NCBI RefSeq assembly: GCF_008386315.1
Contig: NZ_CP043808.1
Span: 186,001 to 250,000, forward strand
DNA from: Serinicoccus marinus DSM 15273
GTDB taxonomy: Bacteria > Actinomycetota > Actinomycetes > Actinomycetales > Dermatophilaceae
Reading direction: 5' to 3'
DNA: 64,000 bases
Positions 1 through 64,000 of this stretch are shown in pieces. Under the pieces are notes generated by a model, which did not search any database, was not told where the DNA came from, and saw only the letters and a program-made list of their open reading frames with translations. Each line of letters begins with the position of its first letter. The first letter of the stretch is position 1. The position numbers and the translations under genes are program-made.

Positions 1-768
1 GAGACCGGTGGCGGCGGCGAACTCGGAGAGCTGGGCGTCCGGCTCGCGGAAGAACTCCACGACGAAGCGCGCCAGGCCGATGCCGATCGCGAAGACCCCG
101 GCGAGCAGGCCGGGCCGCCACCGGGCGCGGGTCCGCCAGAAGAGCCAGAAGAGCACGACGATGAGCAGCGCGCCCTCGAGCGCCGCCTCGTAGAGCTGGC
201 TGGGATGCCGTGGCTCCTCGCCGGCGCCCGGGAAGACCATGGCCCAGGGCACGTCGCTGGGGCGACCCCAGAGCTCGCCGTTGACGAAGTTCGCGATGCG
301 GCCCAGCATCATGCCGATCGGCACGTTGACCGCGATGTAGTCGGTGACCCGCAGCGGCGGCAGCTTCTGCCGCCAGCAGAACCACGCCATCGCCACGAGC
401 ACACCGATGAGACCGCCGTGGAAGCTCATGCCGCCGTTCCAGGGCATGAGGATCTCCCACGAGGTCCACAGCGAGGGGTTGTAGAAGGTCGCGTAGCCGA
501 GGCGTCCGCCGATGATGATGCCGAAGATCACACCGATCATGAGGTCGTCGACCTGACGCGGCGTGATCGGGCTGCCCGGGGCCTTGGACATGCGGTTGAA
601 GTGCCAGTAGCCGAGCAGGATGCCGACGACATACGCGAGCGCGTAGTAGCGCACCGTGAAGAAGCCCAGGTCGATGCCCTGGGTCAGCCCGAGGTCCTCC
701 CACCGCAGCGGCGAGTCCTCGCCGGCCGAGCTCGCGGAGAGGTGGGAGAGGTGGGTCAGGAGCGGCAC
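1..768 (-). CDS. lgt: Prolipoprotein diacylglyceryl transferase, C-terminus cut by window edge
   Basis: Lgt moves a diacylglyceryl group from phosphatidylglycerol to the lipobox cysteine of prelipoproteins in the membrane. The reverse-strand translation shows the family hallmarks: MSFHGGLIG with the catalytic-region His, GRIANFVNGELWGRP, HPSQLYEA, and RFVVEFFREPDAQL near the window edge, with hydrophobic segments between them. The start is taken as GTG at 768 (VPLLTHLSHLS...), preceded by TAGGGT at 780-775 with a 6-nt gap, so the mRNA is probably leaderless. The 3' end lies before base 1. Confidence 0.93.
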   Translation of the reverse strand, partial: MPLLTHLSHLSASSAGEDSPLRWEDLGLTQGIDLGFFTVRYYALAYVVGILLGYWHFNRMSKAPGSPITPRQVDDLMIGVIFGIIIGGRLGYATFYNPSLWTSWEILMPWNGGMSFHGGLIGVLVAMAWFCWRQKLPPLRVTDYIAVNVPIGMMLGRIANFVNGELWGRPSDVPWAMVFPGAGEEPRHPSQLYEAALEGALLIVVLFWLFWRTRARWRPGLLAGVFAIGIGLARFVVEFFREPDAQLSEFAAATGL

Positions 769-822
769 CCGCCGACCCTAGCGGGCGCGGCTGGACGCGC
801 TCCCCCCGACCGGCCGGGCGGG

Positions 823-1935
823 TCAGGGGCGGTCGCCGAAGGCGGCCAGCACCTCCTCGCGCGGCACGTCGGCGACCGAGGCGTGCTGCCAGCGGGGCTG
901 CCGGTCCTTGTCGACGAGCTGGGCACGGACGCCCTCGGCGAAGTCGGGGTGGGTCGCGAAGACCGGCCCGAGCCGCCGATCCTGCTCGAGCACCTCCTCG
1001 ACGCTCATCGTCGCGGCCCGGCGCAGGGCCTCCAGGGCCACGGCCACCGAGTGCGGCGACCGCGCGGCGATCTGCTCTGCCGCCTCCTGCGCCTCCGGCT
1101 CGGGCCGCTCGCGCAGCCGGCCGAGGATCGCGGCGGCGTCCTCACCGGCGTAGCAGGGGTCGATCCAGCCGCGCTGCTGCTCCAACCAGGAGGTGGGGTC
1201 CGGACGGGAGGGGTGTCCGGTCGGGGAGTCCGGGCTGCTGTCGTGGCTGGCGTCGACGGCCGCGGCGAGCGCCTGGGCGTCGAGCGTGGGGTCCTCGCGC
1301 AGCGCGGCGAGCAGGTCCGCCTTCGCCGCGGACGGCACGAGGGCGTCGGCCATCCCCAGGAGCACGGCGTCGGCCCCACCGACGGGCGCACCGGTCAGCG
1401 CGACGTGCGTCCCGGTCTCTCCGGGCGCGCGGGAGAGCGGGTGCAGCCCGGCCACGTCGGGGAAGAAGCCGATGATCGTCTCCGGCATGGCCAGCTGGGT
1501 CCGCTCCGTCACGAGCCGGACCGAGCCGTGCGCCGAGACGCCGACCCCGCCGCCCATGACGATGCCGTCCATCCAGGCGACGTAGGGCTTGGGGTAGGAC
1601 GCGACAAGGGCGTCGACGGCATACTCCGCCTCCCAGTAGTCGACCGCCTCCTGCTCACGACCGCCCAGGACCGCCTCGCGCAGCGCGCGCACGTCGCCAC
1701 CGGCGCACAGCCCGCGCTCGCCGGCGCCGTCGATCACGGCAGCGGCCACCTGCTCGTCCTGCGCCCAGTCCCGCAGCTGCTGCAGCAGCGAGTCGATGCT
1801 GGCCCGGTCGAGCGCGTTGATCGCGCGCGGCCGGTTGAGCCGGACCCGGCCGAGCGGCCCGTCGAGGGCATACAGGACCTCCTCGCCGTGACCGCGAGCC
1901 GGCTGCCAGGACAGGGAGACGTCGTCGTCGCGCAT
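823..1935 (-). CDS. 3-hydroxyisobutyryl-CoA hydrolase / enoyl-CoA hydratase family
   Basis: This 370-residue protein of the crotonase fold most resembles 3-hydroxyisobutyryl-CoA hydrolase of valine catabolism. The N-terminus has GRVRLNRPRAINALD, followed by the oxyanion-hole stretch ERGLCAGGDVRAL, and then the active-site loop WMDGIVMGGGVGVSAHGS with ATERTQLAMPE-like and GFFPDVAG segments typical of HIBCH. The C-terminal tail (HPDFAEGVRAQLVDKDRQPRW) is also family-typical. Residues around 230-250 contain SPTGHPSRPDPT, encoded by a copy of a short DNA repeat found elsewhere in the window. An enoyl-CoA hydratase role cannot be excluded, but length and motifs favour the hydrolase. Confidence 0.85.
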   Translation of the reverse strand: MRDDDVSLSWQPARGHGEEVLYALDGPLGRVRLNRPRAINALDRASIDSLLQQLRDWAQDEQVAAAVIDGAGERGLCAGGDVRALREAVLGGREQEAVDYWEAEYAVDALVASYPKPYVAWMDGIVMGGGVGVSAHGSVRLVTERTQLAMPETIIGFFPDVAGLHPLSRAPGETGTHVALTGAPVGGADAVLLGMADALVPSAAKADLLAALREDPTLDAQALAAAVDASHDSSPDSPTGHPSRPDPTSWLEQQRGWIDPCYAGEDAAAILGRLRERPEPEAQEAAEQIAARSPHSVAVALEALRRAATMSVEEVLEQDRRLGPVFATHPDFAEGVRAQLVDKDRQPRWQHASVADVPREEVLAAFGDRP

Positions 1936-1973
1936 GCGCCGAGGCTCTCACGGCGCACGTAGACTCCCCGGCT

Positions 1974-2876
1974 ATGGGTAAGGCATCACGCAAGAAGCGC
2001 CAGTCCGGTCAGAGCGCCCCGAAGGCGCGTCCCGCACCCTTCGTCGCGCGCCCCTTCGACGGGCTCGCGGGCGAGAGCGAGTGGGTGGCCATGCGCGAGA
2101 TCCTGCCCGCCGCCTCCGCCGAGGTCACGCTGAGCGTGCCCGAGGGCACCACCGTCGCCGGGACCGAGGTGAAGGCCGGGGACCACCCGGTCACGCTGGT
2201 GACCGTGCTGCCGGCGGCGATGCCCGCGATCCACCGCGACTCCGGCGAGGTTCTGGTGGCGCTGCAGTCCCGGACCTCCAGCGGCGACGCCTCCCGCGAC
2301 ATCGTCGCCTCGGCGCTCACCGCGCTCGCCAGCGAGCCCGGCACCTCGGTCAACTCGGTGCGCCCCGCGACGGCCGACACCCCCCGGCTCCAGGACGTGC
2401 TGCCCGAGGGGCAGGAGCTGGACGTGCAGGTCCACGACGACTTCGGCTTCTGGCTCGGCGAGGACGCGACCGAGGAGATGACCGCCGCCCTGGAGCAGAT
2501 GAACGAGACCGCCGTCCCCATGACGCGGGTCGAGGGCGCCCCGACGGCCTACTGGTGCCACATGTCCGGCCGCTCCTACATCCGCTGGGTCCTGGGCCAG
2601 GACGAGGACACCGCGCTGCAGGCGCTCGCCCGGCTGCAGGCGGCGGGCGAGCACACGCTCGGTGAGGGCACCGACCTCATCGGCGCCTTCCGGGCCTGCG
2701 GCGTGCTCGTCCCGGTGCTCGAGGTGCCCGCGGACAGCGCCGCGGAGGACCACGCGGAGGCGCTCGCCGCGCTGCAGAGCAGGTATGACGCGGCGCTGAC
2801 GCAGGACGAGCCGCTCACCGACGCAGAGCGCCGGGCCCGCAGCGCGCTGGTCTCCCGGCAGGTCACCCTGCGCTGA
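1974..2876 (+). CDS. DUF5926 family protein
   Basis: This 300-residue soluble protein begins with a basic tail (MGKASRKKRQ) followed by FVARPFDGLAGESEWVAMREI, the signature of actinobacterial DUF5926. Many relatives carry an N-terminal SEC-C zinc motif (CPCGSG). It is absent here and replaced by the short basic tail. No function is established. The gene is divergent from the hydrolase with a 38-bp gap. TAGACT at 1960-1965 lies 8 nt before the ATG, so transcription is probably leaderless. A glycosyltransferase gene follows after 30 bp on the same strand and may be co-transcribed. Confidence 0.75.
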   Translation: MGKASRKKRQSGQSAPKARPAPFVARPFDGLAGESEWVAMREILPAASAEVTLSVPEGTTVAGTEVKAGDHPVTLVTVLPAAMPAIHRDSGEVLVALQSRTSSGDASRDIVASALTALASEPGTSVNSVRPATADTPRLQDVLPEGQELDVQVHDDFGFWLGEDATEEMTAALEQMNETAVPMTRVEGAPTAYWCHMSGRSYIRWVLGQDEDTALQALARLQAAGEHTLGEGTDLIGAFRACGVLVPVLEVPADSAAEDHAEALAALQSRYDAALTQDEPLTDAERRARSALVSRQVTLR

Positions 2877-2906
2877 CGCGGGTCGAGGGCGAGGACGGGA
2901 GACGGG

Positions 2907-3830
2907 ATGAGCAGCGTGGCGGGGCCCCTGGAGGGCGTGCTGCAGCGACAGGTCGTCGCCGTGGTCCCGGCCAAGGACGAGGAGGCGCGCGTCGGGGCGA
3001 CGATCGCCGGGCTGCGGCAGCTCCCCGCGGTCGGCGCGATCGTCGTCGTGGACGACGGGTCCGTGGACCAGACGGCGCACGTCGCGGAGTGGGCCGGCGG
3101 CGTCGAGGTGGTCCGGCACCAGCGCAACCGGGGCAAGGCGGCGGCGCTCACCACCGGGGCGGCGCGGGCGCACGAGCTCATGCCCGGCGCCCCGCTGCTC
3201 TTCGTCGACGCCGACCTCGAGGGGTCGGCGGCCGGCCTCGGACCGATCGTCACGCCGGTGATCGTCGGGCAGGCCGACATGACGATCGCCGTGCTGCCGC
3301 CCCAGCAGGGGGCGGCAGGGCTGGGGCTGGTCGTCCGCACCGCCGCCGCGGGCATCGCCCGGCTCACCGGCTGGGAGCCTTCGCAACCTCTGTCCGGCCA
3401 GCGGTGCATCACCCGCGAGGCACTCATCGATGCCACGCCGCTCGCCCGCGGCTGGGGAGTCGAGGTCGGTCTCACGGTCGACGTCGTCCGGGCGGGAGGC
3501 CGGGTGCTGGAGGTGCCCTGCGAGGTGCGGCACCGCGCCACGGGCCGCGACATGGCCTCGCAGATGCACCGGGCCCGCCAGCTCGCCGACGTCTCGCTCG
3601 CGCTGGCCGAGCGCTCCGGCGTGCCGGACAAGGTGCGCGACGGCGGGCTCGAGGGCAGCCGCATCGTGCGGGAGCAGGGGTCGCGCCTCGCTCAGACGGC
3701 ACGCGAGAAGGGTGTCCCGGCGGCCAGGCGGGCGGCCGAGCAGGTCAGCGACCAGGTGCAGCGGCACGGTCGTCCGCTGCTGGACCGGGCTCGTGCGGAG
3801 TGGCGCCGCCGCCAGCCACCTCAGGGCTGA
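2907..3830 (+). CDS. Glycosyltransferase family 2
   Basis: This 307-residue GT-A fold enzyme shows VVAVVPAKDEEARVGATI (nucleotide-binding start), IVVVDDGSVDQT and LFVDADLEG (the Asp-x-Asp-type metal site), then a conserved GWGVEVGLTVDVV segment. It should transfer a sugar from a nucleotide donor, and the acceptor cannot be read from sequence. There is no transmembrane domain apart from weak hydrophobic stretches. The C-terminus is basic. Its last 86 bp overlap convergently with the 3' end of the next gene. The most likely role is in cell-envelope polysaccharide or lipid glycosylation, by analogy with family members. Confidence 0.82.
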   Translation: MSSVAGPLEGVLQRQVVAVVPAKDEEARVGATIAGLRQLPAVGAIVVVDDGSVDQTAHVAEWAGGVEVVRHQRNRGKAAALTTGAARAHELMPGAPLLFVDADLEGSAAGLGPIVTPVIVGQADMTIAVLPPQQGAAGLGLVVRTAAAGIARLTGWEPSQPLSGQRCITREALIDATPLARGWGVEVGLTVDVVRAGGRVLEVPCEVRHRATGRDMASQMHRARQLADVSLALAERSGVPDKVRDGGLEGSRIVREQGSRLAQTAREKGVPAARRAAEQVSDQVQRHGRPLLDRARAEWRRRQPPQG

Positions 3831-5811
3831 GCGCGAGGACCACCGCGCCCGCGGGCAGGAGCACGGCGAGGCAGAGGGCGACCGCCGCGATCCCGGAGTC
3901 GTTGAGCACCCAGGCCACGGTCATACCCACCACCGCTGCGGCGGCGACCGGGGCCACCCCGGCGTGCGTCCACAACGGGAGGGACCAGGCCGGTCGGTGC
4001 ACCAGCAGGACCGCCAGCCCGACCAGCGCGAGGACCGCGAGCCAGGACAGCGGATAGCTGACCAGGATGCCGACGCTCTGCTCCAGCTTGCGGGTGACGA
4101 TGCCCCAGGCCTGGCCGTCGAGGACGGCCTGCACGAAGGCGCCGAGGTGCGTGCGGCGCTCCGGCCCGCGCAGCCAGTCCAGGACCATCGCCAGCGCCGC
4201 CAGCACGGCGGCCCCACCGGCTACCAGCAGGAGCGAGCGCGGGGTCCACCGGACCCCGAGGGCGGCCAGGAGCACCAGCCCGGTGACGACCGCGGTGGCC
4301 GGCACGCTGCCGAAGTCGGCGCCCGCCTGGGGAGCCGCACCGAGCACGAGAGCGCCAGCGCCCAGCAGGGCGACTGGGAGCGCCGCCGCACGCCGCGGCA
4401 GCCAGGTCAGCAGCGCGGCCATGAGGACCAGCGTGCTCCCCAGGAGGATGCCGTAGCCGACGTTGCCCTGCCCGTAGAACCGGCCCGCCGTCACCGGTTG
4501 CAGCCCCAGGACACCGACGAGCCCGAGGCGGGACGACCACAGCGTGTCGATCCCCAGGACGACGAGGGTGAGGGTGGCGACCACGGCGGGTGGAGCCAGC
4601 GGGGATCTCTGGGCGCCCGGCACACCTCGGGCGAGCAGCGCCAGGAGGCTGGCGGCGCCGAGGATGAGGGCGACGAGCGTGGGCCACGGCTGCTCGGCCC
4701 GCCACCACGGGGCGAGACCGGCCAGGAAGGTGGCTGGCGACAGGGCCATGAGCACCAGGGCGCTGCCGGTGAGCAGGCCGGGCGCGTGGTCGGGTCCCCA
4801 CCGCCGGACGGCCGCGCCGAGGGCCACGAGCGGGAGCAGGATCAGGGCCAGGACGCCGAGGGTCCAGGGCGCGAGCCGCTGGGCGTCGCTGACGGCGTCG
4901 GCGAGGTCCGCAGCAGCGGTGGCGGGCGCATCGTGATGCCGCTGAGTCTCGGCCACCGGCGCGCCGGGGAGGGCGTCGGTGCCGGGCTCGAGGCCGGCCA
5001 GCTGCAGCAGGGTCGGCGTGAGGTCGACGAGCTGCACGAGGCCGGCCTGACGGGTGGAGCCCGAGGTGAGCAGGGACGGGGTGGCTCCGTCGGAGGTGGG
5101 CGCGATGATCAGTGCCTGGGCACGCGCGTCCGACGTCGTCTGGCCCATGCCGCTGACCACGAGGATGCCGTCTCGCCGCTCGACCTGGTCGACGAGATCG
5201 GCCAGCGCGGCGTCGAGGTCGGCCAGCACCTCCGACCGGTCGCTCTCGTAGACCGCCGTGGCCGCGACGAGCTGGATCCGGCAGTCGGGGTCGAGCGCGG
5301 GGCGGGCGAGCAGTCCGGCGGTGTCGGTGTCCAGCACCGGTGGACCTCCGGGCCCGGGCTCTGCGGTGAGGCCGTGCGTGGTGACGCACGTGCCCGCCGC
5401 GCGCGCCGGCGCGGTCAGCGCGGAGAGATCCGGCTCGCGGGCCCCCGCGCCGTCCCACACCGGTGTGGCGTCGACCCCGCAGCCGAGCGCCTCGCGGTCG
5501 GTGCGGCTGCCGACCCCCACGGTGAGCCAGGCGTCGGCGGTACACGTGACCTCGTCCGGGCCGCGGAGCACCAGCGCGGCCGACCCGCCCTGCTCCGCGA
5601 GCCGGTGCAGCGTCGGCGTGGAGTCGCCGACGAGGTCCCAGGTCAGTCCCGGTATGCCCACGAGCAGCACCGGTCCGCCGCTCGCCTCCGGCAGCGGACG
5701 GGTCCCGGGCGCCTGGGCCGGGGCGACCCCCGCCACCACGGCCAGCGCCGCCAGGCACCAGGAGCCGAGCACGGTGAGGACGGGGGTCCACCCCAGGGCT
5801 CGCCGTCCCAT
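3745..5811 (-). CDS. Membrane protein with extracytoplasmic phosphatase-like domain
   Basis: This 688-residue protein has a signal-type N-terminus (residues 1-34, ending APAQA). A luminal domain of about 290 residues follows, in which VLLVGIPGLTWDLV, DEVTCTADAWLTVGVG and DGILVVSGMGQT resemble alkaline-phosphatase/sulfatase-superfamily elements. The C-terminal half holds roughly ten hydrophobic segments starting near LAPWTLGVLALILLPLVALG. Metal-ligand residues are not fully recognisable, so enzymatic activity is uncertain. The neighbouring glycosyltransferase suggests an envelope role. The last 86 bases overlap the convergent glycosyltransferase gene. Confidence 0.75.
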   Translation of the reverse strand: MGRRALGWTPVLTVLGSWCLAALAVVAGVAPAQAPGTRPLPEASGGPVLLVGIPGLTWDLVGDSTPTLHRLAEQGGSAALVLRGPDEVTCTADAWLTVGVGSRTDREALGCGVDATPVWDGAGAREPDLSALTAPARAAGTCVTTHGLTAEPGPGGPPVLDTDTAGLLARPALDPDCRIQLVAATAVYESDRSEVLADLDAALADLVDQVERRDGILVVSGMGQTTSDARAQALIIAPTSDGATPSLLTSGSTRQAGLVQLVDLTPTLLQLAGLEPGTDALPGAPVAETQRHHDAPATAAADLADAVSDAQRLAPWTLGVLALILLPLVALGAAVRRWGPDHAPGLLTGSALVLMALSPATFLAGLAPWWRAEQPWPTLVALILGAASLLALLARGVPGAQRSPLAPPAVVATLTLVVLGIDTLWSSRLGLVGVLGLQPVTAGRFYGQGNVGYGILLGSTLVLMAALLTWLPRRAAALPVALLGAGALVLGAAPQAGADFGSVPATAVVTGLVLLAALGVRWTPRSLLLVAGGAAVLAALAMVLDWLRGPERRTHLGAFVQAVLDGQAWGIVTRKLEQSVGILVSYPLSWLAVLALVGLAVLLVHRPAWSLPLWTHAGVAPVAAAAVVGMTVAWVLNDSGIAAVALCLAVLLPAGAVVLALSPEVAGGGATPHEPGPAADDRAAAPGR

Positions 5812-5923
5812 GCCTCACCTCCGGATGCATGGTCGCACGACGGCCTGCACGAGCGATGACCTGCGCGGACGCACGCGTGTGCCTCCTGTGGTGCGTCCCC
5901 GTGCGTCCCACGCGTGCTCGGGG

Positions 5924-5958
5924 GCACGCCTGTGACGCACGCTGCTGCACAGGCGTGC
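5924..5958. repeat. Intergenic hairpin between divergent genes
   Basis: GCACGCCTGTG (5924-5934) and CACAGGCGTGC (5948-5958) form a perfect 11-bp stem with a 13-nt loop. It lies in the 224-bp gap between two divergently transcribed genes, so it is not an obvious terminator for either. The surrounding sequence is rich in GTGCGTCC and GCGTGCTCG repeats. The rest of the gap holds the leaderless promoter of the DUF4446 gene. Confidence 0.6.
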
Positions 5959-6035
5959 TCGAGGTGCGGGTCGGGTGACCAGAGTGCTCGGTATGCCCGG
6001 CGTCGCGGAGGTGGGGGAGCGCATACCCTGAGCGC

Positions 6036-6476
6036 GTGGACCTCGAGCTGCTCGCCTGGATCGCCGGTGGGGTCGCCGTGCTCGCCCTGCTGGTCGCGGC
6101 GATCGCCTGGCGGCGGCTGCGCGTGGTGGACCGCCGGCTGACCCAGCTGGTGGAGGCCGGGGCGCCGACCACGCCGGAGCGGGAGCGGATCGAGGCGCTC
6201 GAGGCCGAGCTCACGACGCTGCGCGGCGACCTCGCGCAGGCGCTGCGACACGTGGCCGTGGTCCGCTACGACGCCTTCGGCGACATGGGCGGGCGGATGA
6301 GCTTCTCCGCCGCCGTCGTCGACGACACCGGCGACGGCATGGTCATCAGCTCGATCCATGCTCGTGGCGAGAGCCGGACCTACGCCAAGGGCATCGTCGG
6401 CGGCGACTCCGAGATCGTGCTGACCCCGGAGGAGCGCCAGGCGCTCGACGCCGCCCGCACCGGCCGGGACGACTGA
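6036..6476 (+). CDS. DUF4446 family membrane-anchored protein
   Basis: This 146-residue protein has one N-terminal transmembrane helix (about residues 4-22), a coiled-coil-like charged stretch with LEAELTTLRGDLAQAL, and the DUF4446 core VAVVRYDAFGDMGGRMSFSAAVVDD...GMVISSIHARGESRTYAKGI. The function is unknown. The GTG start at 6036 is supported by TACCCT at 6024-6029, 6 nt upstream, which implies a leaderless transcript. The protein is of normal length for the family. Confidence 0.9.
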   Translation: MDLELLAWIAGGVAVLALLVAAIAWRRLRVVDRRLTQLVEAGAPTTPERERIEALEAELTTLRGDLAQALRHVAVVRYDAFGDMGGRMSFSAAVVDDTGDGMVISSIHARGESRTYAKGIVGGDSEIVLTPEERQALDAARTGRDD

Positions 6477-6481
6477 CGCGT

Positions 6482-6573
6482 CGGACCGGAAGGGTGTTCG
6501 GTCGGGGGATCGACCGGACACCAGGGTGTCGGGCCGGGGCGAGGGGCGGACCGAAGGGGTGTTCGGTCGGGGG
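6482..6573. repeat. Two copies of a GGACGGAAGGGGTGTCCGGTCGG-type repeat
   Basis: Near-copies at 6482-6508 and 6547-6573 occupy the 112-bp convergent gap between the DUF4446 and lipid-kinase genes. The same unit occurs inside coding sequence at 1201-1226, 38690-38745 and 39711-39799. The gap holds nothing else recognised. Confidence 0.65.
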
Positions 6574-6588
6574 AAAGGCGAAGGGGGG

Positions 6589-7629
6589 TCAGGAGGGGCG
6601 GTGGAGCACGGCCCGGGAGGAGCTCGGCAGGTGCACGAGCAGGCTGCCCGGGTCGATCTGGACCCGGACCGCCAGGGCCGAGCCCAGCGGGTCCCCGTCG
6701 ATCTCCAGCTCGACCGGCGTGTCCGAGACGATCCGGACCTCCTTGCCCTGGAAGTGGTCCACGCGCTTGTGGCCGATCTTGCGCCGGGTGCTGAGCTGGG
6801 CGATCGTCGCGGCCCAGCCCACGATGCCCTCGGGGGACAGGAGCACCGCGTCGATGGTCCCGTCGTCGGCGATGGCGTCCGGCAGCAGCTCCATCCCGCC
6901 CTGCAGCTTGCCGACGTTGCCCACCATGACCGAGCGCACGCGGCGGTGCGTGGGGTCGGCGCCGTCGAGCCGCAGGTCGATGGTGAACTGCGGGCCCTTG
7001 AGGTGCCGCAGTCCCGCCACGAGGTAGGCCATCCAGCCCACCCGCGCCTTGAGCTTCTCCGGCACCGAGGCCATCACCTCGGCGTCGAAGCCCAGCCCGG
7101 CCATGACCAGGAAGCGGTGCTCCTCGCGCACGTCCTCGTCGTCGCGCTGGTCCACGGCGTCGTCGAAGTCGACGTTGCGCGCGGGGTCGTCCTCGTCCTC
7201 CAGCCGGTCGGCGAGCTGGGCCGAGGTGGGCCGGATGAGCTCGAGCCGGCAGGTGTCGATGGGGGTGCTCGTGCCGGTGAGGGCCGCCTCGAGCGCCTCC
7301 TCCACGGAGTCGACGGGCAGGTCGAGGTTGCGCGCCAGCAGGTTGCCGGTGCCACCGGGCAGCAGGCCCATCGCCGTCCCCGTCCCGGCGAGCCCGGACC
7401 CGACGGTGCGCACCGTGCCGTCGCCCCCGAGCGGGCACACGAGGTCGACGCCGGCCTCCAGCGCCTCCTGCGTCTGCCCCACCCCGGGATCCTCGGCCGT
7501 GGTCTCCAGCCACAGCGGCTCGTCCCATCCCAGTCGCTCGCAGACCCGCGTCACCCGGCCGCGGACGGCCTCGACGTCCCCGAACTTCGTCGGGTTCACG
7601 ATGACCGCGGCGCGGCGCGAAGAAACCAT
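6589..7629 (-). CDS. Diacylglycerol kinase-like lipid kinase
   Basis: This 346-residue protein has the DAGK catalytic fold. AAVIVNPTKFGDV opens the domain, DLVCPLGGDGTVRTVGSGLAGTGTAMGLLPGGTGNLLARNLDLP carries the GGDGT nucleotide-binding motif and the PxGTGN loop, and AIADDGTIDAVLLSPEG is the C-terminal signature. It should phosphorylate a lipid (diacylglycerol, or sphingosine-like in relatives) with ATP. The start at ATG 7629 is chosen over upstream in-frame starts because TACCCT at 7641-7636 lies 6 nt before it. The gene diverges from serS with a 37-bp gap. Confidence 0.88.
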   Translation of the reverse strand: MVSSRRAAVIVNPTKFGDVEAVRGRVTRVCERLGWDEPLWLETTAEDPGVGQTQEALEAGVDLVCPLGGDGTVRTVGSGLAGTGTAMGLLPGGTGNLLARNLDLPVDSVEEALEAALTGTSTPIDTCRLELIRPTSAQLADRLEDEDDPARNVDFDDAVDQRDDEDVREEHRFLVMAGLGFDAEVMASVPEKLKARVGWMAYLVAGLRHLKGPQFTIDLRLDGADPTHRRVRSVMVGNVGKLQGGMELLPDAIADDGTIDAVLLSPEGIVGWAATIAQLSTRRKIGHKRVDHFQGKEVRIVSDTPVELEIDGDPLGSALAVRVQIDPGSLLVHLPSSSRAVLHRPS

Positions 7630-7666
7630 GGGCCGAGGGTAGCCGCGCGCCATTAGGCTTTGCCGC

Positions 7667-8946
7667 ATGATCGACATCCGCGACCTGCGCGACGACCCCG
7701 ACCGTGTCCGCACCAGCCAGCAGGCTCGGGGCGAGGACTCGTCCGTGGTGGACCAGGTGCTGTCCGCGGACGAGACGCACCGCCGGGCGCTCGCCGAGTT
7801 CGAGACCGCCCGCGCCGAGCAGAAGGCCTTCGGCAAGAAGGTCGCGCAGGCCCAGGGCGAGGAGAAGCAGTCGCTGCTGGCGCAGGTCAAGGACCTGGCC
7901 GCCCGGGTGAAGTCGCTGGACGCGCAGGCGCAGGAGGCGGCCACCGCGCGCGAGGAGGGTATGCGCCGCATCGGCAACGTCGTCATGGACGGGGTGCCCG
8001 TCGGTGGCGAGGACGACTTCGTCACGCTCGAGGAGGTCGGCACCCCACGCGACTTCGCGGCCGAGGGCTTCGAGCCCCGCGACCACCTCGCGCTCGGCGA
8101 GGCCCTCGGGGCCATCGACATGGCCCGGGGGGCGAAGGTCTCCGGTGCCCGCTTCTACTACCTGCTCGGTGACGGAGCCCGGCTCGAGCAGGCGCTCATG
8201 GGGCTGGCCCAGCAGATGGCGCAGGAGGAGGGCTTCGTCCCGGCGATCGTCCCCAACCTCGTCCGTCCGGAGACGATGGCCGGCGCGGGCTTCCTCGACG
8301 CCCACGCCGACGAGGTCTACCGCCTCGAGGCCGACGACCTCTACCTCATCGGCACCTCGGAGGTGGCGCTCGCCGGGCTGCACGCCGACGAGATCCTCGA
8401 CCTCTCCGACGGACCGCTGCGGTATGCCGCGACCTCCACCTGCTACCGCCGCGAGGCCGGGTCCTACGGCAAGGACACCAAGGGCATCTTCCGGTGCACC
8501 AGTTCACCAAGACCGAGATGTTCGTCTACTGCCGGGTCGAGGACGCCGTCGCCGAGCACGAGAACCTGCTCTGGATCGAGCGGCGCCTGCTGGACGCCCT
8601 CGAGCTGCCCTACCGGGTCATCGACGTCGCCGCGGGCGACCTCGGCGGTCCGGCGGCCCGTAAGTTCGACTGCGAGGCCTGGGTGCCGACGCAGGGGAAG
8701 TACCGCGAGCTGACCTCGACCTCCAACTGCACGACCTTCCAGGCCCGGCGCCTCGGCATACGGGAGCGAGACCCGCACGGCTCGGGCACCCGCGCCGTCG
8801 CCACCCTCAACGGCACGGTCGCCACGAGCACCCGGCCGATCGTCGCGCTGCTGGAGAACCACCAGCAGGCCGACGGCTCGGTCCGCGTCCCCGCGGCGCT
8901 GCAGCCCTTCCTCGGCGGCCAGGAGGTCCTCACCCCGGCTGGCTGA
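7667..8946 (+). CDS. serS: Seryl-tRNA synthetase, reading frame broken by a 1-base deletion
   Basis: SerRS charges tRNA-Ser. The N-terminal coiled-coil arm ([22 protein letters not shown] and onwards) and the class II motifs ([62 protein letters not shown]) are all present, but the frame changes near 8490. The sequence reads GGCATCTTCCGGTGCACCAG where the family needs CGG GTG CAC ([14 protein letters not shown]), so one G is missing. Restoring it gives one protein of normal length (about 426 residues). Loss of an essential enzyme is implausible, so a sequencing error is likely. TAGGCT at 7654-7659 lies 7 nt before the ATG. Confidence 0.93.
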
Positions 8947-9047
8947 GCCGCCGAGCCCTGCGGATCTCCCTCCTCCGACGGAGGCGTGCCGACCCGGGCG
9001 CTGCCTACGCTGGGTCGCATCTGGTGACGTCGACGAGGGAGTGAGCC

Positions 9048-10451
9048 GTGATCGAGGCGGTCGAGCGCTGGTTCGGCGTCGACGAGGGCTGGCGACGGCC
9101 GACGCCAGGCCCGCAGGAGCGCCGCGCCGACCTGTGGTGGGCCCTGCTCGCGCTCGTCGTCATCGCGATCGGTGAGGAGCTCACCCGGTCGGTGGGCATG
9201 CTCGAGGAGGAGCGGGGCGGGGCGTGGGCGCAGTACGCCGGCATCCTGAGCCTCGTCGCCATGGTGGCCGTCCGCCGACGCTTCCCGGTCGCGGTGGCCC
9301 TGCTGGGGGGCACCCACATGATCGTCATGTCCCTGGTGATGCCGGCGACCATGTCGCAGCTGCCGGTGCAGATGACCTACTTCCTGCTCATCTTCTCGGG
9401 GATGGCCTGGGCCCGGAACCGTCGGGCCCTCGTGCTGGCGATCGGCGTCGTGCTCGTGCAGCTCGTGCTGCTCTTCGCCTGGTCCTACGCGCTGGGCTCG
9501 GGGCTGGACGAGATCCGCAGCAACCTGGGCGAGCGGGACGTCGAGCAGGTCGGACCGATCCCGCCGCTGGTCGCGATCGTGCTCTTCTCGGTGCTCGGCA
9601 ACGTCATCTTCTTCGGCTTCGCGATCGGGCTCGGCCAGGTCGCGTGGCGCGGGGCGCTGCGGCAGGCCCAGGTGCAGGACCAGGCCCGGACGATCCGCGA
9701 GCAGACCGCGCAGCTCACCGACCAGGCGGTCGTCGCCGAGCGGCTGCGGATCGCCCGCGAGCTGCACGACGTCGTGGCCCACCACGTCTCGGTGATGGGC
9801 GTCCAGGCGGCCGCGGCCCGACGGGTCATGGAGCGTGACCCCGCTGCCGCGCGCACCGCGCTCGGCGCCATCGAGCAGGCCTCACGCGACGGCGTGGGCC
9901 AGATGCGGGACCTGCTCGGCACGCTGCGCACCGGCGAGGACACGGAGTCGACCACCGGGGCGGGCCGCGCCCCGCAGCCGACCCTGGCCGCGCTGCCCGC
10001 CCTGGTCGAGCAGGCCACGACACCCACCTGCGCGGTCACCGCCGAGGTCGTCGAGTCGGTGCCCGGCGCCGCGGGCCGGGTGCCGCCGCCGGTCCAGCTG
10101 ACGGCATACCGGATCGTGCAGGAGGCCCTGGCCAACGTGCGCCGCCACTCGACCGCGCGGCACGCCCGGGTCGCGGTGCGGGTCGACGAGGCCGCGGGGA
10201 CGATCGAGGTCGAGGTGGTCGACGACGGGTCGCCGCGACCTGGCACGTCCGGCACCGGCCTCGGGCTGCGGGGTATGCGCGAGCGCGCCCAGCACCTCGG
10301 CGGCGGTGTCGAGGTGGGTCGCCGCCAGGGCGGCCCCGGGTGGCGGGTCCGCGTCTGGCTGCCGTTGGACGGGCACCGCCCGGCGGGCGGCACCGATGCC
10401 GCGACGGAGGCCACGGCCGCAGCTCCGACGCGTGAGAGCGTGGGGCCGTGA
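9048..10451 (+). CDS. Two-component sensor histidine kinase (HisKA_3 type)
   Basis: This 467-residue kinase has several N-terminal transmembrane segments (about residues 28-190), then the dimerisation/phosphoacceptor motif RLRIARELHDVVAHHVSVMG with the phosphorylated His at about residue 240. The HATPase domain follows, with YRIVQEALANVRRHS, VEVVDDGS and GTGLGLRGMRERA. It belongs to the NarL-type signalling family. The GTG start has a ribosome site GAGGGAG upstream. The stop overlaps the response-regulator start by 4 bases (GTGA). The signal sensed cannot be told. Confidence 0.93.
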   Translation: MIEAVERWFGVDEGWRRPTPGPQERRADLWWALLALVVIAIGEELTRSVGMLEEERGGAWAQYAGILSLVAMVAVRRRFPVAVALLGGTHMIVMSLVMPATMSQLPVQMTYFLLIFSGMAWARNRRALVLAIGVVLVQLVLLFAWSYALGSGLDEIRSNLGERDVEQVGPIPPLVAIVLFSVLGNVIFFGFAIGLGQVAWRGALRQAQVQDQARTIREQTAQLTDQAVVAERLRIARELHDVVAHHVSVMGVQAAAARRVMERDPAAARTALGAIEQASRDGVGQMRDLLGTLRTGEDTESTTGAGRAPQPTLAALPALVEQATTPTCAVTAEVVESVPGAAGRVPPPVQLTAYRIVQEALANVRRHSTARHARVAVRVDEAAGTIEVEVVDDGSPRPGTSGTGLGLRGMRERAQHLGGGVEVGRRQGGPGWRVRVWLPLDGHRPAGGTDAATEATAAAPTRESVGP

Positions 10452-11149
10452 ACCCGCTGCGCCTCCTCCTCGTCGACGACCAGCCGCTGCTGCTCCAGGG
10501 CTTCGCGATGATCCTGTCGACCGAGCCCGACATCGAGGTCGTGGCCCAGGTGACCGACGGGCTTCAGGCGGTCGACGCCGTCGCGCAGCACCGCCCGGAC
10601 GTCGTCCTCATGGACGTGCAGATGCCCGTCCTGGACGGCATCGAGGCGACGCGCCGGATCGTGGCGGACCACCCCGAGGTGCGGGTGGTCATCCTCACCA
10701 CCTTCGACCGGGACGACTACCTCTTCGACGCGCTGCAGGCGGGTGCGAGCGGCTTCTTGCTCAAGAACGCCGACGCGGACGACCTGGTCGACGCGGTCCG
10801 CGCCGCGGCCGAGGGGCACGCCCTGCTCGCCCCCGAGGTGACGATGCGGGTCATCAGCCGGATGGCGACCGGTGACGGCCCGCCGTCGGCGCTCGACCCC
10901 GCGCCGGCCGACGGCGAGGCCCTGCCCGAGCTGACCGGTCGGGAGCGGGAGGTGCTGCGGATGATGGCCCGTGGCCTGTCGAACGCCGAGATCGCCGCCG
11001 AGGCCTTCGTCAGCGAGGCGACCGTGAAGACCCACGTCTCCAACGTCCTGGCCAAGCTCGTCGTGCGCGACCGGGTGCAGGCGGTCATCGCCGCCTACGA
11101 GGCCGGGCTCGTGCGGCCGGGCGAGGCAGGGACGGACCTCGCAGGCTGA
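10448..11149 (+). CDS. Response regulator, NarL/LuxR family
   Basis: This 233-residue protein has a receiver domain (LLVDDQPLLLQGFAMIL; phosphoacceptor Asp56 in VVLMDVQMPVLDG; Thr in VVILTTFDRDDYLFDALQAGASGFLLKNA) and a C-terminal LuxR-type HTH (LTGREREVLRMMARGLSNAEIA...TVKTHVSNVLAKL). It is the partner of the kinase encoded 4 bases upstream. The next genes encode an ABC exporter that is a plausible target, which is inferred from adjacency only. Confidence 0.95.
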   Translation: MNPLRLLLVDDQPLLLQGFAMILSTEPDIEVVAQVTDGLQAVDAVAQHRPDVVLMDVQMPVLDGIEATRRIVADHPEVRVVILTTFDRDDYLFDALQAGASGFLLKNADADDLVDAVRAAAEGHALLAPEVTMRVISRMATGDGPPSALDPAPADGEALPELTGREREVLRMMARGLSNAEIAAEAFVSEATVKTHVSNVLAKLVVRDRVQAVIAAYEAGLVRPGEAGTDLAG

Positions 11150-11283
11150 CCTCCTCCGCCCTGAGGATGAGGCGACAATCGGCGGCTCGGCCGATGCCGG
11201 GGACCGGCGAGGCCGCCTAGCGTGGAGGCATACCGACCGGCCCGCGCACGCGGGAGCCGGCCCACCCTTCGAGAGGACACCAG

Positions 11284-12168
11284 GTGCTGGAACTCGACAG
11301 CCTGACCCGGGCCTACGGCGACCACCTCGCCGTGGACGAGGTCAGCTTCACCGTGCCGCAGGGCCGCATGGTCGGCTTCGTCGGCGGCAACGGCGCCGGC
11401 AAGACGACGACGATGCGCATGGTCATGGGCGTGCTTGCCCCCAGCGCCGGTCAGGTGCGGTGGGACGGCTCCCCGCTGACCCGGGAGGACCGGGTGCGCT
11501 TCGGCTACATGCCCGAGGAGCGTGGCCTCTACCCCAAGCAGCCGGTCCTCGCCCAGCTCACCTACCTCGGGCAGCTGCACGGCATGAGCGCCGACCAGGC
11601 GCGCGACCGCTCGCAGGACCTGCTCACCCGCTTCGGCCTGGGCGAGCGGCTGAAGAGCAAGGTGGAGGAGCTCTCGCTCGGCAACCAGCAGCGGGCGCAG
11701 ATCATCGCCTCGGTCCTCGGCGACCCCAAGCTGCTCGTGCTCGACGAGCCCTTCAGCGGGCTCGACCCGGCCGCGGTCGACCAGATGAGCGAGCTGCTGC
11801 GCGAGCACACGTCCTCCGGCGTGCCCGTGCTCTTCTCCTCCCACCAGCTCGACCTCGTGGACCGGCTCTGCGACTCCATCGTCGTGCTGCACGGCGGCCG
11901 GGTGGTCGCCGAGGGCAGCTCGGAGCAGCTGCGTGCCAGCGCCCCGCTGCGCTACCGCCTCACCATGGCCGGGGACACCGGCTGGGTGCGGGGTATGCCC
12001 GGTGTCGAGGTCATCGACCTCGACGGGCCGAGCGTGCTGGTCCAGCCGCAGGACGAGCAGGTGGCTGAGCGGCTGCTCGCCGATGCCGTGGGCCGCGGCA
12101 CCGTCCGCGAGTTCAGCCGCATCCGCCCGACCCTGTCCGAGATCTACCGAGAGGTGGCCGTCGCATGA
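11284..12168 (+). CDS. ABC transporter ATP-binding protein (NatA-like)
   Basis: This 294-residue ATPase shows Walker A GGNGAGKTTTMRMVMG, Q-loop and YMPEERGLYPKQPV, signature LSLGNQQRAQIIAS (a variant of LSGGQ), Walker B LLVLDEPFSGLDP and the switch His in LFSSHQLD. The C-terminal DUF4162-like extension is typical of NatA-type exporters. The GTG start at 11284 follows a 134-bp gap with TAGCGT near 11219. It forms a pair with the overlapping permease gene. The substrate is unknown; sodium or small-molecule export is the usual annotation for this type. Confidence 0.92.
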   Translation: MLELDSLTRAYGDHLAVDEVSFTVPQGRMVGFVGGNGAGKTTTMRMVMGVLAPSAGQVRWDGSPLTREDRVRFGYMPEERGLYPKQPVLAQLTYLGQLHGMSADQARDRSQDLLTRFGLGERLKSKVEELSLGNQQRAQIIASVLGDPKLLVLDEPFSGLDPAAVDQMSELLREHTSSGVPVLFSSHQLDLVDRLCDSIVVLHGGRVVAEGSSEQLRASAPLRYRLTMAGDTGWVRGMPGVEVIDLDGPSVLVQPQDEQVAERLLADAVGRGTVREFSRIRPTLSEIYREVAVA

Positions 12169-13349
12169 GCACCACGACCGCACCCTGGATCCTCGTCGCC
12201 GCACGGGAGATCAGGGTCAAGCTGACCGACAAGAACTTCCTCATCGGCACCGGCCTCACGCTCGTGCTGCTGCTCGCGGCGATGTTCGTGCCCGCGCTCA
12301 TCGGCGGAGGCTCCGCCTCCTACGACGTCGCGGTGACCGACGACGCGGCCTCCGGTGTCGTCGCCCAGGCAGAGCAGTCGCTGCAGGCCACCGACGAGGA
12401 GGCCGAGATCACCCTGGTCGAGGTGGCAGACCGCGCCGCCGCGGAGACCACCGTGCAGGAGGGCGACGCCGACGCGGCACTGGTCGGCGAGCCCGGAGCC
12501 TGGGAGCTGCTGCACGAGGGCGGCGCGCCGACACAGCTCGACGGCGCGCTGACCGAGGCGGTCCGCACCACGGCCCTGGCGACCAATGCCGAGGCGGCCG
12601 GCACCTCGGTGGCCGACCTGACCTCCGGCAGCGAGCTCGCCCAGGTCGACCTCGCGGAGGAGGACGAGGGGGCGATGAGCGGCCCGCTCGCCTACATCCT
12701 CGGCTTCGCCTTCGCCATGCTGTTCTACTTCGCCGCCCTGATGTTCGGCATGCAGATCGCCAACAGCGTCGTGGAGGAGAAGCAGTCTCGGATCATCGAG
12801 ATCCTCGCGGCCAAGATCCCGACGCGCCAGCTGCTCATGGGCAAGGTGCTGGGCAACACGGTGCTGGCCTTCGGGCAGCTTGCGCTCATCACCGCCGTCA
12901 GCCTCGTCGGGCTGACCTTCGTCGACCTCGACGTCGCGCTGCCCGGACTCACCCAGGCCATCCTGTGGTACCTCCCGTTCTTCCTCGTCGGCTTTCTCGC
13001 GCTGGCCTGCGTCTGGGCGGCGGCCGGTGCGCTGGCGTCGCGGACCGAGGACTTGCAGCAGACGACGATGCCGCTGACGATGGTGCTCGTCGTGCTCTTC
13101 ATCGTCGGGATCAACCTGGACGGGCGTTGGCAGCAGATCTTCTCCTTCGTCCCGGTCGCCTCGACCTTCGTCATGCCGGTCCGGATCATCGAGGGCGACA
13201 CCGCGCTGTGGGAGCCGGCCCTCGCGCTGCTCCTGGCCCTCGCCTTCTGCGGGGTGACCATCGCGCTGGGGGCGCGGCTCTACGAGCGGGCGCTGCTGCA
13301 CACCTCCGGCAGCCTGTCGTGGCGCAAGGCGATGTCGCTCCAGGACTGA
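12165..13349 (+). CDS. ABC-2 type permease (NatB-like)
   Basis: This 394-residue permease has an N-terminal transmembrane helix (FLIGTGLTLVLLLAAMFVPALI), a large extracytoplasmic acidic domain of about 130 residues, and a C-terminal bundle with AYILGFAFAMLFYFAALMFGMQIANSVVEEKQSRIIEILAAKIP, the hallmark of NatB/YhaP-type ABC-2 permeases. The start overlaps the ATPase stop by 4 bases (ATGA). It is the last gene before the low-GC island, and the left 14-bp direct repeat begins 6 bp after its stop. Confidence 0.9.
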   Translation: MSTTTAPWILVAAREIRVKLTDKNFLIGTGLTLVLLLAAMFVPALIGGGSASYDVAVTDDAASGVVAQAEQSLQATDEEAEITLVEVADRAAAETTVQEGDADAALVGEPGAWELLHEGGAPTQLDGALTEAVRTTALATNAEAAGTSVADLTSGSELAQVDLAEEDEGAMSGPLAYILGFAFAMLFYFAALMFGMQIANSVVEEKQSRIIEILAAKIPTRQLLMGKVLGNTVLAFGQLALITAVSLVGLTFVDLDVALPGLTQAILWYLPFFLVGFLALACVWAAAGALASRTEDLQQTTMPLTMVLVVLFIVGINLDGRWQQIFSFVPVASTFVMPVRIIEGDTALWEPALALLLALAFCGVTIALGARLYERALLHTSGSLSWRKAMSLQD

Positions 13350-13354
13350 GGGCA

Positions 13355-13368
13355 TCGCTAGGCTGGAG
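13355..13368 (+). repeat. Left 14-bp direct repeat of low-GC island
   Basis: TCGCTAGGCTGGAG is identical to 15543-15556. The right copy contains TAGGCT, the -10 box of the HAD phosphatase gene. The left copy sits just after the ABC permease stop, where that promoter would lie if the intervening 2.2 kb were removed. This is the expected footprint of an insertion with target duplication or of site-specific integration. Confidence 0.75.
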
Positions 13369-13521
13369 ACGTCCCCGGGTGGCGGCGTGGTCAGCATGTA
13401 GAAGCGCCGAAGTGCTCCCTGAGCAGGGAAGACCTGGACTGGTCTGAAGTCCCAGGTCGCCCAGCAGGCAAGCCTCAGTCAGTGGAGGCGACGCCGTGGT
13501 CGTCGGGGTTGTCCGCTTCTA

Positions 13522-13790
13522 GTGATGATGTGCGCGGGGTCGAGCACGCGGGCGGTGGGAGGGCTGCGCCTGCCGGCGGAGCGGACTGATCTGACAGCGC
13601 AACTGTCGTCGCCGATGGCTCGCCGTCAGTTCGTGCCGGTCCAGGACCGACGCCGGGTCCTGGGCGACGTCGTGGTGATACTCCCCGACGGCGGGGGGAG
13701 GCGAGCGACAACATCCACATGCTGCGCCACCAGGGCGGTGTGCGGGGGGTGGTCGCCTTACCACCTACGGGGCGGGCCCTGAAGATCGCG
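13522..13790 (+). pseudogene. Decayed transposase fragment, probably IS1380-like N-terminus
   Basis: The translated stretch GGLRLPAERTDLTAQLSS...RRVLGDVVVILPDGG, and after a frameshift near 13690 SDNIHMLRHQGGVRGVVALPPTGRALK, follows the pattern of the N-terminal part of IS1380-family transposases. That pattern is a hydrophobic VL-D-AV-AL-ADGG box, then LR-Q--L-G-VAS--T-WR. There is no catalytic domain and no recognisable terminal inverted repeats. It is the only feature in the 553-bp gap 13350-13902. Family assignment rests on pattern memory, so it is tentative. Confidence 0.5.
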
Positions 13791-13857
13791 GGCCGCGTCG
13801 CGCACGGTCCTCGATGCCCCTGGCCCTGATAGAAGTCAAGATTCTGCAAAGTCTCCT

Positions 13858-13870
13858 TGAAAGACTTTCA
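13858..13870 (+). promoter_or_regulatory. Palindrome in promoter of the phospholipase-like gene
   Basis: TGAAAGACTTTCA is a perfect 13-bp palindrome (6-bp arms) ending at 13870. It overlaps a candidate -35 (TTTCAC, 13866-13871), with TAGTGT at 13890-13895 as the -10 and 7 nt to the ATG. It could bind a dimeric regulator. No cognate regulator is encoded in the island. Confidence 0.4.
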
Positions 13871-13902
13871 CCGCTCCTCACTCGCTGTCTAGTGTTCTAT
13901 AC

Positions 13903-14835
13903 ATGGGTAATCGAAACGGACACGCCGAAGGCACGCCAGGGGCAGCACGCCGATTCAAGGCATGGTCCCTATCCTCGGCTACTGCTCTTGGCCTAGCCTC
14001 CATCGTCGGGGCAGGGGCCGCTCTTCCTGCTGTTGCGTCCCCGAACTCAACGGCGACCAACACTTCAACCGAAACCGAGCGCACCGAGGCGGAGAAGCCT
14101 CAGAGCACGACCATCAAGGTTGCCGAAGGGGCCAGTGGAAGTCAGGTCGTCGTGCTGGACAGCGCGCGCTCCAAGATCTCACGGAAGCTGAATATTCCTG
14201 ACGGACACAGGCTGATCCCCGGTCGAGAAGACGGTGGCTATACACTCCTGAGTGGCGATGGCGAGAGCGTAGCCACTATCGCTGCTGGTGATGCCTATCT
14301 CGACGACGGTTCTCAGCTCAACTCTTCGACTGAACTTCGAGGCAACCACCTTGTTCAGACTTTCGACGTACAGGCTGAGGTCAGCGAGCGCATCTACGTT
14401 TTCGCGCCAGTCGAACGTACCGGTGTCCATGCATCGGCAGACGAGGAGTCCAATTCAGATATTATAGAACTTCTTGAGTCGGACAAGACGGGACCCGACT
14501 TCCAGCAGATGGCCGTTATCACCGTTCCATCGAGGTACGTCTACGACTTGAGTCACCCACAGAAAGGGCTCCACGACTGGTGCCCCAAGTCTCCCGATGG
14601 GTACTACAATGGTGTCAAGACAGTCTACTACTGGGGCCCTTGCGCGAGGCACGACTTGGCGTATGACGACGCCAATCGCAGAGTCCTGTGGGCAGACGAC
14701 CTACTGGGGGATCACGTCGCCACGAACTGCAAGCACTATCTCGCGTCCTGGGACTGGAATCGCTACGCTTGCATCCAGCAAGGTACCGCAATGGAGGCAG
14801 TCGTTACTGGCTTGACGTACTATGAGTTGGTCTAG
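13903..14835 (+). CDS. Secreted phospholipase A2-like protein
   Basis: This 310-residue protein has a long signal peptide (residues about 17-46, SATALGLASIVGAGAALPAVAS). A Thr/Glu-rich spacer and a region of about 120 residues of unknown type follow (residues 70-190). The C-terminal domain (about 215-310) carries WGPCARHDLAYDDANRR: His250-Asp251 match the catalytic His and Ca-binding Asp of prokaryotic phospholipase A2 (PF09056). ADDLLGDHVATNCKHY resembles the following Asp-containing helix. Cys227, 247, 276 and 290 could form two disulfides. GC content is visibly lower than in the flanks. The 3' end overlaps the next gene by 14 bp. Activity is inferred, not shown. Confidence 0.72.
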   Translation: MGNRNGHAEGTPGAARRFKAWSLSSATALGLASIVGAGAALPAVASPNSTATNTSTETERTEAEKPQSTTIKVAEGASGSQVVVLDSARSKISRKLNIPDGHRLIPGREDGGYTLLSGDGESVATIAAGDAYLDDGSQLNSSTELRGNHLVQTFDVQAEVSERIYVFAPVERTGVHASADEESNSDIIELLESDKTGPDFQQMAVITVPSRYVYDLSHPQKGLHDWCPKSPDGYYNGVKTVYYWGPCARHDLAYDDANRRVLWADDLLGDHVATNCKHYLASWDWNRYACIQQGTAMEAVVTGLTYYELV

Positions 14836-15382
14836 GGCTGAACCTAGGCGCAGCGATTTCAAAACACCTGGTCCCTCGTCGGTAAGTTCATTATTTTTCC
14901 GTACTTGGGCAGACGAGGCGAATGGCGAAGTATCACGGCGTGAACAGAAAGTGGGTAGCCAAGTGGAAACATCCGCTAGGGTGCACTCGGGATGGGTTCT
15001 TAGTTTCGCCATTCTAGCTGTGATTGGAACGGTTTGGTTCGCTCTCGAATCGTGGGAGGGGTCTCGGGCGGTAGCTGCTGGGCTGACGGCCGGAGGCTCC
15101 GCAGGTCTCTTGGTCGTCGGAGGTTCCCTGCCCAGGCAAAACCTTTGGTGGGCGCCGTCCGTATTGGCCTTCGGAGTAACGGCCCAGTGGGTGCATATTC
15201 TCTACTCCAAGATTGCCGAGAGCGCATCCCCAGACTCAACACTAGGTGGCTCAGGAACAGATCTTCTGGTCCTGGGTTTTGCGGCTATGTGGATAGCCGG
15301 CCTGGTATTGAGCGTTATTTACTACTTCAGAAAAGTGCGCCTTCGTGATGAACCGGAGGGCAAGCGATCTCTGGCACCTTGA
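14822..15382 (+). CDS. Small 4-TM membrane protein, possible partner/immunity protein
   Basis: This protein has up to 186 residues and no recognised family. It has four hydrophobic segments: WVLSFAILAVIGTVWFAL, AVAAGLTAGGSAGLLVVGG, WWAPSVLAFGVTAQWVHILY and LLVLGFAAMWIAGLVLSVIYYF. The ATG at 14822 overlaps the phospholipase-like gene but has no clear ribosome site. In-frame GTG codons at 14951 and 14963, just before the first helix, are alternatives giving about 140 residues. Base composition is low-GC like its upstream partner. Close coupling to a secreted enzyme suggests transport, anchoring or self-protection, which is inference only. Confidence 0.6.
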   Translation: MSWSRAEPRRSDFKTPGPSSVSSLFFRTWADEANGEVSRREQKVGSQVETSARVHSGWVLSFAILAVIGTVWFALESWEGSRAVAAGLTAGGSAGLLVVGGSLPRQNLWWAPSVLAFGVTAQWVHILYSKIAESASPDSTLGGSGTDLLVLGFAAMWIAGLVLSVIYYFRKVRLRDEPEGKRSLAP

Positions 15383-15542
15383 TAATGAGATCGTGGAGCA
15401 GGGTACCGTCCGGTGGTGTCCCAGGGTGATTGGCAAGAGACGGGCCCGCGTGATTGAGCCGATGGATGTTGTCCACTGGATCGTCTCGTGATTGCCCAGG
15501 GACTTGCTGCCGGCGGTGGGGCAGGACTGTGACGGGTCACCC

Positions 15543-15556
15543 TCGCTAGGCTGGAG
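15543..15556 (+). repeat. Right 14-bp direct repeat of low-GC island; contains HAD gene -10 box
   Basis: TCGCTAGGCTGGAG is identical to 13355-13368. TAGGCT at 15547-15552 lies 6 nt before the GTG start at 15559, so this copy is the functional promoter. The 176-bp stretch 15383-15558 before it holds no recognised gene. It contains GTGACGGGTCAC, a 12-bp near-palindrome, beside the repeat. Confidence 0.75.
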
Positions 15557-15558
15557 GG

Positions 15559-16394
15559 GTGACTGCCTCCGCCGAACCGGCCGCCGCCCCGCTGCTCGTC
15601 GCGCTGGACGTCGACGGGACGATCGTCAACCACGACGGACACCTGTCGCCGCGCGTGCGGGAGGCGGTAGCGGCGCTGGACGACCTGCCGCACGTGACCG
15701 TCGTGATCGCCACCGGGCGGTCGGTCATCTCGACCCTGCCGTCATGGAGGCGCTGCGGCTCATGACGCCGGAGCGCCCCGCGGTCTGCTCCAACGGCGCG
15801 GTGACCGTGGCGGTCGCACCGGAGCAGGCCGAGGGCTTCGAGATCGTCGACCAGGTCACCTTCGACCCGGCCCCGGCCATCGCCCTCATCCGCACCCACC
15901 TGCCCACCGCGCTGATCGCGGTCGAGGAGATCGGGGTGGGCTTCAAGGTGAGCACCCCCTTCCCCGAGGGCGAGCTGTGGGGCGAGGAGATCGAGGTGCC
16001 GGTGGAGGAGCTCACCGCGCGGCCCGCGACCCGGGTGACCTTCCGCGAGCCCAACCTGACCACGGAGGACTTCACCTCCCTCGTGGAGCGGATCGGGCTG
16101 CATGGGGTGTCCTACGCCGTCGGCTACAGCGCCTGGCTCGACCTCGCGCCCGAGGGCGTGTCCAAGGCCTCCGCGCTGGAGCAGGTGCGGCGCCGCCTCG
16201 AGGTCGAGCCGCACCGCACCGTCGCGGTCGGGGACCAGCGCAACGACCTCGAGATGCTGCACTGGGCGGCTGTCGGGTATGCCATGGGCCAGGCGCCCGA
16301 GGAGGTCCTGCGGATCGCCGACCGCACCACCGGCGCCGTGGAGGAGGACGGCCTCGCCGACGCGCTCGCCGAGGTGCTGGACGAGCTCGCGTGA
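15559..16394 (+). CDS. HAD-superfamily (Cof-type) phosphatase, 1-base deletion
   Basis: The N-terminus has LLVALDVDGTIVNHDGHLSPRV (HAD motif I, Asp nucleophile in DVDGT) and VVIATGRS (motif II). After a frame change near 15740 the rest reads VMEALRLM...VCSNGAV, a cap region, then VSKASALEQV and VAVGDQRNDLEMLHWA (motif IV). The sequence ACCCTGCCGTCATGG needs one more G (CCG GTC ATG) to give TLPVMEALRL. The corrected protein has about 278 residues, normal for Cof-type sugar-phosphate or nucleotide phosphatases. The stop overlaps the next gene by 4 bases. Confidence 0.88.
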
Positions 16395-17195
16395 GCGATC
16401 CGCTCCTCATCACCTCGCCGGCCAACGCGCGGCTCAAGGCGGTTGCCGGGCTGCGGCGGCGCCGGGTGCGGGACCGGGAGCGGCGCACCCTCGTCGAGGG
16501 TCACGACGAGCTGAGCCTGGCGCTGGACGCGGGCGTGGTGCCGGAGCTGCTCCTGCTGTCCCCCGAGCTCGCACCCCCCGGTGCGGTGGCGGCGCTGACC
16601 GACCGGGTGGCCGGCGGGCCGACCGAGGTCGTCCACGCCACGCGCGCCGCCTTCGAGAAGACGGCCTACCGCGAGGGCCCTGACGGGGTGCTCGCGGTCG
16701 TGCAGGCCGCGTGGGGCGGACCCGAGGACCTGACGCTGCCCCGGAGACGCGCTCGTGCTCGTCGGCGAGGGCATCGAGAAGCCCGGCAACCTCGGGGCCA
16801 TGCTGCGCACCGCTGACGCCGCCGGGGTGGACGCGGTCCTCGCGGCCGACCCGGTGACCGACTGGGGCAACCCCAACACCGTGCGCGCCTCCAAGGGCAC
16901 CGTCTTCTCGGTCCCGGTCGCCGCGGACGGGACCACGGCGACGCTGGACTGGCTGGAGGGCCACGGCATACCGGTCGTCGCGGCGACCCCGGAGGCCGAC
17001 CTGGCGCACACCGAGGTCGACTACCGCGGGCCGGTGGCGATCGCCGTGGGGACGGAGCAGACCGGTCTCACCGACGAGGTGCTGCGGCGCGCGGCATACC
17101 GGGTGCGAATCCCGATGGTGGGGCGCGCGAACTCGCTCAACGTCGCCACCTCCGCGGCGATCCTCGTCTACGAGGCGGTCCGGCAGCGGGGCTGA
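16391..17195 (+). CDS. SpoU/TrmH-family RNA 2'-O-methyltransferase, 1-base insertion
   Basis: The N-terminal substrate-binding domain (SDPLLITSPANARLKAVAGLRRRRVRDRERRTLVEGHDEL) is followed by the knotted SPOUT domain: LVGEGIEKPGNLGAMLRTADAAG, IAVGTEQTGLTDEVL and IPMVGRANSLNVATSAAILVYEA, the three SpoU motifs. It methylates a ribose in rRNA or tRNA using S-adenosylmethionine. The two halves lie in different frames. Removing one C from the CCCC run near 16740 gives LPGDALVLVGEG and a protein of about 267 residues. The GTG start overlaps the HAD stop (GTGA), so the two are co-transcribed. Confidence 0.9.
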
Positions 17196-17238
17196 GGCGA
17201 TGACAACCGGGGATCAGGCGTGTGCCACGATGAGGGTC

Positions 17239-17886
17239 ATGCGGATCGACCACGTGAGTTATGCGGCTGGACCGGAGGGACTGCAGGCCACGGCGGAGCG
17301 CCTGGCGGAGCAGCTCGGGGTCAGCCCGCACGACGGCGGGGTGCACCCGCGGTTCGGCACCCGCAACGTGGTCATCCCGCTCGCCGACGAGCGCTACGTC
17401 GAGGTCGTCGAGGTGCTCGACCACCCTGCCTCCGACAAGGCCCCCTTCGGGCAGGCCGTGCGTGCCCGCTCCGAGAACGGCGGCGGCTGGATGGCGTGGG
17501 TGGTCGCGGTCGAGGACCTCTCCGTGGTCGAGGAGCGGCTCGGTCGGTCGTCGGTGGAGGGGCACCGGCACACGCCGGAGGGCGTCGAGCTGCAGTGGCG
17601 TCAGATCGGGGTGCTCAACGTCATCGACCACGGCAACCGGCCGTTCTTCGTGCGCTGGGAGTCGGCGCCGGAGCACCACCCCTCCCGGCTGGAGGAGAGC
17701 ACGACCCGCCTGACCGGCCTGACCGTCGGCGGCGACGTGCCCGAGGTCCGCGACTGGCTCGGGCTCGCCGACGCGCCGCAGGGCGAGTTCGAGAGCGACA
17801 TCGAGTTCGGCTTCCTCGAGGACGACGACTGCCCGTGCCTCACCGAGGTCACCTTCTCCACACCGCGGGGCAGCGTCACCATCTGA
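17239..17886 (+). CDS. VOC-superfamily (glyoxalase-like) protein
   Basis: This 215-residue protein begins MRIDHVSYAAGPEGLQATAERLAEQLG, the opening of a glyoxalase-like domain (PF13468 type). It contains GGVHPRFGTRNVVIPLADERYVEVVEVLDHP and a second half with ALGRS-like repeats. No specific substrate can be named. An ATG at 17230 (MRVMRIDH...) is an alternative start. It ends 114 bp before the convergent copA, with a long hairpin between. Confidence 0.78.
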   Translation: MRIDHVSYAAGPEGLQATAERLAEQLGVSPHDGGVHPRFGTRNVVIPLADERYVEVVEVLDHPASDKAPFGQAVRARSENGGGWMAWVVAVEDLSVVEERLGRSSVEGHRHTPEGVELQWRQIGVLNVIDHGNRPFFVRWESAPEHHPSRLEESTTRLTGLTVGGDVPEVRDWLGLADAPQGEFESDIEFGFLEDDDCPCLTEVTFSTPRGSVTI

Positions 17887-17936
17887 CGTCCCGGCTGCTG
17901 CGGCCCCGCGGCCTGACGACACGCATACCTGTGCAG

Positions 17937-17984
17937 GAGCGTGTGTCGCAAGCGTCGTCAGGACGACGGATGTGACACACGCTC
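17937..17984. terminator. Long bidirectional hairpin between VOC gene and copA
   Basis: GAGCGTGTGTCGCA (17937-17950) pairs with TGTGACACACGCTC (17971-17984) with one wobble. Inside it, CGTCGTC (17953-17959) pairs with GACGACG (17962-17968). The 48-bp element is an almost uninterrupted stem between two convergent genes, fitting a bidirectional terminator. It has no T-tract, as is usual in high-GC actinobacteria. Confidence 0.7.
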
Positions 17985-18000
17985 ATGCACCACCGTGCCC

Positions 18001-20220
18001 TCAGGCGCGTCCGAAGCCCCGCAGCCGCAGGCTGTTGAGCACGACCAGCACCGAGGACAGCGCCATCGCGCCACCGGCGATCACCGGGGTCAGCAGGCCG
18101 AAGGCCGCGAGCGGGATGGCCAGCGTGTTGTAGCCGAAGGCCCACACGAGGTTCTGCTTGATGACCGTCAGGGTCTGCCGGGACAGGCCGATGGCGTCGG
18201 CGACGGTGTCGACGTCCGCGCGCATGAGGACGATGTCGGCGGACTCGGCGGCGACGTCGGTGCCCGAGCCCATCGCCATGCCCAGGTCGGCCTGCGCCAG
18301 CGCCGCCGCGTCGTTGACGCCGTCACCGACCATGGCCACGACGCGACCCTGCTCCTGCAGCGTCCGGACGTGGGCGAACTTGTCCTGCGGCAGCACCTCG
18401 GCGGTGACGTTCGCCGGGTCGATGCCCACCTGCTCGGCGACGGCGGCGGCGGTGCGCGGGTTGTCACCCGTGAGCAGGTATGGCGTGAGGCCCAGGTCGC
18501 GCAGCCGCTGCACCGCCTGCGGGGAGGACTCGCGGGCGGTGTCGGCGACCGTGATGGCGGCGCGGGCCGTGCCGTCCCAGCCGACGAGCACGGCGGTGCC
18601 GTCGGCGCGCTCCATCGCCTCGACCAGCACCTCGGGGACGACCTCGAAGAGGCTCGCGCGCCCCACCGTCACGACGGTGTCCTTGAGCGCGGCACGGACG
18701 CCCTCGCCGGGCAGGTTGGTGAAGTCCTCGGCGGTGACGAGGGTGACCCCGCGCTCGCGGGCCCCGGCGACGATCGCCGCGGCCACCGGGTGCTCGCTGC
18801 CGGCCTCGACGCTCGCGGCGGCCTTGAGGGCCGCGTGCTCCGGGAGGGACCCGGCGGTGACGACGTCGGTCAGGACCGGGTGGCCCGTGGTCAGGGTGCC
18901 GGTCTTGTCGAGCACGACGGTGTCGACGCGGCGGGTGGACTCCAGGATCTGCGGGCCCTTGATGAGGATGCCGAGCTGCGCGCCGCGCCCGGTCCCGGTG
19001 AGTAGCGCGGTCGGCGTCGCCAGGCCCAGCGCGCACGGGCAGGCGATGATGAGCACCGCCACGGCAGCCGCGAGCCCTTGGGTGAACCCCTGCCCGGTGG
19101 CGAGCCACAGCAGCAGGGTCACCGCGGCGATGACGAGCACGGCGGGCACGAAGACCGCCGAGATCCGGTCGGCCAGCCGCTGCACCGGCGCCTTGCCGGT
19201 CTGCGCCTGCTCCACGAGGTCGGTGATCCGCGCCAGGGTGGTCTCCGACCCGACCCGGCTGGCCCGGACGATGAGCCGGCCGTGACCGTTGACCGTCGCG
19301 CCGGTGACCTGGTCCTGCGGGCCCACCTCCACCGGCATCGACTCGCCGGTGACCATCGAGGCGTCGATGGTGGAGCGGCCGGAGAGGATGACGCCGTCGG
19401 TCGCGACCTTCTCGCCCGGGCGCACGACGAAGCGGTCGCCGACGACGAGCTCCTCGATCGAGACGCGGTGCTCGCTGGTCGCCATCGCGCCCGTGCCGGC
19501 GTCCTGGCGCAGCACCGCCACGTCCTTGGCGCCGAGCTCCATGAGCGAGGTGAGGGCCGAGCGCCCCTGCGCCTTGGCCCGCGCCTCGATGTAGCGGCCG
19601 ATGAGCAGGAAGGCCGTGACCACGGCGACGACCTCGAAGTAGAGGTCGTGGGTGAAGCCGGTGAACAGCGCGACCACCGACCAGCCCATCGCGGCCGTCG
19701 TGCCGACGGAGACGAGGGTGTCCATCGTCGAGGCGCCGTGGCGGGCGTTGATCGCCGCGGCGCGGTGGAAGGGCCACGCGGCCCAGAGGTAGACCGGCAG
19801 GGTCAGGAGGAGCTGCGCCCAGTGCCCGGCCGTGCCGGCGGCGTCCCGGATCGGCGGCACCATGTGCAGCACCGCCACGACGAGGGCGAGCGCAGCCGCC
19901 ACGACCATCCGCAGCCGTAGCGAGCCCTGCCCGACCACGTCGTGGGTCATCGCCGGCGCCCGACCCGGGCCGGTGGCGTCCTCGACGAGGGGAGTGGCGC
20001 CATACCCCGTCTTCTCGACGACGCCCACGATGTCGGTGACGGAGAGGGCGGACGGGAAGGTGACGCTCGCTTTCTCGGTGGCGAGGTTGACGCTGGCCTG
20101 GACGCCGTCGACCTTGTTGAGCTTGCGCTCGATCCGCGCCGAGCACGACGCGCAGGTCATCCCGCTGATCGCGAGGTCGACGTGCTGCGTCTCGCCGGGG
20201 GCGTCGGTGGTGGTGCTCAT
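18001..20220 (-). CDS. copA: Copper-exporting P-type ATPase
   Basis: This 739-residue P1B-type ATPase exports Cu(I) using ATP. It has an N-terminal metal-binding domain with GMTCASC (residues 20-26), paired transmembrane helices, the Cu-transport motif Cys394-Pro-Cys396 (IACPCALGLA), phosphorylation loop DKTGTLTTG (Asp438), EHPVAAAI and MVGDGVNDAAAL. The ATG at 20220 is preferred to the upstream one because AGGAG lies 9 nt before it. It is the last gene of csoR-copZ-copA. The 85-bp gap before it contains two copies of a 32-bp tandem repeat. Confidence 0.96.
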   Translation of the reverse strand: MSTTTDAPGETQHVDLAISGMTCASCSARIERKLNKVDGVQASVNLATEKASVTFPSALSVTDIVGVVEKTGYGATPLVEDATGPGRAPAMTHDVVGQGSLRLRMVVAAALALVVAVLHMVPPIRDAAGTAGHWAQLLLTLPVYLWAAWPFHRAAAINARHGASTMDTLVSVGTTAAMGWSVVALFTGFTHDLYFEVVAVVTAFLLIGRYIEARAKAQGRSALTSLMELGAKDVAVLRQDAGTGAMATSEHRVSIEELVVGDRFVVRPGEKVATDGVILSGRSTIDASMVTGESMPVEVGPQDQVTGATVNGHGRLIVRASRVGSETTLARITDLVEQAQTGKAPVQRLADRISAVFVPAVLVIAAVTLLLWLATGQGFTQGLAAAVAVLIIACPCALGLATPTALLTGTGRGAQLGILIKGPQILESTRRVDTVVLDKTGTLTTGHPVLTDVVTAGSLPEHAALKAAASVEAGSEHPVAAAIVAGARERGVTLVTAEDFTNLPGEGVRAALKDTVVTVGRASLFEVVPEVLVEAMERADGTAVLVGWDGTARAAITVADTARESSPQAVQRLRDLGLTPYLLTGDNPRTAAAVAEQVGIDPANVTAEVLPQDKFAHVRTLQEQGRVVAMVGDGVNDAAALAQADLGMAMGSGTDVAAESADIVLMRADVDTVADAIGLSRQTLTVIKQNLVWAFGYNTLAIPLAAFGLLTPVIAGGAMALSSVLVVLNSLRLRGFGRA

Positions 20221-20245
20221 CTCAGGTCTCTCCTGCATCTCCCTG

Positions 20246-20299
20246 ACCGGGCGTCGCGAATGGTTGCGCTGGGCTCGACCGGGCGTCGCGAATGGTTGC
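20246..20299. repeat. Two tandem copies of a 32-bp-period repeat
   Basis: ACCGGGCGTCGCGAATGGTT (plus GC) occurs at 20246-20267 and 20278-20299, 32 bp apart, inside the copper operon between copZ and copA. The same 22-bp core with the same 32-bp period recurs five times at 47865-48014. Confidence 0.8.
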
Positions 20300-20305
20300 C
20301 GGGCC

Positions 20306-20545
20306 TCAGGCCTGGGCGGTGTAGCCGGCCTCCTCGACGGCCGCGCGGGCGGCCTCGAGATCGAGCGGCCCGTCGGAGGTGACGAAGACGTCGGTGTCGC
20401 CGCCCTTGACGAGGTCGTCGACGCGGACGTCGAGGACGCCGTCGACCTCGGTGAGCTCCTCGGTCACCGAGGCGACGCAGTGGCCGCAGGTCATGCCGGA
20501 GACGACGAGCTTGGTGGTCTGGTTGGAGACGGGAGTATCGGTCAT
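20306..20545 (-). CDS. copZ: Copper chaperone, heavy-metal-associated domain
   Basis: This 79-residue protein has a single HMA fold with LVVSGMTCGHCVASVTEEL. Its GMTCxxC motif binds Cu(I) and hands it to CopA. The ATG at 20545 is preferred because AAGGAG lies 7 nt upstream; a longer in-frame start at 20596 lacks this. It is the second gene of the copper operon. Confidence 0.93.
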   Translation of the reverse strand: MTDTPVSNQTTKLVVSGMTCGHCVASVTEELTEVDGVLDVRVDDLVKGGDTDVFVTSDGPLDLEAARAAVEEAGYTAQA

Positions 20546-20627
20546 GGGGTGCTCCTTCGCGATGGTGGGGTATGCCGGTGGCTGCGTCGGCGGCACCGTA
20601 GGCCGCCGGGCTGGGCGCCGGCTGGTG

Positions 20628-20915
20628 TCAGCTGCGGACGAGCCGCGCGATGGCCGCCGAGGCCTCGCGGACCTTCTCGTCCTTGGCGTCCTCGGACTCC
20701 GCGGCGGCGTCGACGACGCAGTGCGCGATGTGGTCCTCGAGCAGCCCGAGGCTGACCGACTGCAGCGCCTTGGTGGCCGCGCTGACCTGGGTCAGCACGT
20801 CGATGCAGTAGGTGTCCTCCTCGACCATGCGGGCGATGCCCCGCACCTGCCCCTCGATCCGGCGCAGGCGCTTGAGGTAGTCGTCCTTGGACCCGGTGTA
20901 TCCGTTCACAGCCAC
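20628..20915 (-). CDS. csoR: Copper-sensing transcriptional repressor CsoR
   Basis: This 95-residue all-helical repressor has DDYLKRLRRIEGQVRGIARMVEED and the Cu(I) ligands Cys37, His62 and Cys66 (TYCIDVL, DHIAHC), matching the conserved C-H-C set of CsoR. Without copper it binds its operator and represses the operon; copper releases it. The GTG start at 20915 falls at the predicted transcription start, so the mRNA is probably leaderless. A second GTG at 20909 is the alternative. Confidence 0.95.
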   Translation of the reverse strand: MAVNGYTGSKDDYLKRLRRIEGQVRGIARMVEEDTYCIDVLTQVSAATKALQSVSLGLLEDHIAHCVVDAAAESEDAKDEKVREASAAIARLVRS

Positions 20916-20921
20916 GGCAAC

Positions 20922-20950
20922 AGCATACCCCCTATGGGTATTCTTGCCAA
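20922..20950 (-). promoter_or_regulatory. csoR-copZ-copA promoter with CsoR operator in the spacer
   Basis: On the reverse strand, TTGGCA (20950-20945), a 17-nt spacer and TATGCT (20927-20922) form a near-consensus promoter. The CsoR-box palindrome ATACCC-N5-GGGTAT (20925-20941) fills most of the spacer and the start of the -10. Bound repressor would therefore block RNA polymerase directly. The -10 ends 6 nt before the GTG. Confidence 0.85.
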
Positions 20951-21038
20951 CCCTTGGTGCAGCCGTCCGACGACGACGGTGGGCGAGGGCCGGCCCGTCC
21001 GGCAGGCGGCGCGGGCGGGCGGTGGCTACCGTGACGGG

Positions 21039-21275
21039 ATGAGCGAGCAGAGCAGCACGTCAGGGTCCGAGGAGTCCGACGCCCGGCAGGAGGCCGCCGA
21101 GCACGTGGTCGACCGGGTGGAGAGTTGGGACGAGGGCGCCGAGCCCGAGACGATCCGGGAGGACCTGGAGGAGGGCATGGCCCAGGCCGAGGTCGAGGTC
21201 GACGAGAGCGACCTGGACCAGATGGCCACGCAGATCCATGACCAGGGGAGCACCGACACCCCCGAGGTGGGGTGA
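21039..21275 (+). CDS. Small acidic hypothetical protein
   Basis: This 78-residue protein is very acidic (MSEQSSTSGSEESDARQEA...VDESDLDQMATQIHD) and has no recognised domain. The ATG is supported by TACCGT at 21027-21032, 6 nt upstream. It overlaps the following phosphoesterase start by 4 bases, so the two are co-transcribed. Hydrophilic helices are likely, and no function can be given. Confidence 0.7.
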   Translation: MSEQSSTSGSEESDARQEAAEHVVDRVESWDEGAEPETIREDLEEGMAQAEVEVDESDLDQMATQIHDQGSTDTPEVG

Positions 21276-21772
21276 GAGCTGGGGTGCGTCTGCTCCTCCT
21301 GGCCGACACCCATGTGCCGAAGCGGGCGAAGGACCTGCCGGCGCCGGTGTGGGACCGCGTATCGGAGGCCGACGTCGTGGTCCACGCCGGGGACTGGGTC
21401 ACCCCCGACCTGCTGGACACCCTCGAGCAGCGCTCGTCGCGTCTGGTCGCGGTGTGGGGCAACAACGACGGGCCGGAGCTGCGACGTCGGCTGCCCGAGG
21501 TGGCGCGGACCGAGATCGGCGGTCTCCGGTGGGGCGTCGTGCACGAGACCGGCTCCAAGGAGCGGCGGCAGGAGCGGATGCGCGCGGCATACCCGGACCT
21601 GGACGTCCTCGTCTTCGGGCACAGCCACATCCCCTGGGACACCGAGCACGACGGGCTGCGGTTGATCAACCCCGGCTCACCGACCGACCGCCGGCGTCAG
21701 CCGCACTGCACCTACATGACCTGCACCGTCGCCGACGGAGCGCTCGACGAGGTGACTCTCCACCGGCTCTAG
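21272..21772 (+). CDS. YfcE/MJ0936-type metallophosphoesterase
   Basis: This 166-residue calcineurin-fold phosphoesterase shows the metal-binding set LLADTHVPK, VVHAGDW, VWGNNDGPE, WGVVHE, VFGHSHIPWD and LINPGSPTD in order. It should hydrolyse phosphodiesters in a two-metal site. The GTG start overlaps the upstream small gene. Length and motif order are typical of YfcE-like proteins. The substrate is unknown. Confidence 0.9.
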   Translation: MRAGVRLLLLADTHVPKRAKDLPAPVWDRVSEADVVVHAGDWVTPDLLDTLEQRSSRLVAVWGNNDGPELRRRLPEVARTEIGGLRWGVVHETGSKERRQERMRAAYPDLDVLVFGHSHIPWDTEHDGLRLINPGSPTDRRRQPHCTYMTCTVADGALDEVTLHRL

Positions 21773-21788
21773 GTCGACGGGCGAGCGC

Positions 21789-22784
21789 TCAGATCCGCTC
21801 GACCCGGTCGGCCTGCGGTCCGCGGTCGCTCTGGCGCACCTGGTAGCGCACCCGGTCACCCGGGAGGAGCCCCTCGTCGTCACGCAGCACCGACACGTGG
21901 ACGAAGAGATCGGCCCCTCCCGCGTCAGGGGTGATGAAGCCGAAGCCCCGCTCGGCGTCGTAGCGGGCGACGACCCCCTCCCCATCACGGGCTGCGGGAC
22001 CACGGGCGTCGCCCCGGCCCGGGCCGCGAGCGTCGCGCTGCGGTGCGCCACCGGGGGCGTCGCGACGACCCGACCTGGGGCGGCTCGCGGCCGGCGCAGG
22101 GCGGCGTCCGCGGGACGAGCCGCCCGCGAGCCGGACGTCGCGGGCCTGCGGTCCCCGCTCGCTCTCGACGACGTCGAACATCACCCGGTCGCCCTCGTCC
22201 AGCACAGGGAGGTCGTCGGGCAGCGCCCGGGCGTGGACGAAGACGTCGGGGCCGCCGGAGTCCGCGGCGATGAAGCCGAAGCCCTTGTCCTCGTCGAACC
22301 ACGACACCGTGCCGTCCGCGCCGTCGGATGTCGCGGCGCCCTGCCCTGCCTCCGCGCCGAGCGGGAGCAGGTGGTCGGCCTGCGGACCCTTCTGGCCGTC
22401 GACGACGAGGAAGGCCACCCGCTGCCCCTCGGAGACGACGCCGTCGCCGACGATGGCCGTGCTGTGCAGGAAGATCTCGTCACCCCCGCCGTCGGGGGTG
22501 ATGAAGCCGTAGCCCTTGGAGGGCTCGTACCAGGACACGGTGCCGAGCACGCCCAGCGGTGCGTCGGCGGACCGGTCGGCCGTGACCCGGACGGCGCGTG
22601 CCTGCGGGCCGCGGTCCCCCTCACCGATCTCGAACTCGACCACCTGTCCCTCCCGGAGCACCTTGGTCGCGTCGCCGCTGAGGATCTCGGAGGCGTGGAC
22701 ATACAGGTCGTCCGTCCCCTCGCCGAGGGCGATGAAGCCGAAGCCTCGGTCGGTGTCGAACCAGCGGACGGTTCCTTCGGTCAC
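21789..22784 (-). CDS. Protein with four tandem cold-shock domains
   Basis: This 331-residue protein is made of four CSDs: about 2-67, 80-140, 157-220 and 269-331. Each has RNP1 (RGFGFI at 13-18, KGYGFI at 90-95, KGFGFI at 167-172, RGFGFI at 279-284) and RNP2 (LYVHAS, IFLHST, VFVHAR, LFVHVS). Each ends in a GPQA motif. An Arg/Gly-rich linker (about 221-268, [14 protein letters not shown]) separates CSD3 and CSD4. CSDs bind single-stranded RNA/DNA, so this is probably a multivalent RNA chaperone. The GTG start has CAGGAG 6 nt upstream. Most bacterial CSPs have one domain. Confidence 0.88.
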
Positions 22785-22860
22785 GGTGGGCTCCTGGGGT
22801 GACGGGGTGAAGTGGTCTGCCTCCAGTGTCCCCGACGCCGGGCCCGGGTGGTGCACGCGC

Positions 22861-23412
22861 TCAGCCGACCGGCGCGAACTCGCAGAAGCTCGCGTAGTGG
22901 TCCTCGGTGTAGTACCAGACCTCGGGGTCGACCTCGCCGCCCCCGGTCACCACGCGTTTGGCACCGCGGTGTCCGAGGCCGGGCGTCTCGACGGTGAACT
23001 CCTGGTAGTAGTCGAACGACTCGTCCGGCAGGTAGCCCTCCCGGTTCTGGAAGGTCGAGCCGTCCTTGCCGTAGTCGTAGGGGCCGCCCGCCTCGATGTC
23101 GTCGACGACCGGGTCCAGCTCGGCCGGGAGTATGCCGTCGGCACAGGCGTCGACGTCGTCCCAGTCGCGGGTGTCGGTCCCGACCGGCTCGCCCGCCGCT
23201 GCGCCCGCCGGGGTCTCCTCCTGGGTGGGCTCGTGCGACGTGGACCCGTCGGACGTGGGCTCGGGCGTCGTCGCGGTCGGCCTCGCCGCTGCGTTGGTCG
23301 CCTCGGACGGCTCCTCGTCGCCGGTCCAGCCGCCCTGCCCGAGCGCCAGCACGAGCACGAGCACGGCGCAGAGCGCGAGCAGCACGGCGGCGACGGGGCG
23401 CGACAGCCTCAC
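22861..23412 (-). CDS. Membrane-anchored or secreted guanyl-specific ribonuclease (RNase Sa/barnase family)
   Basis: This 183-residue protein has an N-terminal hydrophobic helix (about 7-25), a Thr/Glu/Pro-rich linker to about residue 85, then a microbial RNase domain: [57 protein letters not shown] and [11 protein letters not shown]. Glu138, Arg153 and His172 match the catalytic triad of RNase Sa, and Cys90-Cys177 matches its disulfide. The GTG start overlaps the barstar-like gene stop (GTGA), giving an inhibitor-then-enzyme operon behind purB. Confidence 0.9.
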
Positions 23413-23774
23413 GGCTGCTCCCCGTGCTCGACGCGGGGCGTCCCGAGCGCCACCACCGCGAGCGACTCCGCGTCGTCGAGGATCTCCGAGAGGATCCACC
23501 AGGCGCGGCCGTCGCGCTCAGCCAGCGCCGCGGCGTCCGCCCAGAGCAGGGCCACCTCCTGCCCGTCCCAGACCTGCCCGAGGTCGCGCAACGCGTCCGC
23601 GAGCGCGTCGAGGTTGGTGGCCGCGGTCGGCGGCAGCCGCAGCGCCTGGGCGACCTGCGCCTGCGTCTCGCGCAGACCGCCGCCGCGCGGGGTGGTCACC
23701 TCGGCGACGGCATATCCTGCCTGCGCGAAGTGGGCGCGCGCGTCCTCGGCGCGCTCGGCGGGGAGGATGATCAC
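23409..23774 (-). CDS. Barstar-family ribonuclease inhibitor
   Basis: This 121-residue protein ends in a barstar-like domain: LRETQAQVAQALRLPPTAATNLDALADALRDLG then VALLWADAAALAERDG and WWILSEILDDAE. Asp56 and Asp60 align with barstar Asp35 and Asp39, the residues that fill the barnase active site. It has no signal peptide, so it should protect the cytoplasm from the ribonuclease encoded next. The GTG start overlaps the purB stop, and its stop overlaps the RNase start, each by 4 bases. Confidence 0.85.
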   Translation of the reverse strand: MIILPAERAEDARAHFAQAGYAVAEVTTPRGGGLRETQAQVAQALRLPPTAATNLDALADALRDLGQVWDGQEVALLWADAAALAERDGRAWWILSEILDDAESLAVVALGTPRVEHGEQP

Positions 23775-25242
23775 CGCTGGTCCAGGTGGGCGACGAGCTC
23801 GGGGGCCAGGCCGACGTAGGTCGCCGGGGTGAGGGCCACCAGCCGCTCCTCCTCCTCGGCAGGCAGCCCCAGGCCGCGGACGAAGTCCACGAGCTCGGCC
23901 TGCCCGATCCGCCGCCCGCGGGTCAGCTCCTTGAGCCGCTCGTAGGGGTTGCTCATCCCCTCCACGCCCCGCGCGGCCAGCGCCCGCATGACCGACTGGA
24001 CCGGCTCGGCGAGCACCTCCCAGTTGCGGTCGAGGTCGGCGGCCATCGCCTCCGGGACGGCGTCCAGCCCGGACAGGCCGCGGCTCACGTTGTCCAGCGC
24101 GAGGAGGCCGTGCCCAAGGGCGGAGCCGATGTTGCGCTGCATCGAGGAGTCGGTGAGGTCGCGCTGCAGCCGGCTGGTCACCAGCGTCGTGGCGAGCACG
24201 TCGAGGCAGCGCGTTGCTGACCTCCAGGTTGGCCTCGGCGTTCTCGAACCGGATCGGGTTGACCTTGTGCGGCATCGTGCTCGAGCCGACCGTCCCCTGA
24301 CCGCGGACCTGCGCGAAGTAGCCCAGGGAGATGTAGGTCCACATGTCCGTCGCCAGGTTGTGCAGGATGCGGTGGAAGCGCGCGACGTCGGCGTAGAGCT
24401 CGGCCTGCCAGTCGTGGCTCTCGATCTGGGTGGTGAGCGGGTTCCACTCCAGCCCGAGGTGCTCGACGAAGGAACGGCTGATCTGCTGCCAGTCCGCGCC
24501 CGGGACCGCCTCGACGTGCGCCCCGTAGGTGCCGGTCGCCCCGTTGAGCTTGCCCAGGTATGCGCATTGCTCGATCCGGCGCAGCTGTCGCGTCAGCCGG
24601 TGCGCCAGAACCGCCAGCTCCTTGCCCATCGTCGTCGGCGTGGCCGGCTGCCCGTGCGTGTGCGCCAGCAGCGGGACCTCGGCGAGCTCGCGCGCCATGG
24701 CCGACAGCTGATCGACCAGGGCGCGAGCCCGCGGCAGCCAGACCTCCTGCACCGCGCCCTGAACCATGAGCGCGTACGACGTGTTGTTGATGTCCTCGCT
24801 GGTGCAGGCGAAGTGGATGAGCTGCCCCAGCGCCTCGGCCCGGGAGGTCCCCTCGGCGCCCCCGCCCGCTCTCGGCGTCCGACCCGGTCAGCAGGTCGAC
24901 GAGCCGACCGCGCAGGAAGTACTCGATGGCCTTCACGTCGTGCACCGTCTCGGCCTCGATGACCTTCAGCTCACCGATCGAGTCGGCGTCGAAGTCGACC
25001 ACCAGTGCCCGCAGGGCCTCCTGCTCCTGCGCCGAGAGGCCGGGGGCGCCGGGCACCACGTCGTGCTCGACGAGGTGCAGCAGCCACTCCACCTCGACGT
25101 GCAGCCGCGCCCGGTTCAGCGCCGCCTCGGAGAGGTGGTCGACGAGCGGCGCGACCGCGCCGCGGTACCTCCCGTCCAGGGCACCCAGGGCGATGCTGGG
25201 GGCGAGTTCGGCGAGCGGCGTGCGGGCGGCGGGCAGCGGCAT
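23771..25242 (-). CDS. purB: Adenylosuccinate lyase, two single-base insertions
   Basis: PurB cleaves adenylosuccinate and SAICAR in purine synthesis. Three frames together give one protein. The N-terminus is IALGALDGRYRGAVAPLVDHLSE; the middle is LLAHTHGQPATPTTMGKELAVLAHRL and GSSTMPHKVNPIRFENAEANLEVSNAL; the C-terminus is DLTDSSMQRNIGSALGHGLLALDNV. The first shift is an extra G near 24865-24875 (AGCGGGCGGGGGCGCC). The second is an extra C near 24212 (GCGCTGCCTCGACG should read GCGCTGCTCGACG). The corrected length is about 489 residues. Two errors in one essential-type gene suggest assembly error. CACAAT lies 6 nt before the ATG. Confidence 0.92.
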
Positions 25243-25287
25243 ACCGGCATTGTGGCAGGCAGTGGCGACGGCCCGGGCATCGTCGGT

Positions 25288-25331
25288 GTCAACTTCAGGT
25301 TGACTGGCTTTGGCGTCAAGACTATGTTGAC
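25288..25331 (+). promoter_or_regulatory. Paired inverted repeats GTCAA-N7-TTGAC, putative operators
   Basis: GTCAACTTCAGGTTGAC (25288-25304) and GTCAAGACTATGTTGAC (25315-25331) share the same arms and spacing, with centres 27 bp apart. The second ends 3 bp before the ATG of the downstream gene. They look like a tandem operator for a dimeric regulator. The HTH protein encoded two genes on (25580) is one candidate. The regulator family is not known. Confidence 0.65.
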
Positions 25332-25334
25332 ATC

Positions 25335-25583
25335 ATGACGACACCACAGGACCGTATGCGCACCTTCCGGATGACCTCGGGGGTGGCGGTGATCCTCGCG
25401 GGCTTCGTGAGCTACTACGTCTCCCGGCAGATCGACGGCGGCTTCTGGCACGGCTTCTTCCAGGGCGCGACGCTGGCGCTCATGATCCTCGGCGCCTTCC
25501 TCGTCGGGAGCGGGCGGTGGCCGGGGCGCCGTCGTGACGGCGGCGAGGAGCAGCACTGGCTGCCGAGCCGGGACGGGCGATGA
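25335..25583 (+). CDS. Small 2-TM membrane protein
   Basis: This 82-residue protein has two hydrophobic segments (SGVAVILAGFVSYYVSR and FFQGATLALMILGAFLVGS) and a basic, charged C-terminus. No family is recognised. The start lies just after two operator-like palindromes, and the stop overlaps the next gene (ATGA), so the pair is probably co-regulated. Confidence 0.7.
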   Translation: MTTPQDRMRTFRMTSGVAVILAGFVSYYVSRQIDGGFWHGFFQGATLALMILGAFLVGSGRWPGRRRDGGEEQHWLPSRDGR

Positions 25584-26164
25584 CTGGTCCGGCGCAGGGC
25601 GCGCCGCGGGAGGAGGACGAGGACCTCGTCGTCGCCCTGGGGAGGGTGATCGTCGGCGACGGGGGAGAGGTGTCGGTGGCCGGTGGCACGCTGGAGACGG
25701 AGGAGCACCTCCGGCTGGTGCGGCGGTGCGCCGAGGCCCACGAGGGCACGGCGGCGTTGCTGCGGCAGGCGGTCGGCTCGGCCCGCGGTGCGGGCGTGAG
25801 CTGGGCGCGGCTCGGGGCGGAGCTGGGTCTGTCCCGGCAGGGTGCGCTGCAGCGGTTCGGCGAGTCCGCCGGGCCGGGGGAGGAGGACGACGATGGAGCG
25901 GACCAGCGGTGGTTGGGCCCGGTCACCGCCGTAGACGAGATGGGCGAGCTGGAGCTCGCGGGCGAGCTGGGGTGGCACACCGTCGAGGCCGGGATGTTCC
26001 GGCACCGGATGGTGCGGACCGGCACGCGGTGGGAGCACCGACGGGTGATCTGGACCCGGCCCGTCCGGCACTACCTCACCGAGGGGTGGCAGGTGGGGGC
26101 GCGGGCCTTCCCGTGGCTCTACCTGGTGCGGGACACCGGGCTCCCGGTGGGCGACGCGTCCTGA
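25580..26164 (+). CDS. Helix-turn-helix-containing hypothetical protein
   Basis: This 194-residue protein has an N-terminal half containing ALLRQAVGSARGAGVSWARLGAELGLSRQGALQRFGES, a HTH pattern seen in many small actinobacterial proteins (sigma-70 region-4-like). The C-terminal half is rich in Trp and aromatic residues (GWHTVEAGMFRHRMVRTGTRWEHRRVIWTR) and is unassigned. It overlaps the small membrane-protein gene. It may autoregulate through the upstream paired palindromes, which is inference. Confidence 0.6.
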   Translation: MTGPAQGAPREEDEDLVVALGRVIVGDGGEVSVAGGTLETEEHLRLVRRCAEAHEGTAALLRQAVGSARGAGVSWARLGAELGLSRQGALQRFGESAGPGEEDDDGADQRWLGPVTAVDEMGELELAGELGWHTVEAGMFRHRMVRTGTRWEHRRVIWTRPVRHYLTEGWQVGARAFPWLYLVRDTGLPVGDAS

Positions 26165-26180
26165 GCTGCCGGCGCCGCGG

Positions 26181-26519
26181 TCAGCGCTTCTTGGCGTCCG
26201 GGTCGATCTCGTCGGCGCTCACGTAGTCGCCGGTGACGCGGTCGCGGTGCTCGCGAGCGATGCGGGTGGCCTCCTCGGCCTGCTGGTGCAGCTTGTCGGC
26301 GTGCTGCTGGGCCTCGCGCGCCTTGGCCTGCAGCTCGCGCGCCCGCTCCTCGGCGCTCTGGGCGTACGACTCGCCCGACTGCGCCTTCTCGCGCAGCCCG
26401 GCCGCCTCCTCGCGCGAGGCCGCCAGCCGCTTGTTGCGCGCGACGACCGCCCAGGCGGCCAGCGCCGCCACCACGACGACGGCGATGACGACGATCCACA
26501 CGATGGTCGAGGTGTCCAT
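26181..26519 (-). CDS. Membrane-anchored coiled-coil protein
   Basis: This 112-residue protein has an N-terminal transmembrane helix (residues 6-27, IVWIVVIAVVVVAALAAWAVVA) and a long charged helix rich in Ala, Glu, Gln and Arg (AEERARELQAKAREAQQHADKLHQQAEEA), so a coiled coil is likely. No family is recognised. The ATG at 26519 places the helix at the N-terminus; a longer in-frame start is unlikely. It is convergent with the HTH gene. Confidence 0.72.
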   Translation of the reverse strand: MDTSTIVWIVVIAVVVVAALAAWAVVARNKRLAASREEAAGLREKAQSGESYAQSAEERARELQAKAREAQQHADKLHQQAEEATRIAREHRDRVTGDYVSADEIDPDAKKR

Positions 26520-26529
26520 GACCGGCAAC

Positions 26530-29500
26530 CTAGCCGATGTGCTGCGGGACCGCTCGGCCGTCCGCTGCGTCCGCGGCACTCCGGCCGACCCGGTGCTCGG
26601 TCCAGCGTCCGGTCACCGGCGCGGTGTGGCTGACGAGCACGACCGCCCGGCCACCGCCCACCCTGTCCAACAGGCCGCCCAGGGCCCGCTGCGCCGTCGC
26701 GTCGTCGAGGTGGGCCGTCGGCTCGTCGAGCAGCACGACCGGCCGCTCCGAGAGCAGCGCCCGGGCCAGCGCGAGCCGGCTCCGCTCGCCGCCGGACAGC
26801 CCTGTGAGCGGGGTGTCGAGACCGTGCGGCAGTGTGCCGAACCAGCCACCCAGGTCGACCGCCACGACCGCGTCCAGCAGCTGCTCGTCGGTGGCGCCCG
26901 GCGCCGCCAGAACGAGGTTGGCGCGCACCGACCCGGCGAAGGCGTGCGGCTCGTCGTCGACGACGGCCAGCAGCGCTCGGGTCTGCTCCAGGTCCAGGGC
27001 ACGCACGTCCGAACCGCACCGGCACCCTTGGCCCGTGTCCGCGTCCGCGCCGGCCAGCAGGTAGTCCCCGCCGCTCGGGTCGAGGTGGCGCGCCAGCACG
27101 GCGAGGGCGGTCGACTTGCCGGCACCGTTGGGTCCGCTGAGGCGGATGCGGTCGCCCGGCTCCACGACGAGGTCCAGCAGGTGCAGGTCGGGGAGCGTGG
27201 ACCCGGCGGGGGGCCTGGCACCGGTCGCCCCGTCCACGGCCGCGCCGGCCGCACCGCCCGCCCGGGGCGCCCACCGGGCCGAGGCCCCGCGCAGCTCCAG
27301 CACGGGCGGTGCGGGTGGCACCGGGGTGGTGCCCCGGCCGGCGACGGCCGGCTCCTGACCGACGAGCGCCTCCAGGCGTGCCCCCGCCGACCGCGCGCGG
27401 GCCCGGGCGCCCGCCACCTCGGGCAGGCCGGCCCAGGCGTCGGCCAGCGCGAGCGGCACCAGCGCGACGAGCGCGGCGTAGGGCCCGCTCAGCGTCCCTT
27501 CCGCCCGCGCCCCCCAGGCGAGCAGCCCCACGAGCGTCGCGGTGACGGCCACGATGAGCCACGTGACGGCGAGCCCGGCCGCCCGGGCCCGGGTGAGCCG
27601 GGCCTCGCTGCGCCGCTGCGCCGCCTCCGCCCGCAGCACCGGGGCGACCAGCCCCCGGTGCCCGCCCACGGTCCCGGCGACGGCCTGCACCGCGAGCAGG
27701 TTCGCGACCAGGGCGGTGACCCGGTCCCGGACCTCGCCGCGCTGCGCCACGGCGGCGTCCTGCGCGGGGCGCTCCACGGCATACCCGAGGACGGTGAGGA
27801 GGGCGACGAGGAGACCACCGGCGGCCACGACGAGACCCGCGACCGGCAGGTGCCAGCCCGCGATGGCCGCCCCGACGAGGGTGGCGAGGAGGGTGGACCA
27901 GGCGGGCACGCTCACCCGCACGTGCTCGTCGACGACGTCCTCGAGGTCGCGGGCGGCGGCGGTGAGCACCTGCCCGCGGCTGCGCCGCCCCAGCCGGGCG
28001 GGGGTGAGCGGGATGAGCGCGGCGTAGAGGTCGGCCCGGCGCGGGACAGGTCGTCGAGGGCCACGTCGTGGCTGACCACGCGCTCGGCGTAGCGGAACAC
28101 CGGCCGGAAGATGCCGAACGCCCGCACCCCGACGATCGCCACGAGCAGGGTCAGCACCACGGGCATGGTCGAGGCCTGCACGATGAGCCACCCCGAGGTC
28201 GCGGTCAGCGCCACCCCGCAGCCGACCGACGCACCGCCCAGGAGGCAGGCCAGCGCGAGCCCACGCGCGCCGCGCGGGGTGCGCAGGGGCGCGACCTCAC
28301 CGGGTCGTCGACCGTCGGCCGGCTCCTGGTCAGCCCCGGTCGGGTGGGGTGCCGCGACCGGGTCGGTCGGACGGCCGGCCTGCGGAGCGGGGGTCGCAGC
28401 GGTCGTCCCACCCCGACGGCCGGCCTGCGGAGCCGGGTCCGCAGCGGCCGGCTCACCCCGATGGCCGTCCAGCGGAGCCGACGCCGCGGCGGCGTCGAGG
28501 CGCCACCGGTCGTCCGCGAGCGCGGCCAGGTAGCAGTCGTGGGTCACGACGACGAGCCGACGCGTGTGGGCGAGCCCGGTGATGACCTGATGCAGGACGG
28601 GTATGCCGTCCACCGCCACGTTGGCCGTCGGCTCGTCCAGCAGGAGCAGCGGCACCGGGGAGAGGGTGGCGCGGGCGAGGGCGAGCCGGGCCCGCTGACC
28701 GGCCGACAGGCCGAACCCGTCGTCCCCGAGCCGGGTGTCCAGCCCGTGCCGGTCAGCCAGCTGCGCCCACAGCCCGACCTCGGTCAGCGCCGCGGTCATC
28801 GCGGCGTCGGTCGCGTCCGGGGCGGCGGTCGCGAGGTTGTCGCGCACGGTGCCCGGCAGCAGCAGCGGCCGCTGCGTCGCCAGGTGCGCCGCGGGGGCGC
28901 TGACCGTCCCGGACGCGGGGGTGCGCAGCCCCGCGAGCAGCTCCAGCACCGTCGTCTTGCCGGCCCCGCTGGGCCCGGTCAGCACGGTCAGGCCGGGCCC
29001 GGACGACGTCGTGAGGGTCAGCCCCTCCAGGGTGCGGACCCGGCCGGGGTGGGCGTAGGAAACCTCGGTGAGCCCGATGGGCCGCCCGGCCGGTGTCGCC
29101 GGACGGGCATCACGGGCACGACGGGCCTCCCCCAGCACCCCGTCGTCGGCCAGCTCCTGCAGCACCTGCGCCCCGTCGGCGGCGTTGTGGAACTCGGCGC
29201 CGACCCGGCGGACCGGCCAGTACGCCTCGGGCGCCAGCAGGATCGCGGTGAGCCCGACGACGAGGTCCATCCCGCCGTGCGCCAGCCGCAGCCCGACCGC
29301 CACCGCCACCATCGCCACCGAGATCGTCGCCAGCAGCTCCAGCGCGGCCGTCGACAGGAAGGCCGTCCGCAGCGTGGCGACGCTCGCCCGCCGGTGCCGC
29401 TCCCCGACCTCGCGCACCACGTCCACCTGCGCTCGCGCCCGCCCGTAGGCCACCAGCGTCGGCAGGCCCCGCATCACGTCGAGGAAGTGCCCGGCCAGCA

Positions 29501-30071
29501 GCTCCATCGCGCCCCACCGCCGCTGCGTCTCATCGCGCGTGTGCATGCCGATGAGCGCCGCGAAGACCGGCAGCAGCGGCAGCGTCAGCACGACGATGAG
29601 CGCGCTCCACGGGTCCACCACCACGAGGGCGACCAGCGCCAGCGCCGGCACCACGGCCGCGGTGACGAGCGCGGGGAGGTAGCGGGCGACATACGGCTCG
29701 AGGGCGGAGACCCCGTCGGTGGCGCGGGTGAGCGCGACCTCGGTGCCCGGCCGCCCCTCCACCGGCCGCGCCAGCCAGTGCCGCAGCAGCGCCTCCCGCA
29801 CGATCCCGACCACGCGCAGCCCGGCGCGCCGGGCGACCAGCTCGCCCGCGCCGGCGAGCAGCCCGCGCGTCACCAGCAGCGCGACCAGCCAGCCGAGGTA
29901 TGCCGTGAGTTCCTCGCGCTCGCCCCGCACCACCGCGCCGACGACGAGGGCGAGGGTCACCGCCTGCGCGATCGCGACGACCCCCGAGAGGACGCCGACG
30001 ACGGACAGCGAGGCCACCGGGCCGCGGGTCGCCGGGAGGGCCCGCAGCAGGTCGGGGTCGAAGGGTCGCAC
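26530..30071 (-). CDS. cydDC: CydD-CydC fusion: thiol/reductant ABC exporter for cytochrome bd assembly, 1-base deletion
   Basis: This protein has about 1,180 residues after correction. The first half (CydD) has a six-helix domain and an ATPase with [33 protein letters not shown] and [13 protein letters not shown] Pro/Ala-rich linker leads into CydC, with helices from [18 protein letters not shown] onward and an ATPase with [34 protein letters not shown] and [12 protein letters not shown]. Single-gene CydDC fusions are known in streptomycetes. The frame breaks near 28040, where TCCCGCGCCGG needs one more G for [15 protein letters not shown]. The GTG start is preceded by GACACT 6 nt upstream. 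It acts with cydAB just upstream. Confidence 0.9.
28373..28490 (-). repeat. 45-bp tandem repeats encoding the CydD-CydC linker
   Basis: Two copies of a 45-bp unit beginning GGCCGGCCTGCGGAGC (28373-28417, 28418-28462) and a degenerate third encode 15-residue repeats with PAPQAGR in the linker joining the CydD and CydC halves. The period is a multiple of three, so copy number can change without breaking the frame. Confidence 0.75.
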
Positions 30072-30139
30072 CGGCTCAGTGTCGCTGGTCGTGCGGGCGC
30101 GCAGGCACGGGGCTCCACGCCCGCCGTCGCTGCCTCACG

Positions 30140-31237
30140 TCAGCGGCCCGCCCCGACCTGGTCGCCCTCCACGACGGCGGCGTGGTGCACCTGCGTCGGG
30201 ATGTGGTGCCCCGAGACCCGCTTGCGGAAGGTCCAGTAGCTCCAGGAGGTGTAGATCAGCATGATGGGGGTGAAGACCAGCGCGACGACGGTCATGATGC
30301 CCAGCGTCTTCTGGCTCGAGCTGGCGTTCTGTGTGGTCAGCGACCACGCCGGGTCCAGGCTGGAGGGCATCACGTCGGGGAAGAGCGCCAGGAAGAGCGA
30401 GGCGGTGGCCAGCCCGATCGCGGCGAAGGTGCCGGTGAAGGCCCATCCCTCCCGACCGCGCCCGGCCATCAGCAGGCCCCCGACGAGGCTGGCCGCGGCG
30501 ATGCCGGTGACCGCCCATGACAGACCCGATCCGCTGCGTGCCTGCAGGATCGCGAGCCAGGCCACGGCTAGCACCGCGGCGACCAGACCGAGCCGGATTG
30601 CCAGGGCGCGGGCGTCGTGGCGCAGCTGCCCGTCGGTCTTGAGCGCGACGAAGAGTGCGCCGTGGGTGAGGAAGAGGGTGAGCGTGGTGAGCCCGCCGAG
30701 CAGCGCGACCGGTCCGAGGAGGTTCCAGAAGCCGCCGACATACTCCATGTCCGCGTCGATCGGCACGCCACTGACGATGTTGGTGAAGGCGACACCCCAC
30801 AGCAGCGCGGGGACGAAGGACCCCACGACGACCATCGTGTCCATCCGCGCGCGCCATGCGGCCGAGTCGACCTTGCCGCGGTACTCCAGCCCGATGCCGC
30901 GCAGGATGAGGCCCACGAGGATGAGCAGCAGCGGGAGGTAGAACCCGGAGAAGAGGGTGGCGTACCAGTGGGGGAAGGCGGCGAAGATCGCGCCGCCGGC
31001 CGTCAGCAGCCACACCTCGTTGCCGTCCCAGAAGGGGCCGATCGCCGAGAGCATCTGCCGCTTGCGCGTCTCGCCGGTATGCGCGGTCGCACCGTCGGCG
31101 GACGCCACGTCGGCCCCGGGCTCGTCGCGGCCGAGGACGGGCAGCAGCATGCCGACGCCGTAGTCGAAGCCCTCGAGGCAGAAGTAGCCGATCCACAGGA
31201 CGGCGATGAGGATGAACCAGATCGTGCTGAGCTCCAT
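30140..31237 (-). CDS. cydB: Cytochrome bd ubiquinol oxidase subunit II
   Basis: This 365-residue integral membrane subunit begins MELSTIWFILIAVLWIGYFCLEGFDYGVGMLLPVLG, the family-defining start with the buried Glu and Asp. GPFWDGNEVWLLTAGGAIFAAFPHWYATLFSGFYLPLLLIL and GVAFTNIVSGVPID follow. Eight or nine helices are predicted. It forms the terminal oxidase with CydA (15-bp gap), reducing oxygen with quinol at high affinity. Confidence 0.95.
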   Translation of the reverse strand: MELSTIWFILIAVLWIGYFCLEGFDYGVGMLLPVLGRDEPGADVASADGATAHTGETRKRQMLSAIGPFWDGNEVWLLTAGGAIFAAFPHWYATLFSGFYLPLLLILVGLILRGIGLEYRGKVDSAAWRARMDTMVVVGSFVPALLWGVAFTNIVSGVPIDADMEYVGGFWNLLGPVALLGGLTTLTLFLTHGALFVALKTDGQLRHDARALAIRLGLVAAVLAVAWLAILQARSGSGLSWAVTGIAAASLVGGLLMAGRGREGWAFTGTFAAIGLATASLFLALFPDVMPSSLDPAWSLTTQNASSSQKTLGIMTVVALVFTPIMLIYTSWSYWTFRKRVSGHHIPTQVHHAAVVEGDQVGAGR

Positions 31238-31252
31238 GATGTTCGTCCTGAC

Positions 31253-32716
31253 TCAGTAGGTGAAGACGTAGGCGTCGTCGTCGTCGCGGGTGCGGGGGTC
31301 GTAGGACGCGTCCTCGGGGACCTGCTCGGCGTCCGCCCTGCCGTAGCGCAGGGTGAGCCCGACCTCGACCACGGCCAGCGCGCCGTAGAGCAACGTGAAG
31401 ACGATCATCGACGTGAGGACCTCGCCCGCGCTGACACCGGGCGAGACGCCGGTCTGGGTGGTCATCAGCCCCATGACGAGCCACGGCTGGCGCCCCATCT
31501 CGGTGAAGATCCACCCGAAGGAGTTGGCCAGCAGCGGCAGGAAGAGGACGGCGACACCGGCATACCCCCAGACCCGGTGGCTCATCCGCGGCTCGTCGGT
31601 GTCGCTGCCCTTGCCGCGCAGCACCCACAGGACGGCGGCGGCGATGGCCATCGCGGCGAAGCCCAGGCCCATCATCAGCCGGAAGGTCCAGTAGGTGACC
31701 GGGATCACCGGGCGGTAGTCCTCGGCTGCGGTGAGCTCGGACCCGGCATAGGTCAGCTCGTAGCGCTCCTGGATGTGGTCGATGCCCTCGACCCCGCCGT
31801 CGAAGGCGCCGGTGGCGAGGTAGGAGAGCAGCTTGGGCACGGTGAGCGCCCAGACCTCCTCGCCGCCGTCCAGGGTGCCCACGGTGATGATCGAGAAGGG
31901 GGCGCCCTCGCCCTCGGGGACGTCCTCGTAGAGCGCCTCGGCGGCCGCCATCTTCATCGGCTGCACCTCGGTCATCACCTTCCCCTGCAGGTCACCGGTG
32001 CCGATGACGCCGATCGAGGCGACGAGCACGGTGATCGCGCCGAGCTTGGCGCCCTTGCGGTACATCGGCTTGTCGGCCGCCGGCGTCGCCGCCCGCCACA
32101 GGTGCCAGAGGGCGAAGGCCAGCACGAAGCCGCCGCCGGTCATGTAGGCGGCGGTGATGACGTGCGGGAAGGTGACGAGCTGGACCGGGTTGGTCAGGAC
32201 GGCGAGGAAGTCGGTGAGCTCGGCTCGCCCGGTCTGCGGGTTGAGCTCGTAGCCGACCGGGTTCTGCATGAAGGAGTTGGCGGCGAGGATGAAGTAGGCC
32301 GACAGCACGGTGCCGATGTGCACCAGCCAGATGCACGCGGCGTGGAGCTTCTCCGGGATCCGTCCCCAGCCGAAGATCCACAGACCCAGGAAGGTGGACT
32401 CCAGGAAGAAGGCGAGCAGGGCCTCGATCGCGAGCGGCGCACCGAAGATGTCGCCGACGAAGCGGGAGTAGTCCGACCAGTTCATCCCGAACTGGAACTC
32501 CTGCACGATACCGGTGACCAGCCCGAGCGCGAAGTTGATGGTGAAGAGCTTGCCGAAGAACTTCGTCAGCCGCAGCCACTGCGGGTTGCGGGTGCGCATC
32601 CACTGCGTCTGCATGATGGCCACGAGCAGGGACAGCCCGATCGTGATCGGCACGAAGAAGTAGTGGTAGACGGTCGTGATGCCGAACTGCCAGCGGGCGA
32701 GATCGAGTGCTTCCAC
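31253..32716 (-). CDS. cydA: Cytochrome bd ubiquinol oxidase subunit I
   Basis: This 487-residue haem-bearing subunit begins MEALDLARWQFGITTVYHYFF with the haem ligand His18 (His19 in E. coli). LALVTGIVQEFQFGMNW-like and ESTFLGLWIFGWGRIPEKLH segments follow, and near the end GWIFTEMGRQPWLVMGLM. The Q-loop is short, as in Gram-positive enzymes. A TATGCT box lies about 40 nt upstream on the same strand. I saw no Rex or CRP-type site in the 85-bp upstream gap. Confidence 0.95.
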   Translation of the reverse strand: MEALDLARWQFGITTVYHYFFVPITIGLSLLVAIMQTQWMRTRNPQWLRLTKFFGKLFTINFALGLVTGIVQEFQFGMNWSDYSRFVGDIFGAPLAIEALLAFFLESTFLGLWIFGWGRIPEKLHAACIWLVHIGTVLSAYFILAANSFMQNPVGYELNPQTGRAELTDFLAVLTNPVQLVTFPHVITAAYMTGGGFVLAFALWHLWRAATPAADKPMYRKGAKLGAITVLVASIGVIGTGDLQGKVMTEVQPMKMAAAEALYEDVPEGEGAPFSIITVGTLDGGEEVWALTVPKLLSYLATGAFDGGVEGIDHIQERYELTYAGSELTAAEDYRPVIPVTYWTFRLMMGLGFAAMAIAAAVLWVLRGKGSDTDEPRMSHRVWGYAGVAVLFLPLLANSFGWIFTEMGRQPWLVMGLMTTQTGVSPGVSAGEVLTSMIVFTLLYGALAVVEVGLTLRYGRADAEQVPEDASYDPRTRDDDDAYVFTY

Positions 32717-32801
32717 GGGAGCCTCTGGGGGTGGGAGGGAGAACTACGTGACGTCGTACAGCATACGGTGCGTCGCCCCGGTCGACCTCCCTGGGGTCGG
32801 C

Positions 32802-33659
32802 TCAGCTGAACGTGAGAAACCCCACGACGGCGGCGGGCAGCGCCAGCGTCACCAGCGCCAGGAGGGTAACGGCGACGCGGGTGTGCCAGGGCGCCGGCGG
32901 GTGCGCCAGCAGACGAACCCGAGCGGTCACCTCGGGCGTGCCGGTCGCGGCCATGGCGACCAGCGCGCGGGCGAGGTCGGTCGGGCCGGTGCGCTGCTCG
33001 GCGATCCGGTCCGCCAGAGCCTCCGCCAGCAGATGCACCTCGGCCAGGGCAGCGGGCACCCGGAGCGGCTCGGGCACCGCCTCGTGCAGCACGGTGAACA
33101 GCTCCAGCAGCAGGTCGTGGCGTGCGTCGAGGTGCCCCTGCTCGTGCGCCAGGACGGCGCGCAGCTCGGCTGCCCCGAGCCGATCGAGGGCGGCGCTGGT
33201 GAGGACGATGCGGTCGCCGCGGCCCGGGAGGCAGTAGGCGCTGGGGTTGCCCTGGGCGAGGACGGTGACGTCGGGTCGGGTGATGCCGGAGGCGGCGCGG
33301 GCCGGGTCGCCCGCGAGGTGCTCTCCGACGAGGTCCACCAGCTCGCGGTGCTGGGCACGGCGGCGCCGCAGGTCGGTGCCGACCCGGTGTCCCGAGAGGA
33401 GCAACCGGACGAGCATGACGCCGGAGAGCGACAGGGCGAGGCCGAGGAGCAGCGGCTGGGACAGGCCGGTGGTGAGGACCGCGACCGGGGCGGCGAGCAG
33501 GGCGCACAGCACCCCGGCCAGGCTCACCGACTGCCACAGCAGCAGGGCAGGTCCCGGCATGGAGCGCAGGGCGGTCCATGCGGGCAGCACCCGCGGGGCG
33601 AGCAGGACGAGCGCGAGCGCCGCGAGGACGACCGACGCGGTGAGCAGCGGGCCGGTCAC
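32802..33659 (-). CDS. M56-family (BlaR1-like) membrane metallopeptidase
   Basis: This 285-residue protein has four hydrophobic segments and the zinc motif HEQGH within ELRAVLAHEQGHLDARHD, preceded by PSAYCLPGRGDRIVLTSAALDRLG, typical of the gluzincin domain of BlaR1/MecR1. It lacks a penicillin-binding sensor domain. It lies 12 bp downstream of a BlaI-type repressor gene, the usual repressor-protease pair in which the peptidase inactivates the repressor. Confidence 0.88.
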   Translation of the reverse strand: MTGPLLTASVVLAALALVLLAPRVLPAWTALRSMPGPALLLWQSVSLAGVLCALLAAPVAVLTTGLSQPLLLGLALSLSGVMLVRLLLSGHRVGTDLRRRRAQHRELVDLVGEHLAGDPARAASGITRPDVTVLAQGNPSAYCLPGRGDRIVLTSAALDRLGAAELRAVLAHEQGHLDARHDLLLELFTVLHEAVPEPLRVPAALAEVHLLAEALADRIAEQRTGPTDLARALVAMAATGTPEVTARVRLLAHPPAPWHTRVAVTLLALVTLALPAAVVGFLTFS

Positions 33660-33671
33660 GGCGGGGTGCGG

Positions 33672-34061
33672 TCAGGCGCGGCGGCGCTCGACCTCGGCCA
33701 GGGCGGCGCGCAGGTCGTCGAGCTCGCCCGGGCTGGCGTCGTCGAGGAAGTGCAGCATCGCCGCGGTGCGGTCGGCCTGCACCGTGTCCAGGGCCGAGCG
33801 CAGCGCGGTCGCCGCCAGCTCCTCCCGGCTGGCTGCGGCGGAGTAGCGCCAGGCCCGCCCGTCCCGGGTGCGGTCGGCCACGCCCTTCTTGGCCAGTCGG
33901 TCCAGCACCGTCATGTCGGTGGTGTAGGCCAGCTCCTTGTCGTGCTCGCGCCGCGCCAGGTGGTCGATGACATCCCGGACGGACAGGTCCGGACCCTCCG
34001 ACCAGAGGATCTCCATGACCACCCGCTCGAGGTCACCGAGGGAGGCGCTGCGAAGGGGCAT
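33672..34061 (-). CDS. BlaI/MecI/CopY-family transcriptional repressor
   Basis: This 129-residue winged-helix protein begins LGDLERVVMEILWSEGPDLSVRDVIDHL, followed by the recognition region TTDMTVLDRLAKKGVADRTRDGRAWRY, both typical of BlaI. The C-terminal helix serves dimerisation and proteolytic control. Its partner peptidase gene is next. The pair sits directly upstream of cydAB on the same strand. No beta-lactamase gene is visible in the window. Confidence 0.92.
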   Translation of the reverse strand: MPLRSASLGDLERVVMEILWSEGPDLSVRDVIDHLARREHDKELAYTTDMTVLDRLAKKGVADRTRDGRAWRYSAAASREELAATALRSALDTVQADRTAAMLHFLDDASPGELDDLRAALAEVERRRA

Positions 34062-34106
34062 GTCCTCGAGGATACGCCCCGAACCCGGACGCCACCCCTC
34101 GTTCCT

Positions 34107-34150
34107 GCACCGGACGCGTGCTCAGGCTGCACCGGACGCGTGCTCGGGTC
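34107..34150. repeat. Two 22-bp tandem repeats
   Basis: GCACCGGACGCGTGCTCAGGCT (34107-34128) is followed at once by a copy with four changes at its end (34129-34150) and the beginning of a third. They fill most of the 103-bp gap between galE and the blaI-type gene. Confidence 0.75.
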
Positions 34151-34164
34151 GCACCGGTATGCCG

Positions 34165-35190
34165 TCAGTCCGGGTAGCCCTGCGGGTTCGCCTGCTGCCA
34201 CCGCCACGTGTCGGCGCACATGTCCTCCACCGACCGGGTCGCCCGCCAGCCGAGCTCGGACTCCGCGAGCGAGGGGTCGGCATACGAGCTGGCGATGTCA
34301 CCCGGCCGGCGCGCGACGACGTCGTACGGGATCTCCCGCCCGTTGGCACGCTCGAACGCCGACACGAGCTCGAGCACGGAGGTGCCGCGTCCGGTGCCGA
34401 GGTTCCACACCGACAGCGGTCGGTCGTGCGTGCTGATCCACTCGAGCGCCGCGACGTGGCCCTCGGCGAGGTCCTCGACGTGGATGTAGTCGCGCACGCC
34501 GGTCCCGTCGACGGTGTCGTAGTCGTCGCCGAAGACCGAGAGCCGCTCCCGCCGCCCGACGGCGACCTGGGCGATGAAGGGCATGAGGTTGTTGGGGATG
34601 TCGCTCGGGTCCTCGCCGATCCGCCCCGAGGGGTGTGCACCGACCGGGTTGAAGTAGCGCAGCAGCGCGACCTTGAGCTGCGGGTAGGCGTGGGTCACGT
34701 CGCGCAGGATCTGCTCGTTCATGACCTTGGTCCAGCCGTAGGGGTTGGTCGCCGACGTCGGCAGCCCCTCGGTCATCGGCACCGGCGCGTCCTCGCCGTA
34801 GACCGTGGCGCTGGAGGAGAAGACGAGGTAGGGCACGTCCCGGGTGACCATCGCCTCCACGAGCCGCAGCGTCGCGCCGATGTTGTTGCGGTAGTAGTCG
34901 ATCGGCTTCTCCACCGACTCGCCGACCGCCTTGAACGCCGCGAAGTGGATCACTGCGTCGAAGGACTCCTGCCCGAGCAGCGAGTCGAGCTTGTCGCCGT
35001 CGGCGAGGTCGAAGGCGTGCACCGGGACGGGTATGCCCGCCAGCTCCTCCAGGCGCGGGGTCACCGAGGGCTTGCTGTTGGAGAAGTCGTCGACGACGAC
35101 GACCTCGTGCCCGGCCCGGGCCAGAGCGATGACGGTGTGGGACCCGATGTATCCGGCACCGCCGGTGACGAGGACGCGCATACCGCTCAT
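34165..35190 (-). CDS. galE: UDP-glucose 4-epimerase
   Basis: This 341-residue SDR-type epimerase interconverts UDP-glucose and UDP-galactose. It has the NAD-binding start RVLVTGGAGYIGSHTVIALARAGHEVVVVDDFSN, then VIHFAAFKAVGES, LVFSSSATVYGE, the catalytic YGWTKVMNE, and LRYFNPVGAHPSG. These are all GalE hallmarks. The start at 35190 is used because GGATCT lies 6 nt upstream; ATG 35181 (MRVLVTGG) is the alternative. It probably supplies sugars for envelope polysaccharide. Confidence 0.95.
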   Translation of the reverse strand: MSGMRVLVTGGAGYIGSHTVIALARAGHEVVVVDDFSNSKPSVTPRLEELAGIPVPVHAFDLADGDKLDSLLGQESFDAVIHFAAFKAVGESVEKPIDYYRNNIGATLRLVEAMVTRDVPYLVFSSSATVYGEDAPVPMTEGLPTSATNPYGWTKVMNEQILRDVTHAYPQLKVALLRYFNPVGAHPSGRIGEDPSDIPNNLMPFIAQVAVGRRERLSVFGDDYDTVDGTGVRDYIHVEDLAEGHVAALEWISTHDRPLSVWNLGTGRGTSVLELVSAFERANGREIPYDVVARRPGDIASSYADPSLAESELGWRATRSVEDMCADTWRWQQANPQGYPD

Positions 35191-35230
35191 GCTGTCAGAT
35201 CCCGGGCGCGCGACCGCCCGGACGCCGGGG

Positions 35231-35833
35231 TCAGGGCTTGAGCAGGCGCGGACTGACCGGGGCCTTCGGGTAGCCGGAGACCACCACGGCGCTCACGGCG
35301 ATGTCGTGCACCGCGCGCTGCTTCGGGTCGCGGAACGGCCACAGCACGCTGATGAGGAAGAAGATGCCGACGGTGAAGAGGCTGAGCAGGCCCAGGAGCC
35401 CGCCGCGCACGAGGCCCACGAACCCGCCCAGCGGCGACCCGTCGGCCTCGCGGACGACCTTGAGCCCGAGCAGGGCCTTGCCGGGCGACTGACCCTTCGA
35501 GCCGTTGAGCCAGGCGAGGTAGCCGAGCGAGGCGAGCCAGGCGAACCCGGCGAGGTCCTCGAGCGGCTCGACGATGCCGCCGACCACACCCAGGACGACG
35601 AGGACCCCGAAGAGGAGGCACCAGTCGAGCAGCGTCGCGGCGACCCGCTCACCCCAGTCGGCGTAGCGCAGCTGCGGCGGCGGTGCCGGCCGGGTGGGCG
35701 GCGTGTCCTCGGGCTGGCCGTAGGCCGACGTCGGCGACCAGGCCGGGATCGGGGGAACGTCCCACGGCGCGGCGTCGGTGGGGCCGGTGAGGTGGTCGCG
35801 CTCGCGGTCCGGTGGCGGCGGTGCCCAGCTCAT
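35231..35833 (-). CDS. RDD-family membrane protein
   Basis: This 200-residue protein has a Pro-rich N-terminus (MSWAPPPPDRERDHL...) and then the RDD core: LRYADWGERVAATLLDWCLLFGVLVVLG, AWLNGSKGQSPGKALLGLKVVREADG and RDPKQRAVHDIAVSAVVV. It has three to four helices. A GGAG ribosome site precedes the ATG at 35833. The function of RDD proteins is mostly unknown, and sodium-proton exchange has been shown for some. It ends 40 bp before galE. Confidence 0.85.
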   Translation of the reverse strand: MSWAPPPPDRERDHLTGPTDAAPWDVPPIPAWSPTSAYGQPEDTPPTRPAPPPQLRYADWGERVAATLLDWCLLFGVLVVLGVVGGIVEPLEDLAGFAWLASLGYLAWLNGSKGQSPGKALLGLKVVREADGSPLGGFVGLVRGGLLGLLSLFTVGIFFLISVLWPFRDPKQRAVHDIAVSAVVVSGYPKAPVSPRLLKP

Positions 35834-35923
35834 GGTGTCTCCTCTGCCCTGCGCCGGTCGGTCGCCGGGAGCACGGGCCCGGCGGTTCCAGGGTATGACG
35901 CCGCGCCGCCGCTGTCGGCTCCG

Positions 35924-35965
35924 ACAACCTGCCCTACGGCGCGAGCAAGGGAGCCCTCGACCGCC
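35924..35965 (+). repeat. 42-bp duplicate of SDR active-site coding segment
   Basis: This segment matches 36961-37002 at 41 of 42 bases. The copy encodes NLPYGASKGALDR, the Tyr-x-x-x-Lys active site of the SDR gene 1 kb downstream, but here it is preceded in frame by a stop at 35896 and has no start. It lies just upstream of the deaminase start. It is probably a remnant of a second SDR gene or a duplication scar. Confidence 0.8.
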
Positions 35966-35997
35966 ACGTCGCACGGGCGGCGAACTACGGTGGGCGG

Positions 35998-36486
35998 GTG
36001 GGCATCGACGACACGGACAGGATCCATCTCACCCGGGCGGTGGAGCTCGCGCAGGCCGCCCTCGAGGCGGGTGACGACCCCTTCGGCTCGGTCCTCGTCT
36101 CGCCGCAGGGCGAGGTGCTGCTCGAGGACCACAACCACGTCGGTGGGGGTGACCACACGCAGCACCCCGAGCTCGCGATCGCCCGCTGGGCCGCGCAGCA
36201 CCTCTCGCCGCCGGACCGGGCGGAGAGCACCGTCTACACCTCCGGTGAGCACTGCCCGATGTGCGCCGCCGCCCACGGCTGGGTCGGGCTGGGGCGCATC
36301 GTGTATGCCTCCTCCACGGCCCAGCTCACCGCGTGGTCGGCGGAGCTGGGCCGGGAGCCCGGCCCGGTCGCGCCCTTGCCGATCCAGGAACTCGTGCCCG
36401 GTGCGGTGGTGGACGGCCCCGACCCGGAGCTGGCCGAGCAGGTGCGCGCGCTGCACGCGCGCAGCGCCGGGGGTGGGCCGCGATGA
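35998..36486 (+). CDS. Nucleoside/cytidine deaminase family protein
   Basis: This 162-residue zinc deaminase has the His-Pro-Glu ligand/proton shuttle motif (HPELAIARWAAQ, a variant of HAE) and the second zinc motif EHCPMCAAAH with both Cys ligands. FGSVLVSPQGEVL forms the core strand. The substrate cannot be told, with guanine or tRNA-adenosine-like bases possible. TACGGT at 35986-35991 lies 6 nt before the GTG. The stop overlaps the SDR start by 4 bases. Confidence 0.85.
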   Translation: MGIDDTDRIHLTRAVELAQAALEAGDDPFGSVLVSPQGEVLLEDHNHVGGGDHTQHPELAIARWAAQHLSPPDRAESTVYTSGEHCPMCAAAHGWVGLGRIVYASSTAQLTAWSAELGREPGPVAPLPIQELVPGAVVDGPDPELAEQVRALHARSAGGGPR

Positions 36487-37250
36487 GCCGCGGCACCGTG
36501 CTCCTCACCGGGGTCGGACGCCGCCGGGGCATCGCCGCGGGGATCGCCCTCGCCCTGGCCGAGGACGACTGGGACCTGACGCTGTGCCACTGGCCGGGGT
36601 ACGACGACCGCGTGGGTCTCGACCACGGCCCGGACGACGCCGAGGCCGTGGCCACCCGCTGCCGTGAGCTCGGCGCCCAGGTCGAGGTCATCGCGGCTGA
36701 CCTCGCCGACCCCGAGGTGCCGGAGCGGCTGGTGCGCGAGGCGAATCGGCGCGGCGACCTCACCGCCCTGGTGCTCTCGCACGCGGAGAGCGTGGACAGT
36801 GCCATCCGCACCACCACGGTCGAGTCGTGGGACCGGCACTTCGCGGTCAACGCTCGGGCGTCGTGGCTGCTCATCAAGGCTCTCGCCGAGCAGCTCTCCC
36901 CGCCGGTCGTCGAGCGCGGAGCCGCCCGCGTGGTGGCGCTGACCAGCGACCACACGGCATACAACCTCCCCTACGGCGCGAGCAAGGGAGCCCTCGACCG
37001 CCTGGTCGTCGCGGCCGCGCACGAGCTGGCCGACCTCGGGGTGCGGGCCAACGTCGTCAACCCGGGGCCGATCGACACCGGCTGGATGACCGAGGAGATC
37101 CGCGAGGCGGGGATCGCGCAGACACCGCTGGGTCGGCTCGGCACGCCGCAGGACACCGCCGACCTCGTCCGCTTCCTGTTCTCCGAGCAGGGCGGCTGGA
37201 TCACCGGCCAGCTGCTCCACAGCAACGGCGGCTTCCGCACGGCCGACTGA
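36483..37250 (+). CDS. SDR-family oxidoreductase (FabG-like)
   Basis: This 255-residue short-chain dehydrogenase has VLLTGVGRRRGIAAGIALALAE as a variant cofactor loop. The catalytic set is Asn in HFAVNARASWLLIKAL, Ser/Thr in VVALTSDHTA, and Tyr-Lys in YNLPYGASKGALDRLV; the tail has NVVNPGPIDTGWM and GWITGQLLHSNGG. The cofactor loop GVGRRRG departs from TGxxxGxG by a shift, as in some family members. It is coupled to the deaminase gene by a 4-base overlap. The substrate is unknown. Confidence 0.87.
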   Translation: MSRGTVLLTGVGRRRGIAAGIALALAEDDWDLTLCHWPGYDDRVGLDHGPDDAEAVATRCRELGAQVEVIAADLADPEVPERLVREANRRGDLTALVLSHAESVDSAIRTTTVESWDRHFAVNARASWLLIKALAEQLSPPVVERGAARVVALTSDHTAYNLPYGASKGALDRLVVAAAHELADLGVRANVVNPGPIDTGWMTEEIREAGIAQTPLGRLGTPQDTADLVRFLFSEQGGWITGQLLHSNGGFRTAD

Positions 37251-37261
37251 GCGAGTCTCGC

Positions 37262-37331
37262 CACTCATACACAGAAGCTGTTCCTGTGCGCGGAGGCATC
37301 ACCGCAGAGGAACGACTTCTGCGTAGGAGTG
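37262..37331. terminator. Long imperfect hairpin after the SDR gene
   Basis: A 28-nt arm at 37262-37289 (CACTCATACACAGAAGCTGT...) pairs imperfectly with 37304-37331 (...CTTCTGCGTAGGAGTG), leaving a 14-nt loop. It begins 12 bp after the SDR stop, in the gap to the convergent small membrane-protein gene. A terminator role is likely. Confidence 0.6.
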
Positions 37332-37423
37332 TGGCCGGTTGCTCAGACCCGCCGGCCGTCGTGCCGCGCCGGGTCCTGACCGGTATGCCGTGGCGGATGC
37401 CCTCCGTCAGCCGGCCGCAGCCT

Positions 37424-37744
37424 TCACCACCGGTTGCGCTGCGTCTTGTTCTTCTCCCGCGTCTCGAGCCGGGTGGGCGGTGGGCGCCGCATCAAGACCG
37501 CGACGAGCACCAGCCCGACCGACGCGCCCACGGCCAGACCGATGGCCGAGAGTGACCAGTCGGTGAGGAACCCGACCAGCAGGCCCACGACCACCAGGGC
37601 GGCGACGCCCACGAGGAGGATCCGCGAGGAAGACGTGCGGCCGGTCGACCCGCCCAGCGGTCGCCCGAGAAGACCCTCGCCCTGCGGCTGGTCCAACGGG
37701 TGCTCCTGTCCCTGCACGATCACTCCTCGCCCCGGCTCCTGCAT
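37424..37744 (-). CDS. Small 2-TM membrane protein
   Basis: This 106-residue protein has a polar N-terminus (MQEPGRGVIVQGQEHPLDQ), two hydrophobic helices (ILLVGVAALVVVGLLVGFL and AIGLAVGASVGLVLVAVLM) and a basic tail (RRPPPTRLETREKNKTQRNRW). No family is recognised. It lies downstream of the ABC cassette, separated by a 178-bp repeat-bearing gap. Confidence 0.7.
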   Translation of the reverse strand: MQEPGRGVIVQGQEHPLDQPQGEGLLGRPLGGSTGRTSSSRILLVGVAALVVVGLLVGFLTDWSLSAIGLAVGASVGLVLVAVLMRRPPPTRLETREKNKTQRNRW

Positions 37745-37807
37745 CGCCTGTGGCCACGACCGTAGTTCGGGTCCGGGGCGCCGTCGACCGCAGGAACGGA
37801 GGCAGGC

Positions 37808-37909
37808 TGACCGGGAACGTGCCGCCCCGGCGACGATTCGCCGGTCAGGCGCGGGTGGCTCCGCGTTGCTGACCGTGGACGTGCCGCCCCGGCGACGACT
37901 GGCCGGTCG
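37808..37909. repeat. Two 62-bp-period palindromic repeats
   Basis: TGACCGGGAACGTGCCGCCC begins a 40-bp unit at 37808 ending CCGGTCA. A close copy begins at 37870 (TGACCGTGGACGTGCCGCCC...). Each unit has inverted ends (TGACCGG/CCGGTCA). They fill the gap after the ABC cassette. Confidence 0.7.
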
Positions 37910-37922
37910 ACCGGCGGTCGGC

Positions 37923-38645
37923 TCAGACCCGCCGCCCGTCGTGCAGCTCGACCACCTGGTCGGCCCGGCCCATGAGGCTCGGGTCGTGGGTGGAGACCAC
38001 CGAGGCGATGTGCCGCTCGTGGGTGAGCCGGACGAGCAGGTCCATGATCATCGCGCCGGTCTCGGAGTCCAGCTGCCCGGTCGGCTCGTCGGCGATGAGG
38101 ATGTCGGGGTCGCTGACCAGCGCGCGGGCGATCCCGACCCGCTGCTGCTGCCCGCCGGAGAGCTCGTAGGGCCGCTGCCTGCTGTGCCGCGCCAGCCCGA
38201 CGAGCTCCAGCGCCTCCTCGACGCGCCGCGTGCGCTCGCCGACCGGGGTCCGCTGCAGCCGCAGCGGGACCTCGACGTTCTCCGCGGCCGACAGCACCGG
38301 CACCAGGCCGAAGCTCTGGAAGACGTAGCCGATCCGCTCGCGCCGCACCGCCAGCACGTCCTTCTCCGGCAGCTCGGAGAGCACCCGCCCGTCGTCGAGC
38401 ATCACCTCGCCCTCGGTGGGGCGGTCCAGGCCCCCGAGCAGGTTGAGCAGCGTCGTCTTGCCCGAGCCCGACGGTCCGCGGACCACGGTCAGCTGCCCCG
38501 CGGGCACCTCGAGGTCGACCCCGGCGAGCGCATGGACCTGCGTCGCTCCGGTGCCGAAGGTGCGGTGCAGGTCGCGGCCACTGAGCACGACCGCTGCGGC
38601 GCTCCCGCCCACCTGCTCCTGGTATGCCGTCCGCTCGCTCATCAC
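37923..38645 (-). CDS. ABC transporter ATPase (MacB/LolD-type)
   Basis: This 240-residue ATPase shows GPSGSGKTTLLNLLGGLDRPTEGEV, VRRERIGYVFQSFGLVPVLSAAENV, LSGGQQQRVGIARALVSDPDILIADEPTGQLDSETG and VSTHDPSL. This is the LolD/MacB/FtsE set that partners with FtsX-like permeases. The GTG start at 38645 (or ATG 38642) overlaps the upstream ATPase stop. It is the last gene of a four-gene overlapping cassette. Confidence 0.93.
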   Translation of the reverse strand: MMSERTAYQEQVGGSAAAVVLSGRDLHRTFGTGATQVHALAGVDLEVPAGQLTVVRGPSGSGKTTLLNLLGGLDRPTEGEVMLDDGRVLSELPEKDVLAVRRERIGYVFQSFGLVPVLSAAENVEVPLRLQRTPVGERTRRVEEALELVGLARHSRQRPYELSGGQQQRVGIARALVSDPDILIADEPTGQLDSETGAMIMDLLVRLTHERHIASVVSTHDPSLMGRADQVVELHDGRRV

Positions 38646-39823
38646 CGTTCCTCCCCGTCATCGTCTCGCACCGCGTCCGGCTCCGGCACGGACGGAAGGG
38701 ATGCCCGGTCGGGTTCGCGCTCGGACGGAAGGGGTGTCCGGTCGGATCCGGGTCGGGGCTCGCCGGCCGCGTGCTCCTCGTCGTCCGGCCAAACCTGCAC
38801 ATGGCTGGGCTCGGCCTCGAGCCGCACCCGGTCGCGCAGCCCCAGCTCCTCGACGTGCGCCCGCGGGAGCTGGATGCGCCCGGCCCGGTCGATGACGGTG
38901 TACTCCTTGGCCACCTGCCGCTGCTCGCCCGACTCGTCGGTCACGACATACCGCAGCACCTCGGTCGAGGTTCGGCCGTCGCGGATGGCGACCGTGCGTC
39001 GCACGTGGTCGGACACCGTCGGGTCGTGCGTCACGACGAGCACCGTCGTGCCGAGCTCGCCGGCCGAGGCGCGCATCGCCTCGAGCACCTGGGCCGAGGC
39101 GGCGTCGTCGAGCTCACCGGTCGGCTCGTCCGCCAGGAGCACGGCGGGGGAGTTGGCCAGCGCGGTCGCGATGGCGACGCGCTGCTGCTGCCCGCCGGAC
39201 AGCTCGGCCGGGCGACGGGCGGCGCAGTCGCCGACCCCGAGGAGGCCGAGCAGCTCCTCGACCCGCTGCCCGCGCTCCTTCCTGCCCGAGATCACCATGG
39301 GCAGCGCGACGTTCTCCGCCGCGGTGAGGAAGGGCAGGAGGTTGCGCGACGTCTGCTGCCAGACGAAGCCGACGGTATGCCGCTGGTAGTCCACCCGCTG
39401 CGCACGGTTCATCGACAGCAGGTCGACCCCCGCGACCCGCGCCCGGCCGCCGGTGGGCCGGTCGAGGCCGGACAGGATGCCGAGCAGGGTGGACTTCCCG
39501 GAGCCGCTGGCGCCGACGAGCGCGACCACATCGCCGGGGTCGACGACGAGGTTGAGCCCCTGCAGCGCCTGAACCTCGACGCCCTCGGTGGAGTAGATGC
39601 GCACCAGGTCCTCGCACCAGATGTCGGGTCCCACGGGGGGCTCCGCCCCCCGTGCACCCTCCGCCGGGGCTCCGCCCCGGACCCCGTCCCCACGGGTCGG
39701 GTCGGTGGGCGGACCGGAGGTCTCTCCCGTCGGGTCGGTGGGCGGGCCGGAGGTGTGTCCGGTCGGGTCGGCCGGCGGACGGGAGTCCTGTCCGGTCCGA
39801 GCTGTCGTGTCGTGCGGGTTCAT
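38642..39823 (-). CDS. ABC transporter ATPase with AbrB-like C-terminal domain
   Basis: This 393-residue protein has an N-terminal repeat tail (11-residue units of the form PTGxTSGPPTD). The MacB-type ATPase follows: GASGSGKSTLLGILSGLDRPTGG, VGFVWQQTSRNLLPFLTAAENV, LSGGQQQRVAIATALANSPAVLLADEPTGELD and VVTHDPTV. An extra domain of about 50 residues, EYTVIDRAGRIQLPRAHVEELGLRDRVRLE, resembles an AbrB/SpoVT swapped-hairpin. A second repeat tail (SDRTPLPSEREPDRASLPSVPEPD) closes the protein. Both tails are encoded by a dispersed DNA repeat. It overlaps both neighbours by 4 bases. Confidence 0.87.
   Translation of the reverse strand: MNPHDTTARTGQDSRPPADPTGHTSGPPTDPTGETSGPPTDPTRGDGVRGGAPAEGARGAEPPVGPDIWCEDLVRIYSTEGVEVQALQGLNLVVDPGDVVALVGASGSGKSTLLGILSGLDRPTGGRARVAGVDLLSMNRAQRVDYQRHTVGFVWQQTSRNLLPFLTAAENVALPMVISGRKERGQRVEELLGLLGVGDCAARRPAELSGGQQQRVAIATALANSPAVLLADEPTGELDDAASAQVLEAMRASAGELGTTVLVVTHDPTVSDHVRRTVAIRDGRTSTEVLRYVVTDESGEQRQVAKEYTVIDRAGRIQLPRAHVEELGLRDRVRLEAEPSHVQVWPDDEEHAAGEPRPGSDRTPLPSEREPDRASLPSVPEPDAVRDDDGEER
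38690..38745. repeat. In-frame copies of the GGACGGAAGGGGTGTCCGGTCGG repeat (ATPase C-terminus)
   Basis: Units at 38690-38713 and 38723-38745 are 33 bp apart and encode the Pro/Ser-rich tail of the ABC ATPase. The same unit is intergenic at 6482-6573 and coding at 39711-39799 and 1201-1226. Confidence 0.7.
39711..39799. repeat. Three in-frame 33-bp repeats (ATPase N-terminus)
   Basis: Units near 39711, 39744 and 39777 (core GGCGGxCCGGAGGT.TxTCCGGTCGGGTC) encode the 11-residue repeats at the N-terminus of the ABC ATPase. The 33-bp period keeps the frame. Confidence 0.7.
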
Positions 39824-42612
39824 CGGTCCTCCCCGACGCGCAACGCTTGCGCGAGGTTGGTGCGCCCGGCAATCCAGGCGCTGACGGTGACGGCGATCAG
39901 GACAGTGAGGACCACCGCGCCGAGCACGGCGCCCAGCAGCGGCAGGTCCAGGACGAGGGCCGGCTGGGCGGACCCGCCGGTGAGCCCGGTGAGGTCGAGC
40001 CCCCGGAGCAGCACCCAGGGCACCCCCAGCCCGAGGAGCGTCCCGACGAGCAGCGACGTGACGAGCAGCGGGGCCAGCTCCCAGGCGGTCAGCGCCCGGG
40101 TCTGCCGGGTCCCGAGGCCGAGGGTCCGCAGCGTCGCGAGCAGCGCGGTGCGCGCCGTCGACCCCATGAGCTGCACCACGACCACGGCGAGCACGGTGAG
40201 CAGCCCCGAGACGACGGTGGCACCGACGAAGAGCTGCCGCAGACCGGTCGTCACCGGCGCCTCCTCGAAGGCTTCGAGCCGGGTGGTGACCGTCGTGACC
40301 ACGCCGCCGGTGCCGACGAGGTCGGTCACCGCATCGGCGACCTCCGTGGGCGAGGCGTCGTCCGAGACCGCGACGAGGGTGCTCCTGACGTCCGGCATGC
40401 TGCCGCCGGCCTCCTCCCAGCGCTCGCCGTCGACCAGGACGCCCGAACCGGTGACGAGGACCCCGGGCACCTGGTCGCGGTGCCCCACGACCTCGGCGTC
40501 CCCCAGCTGCGACACCTGCACGTCGGTCGCGCCCTCGGGTACCATGTCGTCCGCCCCGAGCAGCGTGACGACAGCGGGTATGCCCTCGTCTCGCCAGAAG
40601 TCCGGAGGCAGACCGGGCACAGGGGCGGAGCGGGCATACACCTCCTCGACCTCGGGCTCGGCGACCCAGACCCGGATCGCCTCCCGCTCGCCGTCGACCA
40701 CCAGGTCGCGGGTCGCCCCGGTGTCGCCGATGCCACCGACGGCGGCGACACCCTCGATCTGCTGGATCTCCGCGCGCAGCTCTTCGCTGAGCAGCGGACC
40801 GTTGAGGCGCACCGCGGCGCCGTTCGCCTCCCAGGCCGCGACCTCGGCGCCGCGGGTGACGGTCGAGAGCAGCACAGCGCTGACCAGCGCGATCGCCGTG
40901 CCCAGCACGACGGCGAGCGCGGGCACGAGGCCGCCCGCCGGGTCGCGCAGCGCCCGCGAGGCCCCGAGGAACGGGGTGAGCGCCGGGCGTCGGCGCAGCG
41001 AGGCGGCGAGCGCGCGCAGCGGGAGGGGGTAGAGGCGCAGCGTGAGGACGCAGGCCGCCAGGGCGATCAGCACCGGGGTGCCCGCGGCGAGGAGGTCGAT
41101 GCCGGTCGCGGCCGCGTCGTCGCCGCGGGCACCCCGGTCCAGCAGCCGCCAGGTGGCCACCCCGGCCAGCGCCACGACGGCGAGCTCGACCACCCAGCGC
41201 CACCGGTTGGCGCTGCGGGGGGACAGGTCGCTGCGACGCTGCTGCAGCGACGCGTCGTCCACGGAGGCCGCCAGCGCGACCGGCGGCACCAGCGCCACGG
41301 CGGCCGTGACGACCCACTGCCACCACGGGGTCGGGCCGGGCACCAGGACCGAGGCGACCAGGTGGCCGAGCGCCGCGGCCGGCACGCCGAGCAGCAGCCC
41401 TTCGCCCGCGATGACCCGTCGCAGCTGGGCGGGCGAGGCGCCCCGCGCCAGCGTCATCGCCAGGGCCTGCCGCCGCCGGTGCACGACCAGTCGCGCCCCC
41501 AGCGCCGCCACCGCCAGCGCCACCCCCAGCGGGCCTGCCGCCACGACGGCCAGCAGCGAGGCGGTCGCGCGCTGCTGGCTGACGATGCGGCCCAGGGCCT
41601 CGGTGAGGTCGGTGGTGAACAGCGGCACCTGCGCGGCCTGGGTGTCGAGCATCTGGTCCGCGGTCGCCACGACGTGCTGCTCGGCGAGGAAGCCGTTGAC
41701 CTGGGCCTGCAGGGTCTCGACCTGCCCGGTGCTGCCGGTGATCGCCTCGGGCAGGACGGGGAACCACATCCGCATCCGGGTCGAGGCGGGTGAGCCGATG
41801 CTGCCGCGGTTGTCCGGCGCGAGGAAGGCCGTGGCGTAGGCGCTCTCGCCGCGGTTGGGGTCGTAGAGCGTGCCCATGGTGGCGCCGTTGTCGACGTGCT
41901 GCCAGCGCGGGTCGTCGGGGTTCGTCGGGGTGTAGGTGCCGGCCACGACCAAACCCTGCACCTCCTCGCCCACCTCGAGCAGGAGTTCGTCCGCGGCGTC
42001 GTCGAGCAGCAGCACGGGCACCGGCTCCGGGTCGTCCGGCTCTTCCGCCGGTGCCCCCTCCTGCTCGGTCTGCGGCCCGGGTATGCCGAGGTCGGGGGTG
42101 TCGACGACCAGCTCGGGCCAGTCTCCGTTCACGAGCTCGACGTGCTCGGTCAGGTCGGGGTCGACGGCCAGGCTGAGGCTGGCGGCGTAGTAACCCGACT
42201 CGACGGGCGGGGCATACCCCACGTCCTCGGTGAGCCGGACGAGGAACTGCGCCGGGCCGAGCGTGCTGCGCAGCGGCTCGGGCTGCCCGGCGCGGATCCG
42301 CTCGGCCCCCTCGACCAGCGGTGCCCAGCCGTCGGCGGCGGGGTCGCCGGTCAGGTCCTCGGTCGAGCCGAGGACGACCGTGCGCTGCCAGTCGCCCCGC
42401 AGGTCACGCTGCGCCGCCGACAACCCGCCGATCTCCTGCACCAACTGCCGCGACTGGATGTCGACCAGCCCCCGCGGCACCGCGGTCAGCAGCAGCCCGA
42501 CAGTCCCGACGAGCAGCGCGAGCCCGAGCGAGACCCACGGGTCCGCAGCGAACTGGCGTCGCGCCAGCCCGACGGCGCCGGTGCGGCGAGGTATGCCGTG
42601 GCGCGGCCTCAC
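39820..42612 (-). CDS. FtsX-like ABC permease
   Basis: This 930-residue permease has an N-terminal helix (VSLGLALLVGTVGLLLTAVP), a large extracytoplasmic domain, and two FtsX-type bundles: QQRATASLLAVVAAGPLGVALAVAALGARLVVHRRRQALAMTLARGASPAQLRRVI and TVVSGLLTVLAVVVVQLMGSTARTALLATLRTLGLGTRQTRAL. It ends WIAGRTNLAQALRVGED. The GTG start at 42612 overlaps the stop of the other permease. With the ATPases it should form a mechanotransmission-type exporter of unknown cargo. Confidence 0.85.
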   Translation of the reverse strand: MRPRHGIPRRTGAVGLARRQFAADPWVSLGLALLVGTVGLLLTAVPRGLVDIQSRQLVQEIGGLSAAQRDLRGDWQRTVVLGSTEDLTGDPAADGWAPLVEGAERIRAGQPEPLRSTLGPAQFLVRLTEDVGYAPPVESGYYAASLSLAVDPDLTEHVELVNGDWPELVVDTPDLGIPGPQTEQEGAPAEEPDDPEPVPVLLLDDAADELLLEVGEEVQGLVVAGTYTPTNPDDPRWQHVDNGATMGTLYDPNRGESAYATAFLAPDNRGSIGSPASTRMRMWFPVLPEAITGSTGQVETLQAQVNGFLAEQHVVATADQMLDTQAAQVPLFTTDLTEALGRIVSQQRATASLLAVVAAGPLGVALAVAALGARLVVHRRRQALAMTLARGASPAQLRRVIAGEGLLLGVPAAALGHLVASVLVPGPTPWWQWVVTAAVALVPPVALAASVDDASLQQRRSDLSPRSANRWRWVVELAVVALAGVATWRLLDRGARGDDAAATGIDLLAAGTPVLIALAACVLTLRLYPLPLRALAASLRRRPALTPFLGASRALRDPAGGLVPALAVVLGTAIALVSAVLLSTVTRGAEVAAWEANGAAVRLNGPLLSEELRAEIQQIEGVAAVGGIGDTGATRDLVVDGEREAIRVWVAEPEVEEVYARSAPVPGLPPDFWRDEGIPAVVTLLGADDMVPEGATDVQVSQLGDAEVVGHRDQVPGVLVTGSGVLVDGERWEEAGGSMPDVRSTLVAVSDDASPTEVADAVTDLVGTGGVVTTVTTRLEAFEEAPVTTGLRQLFVGATVVSGLLTVLAVVVVQLMGSTARTALLATLRTLGLGTRQTRALTAWELAPLLVTSLLVGTLLGLGVPWVLLRGLDLTGLTGGSAQPALVLDLPLLGAVLGAVVLTVLIAVTVSAWIAGRTNLAQALRVGEDR

Positions 42613-45600
42613 CGGATCTCCTCCCGGTAGGTGCGGTCCAGCGCCTGGGCACGGACCCGGGAGCCGAGCAGCAGCGCCAGCAGGCCGGACCCGACCGCGG
42701 CGACGCCGAGCACCGCCGCCCACGGCGCCGCCTCCAGCCGCAGCGCGGCCGGAAGCCGCAGCCGCCCGGGCTGGGTGGTCGAGGAGGCGAGCTCGGGGAC
42801 GACGGCCTGGCCCACGAGCCAGCCGGCGAGCAGGCCGACGGCGATCGCCGCCGCGACCACCCCGACCAGCTCCATCGCCCGCGAGCGCGACTGCGCGGCG
42901 GGCGGCATACCAAGGGCGCGCAGCACCGCGACCTCGGCGCGGCGCGACGAGAGCAGGGTCGCCCCCACCGCCGCGATCCCGGTGAGCGCGAGGAGCACGG
43001 CCCCGGCGGAGGCGACCCAGAAGACCAGGCGTGCCGCGATCGTGGCGTCGGTGACGGACACGGTCCCCGGCCCGGTCACCGCGCGCAGGTCGTCGCGGGC
43101 GGTGAGGGAGTCCACCGCCTCCTGCGTGCCGGCGGCGGGCGTGGCCCAGACCTGGGTCGGCCAGGTGAGGCTGCGGCGCTGTTCGGCGAGGACGAGCGAG
43201 GCGACCCGGGAGTCGGCGAGGGCGGCGGTCTCGCCCTGCTGGCCGGGCAGGGCGGTGACGACCGCTGCGACCCGGGCGGGCACGGTCGTCCCGACCAGGC
43301 TGAGCGTCATCGGGTCGCCGGCGGCCAGGTCGGCTGCGGCCGCTGCCTGCCGGGTGAGGGCGACCGGGACCGTCGCCGAGGCGGACGTGTCGTCCTCGGT
43401 CCCGGACCCCGGGGGTGCACCGGGCGGTGATCCCGTGAGGTCCAGCGGTGCGGCGCCGGGCGCGACGACCAGCTCGGTGCCGCCGATCCGGGTGTCCGGC
43501 ACCTCCAGGTGCCAGGGAGAGATCGACGTGTCGAGCCAGGTGGGGACGAACGGTTCGTTGCTGTCGGTGCGGGTCTGCACGAAGGGGCCCTCGTCGCCCA
43601 CGTAGCCCTCCTCCACCTGGACCGTGGTCTCGAAGGTGGCCTCCTCGACGTCCGCCGCCTCCGCGACCAGCGGCGCCGCCTGCTCGGCGGTGAGGGCGTC
43701 GGTGCTGGCCCACCCACCGGTGTCCTCGAGCAGGTCGACGTCCCCGGTGCGCATCGACAGGTCGAGGTCGAGGGTGGTGGAGCTGATGCTGTAGAGGAAG
43801 TCGAGGGGCACCTCCGGCGGCAGGGTGTCGGGGAGTTCCACGGTCACGGCGCGCAGCCGGTGCTGGCGACCCTCGGGGAGGGCGAGGCCCAGGCTCGTGG
43901 CGGTGCTCGTGGGCTCGGCGGCGAAGTCGCCGAGGGTGGCGGGGTCGTAGGAGAGCCTCGGCCCGGCCAGCTCGATCGTCCCCGCGGTGACGGTGCTGGT
44001 CAGCCCGGTCCGGACGTCCTCGACGAGCACGGTGAGGACGATCTCGAGAGGTGCCGAGGCGGAGGCGACCTCGCTGTCCAGCCGCTCGACGATCAGCTCC
44101 TCGGAGGCACCGGTCGGTGGCTGCTCGCCCTCCGGTGCCGGCTCGTCCTCCGGCGACTCCGCCGCGACCTCCGCGAGCTCGTCGGCGATCTCCCGCTCGG
44201 TCTCGGCGATCCCGTCGAGCCGGGCCAGCTCCCAGCGGTCCACGCCCCGCTCGGCCTGCACGTCGATCGTCACCTCGGTCGCCCCGTCGGGCACGGTGAT
44301 CGCCTGCTGAGTCGGCGCGTCACCGTCGGCGTCGAGCACCGCGTCCAGGCCGGTGGGCACCAGCCCGCCGGGTATGCCCTGGGGCATGTTCGCGACGTCC
44401 GCCAGCCCGCCGTCGGCACCGGTCTGGGCCAGCGTGAGCGGCACCGGGACGTCGCCCACCCGGGCGTCCGGCTCGGACCACACGAGCGCGGCCGCACCGA
44501 TCTCCGGCAGCTCGGCGAGGTCCGGGGGCGGGGCCGGCACGACGCCCGGCTCCACGGTGGCGGGCGGGCGCACAAGGTCGGCCCGCAGCGGCGCGCCCTC
44601 GCCGACGGCCGCCAGGTCGTCGCGCAGCTGCGCGCTGGTGCCGGAGTAGAGCGCCGCCAGGGTCGTGGAGCCCACGGCGAGGACCGTGAGGACGACCGGG
44701 ACGGCATACACCTGGAGCCGCCTGCTGACCTGCGCTGACGAGAGGTGCGCGGCGGTGGTGCGCGTCCGCCGGGTGAGCAGCTCGACCGCGCGGCTGAGCG
44801 GTCCCAGGAGGGCCACCGCGACGACGGCGGCAGCGGCGAGCAGCAGCGCCGGTGCGGCTCCCGCGACGAGATCGGTGCCGAGCTCCCCGTCCGGGCCGCG
44901 GGTGAGTGGTGACCCGGCCCGCCGCAGCTGCCACCAGCTCAGTCCGGCGGCGCCGAGCACGAGGACCAGCGTCGCGAGGGCGGTCGCAGCGCGGGCCCGC
45001 CCGGACCGGTCGGCGACCACCTGGCCGCCGGCGAGGCGCCGGGCCTGCAGCCAGGCGATCGCCGTCAGGGCGAGCGCCACGCCGAGCAGGGTGAGCGCCC
45101 CGGCCAGCACGACGCGGGTGGTCGCTCCCTCGCTGCCGGGGACGAGGAGCAGGACGAGCCGGGCGAGCAGGGTGCCGGCCACCGCACCGAGCACGGTCAC
45201 CGCCAGCGACTCGGCCAGGGTGCTGAGCAGCAGCTGGCCGCGGGTCGCACCCCGCGCGACGAGCAGCTGGGCCTGCGGCTCCCGGGTCGTCGCGAGCAGC
45301 CGGGCGAGCTGCACCACGGCCAGGCCGGTGACGAGGACGAGGACCGACAGCGGGACGACGCCGAGGGCGCGGGCGGTGGCGAGGTTGGTCGCGGCCTGCC
45401 CGGCGGTGGGGGCGAGGTCGCCCTCGACCTGGACGCCGCGCACCGTCAGCCCCTCGACCTCGCGCAGCTCGGCCCGGAGCGTCTCCGCCCCGGTGGCGAG
45501 GACCCGCAGGTCGTCGGGGGTGACCGCGTCCGCGTCGGGTTGGACCGGCCAGCGGACGAAGGGCGCGCCGACCTGCCGCGCGAGCTCCTCGTCGACCACC

Positions 45601-46250
45601 ACCGGCCCGAGGGTCGACTCCTCGTCCGCGACGCCGGTGCGGACCAGCTCGTCGCTGAACCAGAAGGCGTCCTGGGCGTCCACCGGCTGCCAGGTCGCGG
45701 TGATCTCGACCGCCCGGTCGGCCACGACGAGGACGTCACCGACCTCGAGGCCCCAGGCCTGGGCAGCGCCGACGTGCAGGGCACCGGCAGCCGGGGTGTC
45801 GGGGGTCTCGTCCCCGGCGCCGTCAGCGGGCCAGGTGCCGTCGACGACCGTCACGAGGTCGGTCGGCGCGTCGCCCGGCGCGAGCTCCGGACCACCGGTC
45901 ACCACGAGCTCGCCCTCGAGCGAGGAGCCGTCGTGCTGCGTGGGGCGGGGCTCGCTCACCACGAGCCGGCCGATGCTCACCGGTGCAGGGGCGAAGGCGT
46001 CGGCGATCGTCGACCGCGCGAGTTCGTCCTGCCTCTGGGGGTCCTCGGCGAGCCGGGTCTGGACCTGGACGCCGGTCTCGGTGGGCTCCCCCTGGGTGAG
46101 TGCGGCGCGGGCTGCCGTGCTCGCGGCGGCCGCGGAGTAGCCGACCGTCCCCGCGATGATCGCCGTCGTCACGACGACCAGCGCGAGCAGCGTGAGGAGC
46201 AGCCCGGACGACGCCCGGGCCCGCGCCGTCGCGAAGCTCGCCCACCTCAT
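42609..46250 (-). CDS. Large FtsX-like ABC permease
   Basis: This 1,213-residue permease, the first gene of the cassette, has an N-terminal helix (GLLLTLLALVVVTTAIIAGTVGYSAAAA) and a long extracytoplasmic domain. FtsX bundles follow, including LSVLVLVTGLAVVQLARLLATTREPQAQLLVARGATRGQLLLSTL and a C-terminal GAVLLALTGIAAVGATLLSSRRAEVAVLRALGMPPAAQSRSRAMELVG. TAGGGT at 46264-46259 lies 8 nt before the ATG. It may be a peptide or lipid exporter, or an envelope-remodelling complex. Confidence 0.85.
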   Translation of the reverse strand: MRWASFATARARASSGLLLTLLALVVVTTAIIAGTVGYSAAAASTAARAALTQGEPTETGVQVQTRLAEDPQRQDELARSTIADAFAPAPVSIGRLVVSEPRPTQHDGSSLEGELVVTGGPELAPGDAPTDLVTVVDGTWPADGAGDETPDTPAAGALHVGAAQAWGLEVGDVLVVADRAVEITATWQPVDAQDAFWFSDELVRTGVADEESTLGPVVVDEELARQVGAPFVRWPVQPDADAVTPDDLRVLATGAETLRAELREVEGLTVRGVQVEGDLAPTAGQAATNLATARALGVVPLSVLVLVTGLAVVQLARLLATTREPQAQLLVARGATRGQLLLSTLAESLAVTVLGAVAGTLLARLVLLLVPGSEGATTRVVLAGALTLLGVALALTAIAWLQARRLAGGQVVADRSGRARAATALATLVLVLGAAGLSWWQLRRAGSPLTRGPDGELGTDLVAGAAPALLLAAAAVVAVALLGPLSRAVELLTRRTRTTAAHLSSAQVSRRLQVYAVPVVLTVLAVGSTTLAALYSGTSAQLRDDLAAVGEGAPLRADLVRPPATVEPGVVPAPPPDLAELPEIGAAALVWSEPDARVGDVPVPLTLAQTGADGGLADVANMPQGIPGGLVPTGLDAVLDADGDAPTQQAITVPDGATEVTIDVQAERGVDRWELARLDGIAETEREIADELAEVAAESPEDEPAPEGEQPPTGASEELIVERLDSEVASASAPLEIVLTVLVEDVRTGLTSTVTAGTIELAGPRLSYDPATLGDFAAEPTSTATSLGLALPEGRQHRLRAVTVELPDTLPPEVPLDFLYSISSTTLDLDLSMRTGDVDLLEDTGGWASTDALTAEQAAPLVAEAADVEEATFETTVQVEEGYVGDEGPFVQTRTDSNEPFVPTWLDTSISPWHLEVPDTRIGGTELVVAPGAAPLDLTGSPPGAPPGSGTEDDTSASATVPVALTRQAAAAADLAAGDPMTLSLVGTTVPARVAAVVTALPGQQGETAALADSRVASLVLAEQRRSLTWPTQVWATPAAGTQEAVDSLTARDDLRAVTGPGTVSVTDATIAARLVFWVASAGAVLLALTGIAAVGATLLSSRRAEVAVLRALGMPPAAQSRSRAMELVGVVAAAIAVGLLAGWLVGQAVVPELASSTTQPGRLRLPAALRLEAAPWAAVLGVAAVGSGLLALLLGSRVRAQALDRTYREEIR

Positions 46251-46461
46251 AGTCCTGGACCCTAGGCGCAGGCCCTGACGGTGCCCATGCCTTCCCTGGC
46301 GTCAGTCCCCGGATCGTGGCCCATTCGTGACCGGCCACGCGCTGTGCATCGACCAGCAGCGCGCTGTGCATACACCGAACGCAGACTCTGCGAGGACCGG
46401 CCGCGCGCGCTGGGTGCCGACCGACCGCTCGGTATGCGGTCCCTCACCTCCGGGCGCGCGA

Positions 46462-47779
46462 TCAGCGCTCCCGCTGGTCCACGATCCGCCGCGCCTTGCC
46501 GACCGAGCGCTCCACACCGCCCTCCGCCAGCACCACCACCTGCGCGCTGGTGCCGATCCGGTCCTTGACCTGCTTGCCCAGCTCACCGGCCAGCCGCTCG
46601 CGGTCCTCGCTGCCCAGGCCCGGCTCGCCCTCGACGTTGATCGTCAGCTGGTCCATCCGTCCCGGCCTGGTCAGCACGCACTGGAAGTGCGGCGTCAGCC
46701 CTGGGGTCGCCAGCACGAGCTCCTCGATCTGGGTAGGGAAGACGTTGACGCCGCGGACGATCATGAGGTCGTCGCTGCGGCCGGTGATCTTGGCGAGCCG
46801 GCGCATACCGGGGCGGGCGGGCGGTGCCGGGGAGCAACCGGGTGAGGTCGCGCGTGCGGTAGCGCAGCACCGGCATCGCCTCTCGCGTCATCGCGGTGAG
46901 CACCAGCTCGCCCTCCTCCCCGTCGGGCAGCGGCTCCTCGGTGATCGGGTCGATGACCTCGGGGTAGAAGTGGTCCTCCCACAGCGTGAGGCCGTCCTTG
47001 GTCTCGACGCACTCCTGGGCCACGCCCGGGCCCATCATCTCGGACAGCCCGAAGATGTCCGTCGCGTGCATCCGGCAGCGCTGCTCGATCTCGCCACGCA
47101 TCGCCTCGGTCCAGGGCTCGGCCCCGAAGACGCCGATCTGCAGCGAGGTCTCGGCCGGGTCGATGCCCTGCTCGGTCATCGCATCGACGAGGGAGAGGAA
47201 GTAGGACGGCGTCACCATGATGACGCGCGGCCCGAAGTCGGTGATGAGCTGGATCTGCTTGTCCGTCTGCCCACCGCTCATCGGGACGACGGTGCAGCCG
47301 AGCCGTTCGGCGCCGTAGTGGGCGCCCAGCCCGCCGGTGAAGAGGCCGTAGCCGTAGGCGACGTGCACCATGTCGCCCGGGCGGGTGCCGGCGGCGCGCA
47401 GGGAGCGGGCGACGAGGGTGGCCCAGGTGTCGACGTCGCCCTGGGTGTAACCCACCACGGTCGGTCGCCCGGTCGTCCCCGAGCTCGCGTGGACCCGGAC
47501 GCACTGCTCGCGCGGGACGGCGAGCAGGCCGAACGGGTAGTTGTCGCGCAGGTCGGCCTTGGTCGTGAACGGCAGCCGCCGCACATCGTCGAGGCTCGTG
47601 ATGTCGTCGGGGTGCACCTCGCGCTCGTCGAGCTGGCGGCGGTAGTGCTCCACCCCGTCGTACGCGCGGCGCAGGCAGGCCTGCAGCCGCTCCAGCTGGG
47701 TGGCGCGCAGCTGGTCGACCGACCAGGTCTCGGCCTCGTCGTGCAGGTCGGGGCGCTCGTCGATCTCGGGCAGGGTCAT
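46462..47779 (-). CDS. paaK: Phenylacetate-CoA ligase, 1-base insertion
   Basis: PaaK activates phenylacetate with ATP and CoA. Motifs are LPFTTKADLRDNYPFGLLAVPRE, VRVHASSGTTGRPTVVGYTQGD (AMP-binding loop), VVPMSGGQTDKQIQL, FGAEPWTEAMR, DIFGLSEMMGPGV and, in a second frame, AKITGRSDDLMIVRGVNVFPTQIEELVL. The shift is in the C-rich run near 46825 (GCCCGCCCGCCCCGG). Removing one base, or a 4-base duplication, joins TARP with GMRRLAKITGR. The corrected length is about 438 residues. AAGGAG precedes the ATG at 47779. Confidence 0.93.
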
Positions 47780-47864
47780 GCGCTCGCGTCTCCTTCGTCG
47801 CCGGTGCCCGCCAGGGTATGCCCTCGACCCCGGCCTCCGTGCCCGTCCGCGCCCCGTCTCCCCA

Positions 47865-48014
47865 CCGAGCGCCGTGAATGGTTGCCCCCGGCCTCGACCG
47901 GGCGTCGCGAATGGTTGCTCCTGACCCCACCGGGCGTCGCGCATGGTTGCTCCTGACCCCACCGGGCGTCGCGCATGGTGGCTCTTACCTCGACCGGGCG
48001 TCGCTCGTGGTGGG
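47865..48014. repeat. Five tandem copies of a 32-bp repeat
   Basis: Copies of ACCGGGCGTCGCGAATGGTT (plus GC) and close variants begin at about 47865, 47897, 47929, 47961 and 47993, exactly 32 bp apart, in the 259-bp gap between paaI and paaK. The 22-bp core is conserved and the other 10 bp vary. Two more copies with the same spacing lie at 20246-20299. Confidence 0.85.
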
Positions 48015-48038
48015 GGTATGCCGTCCACCGGGCCGCCC

Positions 48039-48488
48039 TCAGCGCTCACCCGACGCCGGGCGCACCGCCCTGGAGTGGCCGCGGAACTCGGCGACGACGG
48101 CATTGTCGGTGGCCCGGCATACCGTGACGTCCGTGATCCCGCTGCGGCCGTAGGTGACGCGTTCGGTGGCGGTGGCGATCAGTTCGTCGTCGAGACGGGA
48201 GGGGAGGAGATAGGTGATGTCGCAGCTGGCCGCGACGGTCGTGCGGCCGGTCGCGTTGCAGGCGAGCGCGAAGGTGGAGTCGGCCAGGGTGAAGACGTAG
48301 CCCCCGTGGGCGATGTCGTGGCCGTTGACCATCGTGTCGACGATCCGCATGCGGGTGCGGGCCCGACCCAGGCGACGGCCTCCCTCGGTGGTCTCGACCT
48401 CGACGTCGACGAGCTCGATGCCGAGCGCGGCGGAGGCCCTGTCCTGGTCCCACATGCGGTGGACGTGGCTGAGATCGGTGTCGGTCAC
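48039..48488 (-). CDS. paaI: Hotdog-fold phenylacetyl-CoA thioesterase
   Basis: This 149-residue hotdog protein has the PaaI signature: MRIVDTMVNGHDIAHGGYVFTLADSTFALACNA, with the catalytic Asn/His-Gly-Gly-Asp stretch, and TERVTYGRSGITDVTVCRATDNAVVAEFRGHSR. It hydrolyses stalled CoA thioesters in the phenylacetate pathway. The GTG start at 48488 overlaps the paaH stop by 4 bases. Confidence 0.92.
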   Translation of the reverse strand: MTDTDLSHVHRMWDQDRASAALGIELVDVEVETTEGGRRLGRARTRMRIVDTMVNGHDIAHGGYVFTLADSTFALACNATGRTTVAASCDITYLLPSRLDDELIATATERVTYGRSGITDVTVCRATDNAVVAEFRGHSRAVRPASGER

Positions 48489-49732
48489 AGTGCCTCGCTC
48501 GGTCGGTAGCGGCCGCCGGGATAGAGCTCGTCGAGCTCGGCGAGCTGCCGGCGGACGGTGTCGGCGCCGATCTGCTCCAGCCAGGCGAACGGGCCGTGGG
48601 GGTAGTTGGTGCCGAGGGTCATGGCGGTGTCGACGTCCTCGGCGCTCGCCTCGCCCCGATGGACGAGGTCGACGCCCTCGTTGACGAGCATGGCCAGGGT
48701 GCGCGCGACCGGGTCGGTCTGCACCGGGCCGCCCACCAGCTGCTCGGCGAGCGCCGCGTCGGGCTCGGCGTCGACCGGCCGGCCGTCGGCATACTCGAAG
48801 ACGCCGCGCCCGGTCTTGCGGCCGAGCCTGCCCTCGCGCACGAGATCGCGCTGCCAGTCGGTCGGAGCGTAGCGCGGGTCCTCGCCGGTCTGCCGCCACA
48901 CGGACTCGCCGACGGCGAGGTTGACGTCCTGCCCGATGAGGTCGGTCAGCTCGAACGGCCCCATCCGGAAGCCGGCGCCGCGCAGCGCCAGATCGACCGT
49001 CGCCGGATCCACGAGCCCCTCGGCGACCATGCGCTGAGCCTCGCCGTAGAACGGGCGGGCGACGCGGTTGACGATGAACCCCGGCGTGGAGGTGCACCGC
49101 ACCGGCATCTTGCCCCAGCGGCGCACCAGCTCCGAGGCCGCGTCGAGGACGTCGGCCCCCGAGTCGGCGCCCGTGATGACCTCGACGAGCCTCATCAGTG
49201 GCGGCGGGTTGAAGAAGTGCAGGCCGAGGACCCGCTCCGGGTGGGCCATGGCAGGCGAGGTGCCGCCGTGCAGCGCCGCGTCGTGCCCGAAGCCGGCCTC
49301 CCCGACGATGTCGTCGATCGACAGCGAGGAGGTGTTGGTCGCCAGGACCGTCGTGCTCGGCTGCGCGCTCTCCAGCTGGCGGAAGATCGCCCGCTTGACG
49401 TCCAGGTGCTCGACCACGGCCTCGATCACGAGCACCACCGCCGGGATGGTCCTCATGTCGGCGGTGGTGTGCGGCGTGACCCGCCCCAGGGTGGCGTCCG
49501 CGTCCTCCCGCGTGACCTTGCCCTTGGCGACGAGCTTGTCGAAGGTCGCCCGCAACCCTGCCACCGCGCGCTCGGCCGCCTCCGGCTGCGCGTCCACGAG
49601 GATCACGGGGTGGCCGGCCTGCGCCGCGACCTGCGCGATCCCGGCGCCCATCGCCCCGGCCCCGATGACGGCGACTGCAGTCTGGTCCGGAGGGCTGAGC
49701 AGGGCGTGCGGCGGCGTCGGCGACTCTGGCAT
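48485..49732 (-). CDS. paaH: 3-hydroxyacyl-CoA dehydrogenase (PaaH-type)
   Basis: This 415-residue protein has a Rossmann start AVAVIGAGAMGAGIAQVAAQAGHPVILVD, then VIEAVVEHLDVKRAIF, LATNTSSLSIDDI, GLHFFNPPPLMRLVEVI and PGFIVNRVARPFYGEAQRM. The C-terminal dimerisation domain contains GPFELTDLIGQDVNLAVGESVW, and a second such half follows. It oxidises 3-hydroxyadipyl-CoA-type intermediates with NAD. ATG 49732 is chosen because the Rossmann motif follows within 25 residues. It overlaps paaI. Confidence 0.93.
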   Translation of the reverse strand: MPESPTPPHALLSPPDQTAVAVIGAGAMGAGIAQVAAQAGHPVILVDAQPEAAERAVAGLRATFDKLVAKGKVTREDADATLGRVTPHTTADMRTIPAVVLVIEAVVEHLDVKRAIFRQLESAQPSTTVLATNTSSLSIDDIVGEAGFGHDAALHGGTSPAMAHPERVLGLHFFNPPPLMRLVEVITGADSGADVLDAASELVRRWGKMPVRCTSTPGFIVNRVARPFYGEAQRMVAEGLVDPATVDLALRGAGFRMGPFELTDLIGQDVNLAVGESVWRQTGEDPRYAPTDWQRDLVREGRLGRKTGRGVFEYADGRPVDAEPDAALAEQLVGGPVQTDPVARTLAMLVNEGVDLVHRGEASAEDVDTAMTLGTNYPHGPFAWLEQIGADTVRRQLAELDELYPGGRYRPSEAL

Positions 49733-49805
49733 GGGTCCACCATGGCACGAGCGGTCCGCCTGTGGACGACGGCGCCCGGGGGCGCCGCGTCGGCATACTG
49801 GCGTC

Positions 49806-50519
49806 ATGGGAATGAACATGGGGCTGGTGTATGTCGAGGGCGCGGCGGTCGAGGACCTCGCGGCGGTGGGGCTGCGGCCGACCGGGGCCCGGACGAGCGG
49901 GGACGAGGCGAGCATCTCGCCCGACCCGGAGATGGTGGTCGCCCGCCGGGTCGGTGACTGGCTCGTCCTCGTCGGCGGGATGATGCTGCTCGCCACCGAG
50001 GACGAGATGCTCGCGCGCACGCTGGGCCGGCGGGTCGTGGCCGCGCTCCTCGGCAGCACGAGCGACACCTACTCCTTCGTCGTCTGCGAGCCGGACGGGG
50101 CGCGCCGGCACGTCGTGGACTCCGCGGGCCACCGCGAGGTCGACGAGGGGGCGGCGCTGCCCGCGGAGGACGGCGTCGAACTGCTCACCGAGGACACGGT
50201 GCTGGGGCTCCTGGGTGACGTCACCGGGGTCGAGATCTGGGACGCCTTCGTGGAGGAGGACTGGGAGGTCCTCGAGGGTGAAGGGGTCTTCGGGACCGAG
50301 ATGATGTTCGACCAGGGCCTAGAGGGGGAGCCCGGCGTCGCCGCGCCGGGAACGGAGGCATACCCGAGCGCCGGCGAGCCGACCCATGAGGCCGGTGGTC
50401 ACGTCGCGGAGGCGCAGGCGGAGGCATACCCGAACGCCGGCGAGCCGACCCATGACGCCGGCGACCGCACCTCCGAGGCTGCGCGCAAGGGGTTCTTCGC
50501 CCGCCTGTTCGGCCGCTGA
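49806..50519 (+). CDS. Hypothetical protein with 22-residue C-terminal repeats
   Basis: This 237-residue protein is of unrecognised family. The N-terminal region (GLVYVEGAAVEDLAAVGLRPTG) looks globular and is acidic overall. Near the C-terminus two repeats of 22 residues (EAYPxAGEPTHxAG) are encoded by 66-bp DNA repeats starting at 50354 and 50420, and the protein ends FFARLFGR. No signal peptide is evident. CATACT at 49794-49799 lies 6 nt before the ATG; ATG 49812 is an alternative. Confidence 0.65.
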   Translation: MGMNMGLVYVEGAAVEDLAAVGLRPTGARTSGDEASISPDPEMVVARRVGDWLVLVGGMMLLATEDEMLARTLGRRVVAALLGSTSDTYSFVVCEPDGARRHVVDSAGHREVDEGAALPAEDGVELLTEDTVLGLLGDVTGVEIWDAFVEEDWEVLEGEGVFGTEMMFDQGLEGEPGVAAPGTEAYPSAGEPTHEAGGHVAEAQAEAYPNAGEPTHDAGDRTSEAARKGFFARLFGR

Positions 50520-50580
50520 GCGGGAGCTCGCGCCCGGGTCTTGACTCTCACACGGTGTCAGGATCTGGAGTGGGATCGCC

Positions 50581-51378
50581 ATGTTGAGTATCGGAGAGTT
50601 CGCCAGGTTGGCCGGGGTGTCGGTGCGCATGCTGCGCCACTACGACCAGCTCGGTCTGCTGCGGCCGGATCGGGTGGACAGCCACAGCGGGTACCGCTCC
50701 TACGCCGCCGCCCAGCTCGCCCGCGCCAACCAGCTCATCGGCCTGAAAGACCTCGGGTTCACGCTCGAGCAGGTCGGTGTGCTGCTGGACGGCGAGCTGG
50801 CCGAGGGCGAGGTGGTCGCCCTCATGCGGGCCCGTCGTGATGCGCTGCGCGCGCAGATCGCGACGGACGAGCACCGGCTCGCGTCCATCGAGGCGAGGCT
50901 CCGATCGATCGCGAAGGAGAATCCCATGTCAGAGTTCGTCGAGACCTCGCTGCCCACGCTCACGCTGGTGCAGCGGTCGGTCCGCATCGAGGAGATGTCG
51001 CAGGTCGAGGAAGCCATGAGCGGGATGTTCCAGCAGGTCAACGACCTGCTGCGCGACACCCCGCGAGCCGGCCCCGGCGTCGCGACCTACACCCCGCAGG
51101 GAGAGGGCATGATCGCGGCGGCCGCCGAGCAGATCGGCGACGCGCCTGCCCCCGACGGCCTGGAGCGGGCCACGGTCGAGGCCCAGCCGCGGGCGCTCAC
51201 CGTCCGCTACACCGGCGAAGACCTGTCCGGCATCCAGCGGGCCTGGCAGGGGCTCGTCGCCGAGGTCGAGGCCCGCGGCCTCACCCCGCACGGCACCTGC
51301 CGAGAGGTGTATGACGTCACGCCCTTCGACGGCGACGGCGCCGGTTGGTCGGTGGACCTGCAGCAGCCGGTCAACTGA
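50581..51378 (+). CDS. MerR-family regulator with GyrI-like effector domain
   Basis: This 265-residue protein has an N-terminal MerR HTH: MLSIGEFARLAGVSVRMLRHYDQLGLLRP...GYRSYAAAQLARANQLIGLKDLGF. After a coiled coil, a C-terminal GyrI-like/effector-binding domain runs from LVQRSVRIEEMSQVEEAM through GDGAGWSVDLQQPV. It probably binds a small hydrophobic ligand. TTGACT and TGACTCTCACACGGTGTCA (50542-50560) lie just upstream as a possible MerR operator. A GGAG ribosome site precedes the ATG. Confidence 0.9.
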   Translation: MLSIGEFARLAGVSVRMLRHYDQLGLLRPDRVDSHSGYRSYAAAQLARANQLIGLKDLGFTLEQVGVLLDGELAEGEVVALMRARRDALRAQIATDEHRLASIEARLRSIAKENPMSEFVETSLPTLTLVQRSVRIEEMSQVEEAMSGMFQQVNDLLRDTPRAGPGVATYTPQGEGMIAAAAEQIGDAPAPDGLERATVEAQPRALTVRYTGEDLSGIQRAWQGLVAEVEARGLTPHGTCREVYDVTPFDGDGAGWSVDLQQPVN

Positions 51379-51391
51379 GAGGCCCGCGCCA

Positions 51392-51439
51392 GAGCGTCCC
51401 CTGGGAGTCGTGACCGTTCCCGACTTCCACGGGACGCTC
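51392..51439. terminator. Hairpin repeat, copy 1 of 3
   Basis: GAGCGTCCCCTGGGAGTCG (51392-51410) pairs with CGACTTCCACGGGACGCTC (51421-51439) over a 10-nt loop, 14 bp after the MerR-family gene. It is a member of a three-copy family, together with 53061-53108 and 54148-54191. Confidence 0.75.
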
Positions 51440-51504
51440 GCGCGGGGAGCCACAGCGACGACGCTCGCCCCTCGGCTCAGGCCCAGCGCGCTAGCGTCAC
51501 CACC

Positions 51505-52263
51505 GTGGCCTACACCTTCACCGAGTCCGCCTCGCCGCTGGTCTCCGTCCTGTGGTGGGTCGAGGTGGAGGAGGACGCGACCTACACCGACGCGGCGAAC
51601 GAGTTCTGGGGCATCGCGTTCAGCCGACGCCACGGGCATACCGACGTCGTCGCCACGCTCATCGGGCCCAGCACGCAGCCGCGGACCCTCGACCTGCGCG
51701 CAGGGGAGCGCGGCTGGGGCGTCGAGCTGCCCGCGCACGTCTTCCTCCGGCACGTCCCGAAGCTGTCGCTGCTCGGCGAGATGCGCGACCTGCCGTGCGA
51801 CGGCGCGTTCGTCGAGATCGGTGGGGTCCGGCTGCCCGTCCCGGGGTATGCCGACACCCGCGCCCTGGAGGAGATGGTCACCCTGCTGCACCGTCAGGGC
51901 GTGCTCGTGACCGACGAGGCCATCGCGGCTGCGCTCGCGGGGGACGCCCCGGCCTACTCCGACCGGCAGCTGCGGCGCCGGTCCAGCGCGGCGGCGGGGA
52001 TGGGACCGAAACAGCTGCAGCAGCTGGCGCGGGTGCGTGCTGCATACCGGCTCCTGCACGCAGGTCGGACCCTCGCCGAGGCCGCGGTGGAGGCGGGCTA
52101 CAGCGACCAGGCGCACATGACCCGGGGGATGCGCGCGGTCGCCGGGACGAGCCCGGCCAGGATCCTCGCCGCCGACCTCGACTCCTTCGGCAGCCGGCCG
52201 GGTGAGGACGGCCGGATCGTTTCAATCGCCCGTAACCCTGCTGGCGGGAGGGTGGAGGCATGA
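51505..52263 (+). CDS. AraC-family transcriptional regulator
   Basis: This 252-residue protein has an N-terminal region (FTESASPLVSVLWWVEVEED...) of the DUF6597-like sensor type. A C-terminal AraC HTH follows, with MGPKQLQQLARVRAAYRLLHAGRTLAEAAVEAGYSDQAHMTRGMRAVAGTSPARIL. The GTG start has TAGCGT at 51492-51497, 7 nt upstream. The stop overlaps the hydrolase start (ATGA), suggesting the hydrolase is its target or partner. Confidence 0.85.
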   Translation: MAYTFTESASPLVSVLWWVEVEEDATYTDAANEFWGIAFSRRHGHTDVVATLIGPSTQPRTLDLRAGERGWGVELPAHVFLRHVPKLSLLGEMRDLPCDGAFVEIGGVRLPVPGYADTRALEEMVTLLHRQGVLVTDEAIAAALAGDAPAYSDRQLRRRSSAAAGMGPKQLQQLARVRAAYRLLHAGRTLAEAAVEAGYSDQAHMTRGMRAVAGTSPARILAADLDSFGSRPGEDGRIVSIARNPAGGRVEA

Positions 52264-53042
52264 ACGAGGGAGAGGACAGGACGATGACCGACACCACCCA
52301 CACCACGCCGCGCGACGCGGAGGGCGCGGCCCCGACCATTACTCAGGAGGTCCTCGACGACCTCGCCCAGCGGCTGGCCCGGACCCGCTGGAGCACGAGC
52401 CCCGCCCCGGTCAGGGGCATGTCGACCGCACGGCTCCAGGAGCTCGTCCGCTGCTGGCAGGAAGCCGACTGGCGCAGCACCGAGGCGTGGCTGGCCGACC
52501 ACGGGTCGGCCCTGACCACGACCGCCGACGGCCGGGCGCTGCACTACCTGCACGTGCCGGGCGCGGGCGGGGCCGCCGGTGGCCTGCCGATCGCCCTCCT
52601 CCACGGCTGGCCGGACTCGCCGCTGTTCTACCGCCGCATGCTTCCGCTGCTCGTCGGGGCCGGGCACCCGGTGGTCGTCCCCTCGGCCATCCTGTGGCTC
52701 ACCGGCAGGTCCCGCTCCTCGATCCGGCTCTACTCCGAGCCCGAGGTGAACTGGCATGCGGACGCCTGGGAGGAGCCGGCCGGTGACGGCGCGGGCTCGG
52801 CGGAGCAGTCCGCCTGGAGCGGCTCGGCCGGTGGCGAGGCGTGGAAACCCGCCAAGGTCGACGTGCCGACCGCCTTCGCCCTCTTCGGCGGTGACCTGAT
52901 GATGCCGCCGCGCGAGCTGTGCGAGCGCTTCTTCGCCGTGGAGCGCTTCACCCTCTACCCGGAGGGCGGTCACTGGCCTGCGCTGGAGGAGCCGGAGCAG
53001 GTCGTCCGCGACCTGCTGGCCTTCGCCGACGGCAGGAGCTGA
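52260..53042 (+). CDS. Epoxide hydrolase-type protein with internal deletion
   Basis: This 260-residue protein has an EHN N-terminal domain (VLDDLAQRLARTRWS...LQELVRCWQEADWRSTEAWL) followed by LPIALLHGWPDSPLFYRRMLPLL and VVVPS. At about residue 142 it jumps straight to the C-terminal end of the fold (ILWLTGRSRSSIRLYSEPE...VPTAFALFGGDLMMPP...EGGHWPALEEPEQVV). Family members have about 380-420 residues. The missing middle holds the GGDWG nucleophile Asp and lid, so the product is probably inactive. The reading frame is open, so this is not a frameshift. Confidence 0.8.
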   Translation: MNEGEDRTMTDTTHTTPRDAEGAAPTITQEVLDDLAQRLARTRWSTSPAPVRGMSTARLQELVRCWQEADWRSTEAWLADHGSALTTTADGRALHYLHVPGAGGAAGGLPIALLHGWPDSPLFYRRMLPLLVGAGHPVVVPSAILWLTGRSRSSIRLYSEPEVNWHADAWEEPAGDGAGSAEQSAWSGSAGGEAWKPAKVDVPTAFALFGGDLMMPPRELCERFFAVERFTLYPEGGHWPALEEPEQVVRDLLAFADGRS

Positions 53043-53060
53043 GCTCCCTCTCCGGGTCGC

Positions 53061-53108
53061 GACGGTCCCGTGGGAGTCGGGACCCTTCCCGACTCCCACG
53101 GGACCGTC
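53061..53108. terminator. Hairpin repeat, copy 2 of 3 (perfect 22-bp stem)
   Basis: GACGGTCCCGTGGGAGTCGG (plus GA) at 53061-53082 is perfectly complementary to 53087-53108 over a 4-nt loop, CCCT. It begins 18 bp after the hydrolase stop. This is the best-formed member of the family. Confidence 0.85.
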
Positions 53109-53203
53109 GTGGGGCTGTGGACGACCGGGGCCACGGGAGGTCCACCTCTGTCAGGCTGGGGGCCGACGCACGAGCCGGGGGGCAGGTGCGGGCAGGGGGA
53201 GGC

Positions 53204-54148
53204 ATGGCACGAGCGCCGAGCGCTGCGGCTCGCCGACGTGCCTGGCGCCACGAGGTCGCACGCCTGCTGGCGGACCGCCACTCCGGCGTCGTCCGACGCG
53301 CGGACCTGATCGCCGAGGGACTGACCGACGAGGACATCCGGGCCGAGGTCGATCGCGGGGTGTGGCACCGCGCCGGCTGCCACACCCTGTGCATCGCGGG
53401 CACCGAGCCGCGAGGCGAAGGGCTCCTCTGGTGGGCGTTGTGGGAGTCCGGCCCTCGTGCGGTGCTGGACGGCGCGACCTCCCTGGTGGTCTCCGGGCTG
53501 AAGCACTGGGAGGCGTCGCCCATCGACGTCTCGGTCCCGCGCAACGCCACCGTCCGCTCGTTGCCCGGCGTCCGGCACCACGTCCTGCGTGACCTCGGGC
53601 CGGCGATCCCCGTCGGGCTGAGGCGGACCAAGACCGACGTGGCGCTCCTGCGCGCCGCGCAGTGGGAGCGCACGGACCGGGCAGCCGCGACGCTGGTGGC
53701 GATGACGGTGCAGCAGCGTCTCGTGTCGACCAGCGCGCTGATGGACCGCTGGGGCGGGACGCGACGCTGCGCCCGACGGCAGCTGCTCGGTGCCGTGATC
53801 CGCGACGTCTGCGACGGCTCCCACTCGATCAACGAGCTGGACGTCGTCGCGGCGTGCAGGGCCCACGGCATACCTGCTCCGAGCCGGCAGAGCACCCGGA
53901 CCGTCGGCGCGGGGCGGGTCTATCTCGATCTCTTCTGGGACGACTACGGCGTGCACGGCGAGATCCAGGGCGCCCACCACCAGTGGGGTCTGCACGGGGT
54001 CGACGACGCCGTGCGCGGCAACGCCCTCGCCATCGACCAGCGCGACCTCGTCTCGCTGCAGATCCCGGTCCTCGGCTGGCGGCTGGACCCCGCGGTCTTC
54101 CTCGACCAGATCGCCTCGGCGCTCCGACGCGGCGGGTGGGCCGGTTAG
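53204..54148 (+). CDS. AbiEi-like N-terminal / DUF559-like C-terminal protein
   Basis: This 314-residue protein has an N-terminal winged-helix type region (RRADLIAEGLTDEDIRAEVDRGVWHRAG), as in AbiEi-type antitoxins and many actinobacterial hypotheticals. Its C-terminal region (VYLDLFWDDYGVHGEIQGAHHQWGLHGVDDAVRGNALAIDQRDLVSLQIPVLGWRLD) resembles the nuclease-like DUF559 fold, with Asp and Glu near the usual metal positions. No AbiEii toxin gene is adjacent, so a classical TA role is unlikely. A GGGGGAGG ribosome site precedes ATG 53204. Confidence 0.65.
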   Translation: MARAPSAAARRRAWRHEVARLLADRHSGVVRRADLIAEGLTDEDIRAEVDRGVWHRAGCHTLCIAGTEPRGEGLLWWALWESGPRAVLDGATSLVVSGLKHWEASPIDVSVPRNATVRSLPGVRHHVLRDLGPAIPVGLRRTKTDVALLRAAQWERTDRAAATLVAMTVQQRLVSTSALMDRWGGTRRCARRQLLGAVIRDVCDGSHSINELDVVAACRAHGIPAPSRQSTRTVGAGRVYLDLFWDDYGVHGEIQGAHHQWGLHGVDDAVRGNALAIDQRDLVSLQIPVLGWRLDPAVFLDQIASALRRGGWAG

Positions 54149-54191
54149 CGTCCCGTGGGAGTCGGCACCCTTCGCGACTTCCACGGGACGC
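54148..54191. terminator. Hairpin repeat, copy 3 of 3
   Basis: GCGTCCCGTGGGAGTCG (54148-54164) pairs with CGACTTCCACGGGACGC (54175-54191) over a 10-nt loop. The stem begins on the last base of the preceding gene's stop codon. Loop sequence is similar to the other two copies. Confidence 0.8.
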
Positions 54192-54247
54192 AACCGCCCA
54201 GGTATGCCGCTGGGCAGGCCCGCGCGGGCGTCGTTACCCTGAGGTTC

Positions 54248-55948
54248 ATGGCCACGACCGCGACGACGCACCCCCTGCTGGACACCCACCGCGAGACCCT
54301 GGAGGCGGCGACGCAGGCCCTGCGGGAGCGCAGCTACTACAGCCGCTACCCCGAGTCGCCGAGCCCCCGCGTCTACGGCGAGGGCTCCTCCGAGCGTGGC
54401 CAGCTCGCCCACCAGGAGACGCTCAACAAGGACTTCGACGGGCTCGCAGAGCAGCCCACGACCGGCCGCAGCGTCGGCTCGGAGAAGAGCCCCTACGGCC
54501 CGACCCTCGGGGTGCGCTACCCCGAGCTCGACGTCGAGGCCGCGATGACCGCGGCCCAGGAGGCGATGCCCGCCTGGCGCGACGCCGGCGCCGAGGTCCG
54601 CGCCGCGGTCCTCACCGAGGCCATCGAGCGGATCAACGCCCGCAGCCACGAGATGGCGCACGCGGTCATGCACACCTCGGGGCAGCCCTTCGTCATGTCC
54701 TTCCAGGCCGGCGGCCCGCACGCGCAGGACCGCGCGCTCGAGGCGGTCGTCGTCGCGCTCGAGGAGCAGCGGCGCGTCCCCGGCTCGGTGACCTGGGAGA
54801 AGCCGGCCAAGGGTGACCCGATCCGCATGCAGAAGGACTACCGCGTGGTGCCGCGCGGCGTGGCGCTGGTCATCGGCTGCAACACCTTCCCGACGTGGAA
54901 CGCCTACCCCGGCATCTTCGCCAGCCTCGCCACCGGCAACCCGGTCGTCATCAAGCCGCACCCGCGCGCCGTCCTGCCGCTCGCGCTGACCACCCAGATC
55001 GCCCGCGAGACGCTCGCCGAGGCCGGCTTCGACCCGGCCTTGGTGCAGCTCGCGGCCGAGGACGACGGCGGCACGCTCGCCAAGGACCTCGCCCTGCACG
55101 ACGCGGTCAAGATCATCGACTACACCGGCGGCCCCGGTTTCGGCCACTGGCTGGAGACCGAGGCGGCGGGCGCGGGCAAGCTCGTCTACACCGAGAAGGC
55201 CGGCCTCAACACCGTCGTCGTCGACTCCACCGACGACCTCAAGGGCATGCTCGGCAACCTCGCCTTCTCCTTCTCGCTCTACTCCGGGCAGATGTGCACC
55301 GCCCCGCAGAACGTCTACGTCCCGCCGACCGTCCGCACCGACGAGGGCGACCTGTCCGCCGGGGAGTTCGCCGACAAGCTCGGCCAGGCCATCAGCCGCT
55401 TCACCGCTGACGACGCCAAAGCGGTCGAGATCCTCGGCGCCACGGTCAACGACGACGTCCGCGGCCGCGCGACCGACATCCCCGCCCTGGCCGACCGCCT
55501 CGGCGGCGACGTCGTCCTCGACAGCCGCGCGGTCGCCCACCCCGCCTACCCCGACGCCGTGGTGCGCACCCCCGCCCTGGTGGGGGTCGACGCGACCAAC
55601 GACCAGGCATACACGCAGGAGTGCTTCGGCCCGGTCGCCTTCGTCGTCCGCACCGAGGACACCGCCGACTCGCTGCGCCGCTTCTCGCGGACCGTCGCCG
55701 AGCACGGCGGCATGACCGCGGCGGTGTATGCCACCGACGAGGAGGTCCTGGACGACGCGCGGGAGGCCGCCGCGGACGCCGGGGTGGCGCTGTCGGAGAA
55801 CCTCACCGGCCAGATCTTCGTCAACCAGACGGCCGCCTTCTCCGACTTCCACGGCACCGGCGCCAACCCCGCGGCCAACGCCGCCTACGCGGATGCCGCC
55901 TTCGTCGCCAACCGGTTCCGGGTCATCACCAGCCGGCGCCACGTCTGA
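54248..55948 (+). CDS. paaN: Phenylacetate degradation aldehyde-dehydrogenase-type protein PaaN
   Basis: This 566-residue protein of the ALDH fold begins THPLLDTHRETLEAATQALRERSYYSRYPESPSP, typical of PaaN. It has VALVIGCNTFPTWNAYPGIFASLATGNPVVIKPHP (cofactor loop), TEKAGLNTVVVDSTDD and the catalytic Cys350 in SLYSGQMCTAPQNVYVP. FSDFHGTGANPAANAAYADAAFVANRF closes the protein. It oxidises the ring-cleavage semialdehyde in relatives. TACCCT at 54235-54240 lies 7 nt before the ATG. The paaK-I-H group lies 5-8 kb away on the other strand; the paaABCDE epoxidase genes are not in the window. Confidence 0.9.
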   Translation: MATTATTHPLLDTHRETLEAATQALRERSYYSRYPESPSPRVYGEGSSERGQLAHQETLNKDFDGLAEQPTTGRSVGSEKSPYGPTLGVRYPELDVEAAMTAAQEAMPAWRDAGAEVRAAVLTEAIERINARSHEMAHAVMHTSGQPFVMSFQAGGPHAQDRALEAVVVALEEQRRVPGSVTWEKPAKGDPIRMQKDYRVVPRGVALVIGCNTFPTWNAYPGIFASLATGNPVVIKPHPRAVLPLALTTQIARETLAEAGFDPALVQLAAEDDGGTLAKDLALHDAVKIIDYTGGPGFGHWLETEAAGAGKLVYTEKAGLNTVVVDSTDDLKGMLGNLAFSFSLYSGQMCTAPQNVYVPPTVRTDEGDLSAGEFADKLGQAISRFTADDAKAVEILGATVNDDVRGRATDIPALADRLGGDVVLDSRAVAHPAYPDAVVRTPALVGVDATNDQAYTQECFGPVAFVVRTEDTADSLRRFSRTVAEHGGMTAAVYATDEEVLDDAREAAADAGVALSENLTGQIFVNQTAAFSDFHGTGANPAANAAYADAAFVANRFRVITSRRHV

Positions 55949-55959
55949 GGCCCGAGGGT

Positions 55960-56826
55960 ATGCCCGCACCCGATTACCCGCCCGCCGCACCTGACGGTGG
56001 TGCACCGGCGGCCCCGGTCGCCCCGCACGAGGAGGCCGAGCCCGCCGCGATCCGGCTGCGGGCCGTGGCCGACGGGGTGGTCGCGCTGGCGGGCCTGTCC
56101 GGGCTGCGCGGCCGGGACCCCGAGACCGCGGTGGCCGCGGTGGGCCGGCTGGTCGAGGAGGCCTTCGCCGCGGGACGGCAGCGGGTCGAGGCCGAGGTGC
56201 GCACCGACGACGCCGACACGCGGCGGGTGCTGCAGCGGGCCGGGCTGCGGCCCGAGGGGGTCAGTCGCGGGCGCGGGAGCACGGCCGAGGGCATACCCGT
56301 CGACCTGCTGCGGCTGGCGCGGCTCGCGGACGACCCCGCACCCGGCGAGCCGGGCGCCTTCCTCGGCATGCTCGACGCCACCCTCCCGCGCAAGCGGCTC
56401 ATCGCCCAGGGGCTGCTGCGCGACGACGCGGGGCGGGTGCTGCTGTGCGAGCTGACCTACAAGCAGGACTGGGACCTGCCCGGCGGCGTGGTCGACCCCG
56501 ACGAGTCGCCGCGCGCCACCCTGGCCCGGGAGATCCGTGAGGAGCTGGGGCTGGAGCTCCCGGTCGGTGACCTGCTCGCGGTCAACTGGCTGCCGCGCTA
56601 CAAGCAGTGGACCGACGCGCTGCTGCTGGTCTTCGACCTCGGGGTCCGGCCCGGCGTGACCGACGAGGCGGTCCTGCAGCGCACCGAGCTGCGGGCTTTG
56701 CACTGGGTCGAGCCGCGGCACCTCGAGGGCCGCGTCGCGCCCTACGTCGCCCGCCACCTGGCCTCGATCGGGTCCGGTGAGGCGGCCGGGCTGGTGCTGG
56801 AGGACGGCATACCGACGCAGGAGTGA
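55960..56826 (+). CDS. NUDIX hydrolase with N-terminal extension
   Basis: This 288-residue protein has a C-terminal NUDIX domain with the full box GGVVDPDESPRATLAREIREELGLEL (GX5EX7REUXEEXGU), starting from LPRKRLIAQGLLRDDAGRVLLCEL. The first 130 residues (AIRLRAVADGVVALAGLSGL...VEAEVRTDDADTRRVLQRAGLRPEG) resemble part of an acetyltransferase-like fold but lack clear motifs. The substrate nucleotide is unknown. It follows paaN by 11 bp. Confidence 0.87.
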   Translation: MPAPDYPPAAPDGGAPAAPVAPHEEAEPAAIRLRAVADGVVALAGLSGLRGRDPETAVAAVGRLVEEAFAAGRQRVEAEVRTDDADTRRVLQRAGLRPEGVSRGRGSTAEGIPVDLLRLARLADDPAPGEPGAFLGMLDATLPRKRLIAQGLLRDDAGRVLLCELTYKQDWDLPGGVVDPDESPRATLAREIREELGLELPVGDLLAVNWLPRYKQWTDALLLVFDLGVRPGVTDEAVLQRTELRALHWVEPRHLEGRVAPYVARHLASIGSGEAAGLVLEDGIPTQE

Positions 56827-56844
56827 GGCTGGCAGGATGCCGTC

Positions 56845-57867
56845 ATGAGACTCCGTGACGTCCAGACCGCCCGCACCACCACCGCCGTCCGCGAGGCCGG
56901 TGACCCCGGCTCGCCGACCGTCGTGCTCATCCACGGCAACGTGTCGTCGTCGGCCTTCTTCGACGTGCTCATCGAGGAGCTCGCCGCCGACTTCCACGTG
57001 CTCGCGCCCGACTTCCGGGGGTATGGCGACTCCGCCCGGGCCACGATCGACGCCACCCGGGGCATGGCGGACCTGTCCGACGACGTCGCGGCGGTCCTCG
57101 ACACGTTGGGCGTGGAGGGGGCGGTAGACGTGCTGGGCTGGTCGGCGGGCGGCAACGTCGCGCTCCAGCTGGCGATGGACCACCCGGGCCGGGTGCGGCG
57201 GCTGGTGCTGGAGGCGCCGGGCAGCCCGTTCGGCTTCGGCGGCAGCACCGGCGAGGACGGTCGCCCGGTCGCCGACGACTTCGCCGGGAGCGGCGGCGGC
57301 ACCGCCAACCCGCAGTTCTGCGCGGCGCTCGCGGCGGGGGACCGCGGCGAGGAGCCGACGAGCCCGCGCACGACGCTGCGTTCGTTCTATGTCGCGCCCG
57401 GCTTCACCTTCGCGCCCGAGGCGGAGGAGGCATACCTCGACGCGATGCTGAAGACGACGGTGGGCGACGACGTCTACCCGGGCGACACCGCGACCAGCGA
57501 CAACTGGCCGGGCGTGGCGCCGGGGACGACGGGGATGAACAACGCGCTGTCGCCGAAGTACCTCGACCAGTCCGGCTTCGCCGACCTCGACCCGGCGCCG
57601 CCGGTGCTGTGGATCCGCGGCGACGCTGACCAGATCGTGTCCGACACCTCGATGTTCGACCTGGCCCAGCTCGGCAAGCTCGGCGCGGTCCCGGGCTACC
57701 CCGGCGAGGAGGTCTGCCCGACCCAGCCGATGGTGAGCCAGATGCGGGCGGTACTGCAGGCGGCCGGCGAGTTCACCGAGGTGGTCTACGAGGGCTGCGG
57801 CCACAGTCCGCACCTGGAGCAGCCGGAGCGCTTCGTCGACGAGGTCCGCGCCTTCCTCCAGGCCTGA
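56845..57867 (+). CDS. Alpha/beta-fold hydrolase
   Basis: This 340-residue hydrolase has PTVVLIHGNVSSSAFFDVLI (oxyanion HG), LAPDFRGYGDSARATID, the nucleophile elbow VDVLGWSAGGNVALQLAMDHP (Ser in GWSAG), VLWIRGDADQIV (acid) and VVYEGCGHSPHLEQPERFVDEV (catalytic His). A Gly/Phe-rich insert (GSPFGFGGSTGEDG) precedes a lid region. Substrate unknown. It follows the NUDIX gene by 18 bp and may be co-transcribed. Confidence 0.88.
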   Translation: MRLRDVQTARTTTAVREAGDPGSPTVVLIHGNVSSSAFFDVLIEELAADFHVLAPDFRGYGDSARATIDATRGMADLSDDVAAVLDTLGVEGAVDVLGWSAGGNVALQLAMDHPGRVRRLVLEAPGSPFGFGGSTGEDGRPVADDFAGSGGGTANPQFCAALAAGDRGEEPTSPRTTLRSFYVAPGFTFAPEAEEAYLDAMLKTTVGDDVYPGDTATSDNWPGVAPGTTGMNNALSPKYLDQSGFADLDPAPPVLWIRGDADQIVSDTSMFDLAQLGKLGAVPGYPGEEVCPTQPMVSQMRAVLQAAGEFTEVVYEGCGHSPHLEQPERFVDEVRAFLQA

Positions 57868-57897
57868 GGGCCGACCGGCCGCACACCGCGCGGCCGG

Positions 57898-58623
57898 TCA
57901 GGACGCGGTCGGCAGCGGCGTGGCCAGCGCGGCGTCGAGGGCGATCGTGATCATGTCGCCGAAGGTCTGCTCGCGCTCCTGGGCGCTCGTCTCCTCGCCG
58001 GTGACGATGTGGTCGGACACGGTGCAGATCGCGAGCGCCTGCCGACCGTGCTGCGCGGCGAGGGTGTAGATCTCGGCAGCCTCCATCTCGACCGCGACGA
58101 CGCCGTACTCCACGACCTTCTGGGTCAGCTCGGGACGGGAGTGATAGAAGCTGTCCGAGGAGAAGACGGTCCCGACCAGATGCGGCGCGTCGGCCGCCTC
58201 CGCCGCCTCGACGGCCGCCCGCAGCAGCGCGAAGTCGGCGGTCGCCGGGTAGTGGTAGCCGCTGAAGCGCAGGCTGTTCATGGAGCTGTCGGTCGCCGCG
58301 GCCTGGGCGAGGACGACGTCGCGGACCTTCAGCCCCTCGGTGAGCGCCCCGCAGGAGCCGACGCGGACGAGCTGCTGCACGGCATACTCCCTGATCAGCT
58401 CGTTGACGTAGATCGACGCGGACGGCTGCCCCATGCCGGTGCCCTGCACCGAGACCTGCTCGCCGCGGTAGGTGCCGGTGAAGCCGAGCATGCCGCGCAC
58501 CTCGGTGTAGCAGACGGCGTCCTCCAGGAAGTTCTCGGCGATCCAGCGCGCCCGCAGCGGGTCGCCGGGCAGGAGGACACGGGGGGCGATCTGGCCGGGC
58601 TCGGCGGCGATGTGGGTGCTCAC
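57898..58623 (-). CDS. deoD: Purine nucleoside phosphorylase, DeoD type
   Basis: This 241-residue hexameric-type PNP begins STHIAAEPGQIAPRVLLPGDPLRARWIAENFL. It has FTGTYRGEQVSVQGTGMGQPSASIYVNELI, VRVGSCGAL, VAVEMEAAEIYTLAAQHGRQALAICTVSDHI and a normal C-terminus. It cleaves purine nucleosides with phosphate. The GTG start at 58623 is supported by TACCCT at 58635-58630, 6 nt upstream. Confidence 0.94.
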   Translation of the reverse strand: MSTHIAAEPGQIAPRVLLPGDPLRARWIAENFLEDAVCYTEVRGMLGFTGTYRGEQVSVQGTGMGQPSASIYVNELIREYAVQQLVRVGSCGALTEGLKVRDVVLAQAAATDSSMNSLRFSGYHYPATADFALLRAAVEAAEAADAPHLVGTVFSSDSFYHSRPELTQKVVEYGVVAVEMEAAEIYTLAAQHGRQALAICTVSDHIVTGEETSAQEREQTFGDMITIALDAALATPLPTAS

Positions 58624-58905
58624 CGCGCCAGGGTATGCGCTCGCGCCTCTCACCGTCCCCTCATCCGGCTCTCACCCTGCTCTCCTGCGCGGCTGATGGG
58701 CTGCGCGGGCGAGAACGAGCCCGAACCGCAGCGCGGTCCGGGCCACGACCGGGGCAACAACGCGCCGGCCCCACAGAGTCGCTCACCGGGCACCGCTGGA
58801 CATCCACCTGCATCGGCGGCCCTCGCCAGTCCGCGGGGCCGGCGGCCGGGTGCTAGCCGCGCTCAGCGAGCACTGGTCCTCGCACGACGTGGGCGAAAGT
58901 CCAGA

Positions 58906-59367
58906 TCAGCCTGTGGTTCCCTTCCGCTGCCGTAGGGTTCGGACCCTGATGAGTGAACCAAGAGCCGCACCGAAGGTACACCAGGTGGCGAAACTCCACG
59001 CCATGGCTATAACTAGTTCGGGGAAGATGGGTCGCATTGGAATGTCAGATGGGGGAATGACGCTGCCTTGCGTAGCTATTACCCCGCACGCAATGACCAA
59101 ACCCAATCCAGCCACTAAAGACCACAGGAAAGGTCCCGCTAGCCGCGTACTTGACATACCGACGATGCCGCACAACAAGGCACCTAGAGACAAACCGCCA
59201 GCCAGAGCAACCAAAGATGGGCGGCCATCCACGTTCGCCCATCTGTATAGGTACTCAGCCGCCCCTACGGCGACGATGACACTTAGGCCAAGGAAGACCT
59301 GCATCCCTGCACCCAGGCCGCGACCAGTTATCTGCTCTTGAGTGTCAGATCGAACGGTGGCGCTCAT
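58906..59367 (-). CDS. Small 4-TM membrane protein of second low-GC island
   Basis: This protein has about 153 residues and four hydrophobic segments: GMQVFLGLSVIVAVGAAEYLY, LVALAGGLSLGALLCGIVGM, FLWSLVAGLGLVIACGVIAT and ELVIAMAWSFATWCTFGAALGSLI. No family is recognised, and I see no clear sequence similarity to the 4-TM protein at 14822. ATG 59367 overlaps the upstream stop by 4 bases; GTG 59373 is an alternative. The organisation copies that of the first island: secreted protein, then overlapping 4-TM protein. Confidence 0.65.
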   Translation of the reverse strand: MSATVRSDTQEQITGRGLGAGMQVFLGLSVIVAVGAAEYLYRWANVDGRPSLVALAGGLSLGALLCGIVGMSSTRLAGPFLWSLVAGLGLVIACGVIATQGSVIPPSDIPMRPIFPELVIAMAWSFATWCTFGAALGSLIRVRTLRQRKGTTG

Positions 59368-59933
59368 TCGCACAACCCAACTCGATCGCTACTTCCATAT
59401 CGGTACAGCCCGCTGAGCGCGTAGTATTCACGTGAATCCCCACATGTGTAGGAGACGTTAATCCACTTCGTTCCGCCGGGATAGACGTAACCCGAGTCGT
59501 CATCTCTTGTGGGGTGGTAGGAACAACCGACCCACCTACACTCCTTTAAAGACATAGAAATGTCATTACGGTTACACGCAGGAGATAAGGTCTTGTAACC
59601 ACTAGCGGCAACATACTCTGTGTCAGGAGCGGAACTACCGCGCACCATTTGAGGATGTCCCGCCCACTCGGTGACGCGACACCCAGACGAAGTGTTCGCT
59701 GTGGTCGTGCTGACATCGTTTGTCCCCGTCAGCAGAGAAGTAGTCTCAATGCCGGTAAAGGTAACATACTCACCGATGTCTTCATCATAGACCTTCTCGG
59801 TCACTTCTTCGGTCGAGATTACCGTTTCGATGTTCTCCGTAGTATTGCCCTCCGCGGCCGACACCGCCGGCCCTGCGAGGCCTGACACTGCGAATAGCGG
59901 CAGCGCGATCACAACGCCCAATCGCCTGCTCAT
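59364..59933 (-). CDS. Cys-rich secreted protein of second low-GC island
   Basis: This 189-residue protein has a clear signal peptide (residues 1-26, LGVVIALPLFAVSGLAGPAVSA). A Thr/Glu-rich spacer follows (residues 27-78), then a C-terminal domain with six Cys (SSGCRV, SPACNR, KECRWVGC, SYTCGD, GLCE), enough for three disulfides. No family is recognised. ATG 59933 is chosen because AAGGGG lies 6 nt upstream; an in-frame ATG at 59969 would bury the signal peptide. Low GC content and rare codons (AGA, ATA, TTA) mark it off from its neighbours. Confidence 0.7.
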   Translation of the reverse strand: MSRRLGVVIALPLFAVSGLAGPAVSAAEGNTTENIETVISTEEVTEKVYDEDIGEYVTFTGIETTSLLTGTNDVSTTTANTSSGCRVTEWAGHPQMVRGSSAPDTEYVAASGYKTLSPACNRNDISMSLKECRWVGCSYHPTRDDDSGYVYPGGTKWINVSYTCGDSREYYALSGLYRYGSSDRVGLCE

Positions 59934-60138
59934 GGCATCCCCTTGCACTTCGGTAAATAGCGTACGCAAATCACGCTAACATCAGCATGAGCACCTCGCC
60001 AGTGCTCGCGTTACACCCCCTGAAAGTGCGCTCACCACGCCCGGTGTCAATCACGCCTTGGCTTGCGTCGACTTCGCCCGCTTAGATGAGTTGCAACTAG
60101 CTCGTGTCATGAGCCATCGGCTCGCCGTATTGTCCCTT

Positions 60139-61445
60139 CTAACCTAGGACTCCGATACGAGCAGCAGGCGCGGCGGATGGTGGACCGGCTCGTCGCTGTG
60201 CTCGGCGAGGCCTGAGCAGGGTCGCCTCGATCCGGTCGGCCGCCGCCTGCGGGCCGCGCTCGGCCCGGACGCGTGCCCCGATCAGCGCCGCCTGGCGTCG
60301 TGTCCCGCTGTCGCCGACCGCACGGAAGGCGCCGCGCAGGGTGTCGACGGAGGTGCGCCCCACCGGCACCGGAGGCGCGGCCACGCCGATCTCGTGCGCC
60401 CGCCGGGCGAAGAACGGCTGGTCCAGCGCGAAGGGCACGACGACCTGCGGCACACCGGAGCGGGTGGCCTCCGCTGTCGTGCCGGCCCCGCCGTGGTGCG
60501 CGATCGCGGACATCCGGGGGAAGAGCAGGTCGTGCGGCGCGCCGTCGACGAAGGTGACGCGCTCGTCATACCTCTCCTCGAGCCCGGTGCCGCGCAGCGC
60601 GACCACGCGGTGCCCGGCGGCGAGCGCGCCCTCGATCGTGTGCCGCAGAGCCTCCTGCGTCTGGCGCAGGCTCTGGCTGCCGAAGCCGGCGTAGACCGGC
60701 GGCGGACCCGCTGCGAGGAAGCGCTCGAGGCCGGCGTCGAGGGTCGTGCCGGGCGGCGAGTCGCGGAAGGGGTAGCCGGTCAGCACGATCCGGCGGCCGC
60801 TGACCCGGCGCGGCGCGACGAGAGCGGGGAGTGCGCGATGAGGGCGGGGACGGTGAGGGTATGCCGTGCCGCCCGCAGGCCCCTGCCGCGGGGGACACCG
60901 TGGTCGGCCAGGGCGTCGGCGACGGGGGAGCCCATCGCCATGCCGGGGCCGAGCGCGCGCAGGCCGTCGAGGAGGTTGCGCGGGGAGCGGCCCGCGCGGG
61001 TGGCGAACATGCTGGCGTCGCCCCAGACCGACGGCAGGGCGGGGACGAAGAGCATGAGCACCTGCGGGCGCGGGTCGTGCGCGGAGAGCTGCCCGGCCCA
61101 GGGGAACGTCAGGGCGGTGGAGACGACGGCGTCGTAGCGCGGCCAGAGGTCGACGAGGGCGCGAGCGAGCTCGGGTGCCATCGCCTCGGCCTGGTGGCGC
61201 AGCGCGCCGACCTGGCGCCCGATGCTCGCGCCGGCCATGCGCTCGGCGACGGTGCCCTCGCGGTAGATCCGCATGGCGTCGACGCGGATCTCCTCGACGG
61301 CCAGCCCGGCGTCGCGGAGGGTGGGGGCGAAGTCGCTCGACGCCGTGACCCCGACGTCGTGCCCGCGCGCCTGCAGCTCCCGGGCCACCGCGAGGACGGG
61401 CTGGTAGTCGCCCCGGCTGCCCCCGGCCAGCATCGCGATGCGCAT
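60139..61445 (-). CDS. MGT-type UDP-sugar glycosyltransferase, 1-base deletion
   Basis: This GT-B glycosyltransferase of about 435 residues has MRIAMLAGGSRGDYQPVLAVARELQARGHDVGV at the N-terminus and, in a second frame, VLTGYPF, VYAGFGSQSL and the donor-binding motif AIAHHGGAGTTAEATRSGVPQVVVPFALDQPFFARR. The shift lies near 60820, where CACTCCCCGCTCTCG needs one more C to read HSPALVAPRRVSGRR. It resembles macrolide and sterol glucosyltransferases. It could inactivate a drug or build a glycolipid. Divergent from the toxin-like gene. Confidence 0.85.
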
Positions 61446-61593
61446 ACCTCCATGGTGCCTCGGGTGCGGTGAGCGTCACCGGCCGGCTCCGTGGACACGC
61501 AACGCGCCCAGAACTGATCTGTGCTCTGACTCGCGCCGACGGCGCTCGAAGGTCGATGACTTGGCACATCGGCAATGCAGATCGAGCACGTTC

Positions 61594-61610
61594 GTATTCG
61601 TTCGTAATAC
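61594..61610 (+). promoter_or_regulatory. Palindromic operator and -10 box of the toxin-antitoxin-like pair
   Basis: GTATT-N7-AATAC (61594-61610) is a perfect inverted repeat whose right arm includes TAATAC (61605-61610), a good -10 box ending 9 nt before the GTG start. An antitoxin bound here would cover the promoter, as in autoregulated TA operons. No strong -35 is visible. Confidence 0.55.
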
Positions 61611-61619
61611 AATTCATGG

Positions 61620-61934
61620 GTGTGCGAGCCGTTCGATCTCGAAGCGCTGGATGAGGACGCGCCCTTCGAGGTCGACCAGCAGGCCGCTCACCTGTTCAAG
61701 CATCCGCATCTGGGATTGGACGACGTGATCGACGTGTGGGACGCCGATCCGATGTTCTACCCGGCCAAGCCGCCGGCCCATTGGCTGATGATCGCCGAGG
61801 TCGACGGGCGAGTGCTCGTCGTGCCATTGGCGCCCTCCCGATCGGGCGATGCGCGCGCGTGTCGACCGATCGGCTGCTACGAGGCGACTTCGGGCCTCGC
61901 CGCGACCTACCGAAGGGACCGAGATGAACACTGA
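61620..61934 (+). CDS. BrnT-like putative toxin
   Basis: This 104-residue protein has a layout (HLFKHPHLGLDDVIDVWDADPMFY, AHWLMIAEVDGRVLVVPLAPS, RPIGCYEATSGLAATYRRD) that resembles the RelE-like BrnT fold: an acidic helix, a strand with a GRxLxV core and a basic C-terminal end. The match is by pattern only. It lies before, and overlaps by 11 bases, a ribbon-helix-helix protein gene, the gene order of brnTA. GTG at 61620 is the only start in frame near the promoter. Confidence 0.55.
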   Translation: MCEPFDLEALDEDAPFEVDQQAAHLFKHPHLGLDDVIDVWDADPMFYPAKPPAHWLMIAEVDGRVLVVPLAPSRSGDARACRPIGCYEATSGLAATYRRDRDEH

Positions 61935-62166
61935 CCAGAACGACAGGATGAGTCCAGAGCAGGAGCATGCGTTCTACGCCGAGCCGGAGAATCAAGAGCC
62001 CCAGGGCCCGCCACAGCGCCGCAAGCGCCCTCTGAGTGCGCCGGTGCCCGTGCGCTTCCCCGCTGACCTGCTCGAGGAGGTGAAGCGCGCGGCCGAATCC
62101 GACGACCGTTCGGTCTCAGCCTGGATCCGCCGTGCCGTCGAGCACGAGCTTGCTCGACCAGCCTGA
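61924..62166 (+). CDS. Ribbon-helix-helix antitoxin-like protein
   Basis: This 80-residue protein has a polar N-terminal part (MNTDQNDRMSPEQEHAFYAEPENQE), likely the toxin-binding region. The C-terminal RHH/CopG-type domain follows: VPVRFPADLLEEVKRAAESDDRSVSAWIRRAVEHEL. The ATG has GAAGGGA 6 nt upstream. It overlaps the putative toxin gene. It probably binds the palindrome at 61594-61610. Confidence 0.7.
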   Translation: MNTDQNDRMSPEQEHAFYAEPENQEPQGPPQRRKRPLSAPVPVRFPADLLEEVKRAAESDDRSVSAWIRRAVEHELARPA

Positions 62167-62194
62167 GGCGCCGACGGCGGTCACACTGGTGGGT

Positions 62195-62959
62195 ATGACA
62201 AAGGGCAAGGCCGGGGAGCTTGCGCCGCACGCGCCGGCGCTCACCGGTCGCGCCGCGCTCGCCCAGCGCTGGAGCCGCGCGGTCTTCGTGCACTGGCGGG
62301 TGGACCCCGAGCGCGTCCGCCCGCTCATGCCCGAGGGCGTCGAGCCGGACGTCCTCGACGGGTCGGCGTGGGTCGCCCTGGTGCCCTTCACGCTCTCGGA
62401 GTTCCGCTTCCTGCCGTTCGCGCCCATCCCCTACCTCGGCACCTTCCACGAGATCAACGTCCGCACCTACGGCATCGACGCTCAGGGCCGTCGCGGCGTC
62501 GTTTTCCAGACCCTGGAGGCCGAGCACGCGCTCCCCGTGCTCGCCGCGCACGTCCTCTTCGGGCTGCCCTACCGCTGGTCCCAGATCGGTATGCACGAAG
62601 ACCCGACCGCGCGGGTGCGCGAGTTCCGGTCGCGTCGCCGCGGCGTGGCGCGCCGCTCGAGCTCGCCGCGTACCCGGATCCGCGTGGCAATCGGCGACCA
62701 GCTGGTCGACACCGCGCTCTCCCGGTTCCTCACGGCCCGGTGGGGCTTCCACGAGCGCCATGTCGGCCGCACGATCTGGACCGCCAACGAGCACCCGCCG
62801 TGGCCGCTGGCGCAGGCCGAGCTGCTCGACCTCGACGACGACCTGCTCGCCGGCGCCGGCTTCCCCGACCTCGCCGCACGGCCACCCGACTCGGTCCTCG
62901 CGATGCCCTTCGACCACCCGGGCTTCATCACCCGCTTCGGGGGCGCCCGCCGGATCTGA
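62195..62959 (+). CDS. DUF2071 (YqjF-like) family protein
   Basis: This 254-residue protein has the DUF2071 layout: LAQRWSRAVFVHWRVDPERVRPLMPEGVEPDVLDGSAWVALVPFTL, YLGTFHEINVRTYGIDAQGRRGVVFQTLEAEH and RWSQIGMHED. The fold is related to acetoacetate decarboxylase-like barrels. The function is unknown. ATG 62195 is taken as the start; an upstream in-frame start would overlap the antitoxin gene. Confidence 0.87.
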   Translation: MTKGKAGELAPHAPALTGRAALAQRWSRAVFVHWRVDPERVRPLMPEGVEPDVLDGSAWVALVPFTLSEFRFLPFAPIPYLGTFHEINVRTYGIDAQGRRGVVFQTLEAEHALPVLAAHVLFGLPYRWSQIGMHEDPTARVREFRSRRRGVARRSSSPRTRIRVAIGDQLVDTALSRFLTARWGFHERHVGRTIWTANEHPPWPLAQAELLDLDDDLLAGAGFPDLAARPPDSVLAMPFDHPGFITRFGGARRI

Positions 62960-62988
62960 GGGGCGGGGCATACCCGTTGGGACCCGCC

Positions 62989-64000
62989 TCAGAAGCCCCG
63001 CCCGGGCGTCAGGATGCCCTGCGGGTCGAGGGCGCTCTTGATCGCGGCCTGCACCTGCCGTGCGGTGTCGTCGAGCTGCCACGACAGCTCGTGCAGCTTG
63101 AGCGAGCCGATCCCGTGCTCGCCGGTGACGGTCCCGCCGAGCGACAGCGCGAGCCGGGTGATGTCGTGGATGACGGCCTCGGCGGCCGCGTGGTCCTCGG
63201 GGGTGTCGTCGGCCTGCACGCTGGGGTGGAGGTTGCCGTCGCCGGCGTGCGCGACCGTCGACACCACACGCCCGTGGTCGCGGGCGATCTCCTCGATGCC
63301 CGCGAAGACCGCGGCCAGCTCGCTCAGCGGGACGCCGACGTCGCAGGAGACCCGGAGGCCGCGCGCGGACAGTGCCGGGTTGGCCAGCCGCCGCGCCTCG
63401 ATCAGCGCGTCGGAGTCGGCGATCTCGTCGTCGGTCGCGCCGTGCTGCCGGCAGATCTCGACGATCGCCTCGGCGAGGCCCTGGGCGTGCGGTCCGACGG
63501 TCTGCCCGACGAGGACCGCCGCGCCGGGCACGGTGAGCCCGCTGGGCTGGTAGGCCTCGATGATCTCCACGCTGGGGGCGTCGAGCAGCTCGAGCACCTC
63601 GGGCGGGTCGGGCAGCGCGCCGATCGCGGTGACGGCGCGGCCCGCGTCGGTCATCCGGTCGAAGGAGACCCGGAAGGTGCAGGGGTCGCCCTCCGGCACC
63701 GGCTTGAGCCGCACGGTAGCGGCGGTGATGACCCCGAGGGTGCCCTCGGAGCCGGTGAACAGGCTGGTCAGGTCGAGCCCGGCGACGTTCTTGCGGGTGC
63801 GCGCGCCGGTCTGCAGCACCCGCCCGTCGGCGAGCACCACCTCCAGCGCGGCCACCGAGTCGGCGGTCACCCCGTGCGCGACGCACCGCAGCCCGCCGGC
63901 GTTGGTGGCGATGTTGCCGCCGATGGTGCTGGTGCGGGCGCTGGCGGGGTCGGGCGGGAAGAACAGCCCGTGCCGGCCCGCGGCGGCGTCCAGGTCGGCG
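62989..64000 (-). CDS. FAD-linked oxidase (GlcD/LDH type), N-terminus beyond window
   Basis: The visible 337 codons cover the end of the FAD-binding domain (RTSTIGGNIATNAGGLRCVAHGVTADSVAALEVVLADG, ARTRKNVAGLDLTSLFTGSEGTLGVITAATVRLKP). The C-terminal substrate domain (VSTVAHAGDGNLHPSV with the His cluster, TGEHGIGSLK, ALDPQGILTPGRGF) follows. This matches glycolate, D-lactate or other 2-hydroxyacid dehydrogenases. The substrate is not clear. The gene continues past base 64000. Confidence 0.9.
   Translation of the reverse strand, partial: ADLDAAAGRHGLFFPPDPASARTSTIGGNIATNAGGLRCVAHGVTADSVAALEVVLADGRVLQTGARTRKNVAGLDLTSLFTGSEGTLGVITAATVRLKPVPEGDPCTFRVSFDRMTDAGRAVTAIGALPDPPEVLELLDAPSVEIIEAYQPSGLTVPGAAVLVGQTVGPHAQGLAEAIVEICRQHGATDDEIADSDALIEARRLANPALSARGLRVSCDVGVPLSELAAVFAGIEEIARDHGRVVSTVAHAGDGNLHPSVQADDTPEDHAAAEAVIHDITRLALSLGGTVTGEHGIGSLKLHELSWQLDDTARQVQAAIKSALDPQGILTPGRGF

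Follow-up and report, generated by a model that had tools for sequence, protein, structure and literature searches.

We analysed a 64,000-nucleotide stretch of the Serinicoccus marinus DSM 15273 genome (here called the window) in which an ABC-2 type permease gene and a HAD phosphatase gene are separated by an island of low GC content. The island carries, from left to right, the decayed end of an insertion sequence (IS), a gene for a secreted phospholipase A2 (PLA2)-like protein, an overlapping gene for a small protein with several transmembrane (TM) segments, and a scrap of a second insertion sequence (Table 1). Two exact copies of the 14-bp sequence TCGCTAGGCTGGAG bracket these features, as an earlier note on this DNA had stated, and the two cargo genes that it had described are both present. 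Its decayed transposase is there in part: what survives is the 5' end of an IS1380-family element, and the three ORFs tested in it hit no Pfam family.

Table 1. Features of the island and its surroundings, in window positions
Feature	Position	Strand	Remarks
ABC-2 type permease gene, left neighbour	12165..13349	+	PF12698, E 7.4e-38; matched in 48 of 58 genomes, G000 counted
Left copy of TCGCTAGGCTGGAG	13355..13368	+	Orphaned promoter-like core; single-copy empty site in G026
CTAG in the left 14-mer	13358..13361	.	Site where relatives' IS1380-family copies sit; exact register with the IS remnant
Filler, 6 bp, between 14-mer and recognisable IS sequence	13369..13374	.	
Decayed IS1380-family 5' end	13375..13781	+	About 407 bp; terminal 13 bp unrecognisable
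Secreted PLA2-like protein, 310 aa	13903..14835	+	Signal peptide (by eye), long pre-domain, C-terminal CARHD phospholipase A2 domain
Small polytopic membrane protein, 186-aa ORF	14822..15382	+	Three hydropathy peaks, probably four TM; overlaps PLA2 gene by 14 nt; true start may be further in
IS110-family transposase leader fragment, 41 bp	15500..15540	-	93% to G011
Right copy of TCGCTAGGCTGGAG	15543..15556	+	-10 region of HAD gene (predicted)
Recombination tract, 159 bp	15543..15701	+	One mismatch (15669) to G026; ~84% in rest of HAD
HAD phosphatase gene, right neighbour	15559..16394	+	One-base frameshift near 15741, absent from four relatives compared

GC content is 72.9% over the window and 59.8% in the island, where it amounts to 69% in the first ~420 bp, which hold the IS remnant, and 57.5% between 13791 and 15540. 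The 1750-bp stretch starting at 13751 is the lowest among stretches sampled every 250 bp, which bears out the claim that the island lies below its flanks. It is also true that the GTATGC hexamer is missing from the island, a weak mark given that 5 of the 72 gaps between hexamers in the window span at least 2188 bp. CTAG sites cluster there, with 10 of the window's 25 lying within 13358-15549, including the one in each 14-mer. A search for known RNAs at the borders returned a single sub-threshold Rfam match.

By its length alone, a 14-bp repeat is unremarkable in this DNA. Exact direct repeats of 14 bp that lie 0.5-4 kb apart number 36 in the window, and first-order Markov simulations (n = 20) produced 4-16 such pairs each. 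The repeat was therefore judged against relatives, and it draws its significance from the empty site in one of them, G026. Frequent occurrence across the genome, which would have spoken against the earlier reading, is not what we found: there are three exact copies in 3,420,275 bases (3.42 Mb). The third copy (genome C1:2543132-2543151, minus strand; positions 1501-1520 of locus L003) belongs to a 20-bp identity with the left flank and sits immediately 5' of another gene's ATG; probably it reflects a shared promoter consensus. At the HAD gene itself, TAGGCT (or TACGCT) ends 6-7 bp 5' of the presumed GTG start in the window and in eight relatives, a position that suggests it is the -10 box.

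The comparison covered the 29 relatives with the best permease matches, whose loci were fetched with about 1.5 kb on each side. In 20 of the 29, the HAD gene lies directly 3' of the permease gene on the same strand, with its first aligned base 30-160 bp from the permease match; the remaining nine have no HAD gene at that place. In G026, a single uninterrupted copy of the 14-mer joins permease and HAD, and in its alignment with the window the left block stops at 13368 and the right block starts at 15543, the overlap being exactly the 14-mer. G007, the closest relative by permease (about 88% DNA identity over the aligned blocks), has a likewise uninterrupted junction with the slightly diverged sequence TCGCTACGCTGGCG. 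The uninterrupted permease-14-mer-HAD junction that the earlier note had proposed to look for thus exists, and the opposite outcome, in which relatives all carry the island, did not occur: none of those searched does. Among 58 genomes (G000 included), the cargo was matched only in G000 and weakly in G041; a PLA2 profile run over 186 genomes of the family found G000 and four weak matches only; and a DNA search with the island among the relatives returned only IS pieces and short matches. The single-copy junction in G026 and the uninterrupted one in G007 therefore identify the island as an insertion in this lineage, with exact borders against G026, the species being represented by one strain only.

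By itself, the 310-aa PLA2-like protein matches neither a Pfam family nor, above the cut-off, an NCBIfam family, and a limited-sensitivity search among 5.8 billion proteins found its own cluster only (four members on two contigs). Its C-terminus aligns with an Arthrobacter plasmid protein annotated as phospholipase A2 and, at 34% over 93 aa, with a Brevibacterium luteolum protein (L035, on the same contig as L165) that passes PF09056 (E 4.8e-8, 34 bits against a cut-off of 29.4). H250, D251, C227, C247, C276 and C290, which represent the His-Asp pair and disulphide cysteines expected of the family, are invariant in 20 aligned sequences. The domain aligns with PF09056 members and keeps their CxxHD motif, but the window protein differs in going unrecognised by Pfam alone, in its long pre-domain and in the absence of two cysteines that many members have. 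Inspection by eye showed the domain to be without one cysteine pair (one just past CARHD, one ahead of a later Asp), a pair that is jointly missing in several partner-bearing relatives and jointly present in others. With Tox-PLA2, as the accessible part of a 2012 survey presents it (PMC3482391), the protein shares a C-terminal PLA2 domain in a longer secreted protein and a CxxHxxxY motif; it differs in that no RHS or filamentous repeats were noted and in that a small multi-TM gene follows. A search by sequence for relatives of solved structure gave seven matches, all at chance level with E values of 0.58 or worse. The PLA2 domain had no match in phages, and in plasmids one, on the Arthrobacter plasmid. 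An odd palindrome, TGAAAGACTTTCA, was seen by eye 5' of the PLA2 gene (window 13858-13870) and is possibly an operator.

For the 186-aa membrane protein, we found one relative (P0002, 48% over 140 aa). Its position beside the PLA2 gene was compared with other PLA2 loci. The set comprised 47 loci, of which a PLA2-domain scan of genome contigs supplied 45 and the window and the Arthrobacter plasmid one each; a partner was defined as a small ORF with at least three predicted TM segments that starts between -40 and +150 bp from the PLA2 stop. Eighteen loci scored positive. Two of them were dropped, L168 because its ORF looked implausible by eye and L181 because it is of another type (221 aa with 5 TM), which leaves a small multi-TM ORF adjacent to or overlapping the PLA2 gene in 16 of 47. 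These represent eight actinobacterial genera (Alloscardovia, Enteractinococcus, Brevibacterium, Blastococcus, Corynebacterium, Nesterenkonia, Arthrobacter and the window's own genus), and they are not independent, as six are from Brevibacterium, three from Enteractinococcus and two, nearly identical, from Corynebacterium. Long ORFs of the same loci served as a control and were positive in 29 of 421 cases with the PLA2 ORFs included and in 18 of 401 without them; the corresponding Fisher P values for 16/47, 6.8e-7 and 9.6e-9, are both optimistic, because loci are related and the mechanically called control ORFs include non-genes. By this criterion the other 31 loci, including nearly all short PLA2s, are without a partner, and none was found beside three further short PLA2s (L189, L190 and L192), with L191 left out of the scoring. 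P0002 apart, the partners share 9-18% identity with the window's TM protein in alignment. One Enteractinococcus helveticum genome holds three PLA2 plus multi-TM loci (L151, L182 and L184).

Judged by this gene layout, the cargo is most likely a toxin, a membrane-attacking PLA2, together with a membrane immunity protein, and we regard the pair as a candidate cassette. A serious competitor, although we would bet against it, is that the TM protein confers no immunity and instead aids the export, folding or regulation of a nutritional phospholipase. Most short PLA2 ORFs of the scan are unpaired, so PLA2s of this family need not be paired, which agrees with such a helper role; the strong divergence of the partners, with size and place kept as in immunity proteins, and the triple occurrence of the pair in one Enteractinococcus genome agree better with toxin and immunity.

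The DNA to the right of the cargo bears on how it came to lie between two copies of its target. Between 15585 and 15697, the window is 99.1% identical to G026 and 88.5% to G007, and between 15760 and 16390 the order is reversed, with 83.7% to G026 and 89.9% to G007. The near-identical tract means that G026 holds nearly the same allele without the island. The same pattern would arise if the island had inserted in a G026-like donor species and been moved in by homologous transfer together with the adjacent 5' end of HAD, a history that we consider possible but less likely than not. It would explain why a single mismatch to G026 occurs in the 159 bp beside the island when the rest of HAD stands at ~84%, and why the left flank is not G026-like, but G026 itself is without the island, and the tract would look no different had the two lineages exchanged the empty allele, whichever way, before the insertion. 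The distances measured to 13 other genomes are compatible with transfer of the tract into or out of this lineage. Insertion in this lineage is the reading we prefer, with the proviso that the right copy lies inside the tract shared with G026, so that recombination may have altered the borders.

Some caution also applies to the genes around the island. Uncompensated one-base differences from four relatives are present at 15741 in HAD and near 16745 in an rRNA methyltransferase gene (net one base), and another was found at 8494 in serS against the three relatives aligned there. As serS is normally essential, these shifts are likely to be residual assembly indel errors, and gene decay by frameshift near the island should accordingly not be over-read. 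A gap at 17197 was rejected as a frameshift, being intergenic.

At the left border, 13375-13781 has 75-81% DNA identity to the 5' ends of two copies each in G004 and G010, of an element in G016 and of one elsewhere in the window's own genome; the G004 ORF matches NF033539 and PF13701, which mark an IS1380-family transposase. These elements start right after CTAG in seven of eight copies compared and after CTAA in the eighth, and the remnant in the island starts with IS position 14, which lies exactly 13 bp past the CTAG of the left 14-mer. The island is related to the IS1380 family through this decayed 5' end, and the copies in relatives sit at CTAG; it differs in having no transposase, no right end that we could find, a duplication of 14 bp and not 4 bp, and an unrecognisable terminal 13 bp. 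We found no paper joining the IS1380 family, CTAG and a target site.

Another possibility, which we consider rather unlikely, is that the founding event was the insertion of an IS1380-family element at the promoter CTAG with a 4-bp CTAG duplication, that the cargo and the IS110 scrap came later by nested insertion and deletion, and that the extra 10 bp of the repeat (TCG and GCTGGAG) match by coincidence or were copied in through conversion from an empty allele. The preference of the copies for CTAG, the exact register of the remnant with the left-copy CTAG, and the start of the 159-bp empty-allele-like tract exactly at the right copy are all as this history would have it. Yet only 5-6 of the 13 bases after the window's CTAG match the IS end (P = 0.007 for at most 6 at 80% identity; P = 0.11 for at least 6 in random 13-mers of the window), neither blastn of the island nor a more sensitive search of 13601-13960 revealed an IS1380 right end, and ten extra matches by chance would have a probability of ~1e-5 by a rough estimate. 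Each account thus has to accept a coincidence, the IS register if 14 bp were duplicated and the ten extra identical bases if an IS1380-family element inserted; rough odds favour the 14-bp duplication, with the IS1380-family insertion as a candidate beside it.

The right border is another fragment. Its 41 bp, in reverse orientation and with no transposase, correspond to a G011 stretch just upstream of an IS110-family transposase ORF, and a 21-bp core also occurs in the leaders of the G090, G146 and G013 copies. Insertion of an IS110 element at this border was rejected, since the matching stretch is internal to the leader; in the G090 copies, some 190 bp separate it from the outer end. Least probable by a wide distance is an integrative element whose recombinase, since lost, took the 14-mer as its attachment core. 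A core of 14 bp is plausible and the empty site holds one copy, but the five island ORFs scanned include no integrase or recombinase, the island ends in truncated IS fragments on both sides, and 12000-17500 contains no tRNA gene. The earlier note had offered cargo insertion with target duplication or site-specific integration; the former stands, given the doubled target seen against G026, and the latter was rejected as the main reading because the ORFs scanned yielded no recombinase and the IS ends are broken.

Taken together, the evidence makes it probable that a foreign fragment inserted with a 14-bp target duplication, carrying what is most likely a toxin and a membrane immunity protein from outside the genus. 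A single target copy in an empty site, as expected of such an event, is what G026 has. In this scenario, a 2.17-kb fragment composed of the IS1380-family 5' remnant, the low-GC PLA2/multi-TM operon and the IS110 leader scrap would have entered the -10 region of HAD in this lineage, leaving 14 bp of the site on both sides. The HAD gene would have retained a full -10 box at the right, and the left copy would have been orphaned beside the permease gene. The route may have been a staggered break that was filled in and sealed by end joining. That would agree with IS ends that are broken, with short fillers of 6 and 2 bp and with a lack of terminal inverted repeats, and the genome has a Ku gene, which makes end joining at a staggered break possible. 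No terminal inverted repeats linking both ends were found among the 25 longest of 43 inverted-repeat pairs. A transposase since lost could have done the same; the three IS-remnant ORFs and two cargo ORFs gave no Pfam match to one.

A second low-GC cassette is present in the window at 58906-59969 on the minus strand, where a gene for a secreted protein of ~200 aa without a family overlaps (ATGA) one for a 155-aa protein with about four TM segments. Its layout is that of the PLA2 pair, without sequence similarity, and a search for homology between the TM proteins of both cassettes found none. Of 57 relatives searched, G007 and G028 alone have the secreted protein, at 90-91%.

The insertion is of a common sort, and its interest is in showing cleanly how cargo can land in a promoter: with the -10 core regenerated, the downstream gene need not be silenced, if the predicted promoter activity is correct. 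The gene pair matters more. In the table of the 2012 survey, the Tox-PLA2 row shows '-' where a neighbouring row lists immunity proteins (PMC3482391), which we take to mean that none was assigned in that part of the survey. Judged by titles and the starts of abstracts, we found no paper on a membrane partner of bacterial PLA2, and in the accessible part of PMC12419801 our search term appears only in a reference entry. We propose, as a tentative idea held at less than even confidence, that the long secreted PLA2s of actinobacteria and their fast-diverging adjacent or overlapping multi-TM partners form an undescribed family of toxin/immunity cassettes that target membrane lipids and spread as mobile cargo. 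If so, the second cassette in the window would show the same layout in use with other effectors, and the recurring membrane neighbour of PLA2 would fill the place of the immunity partner left blank for Tox-PLA2.
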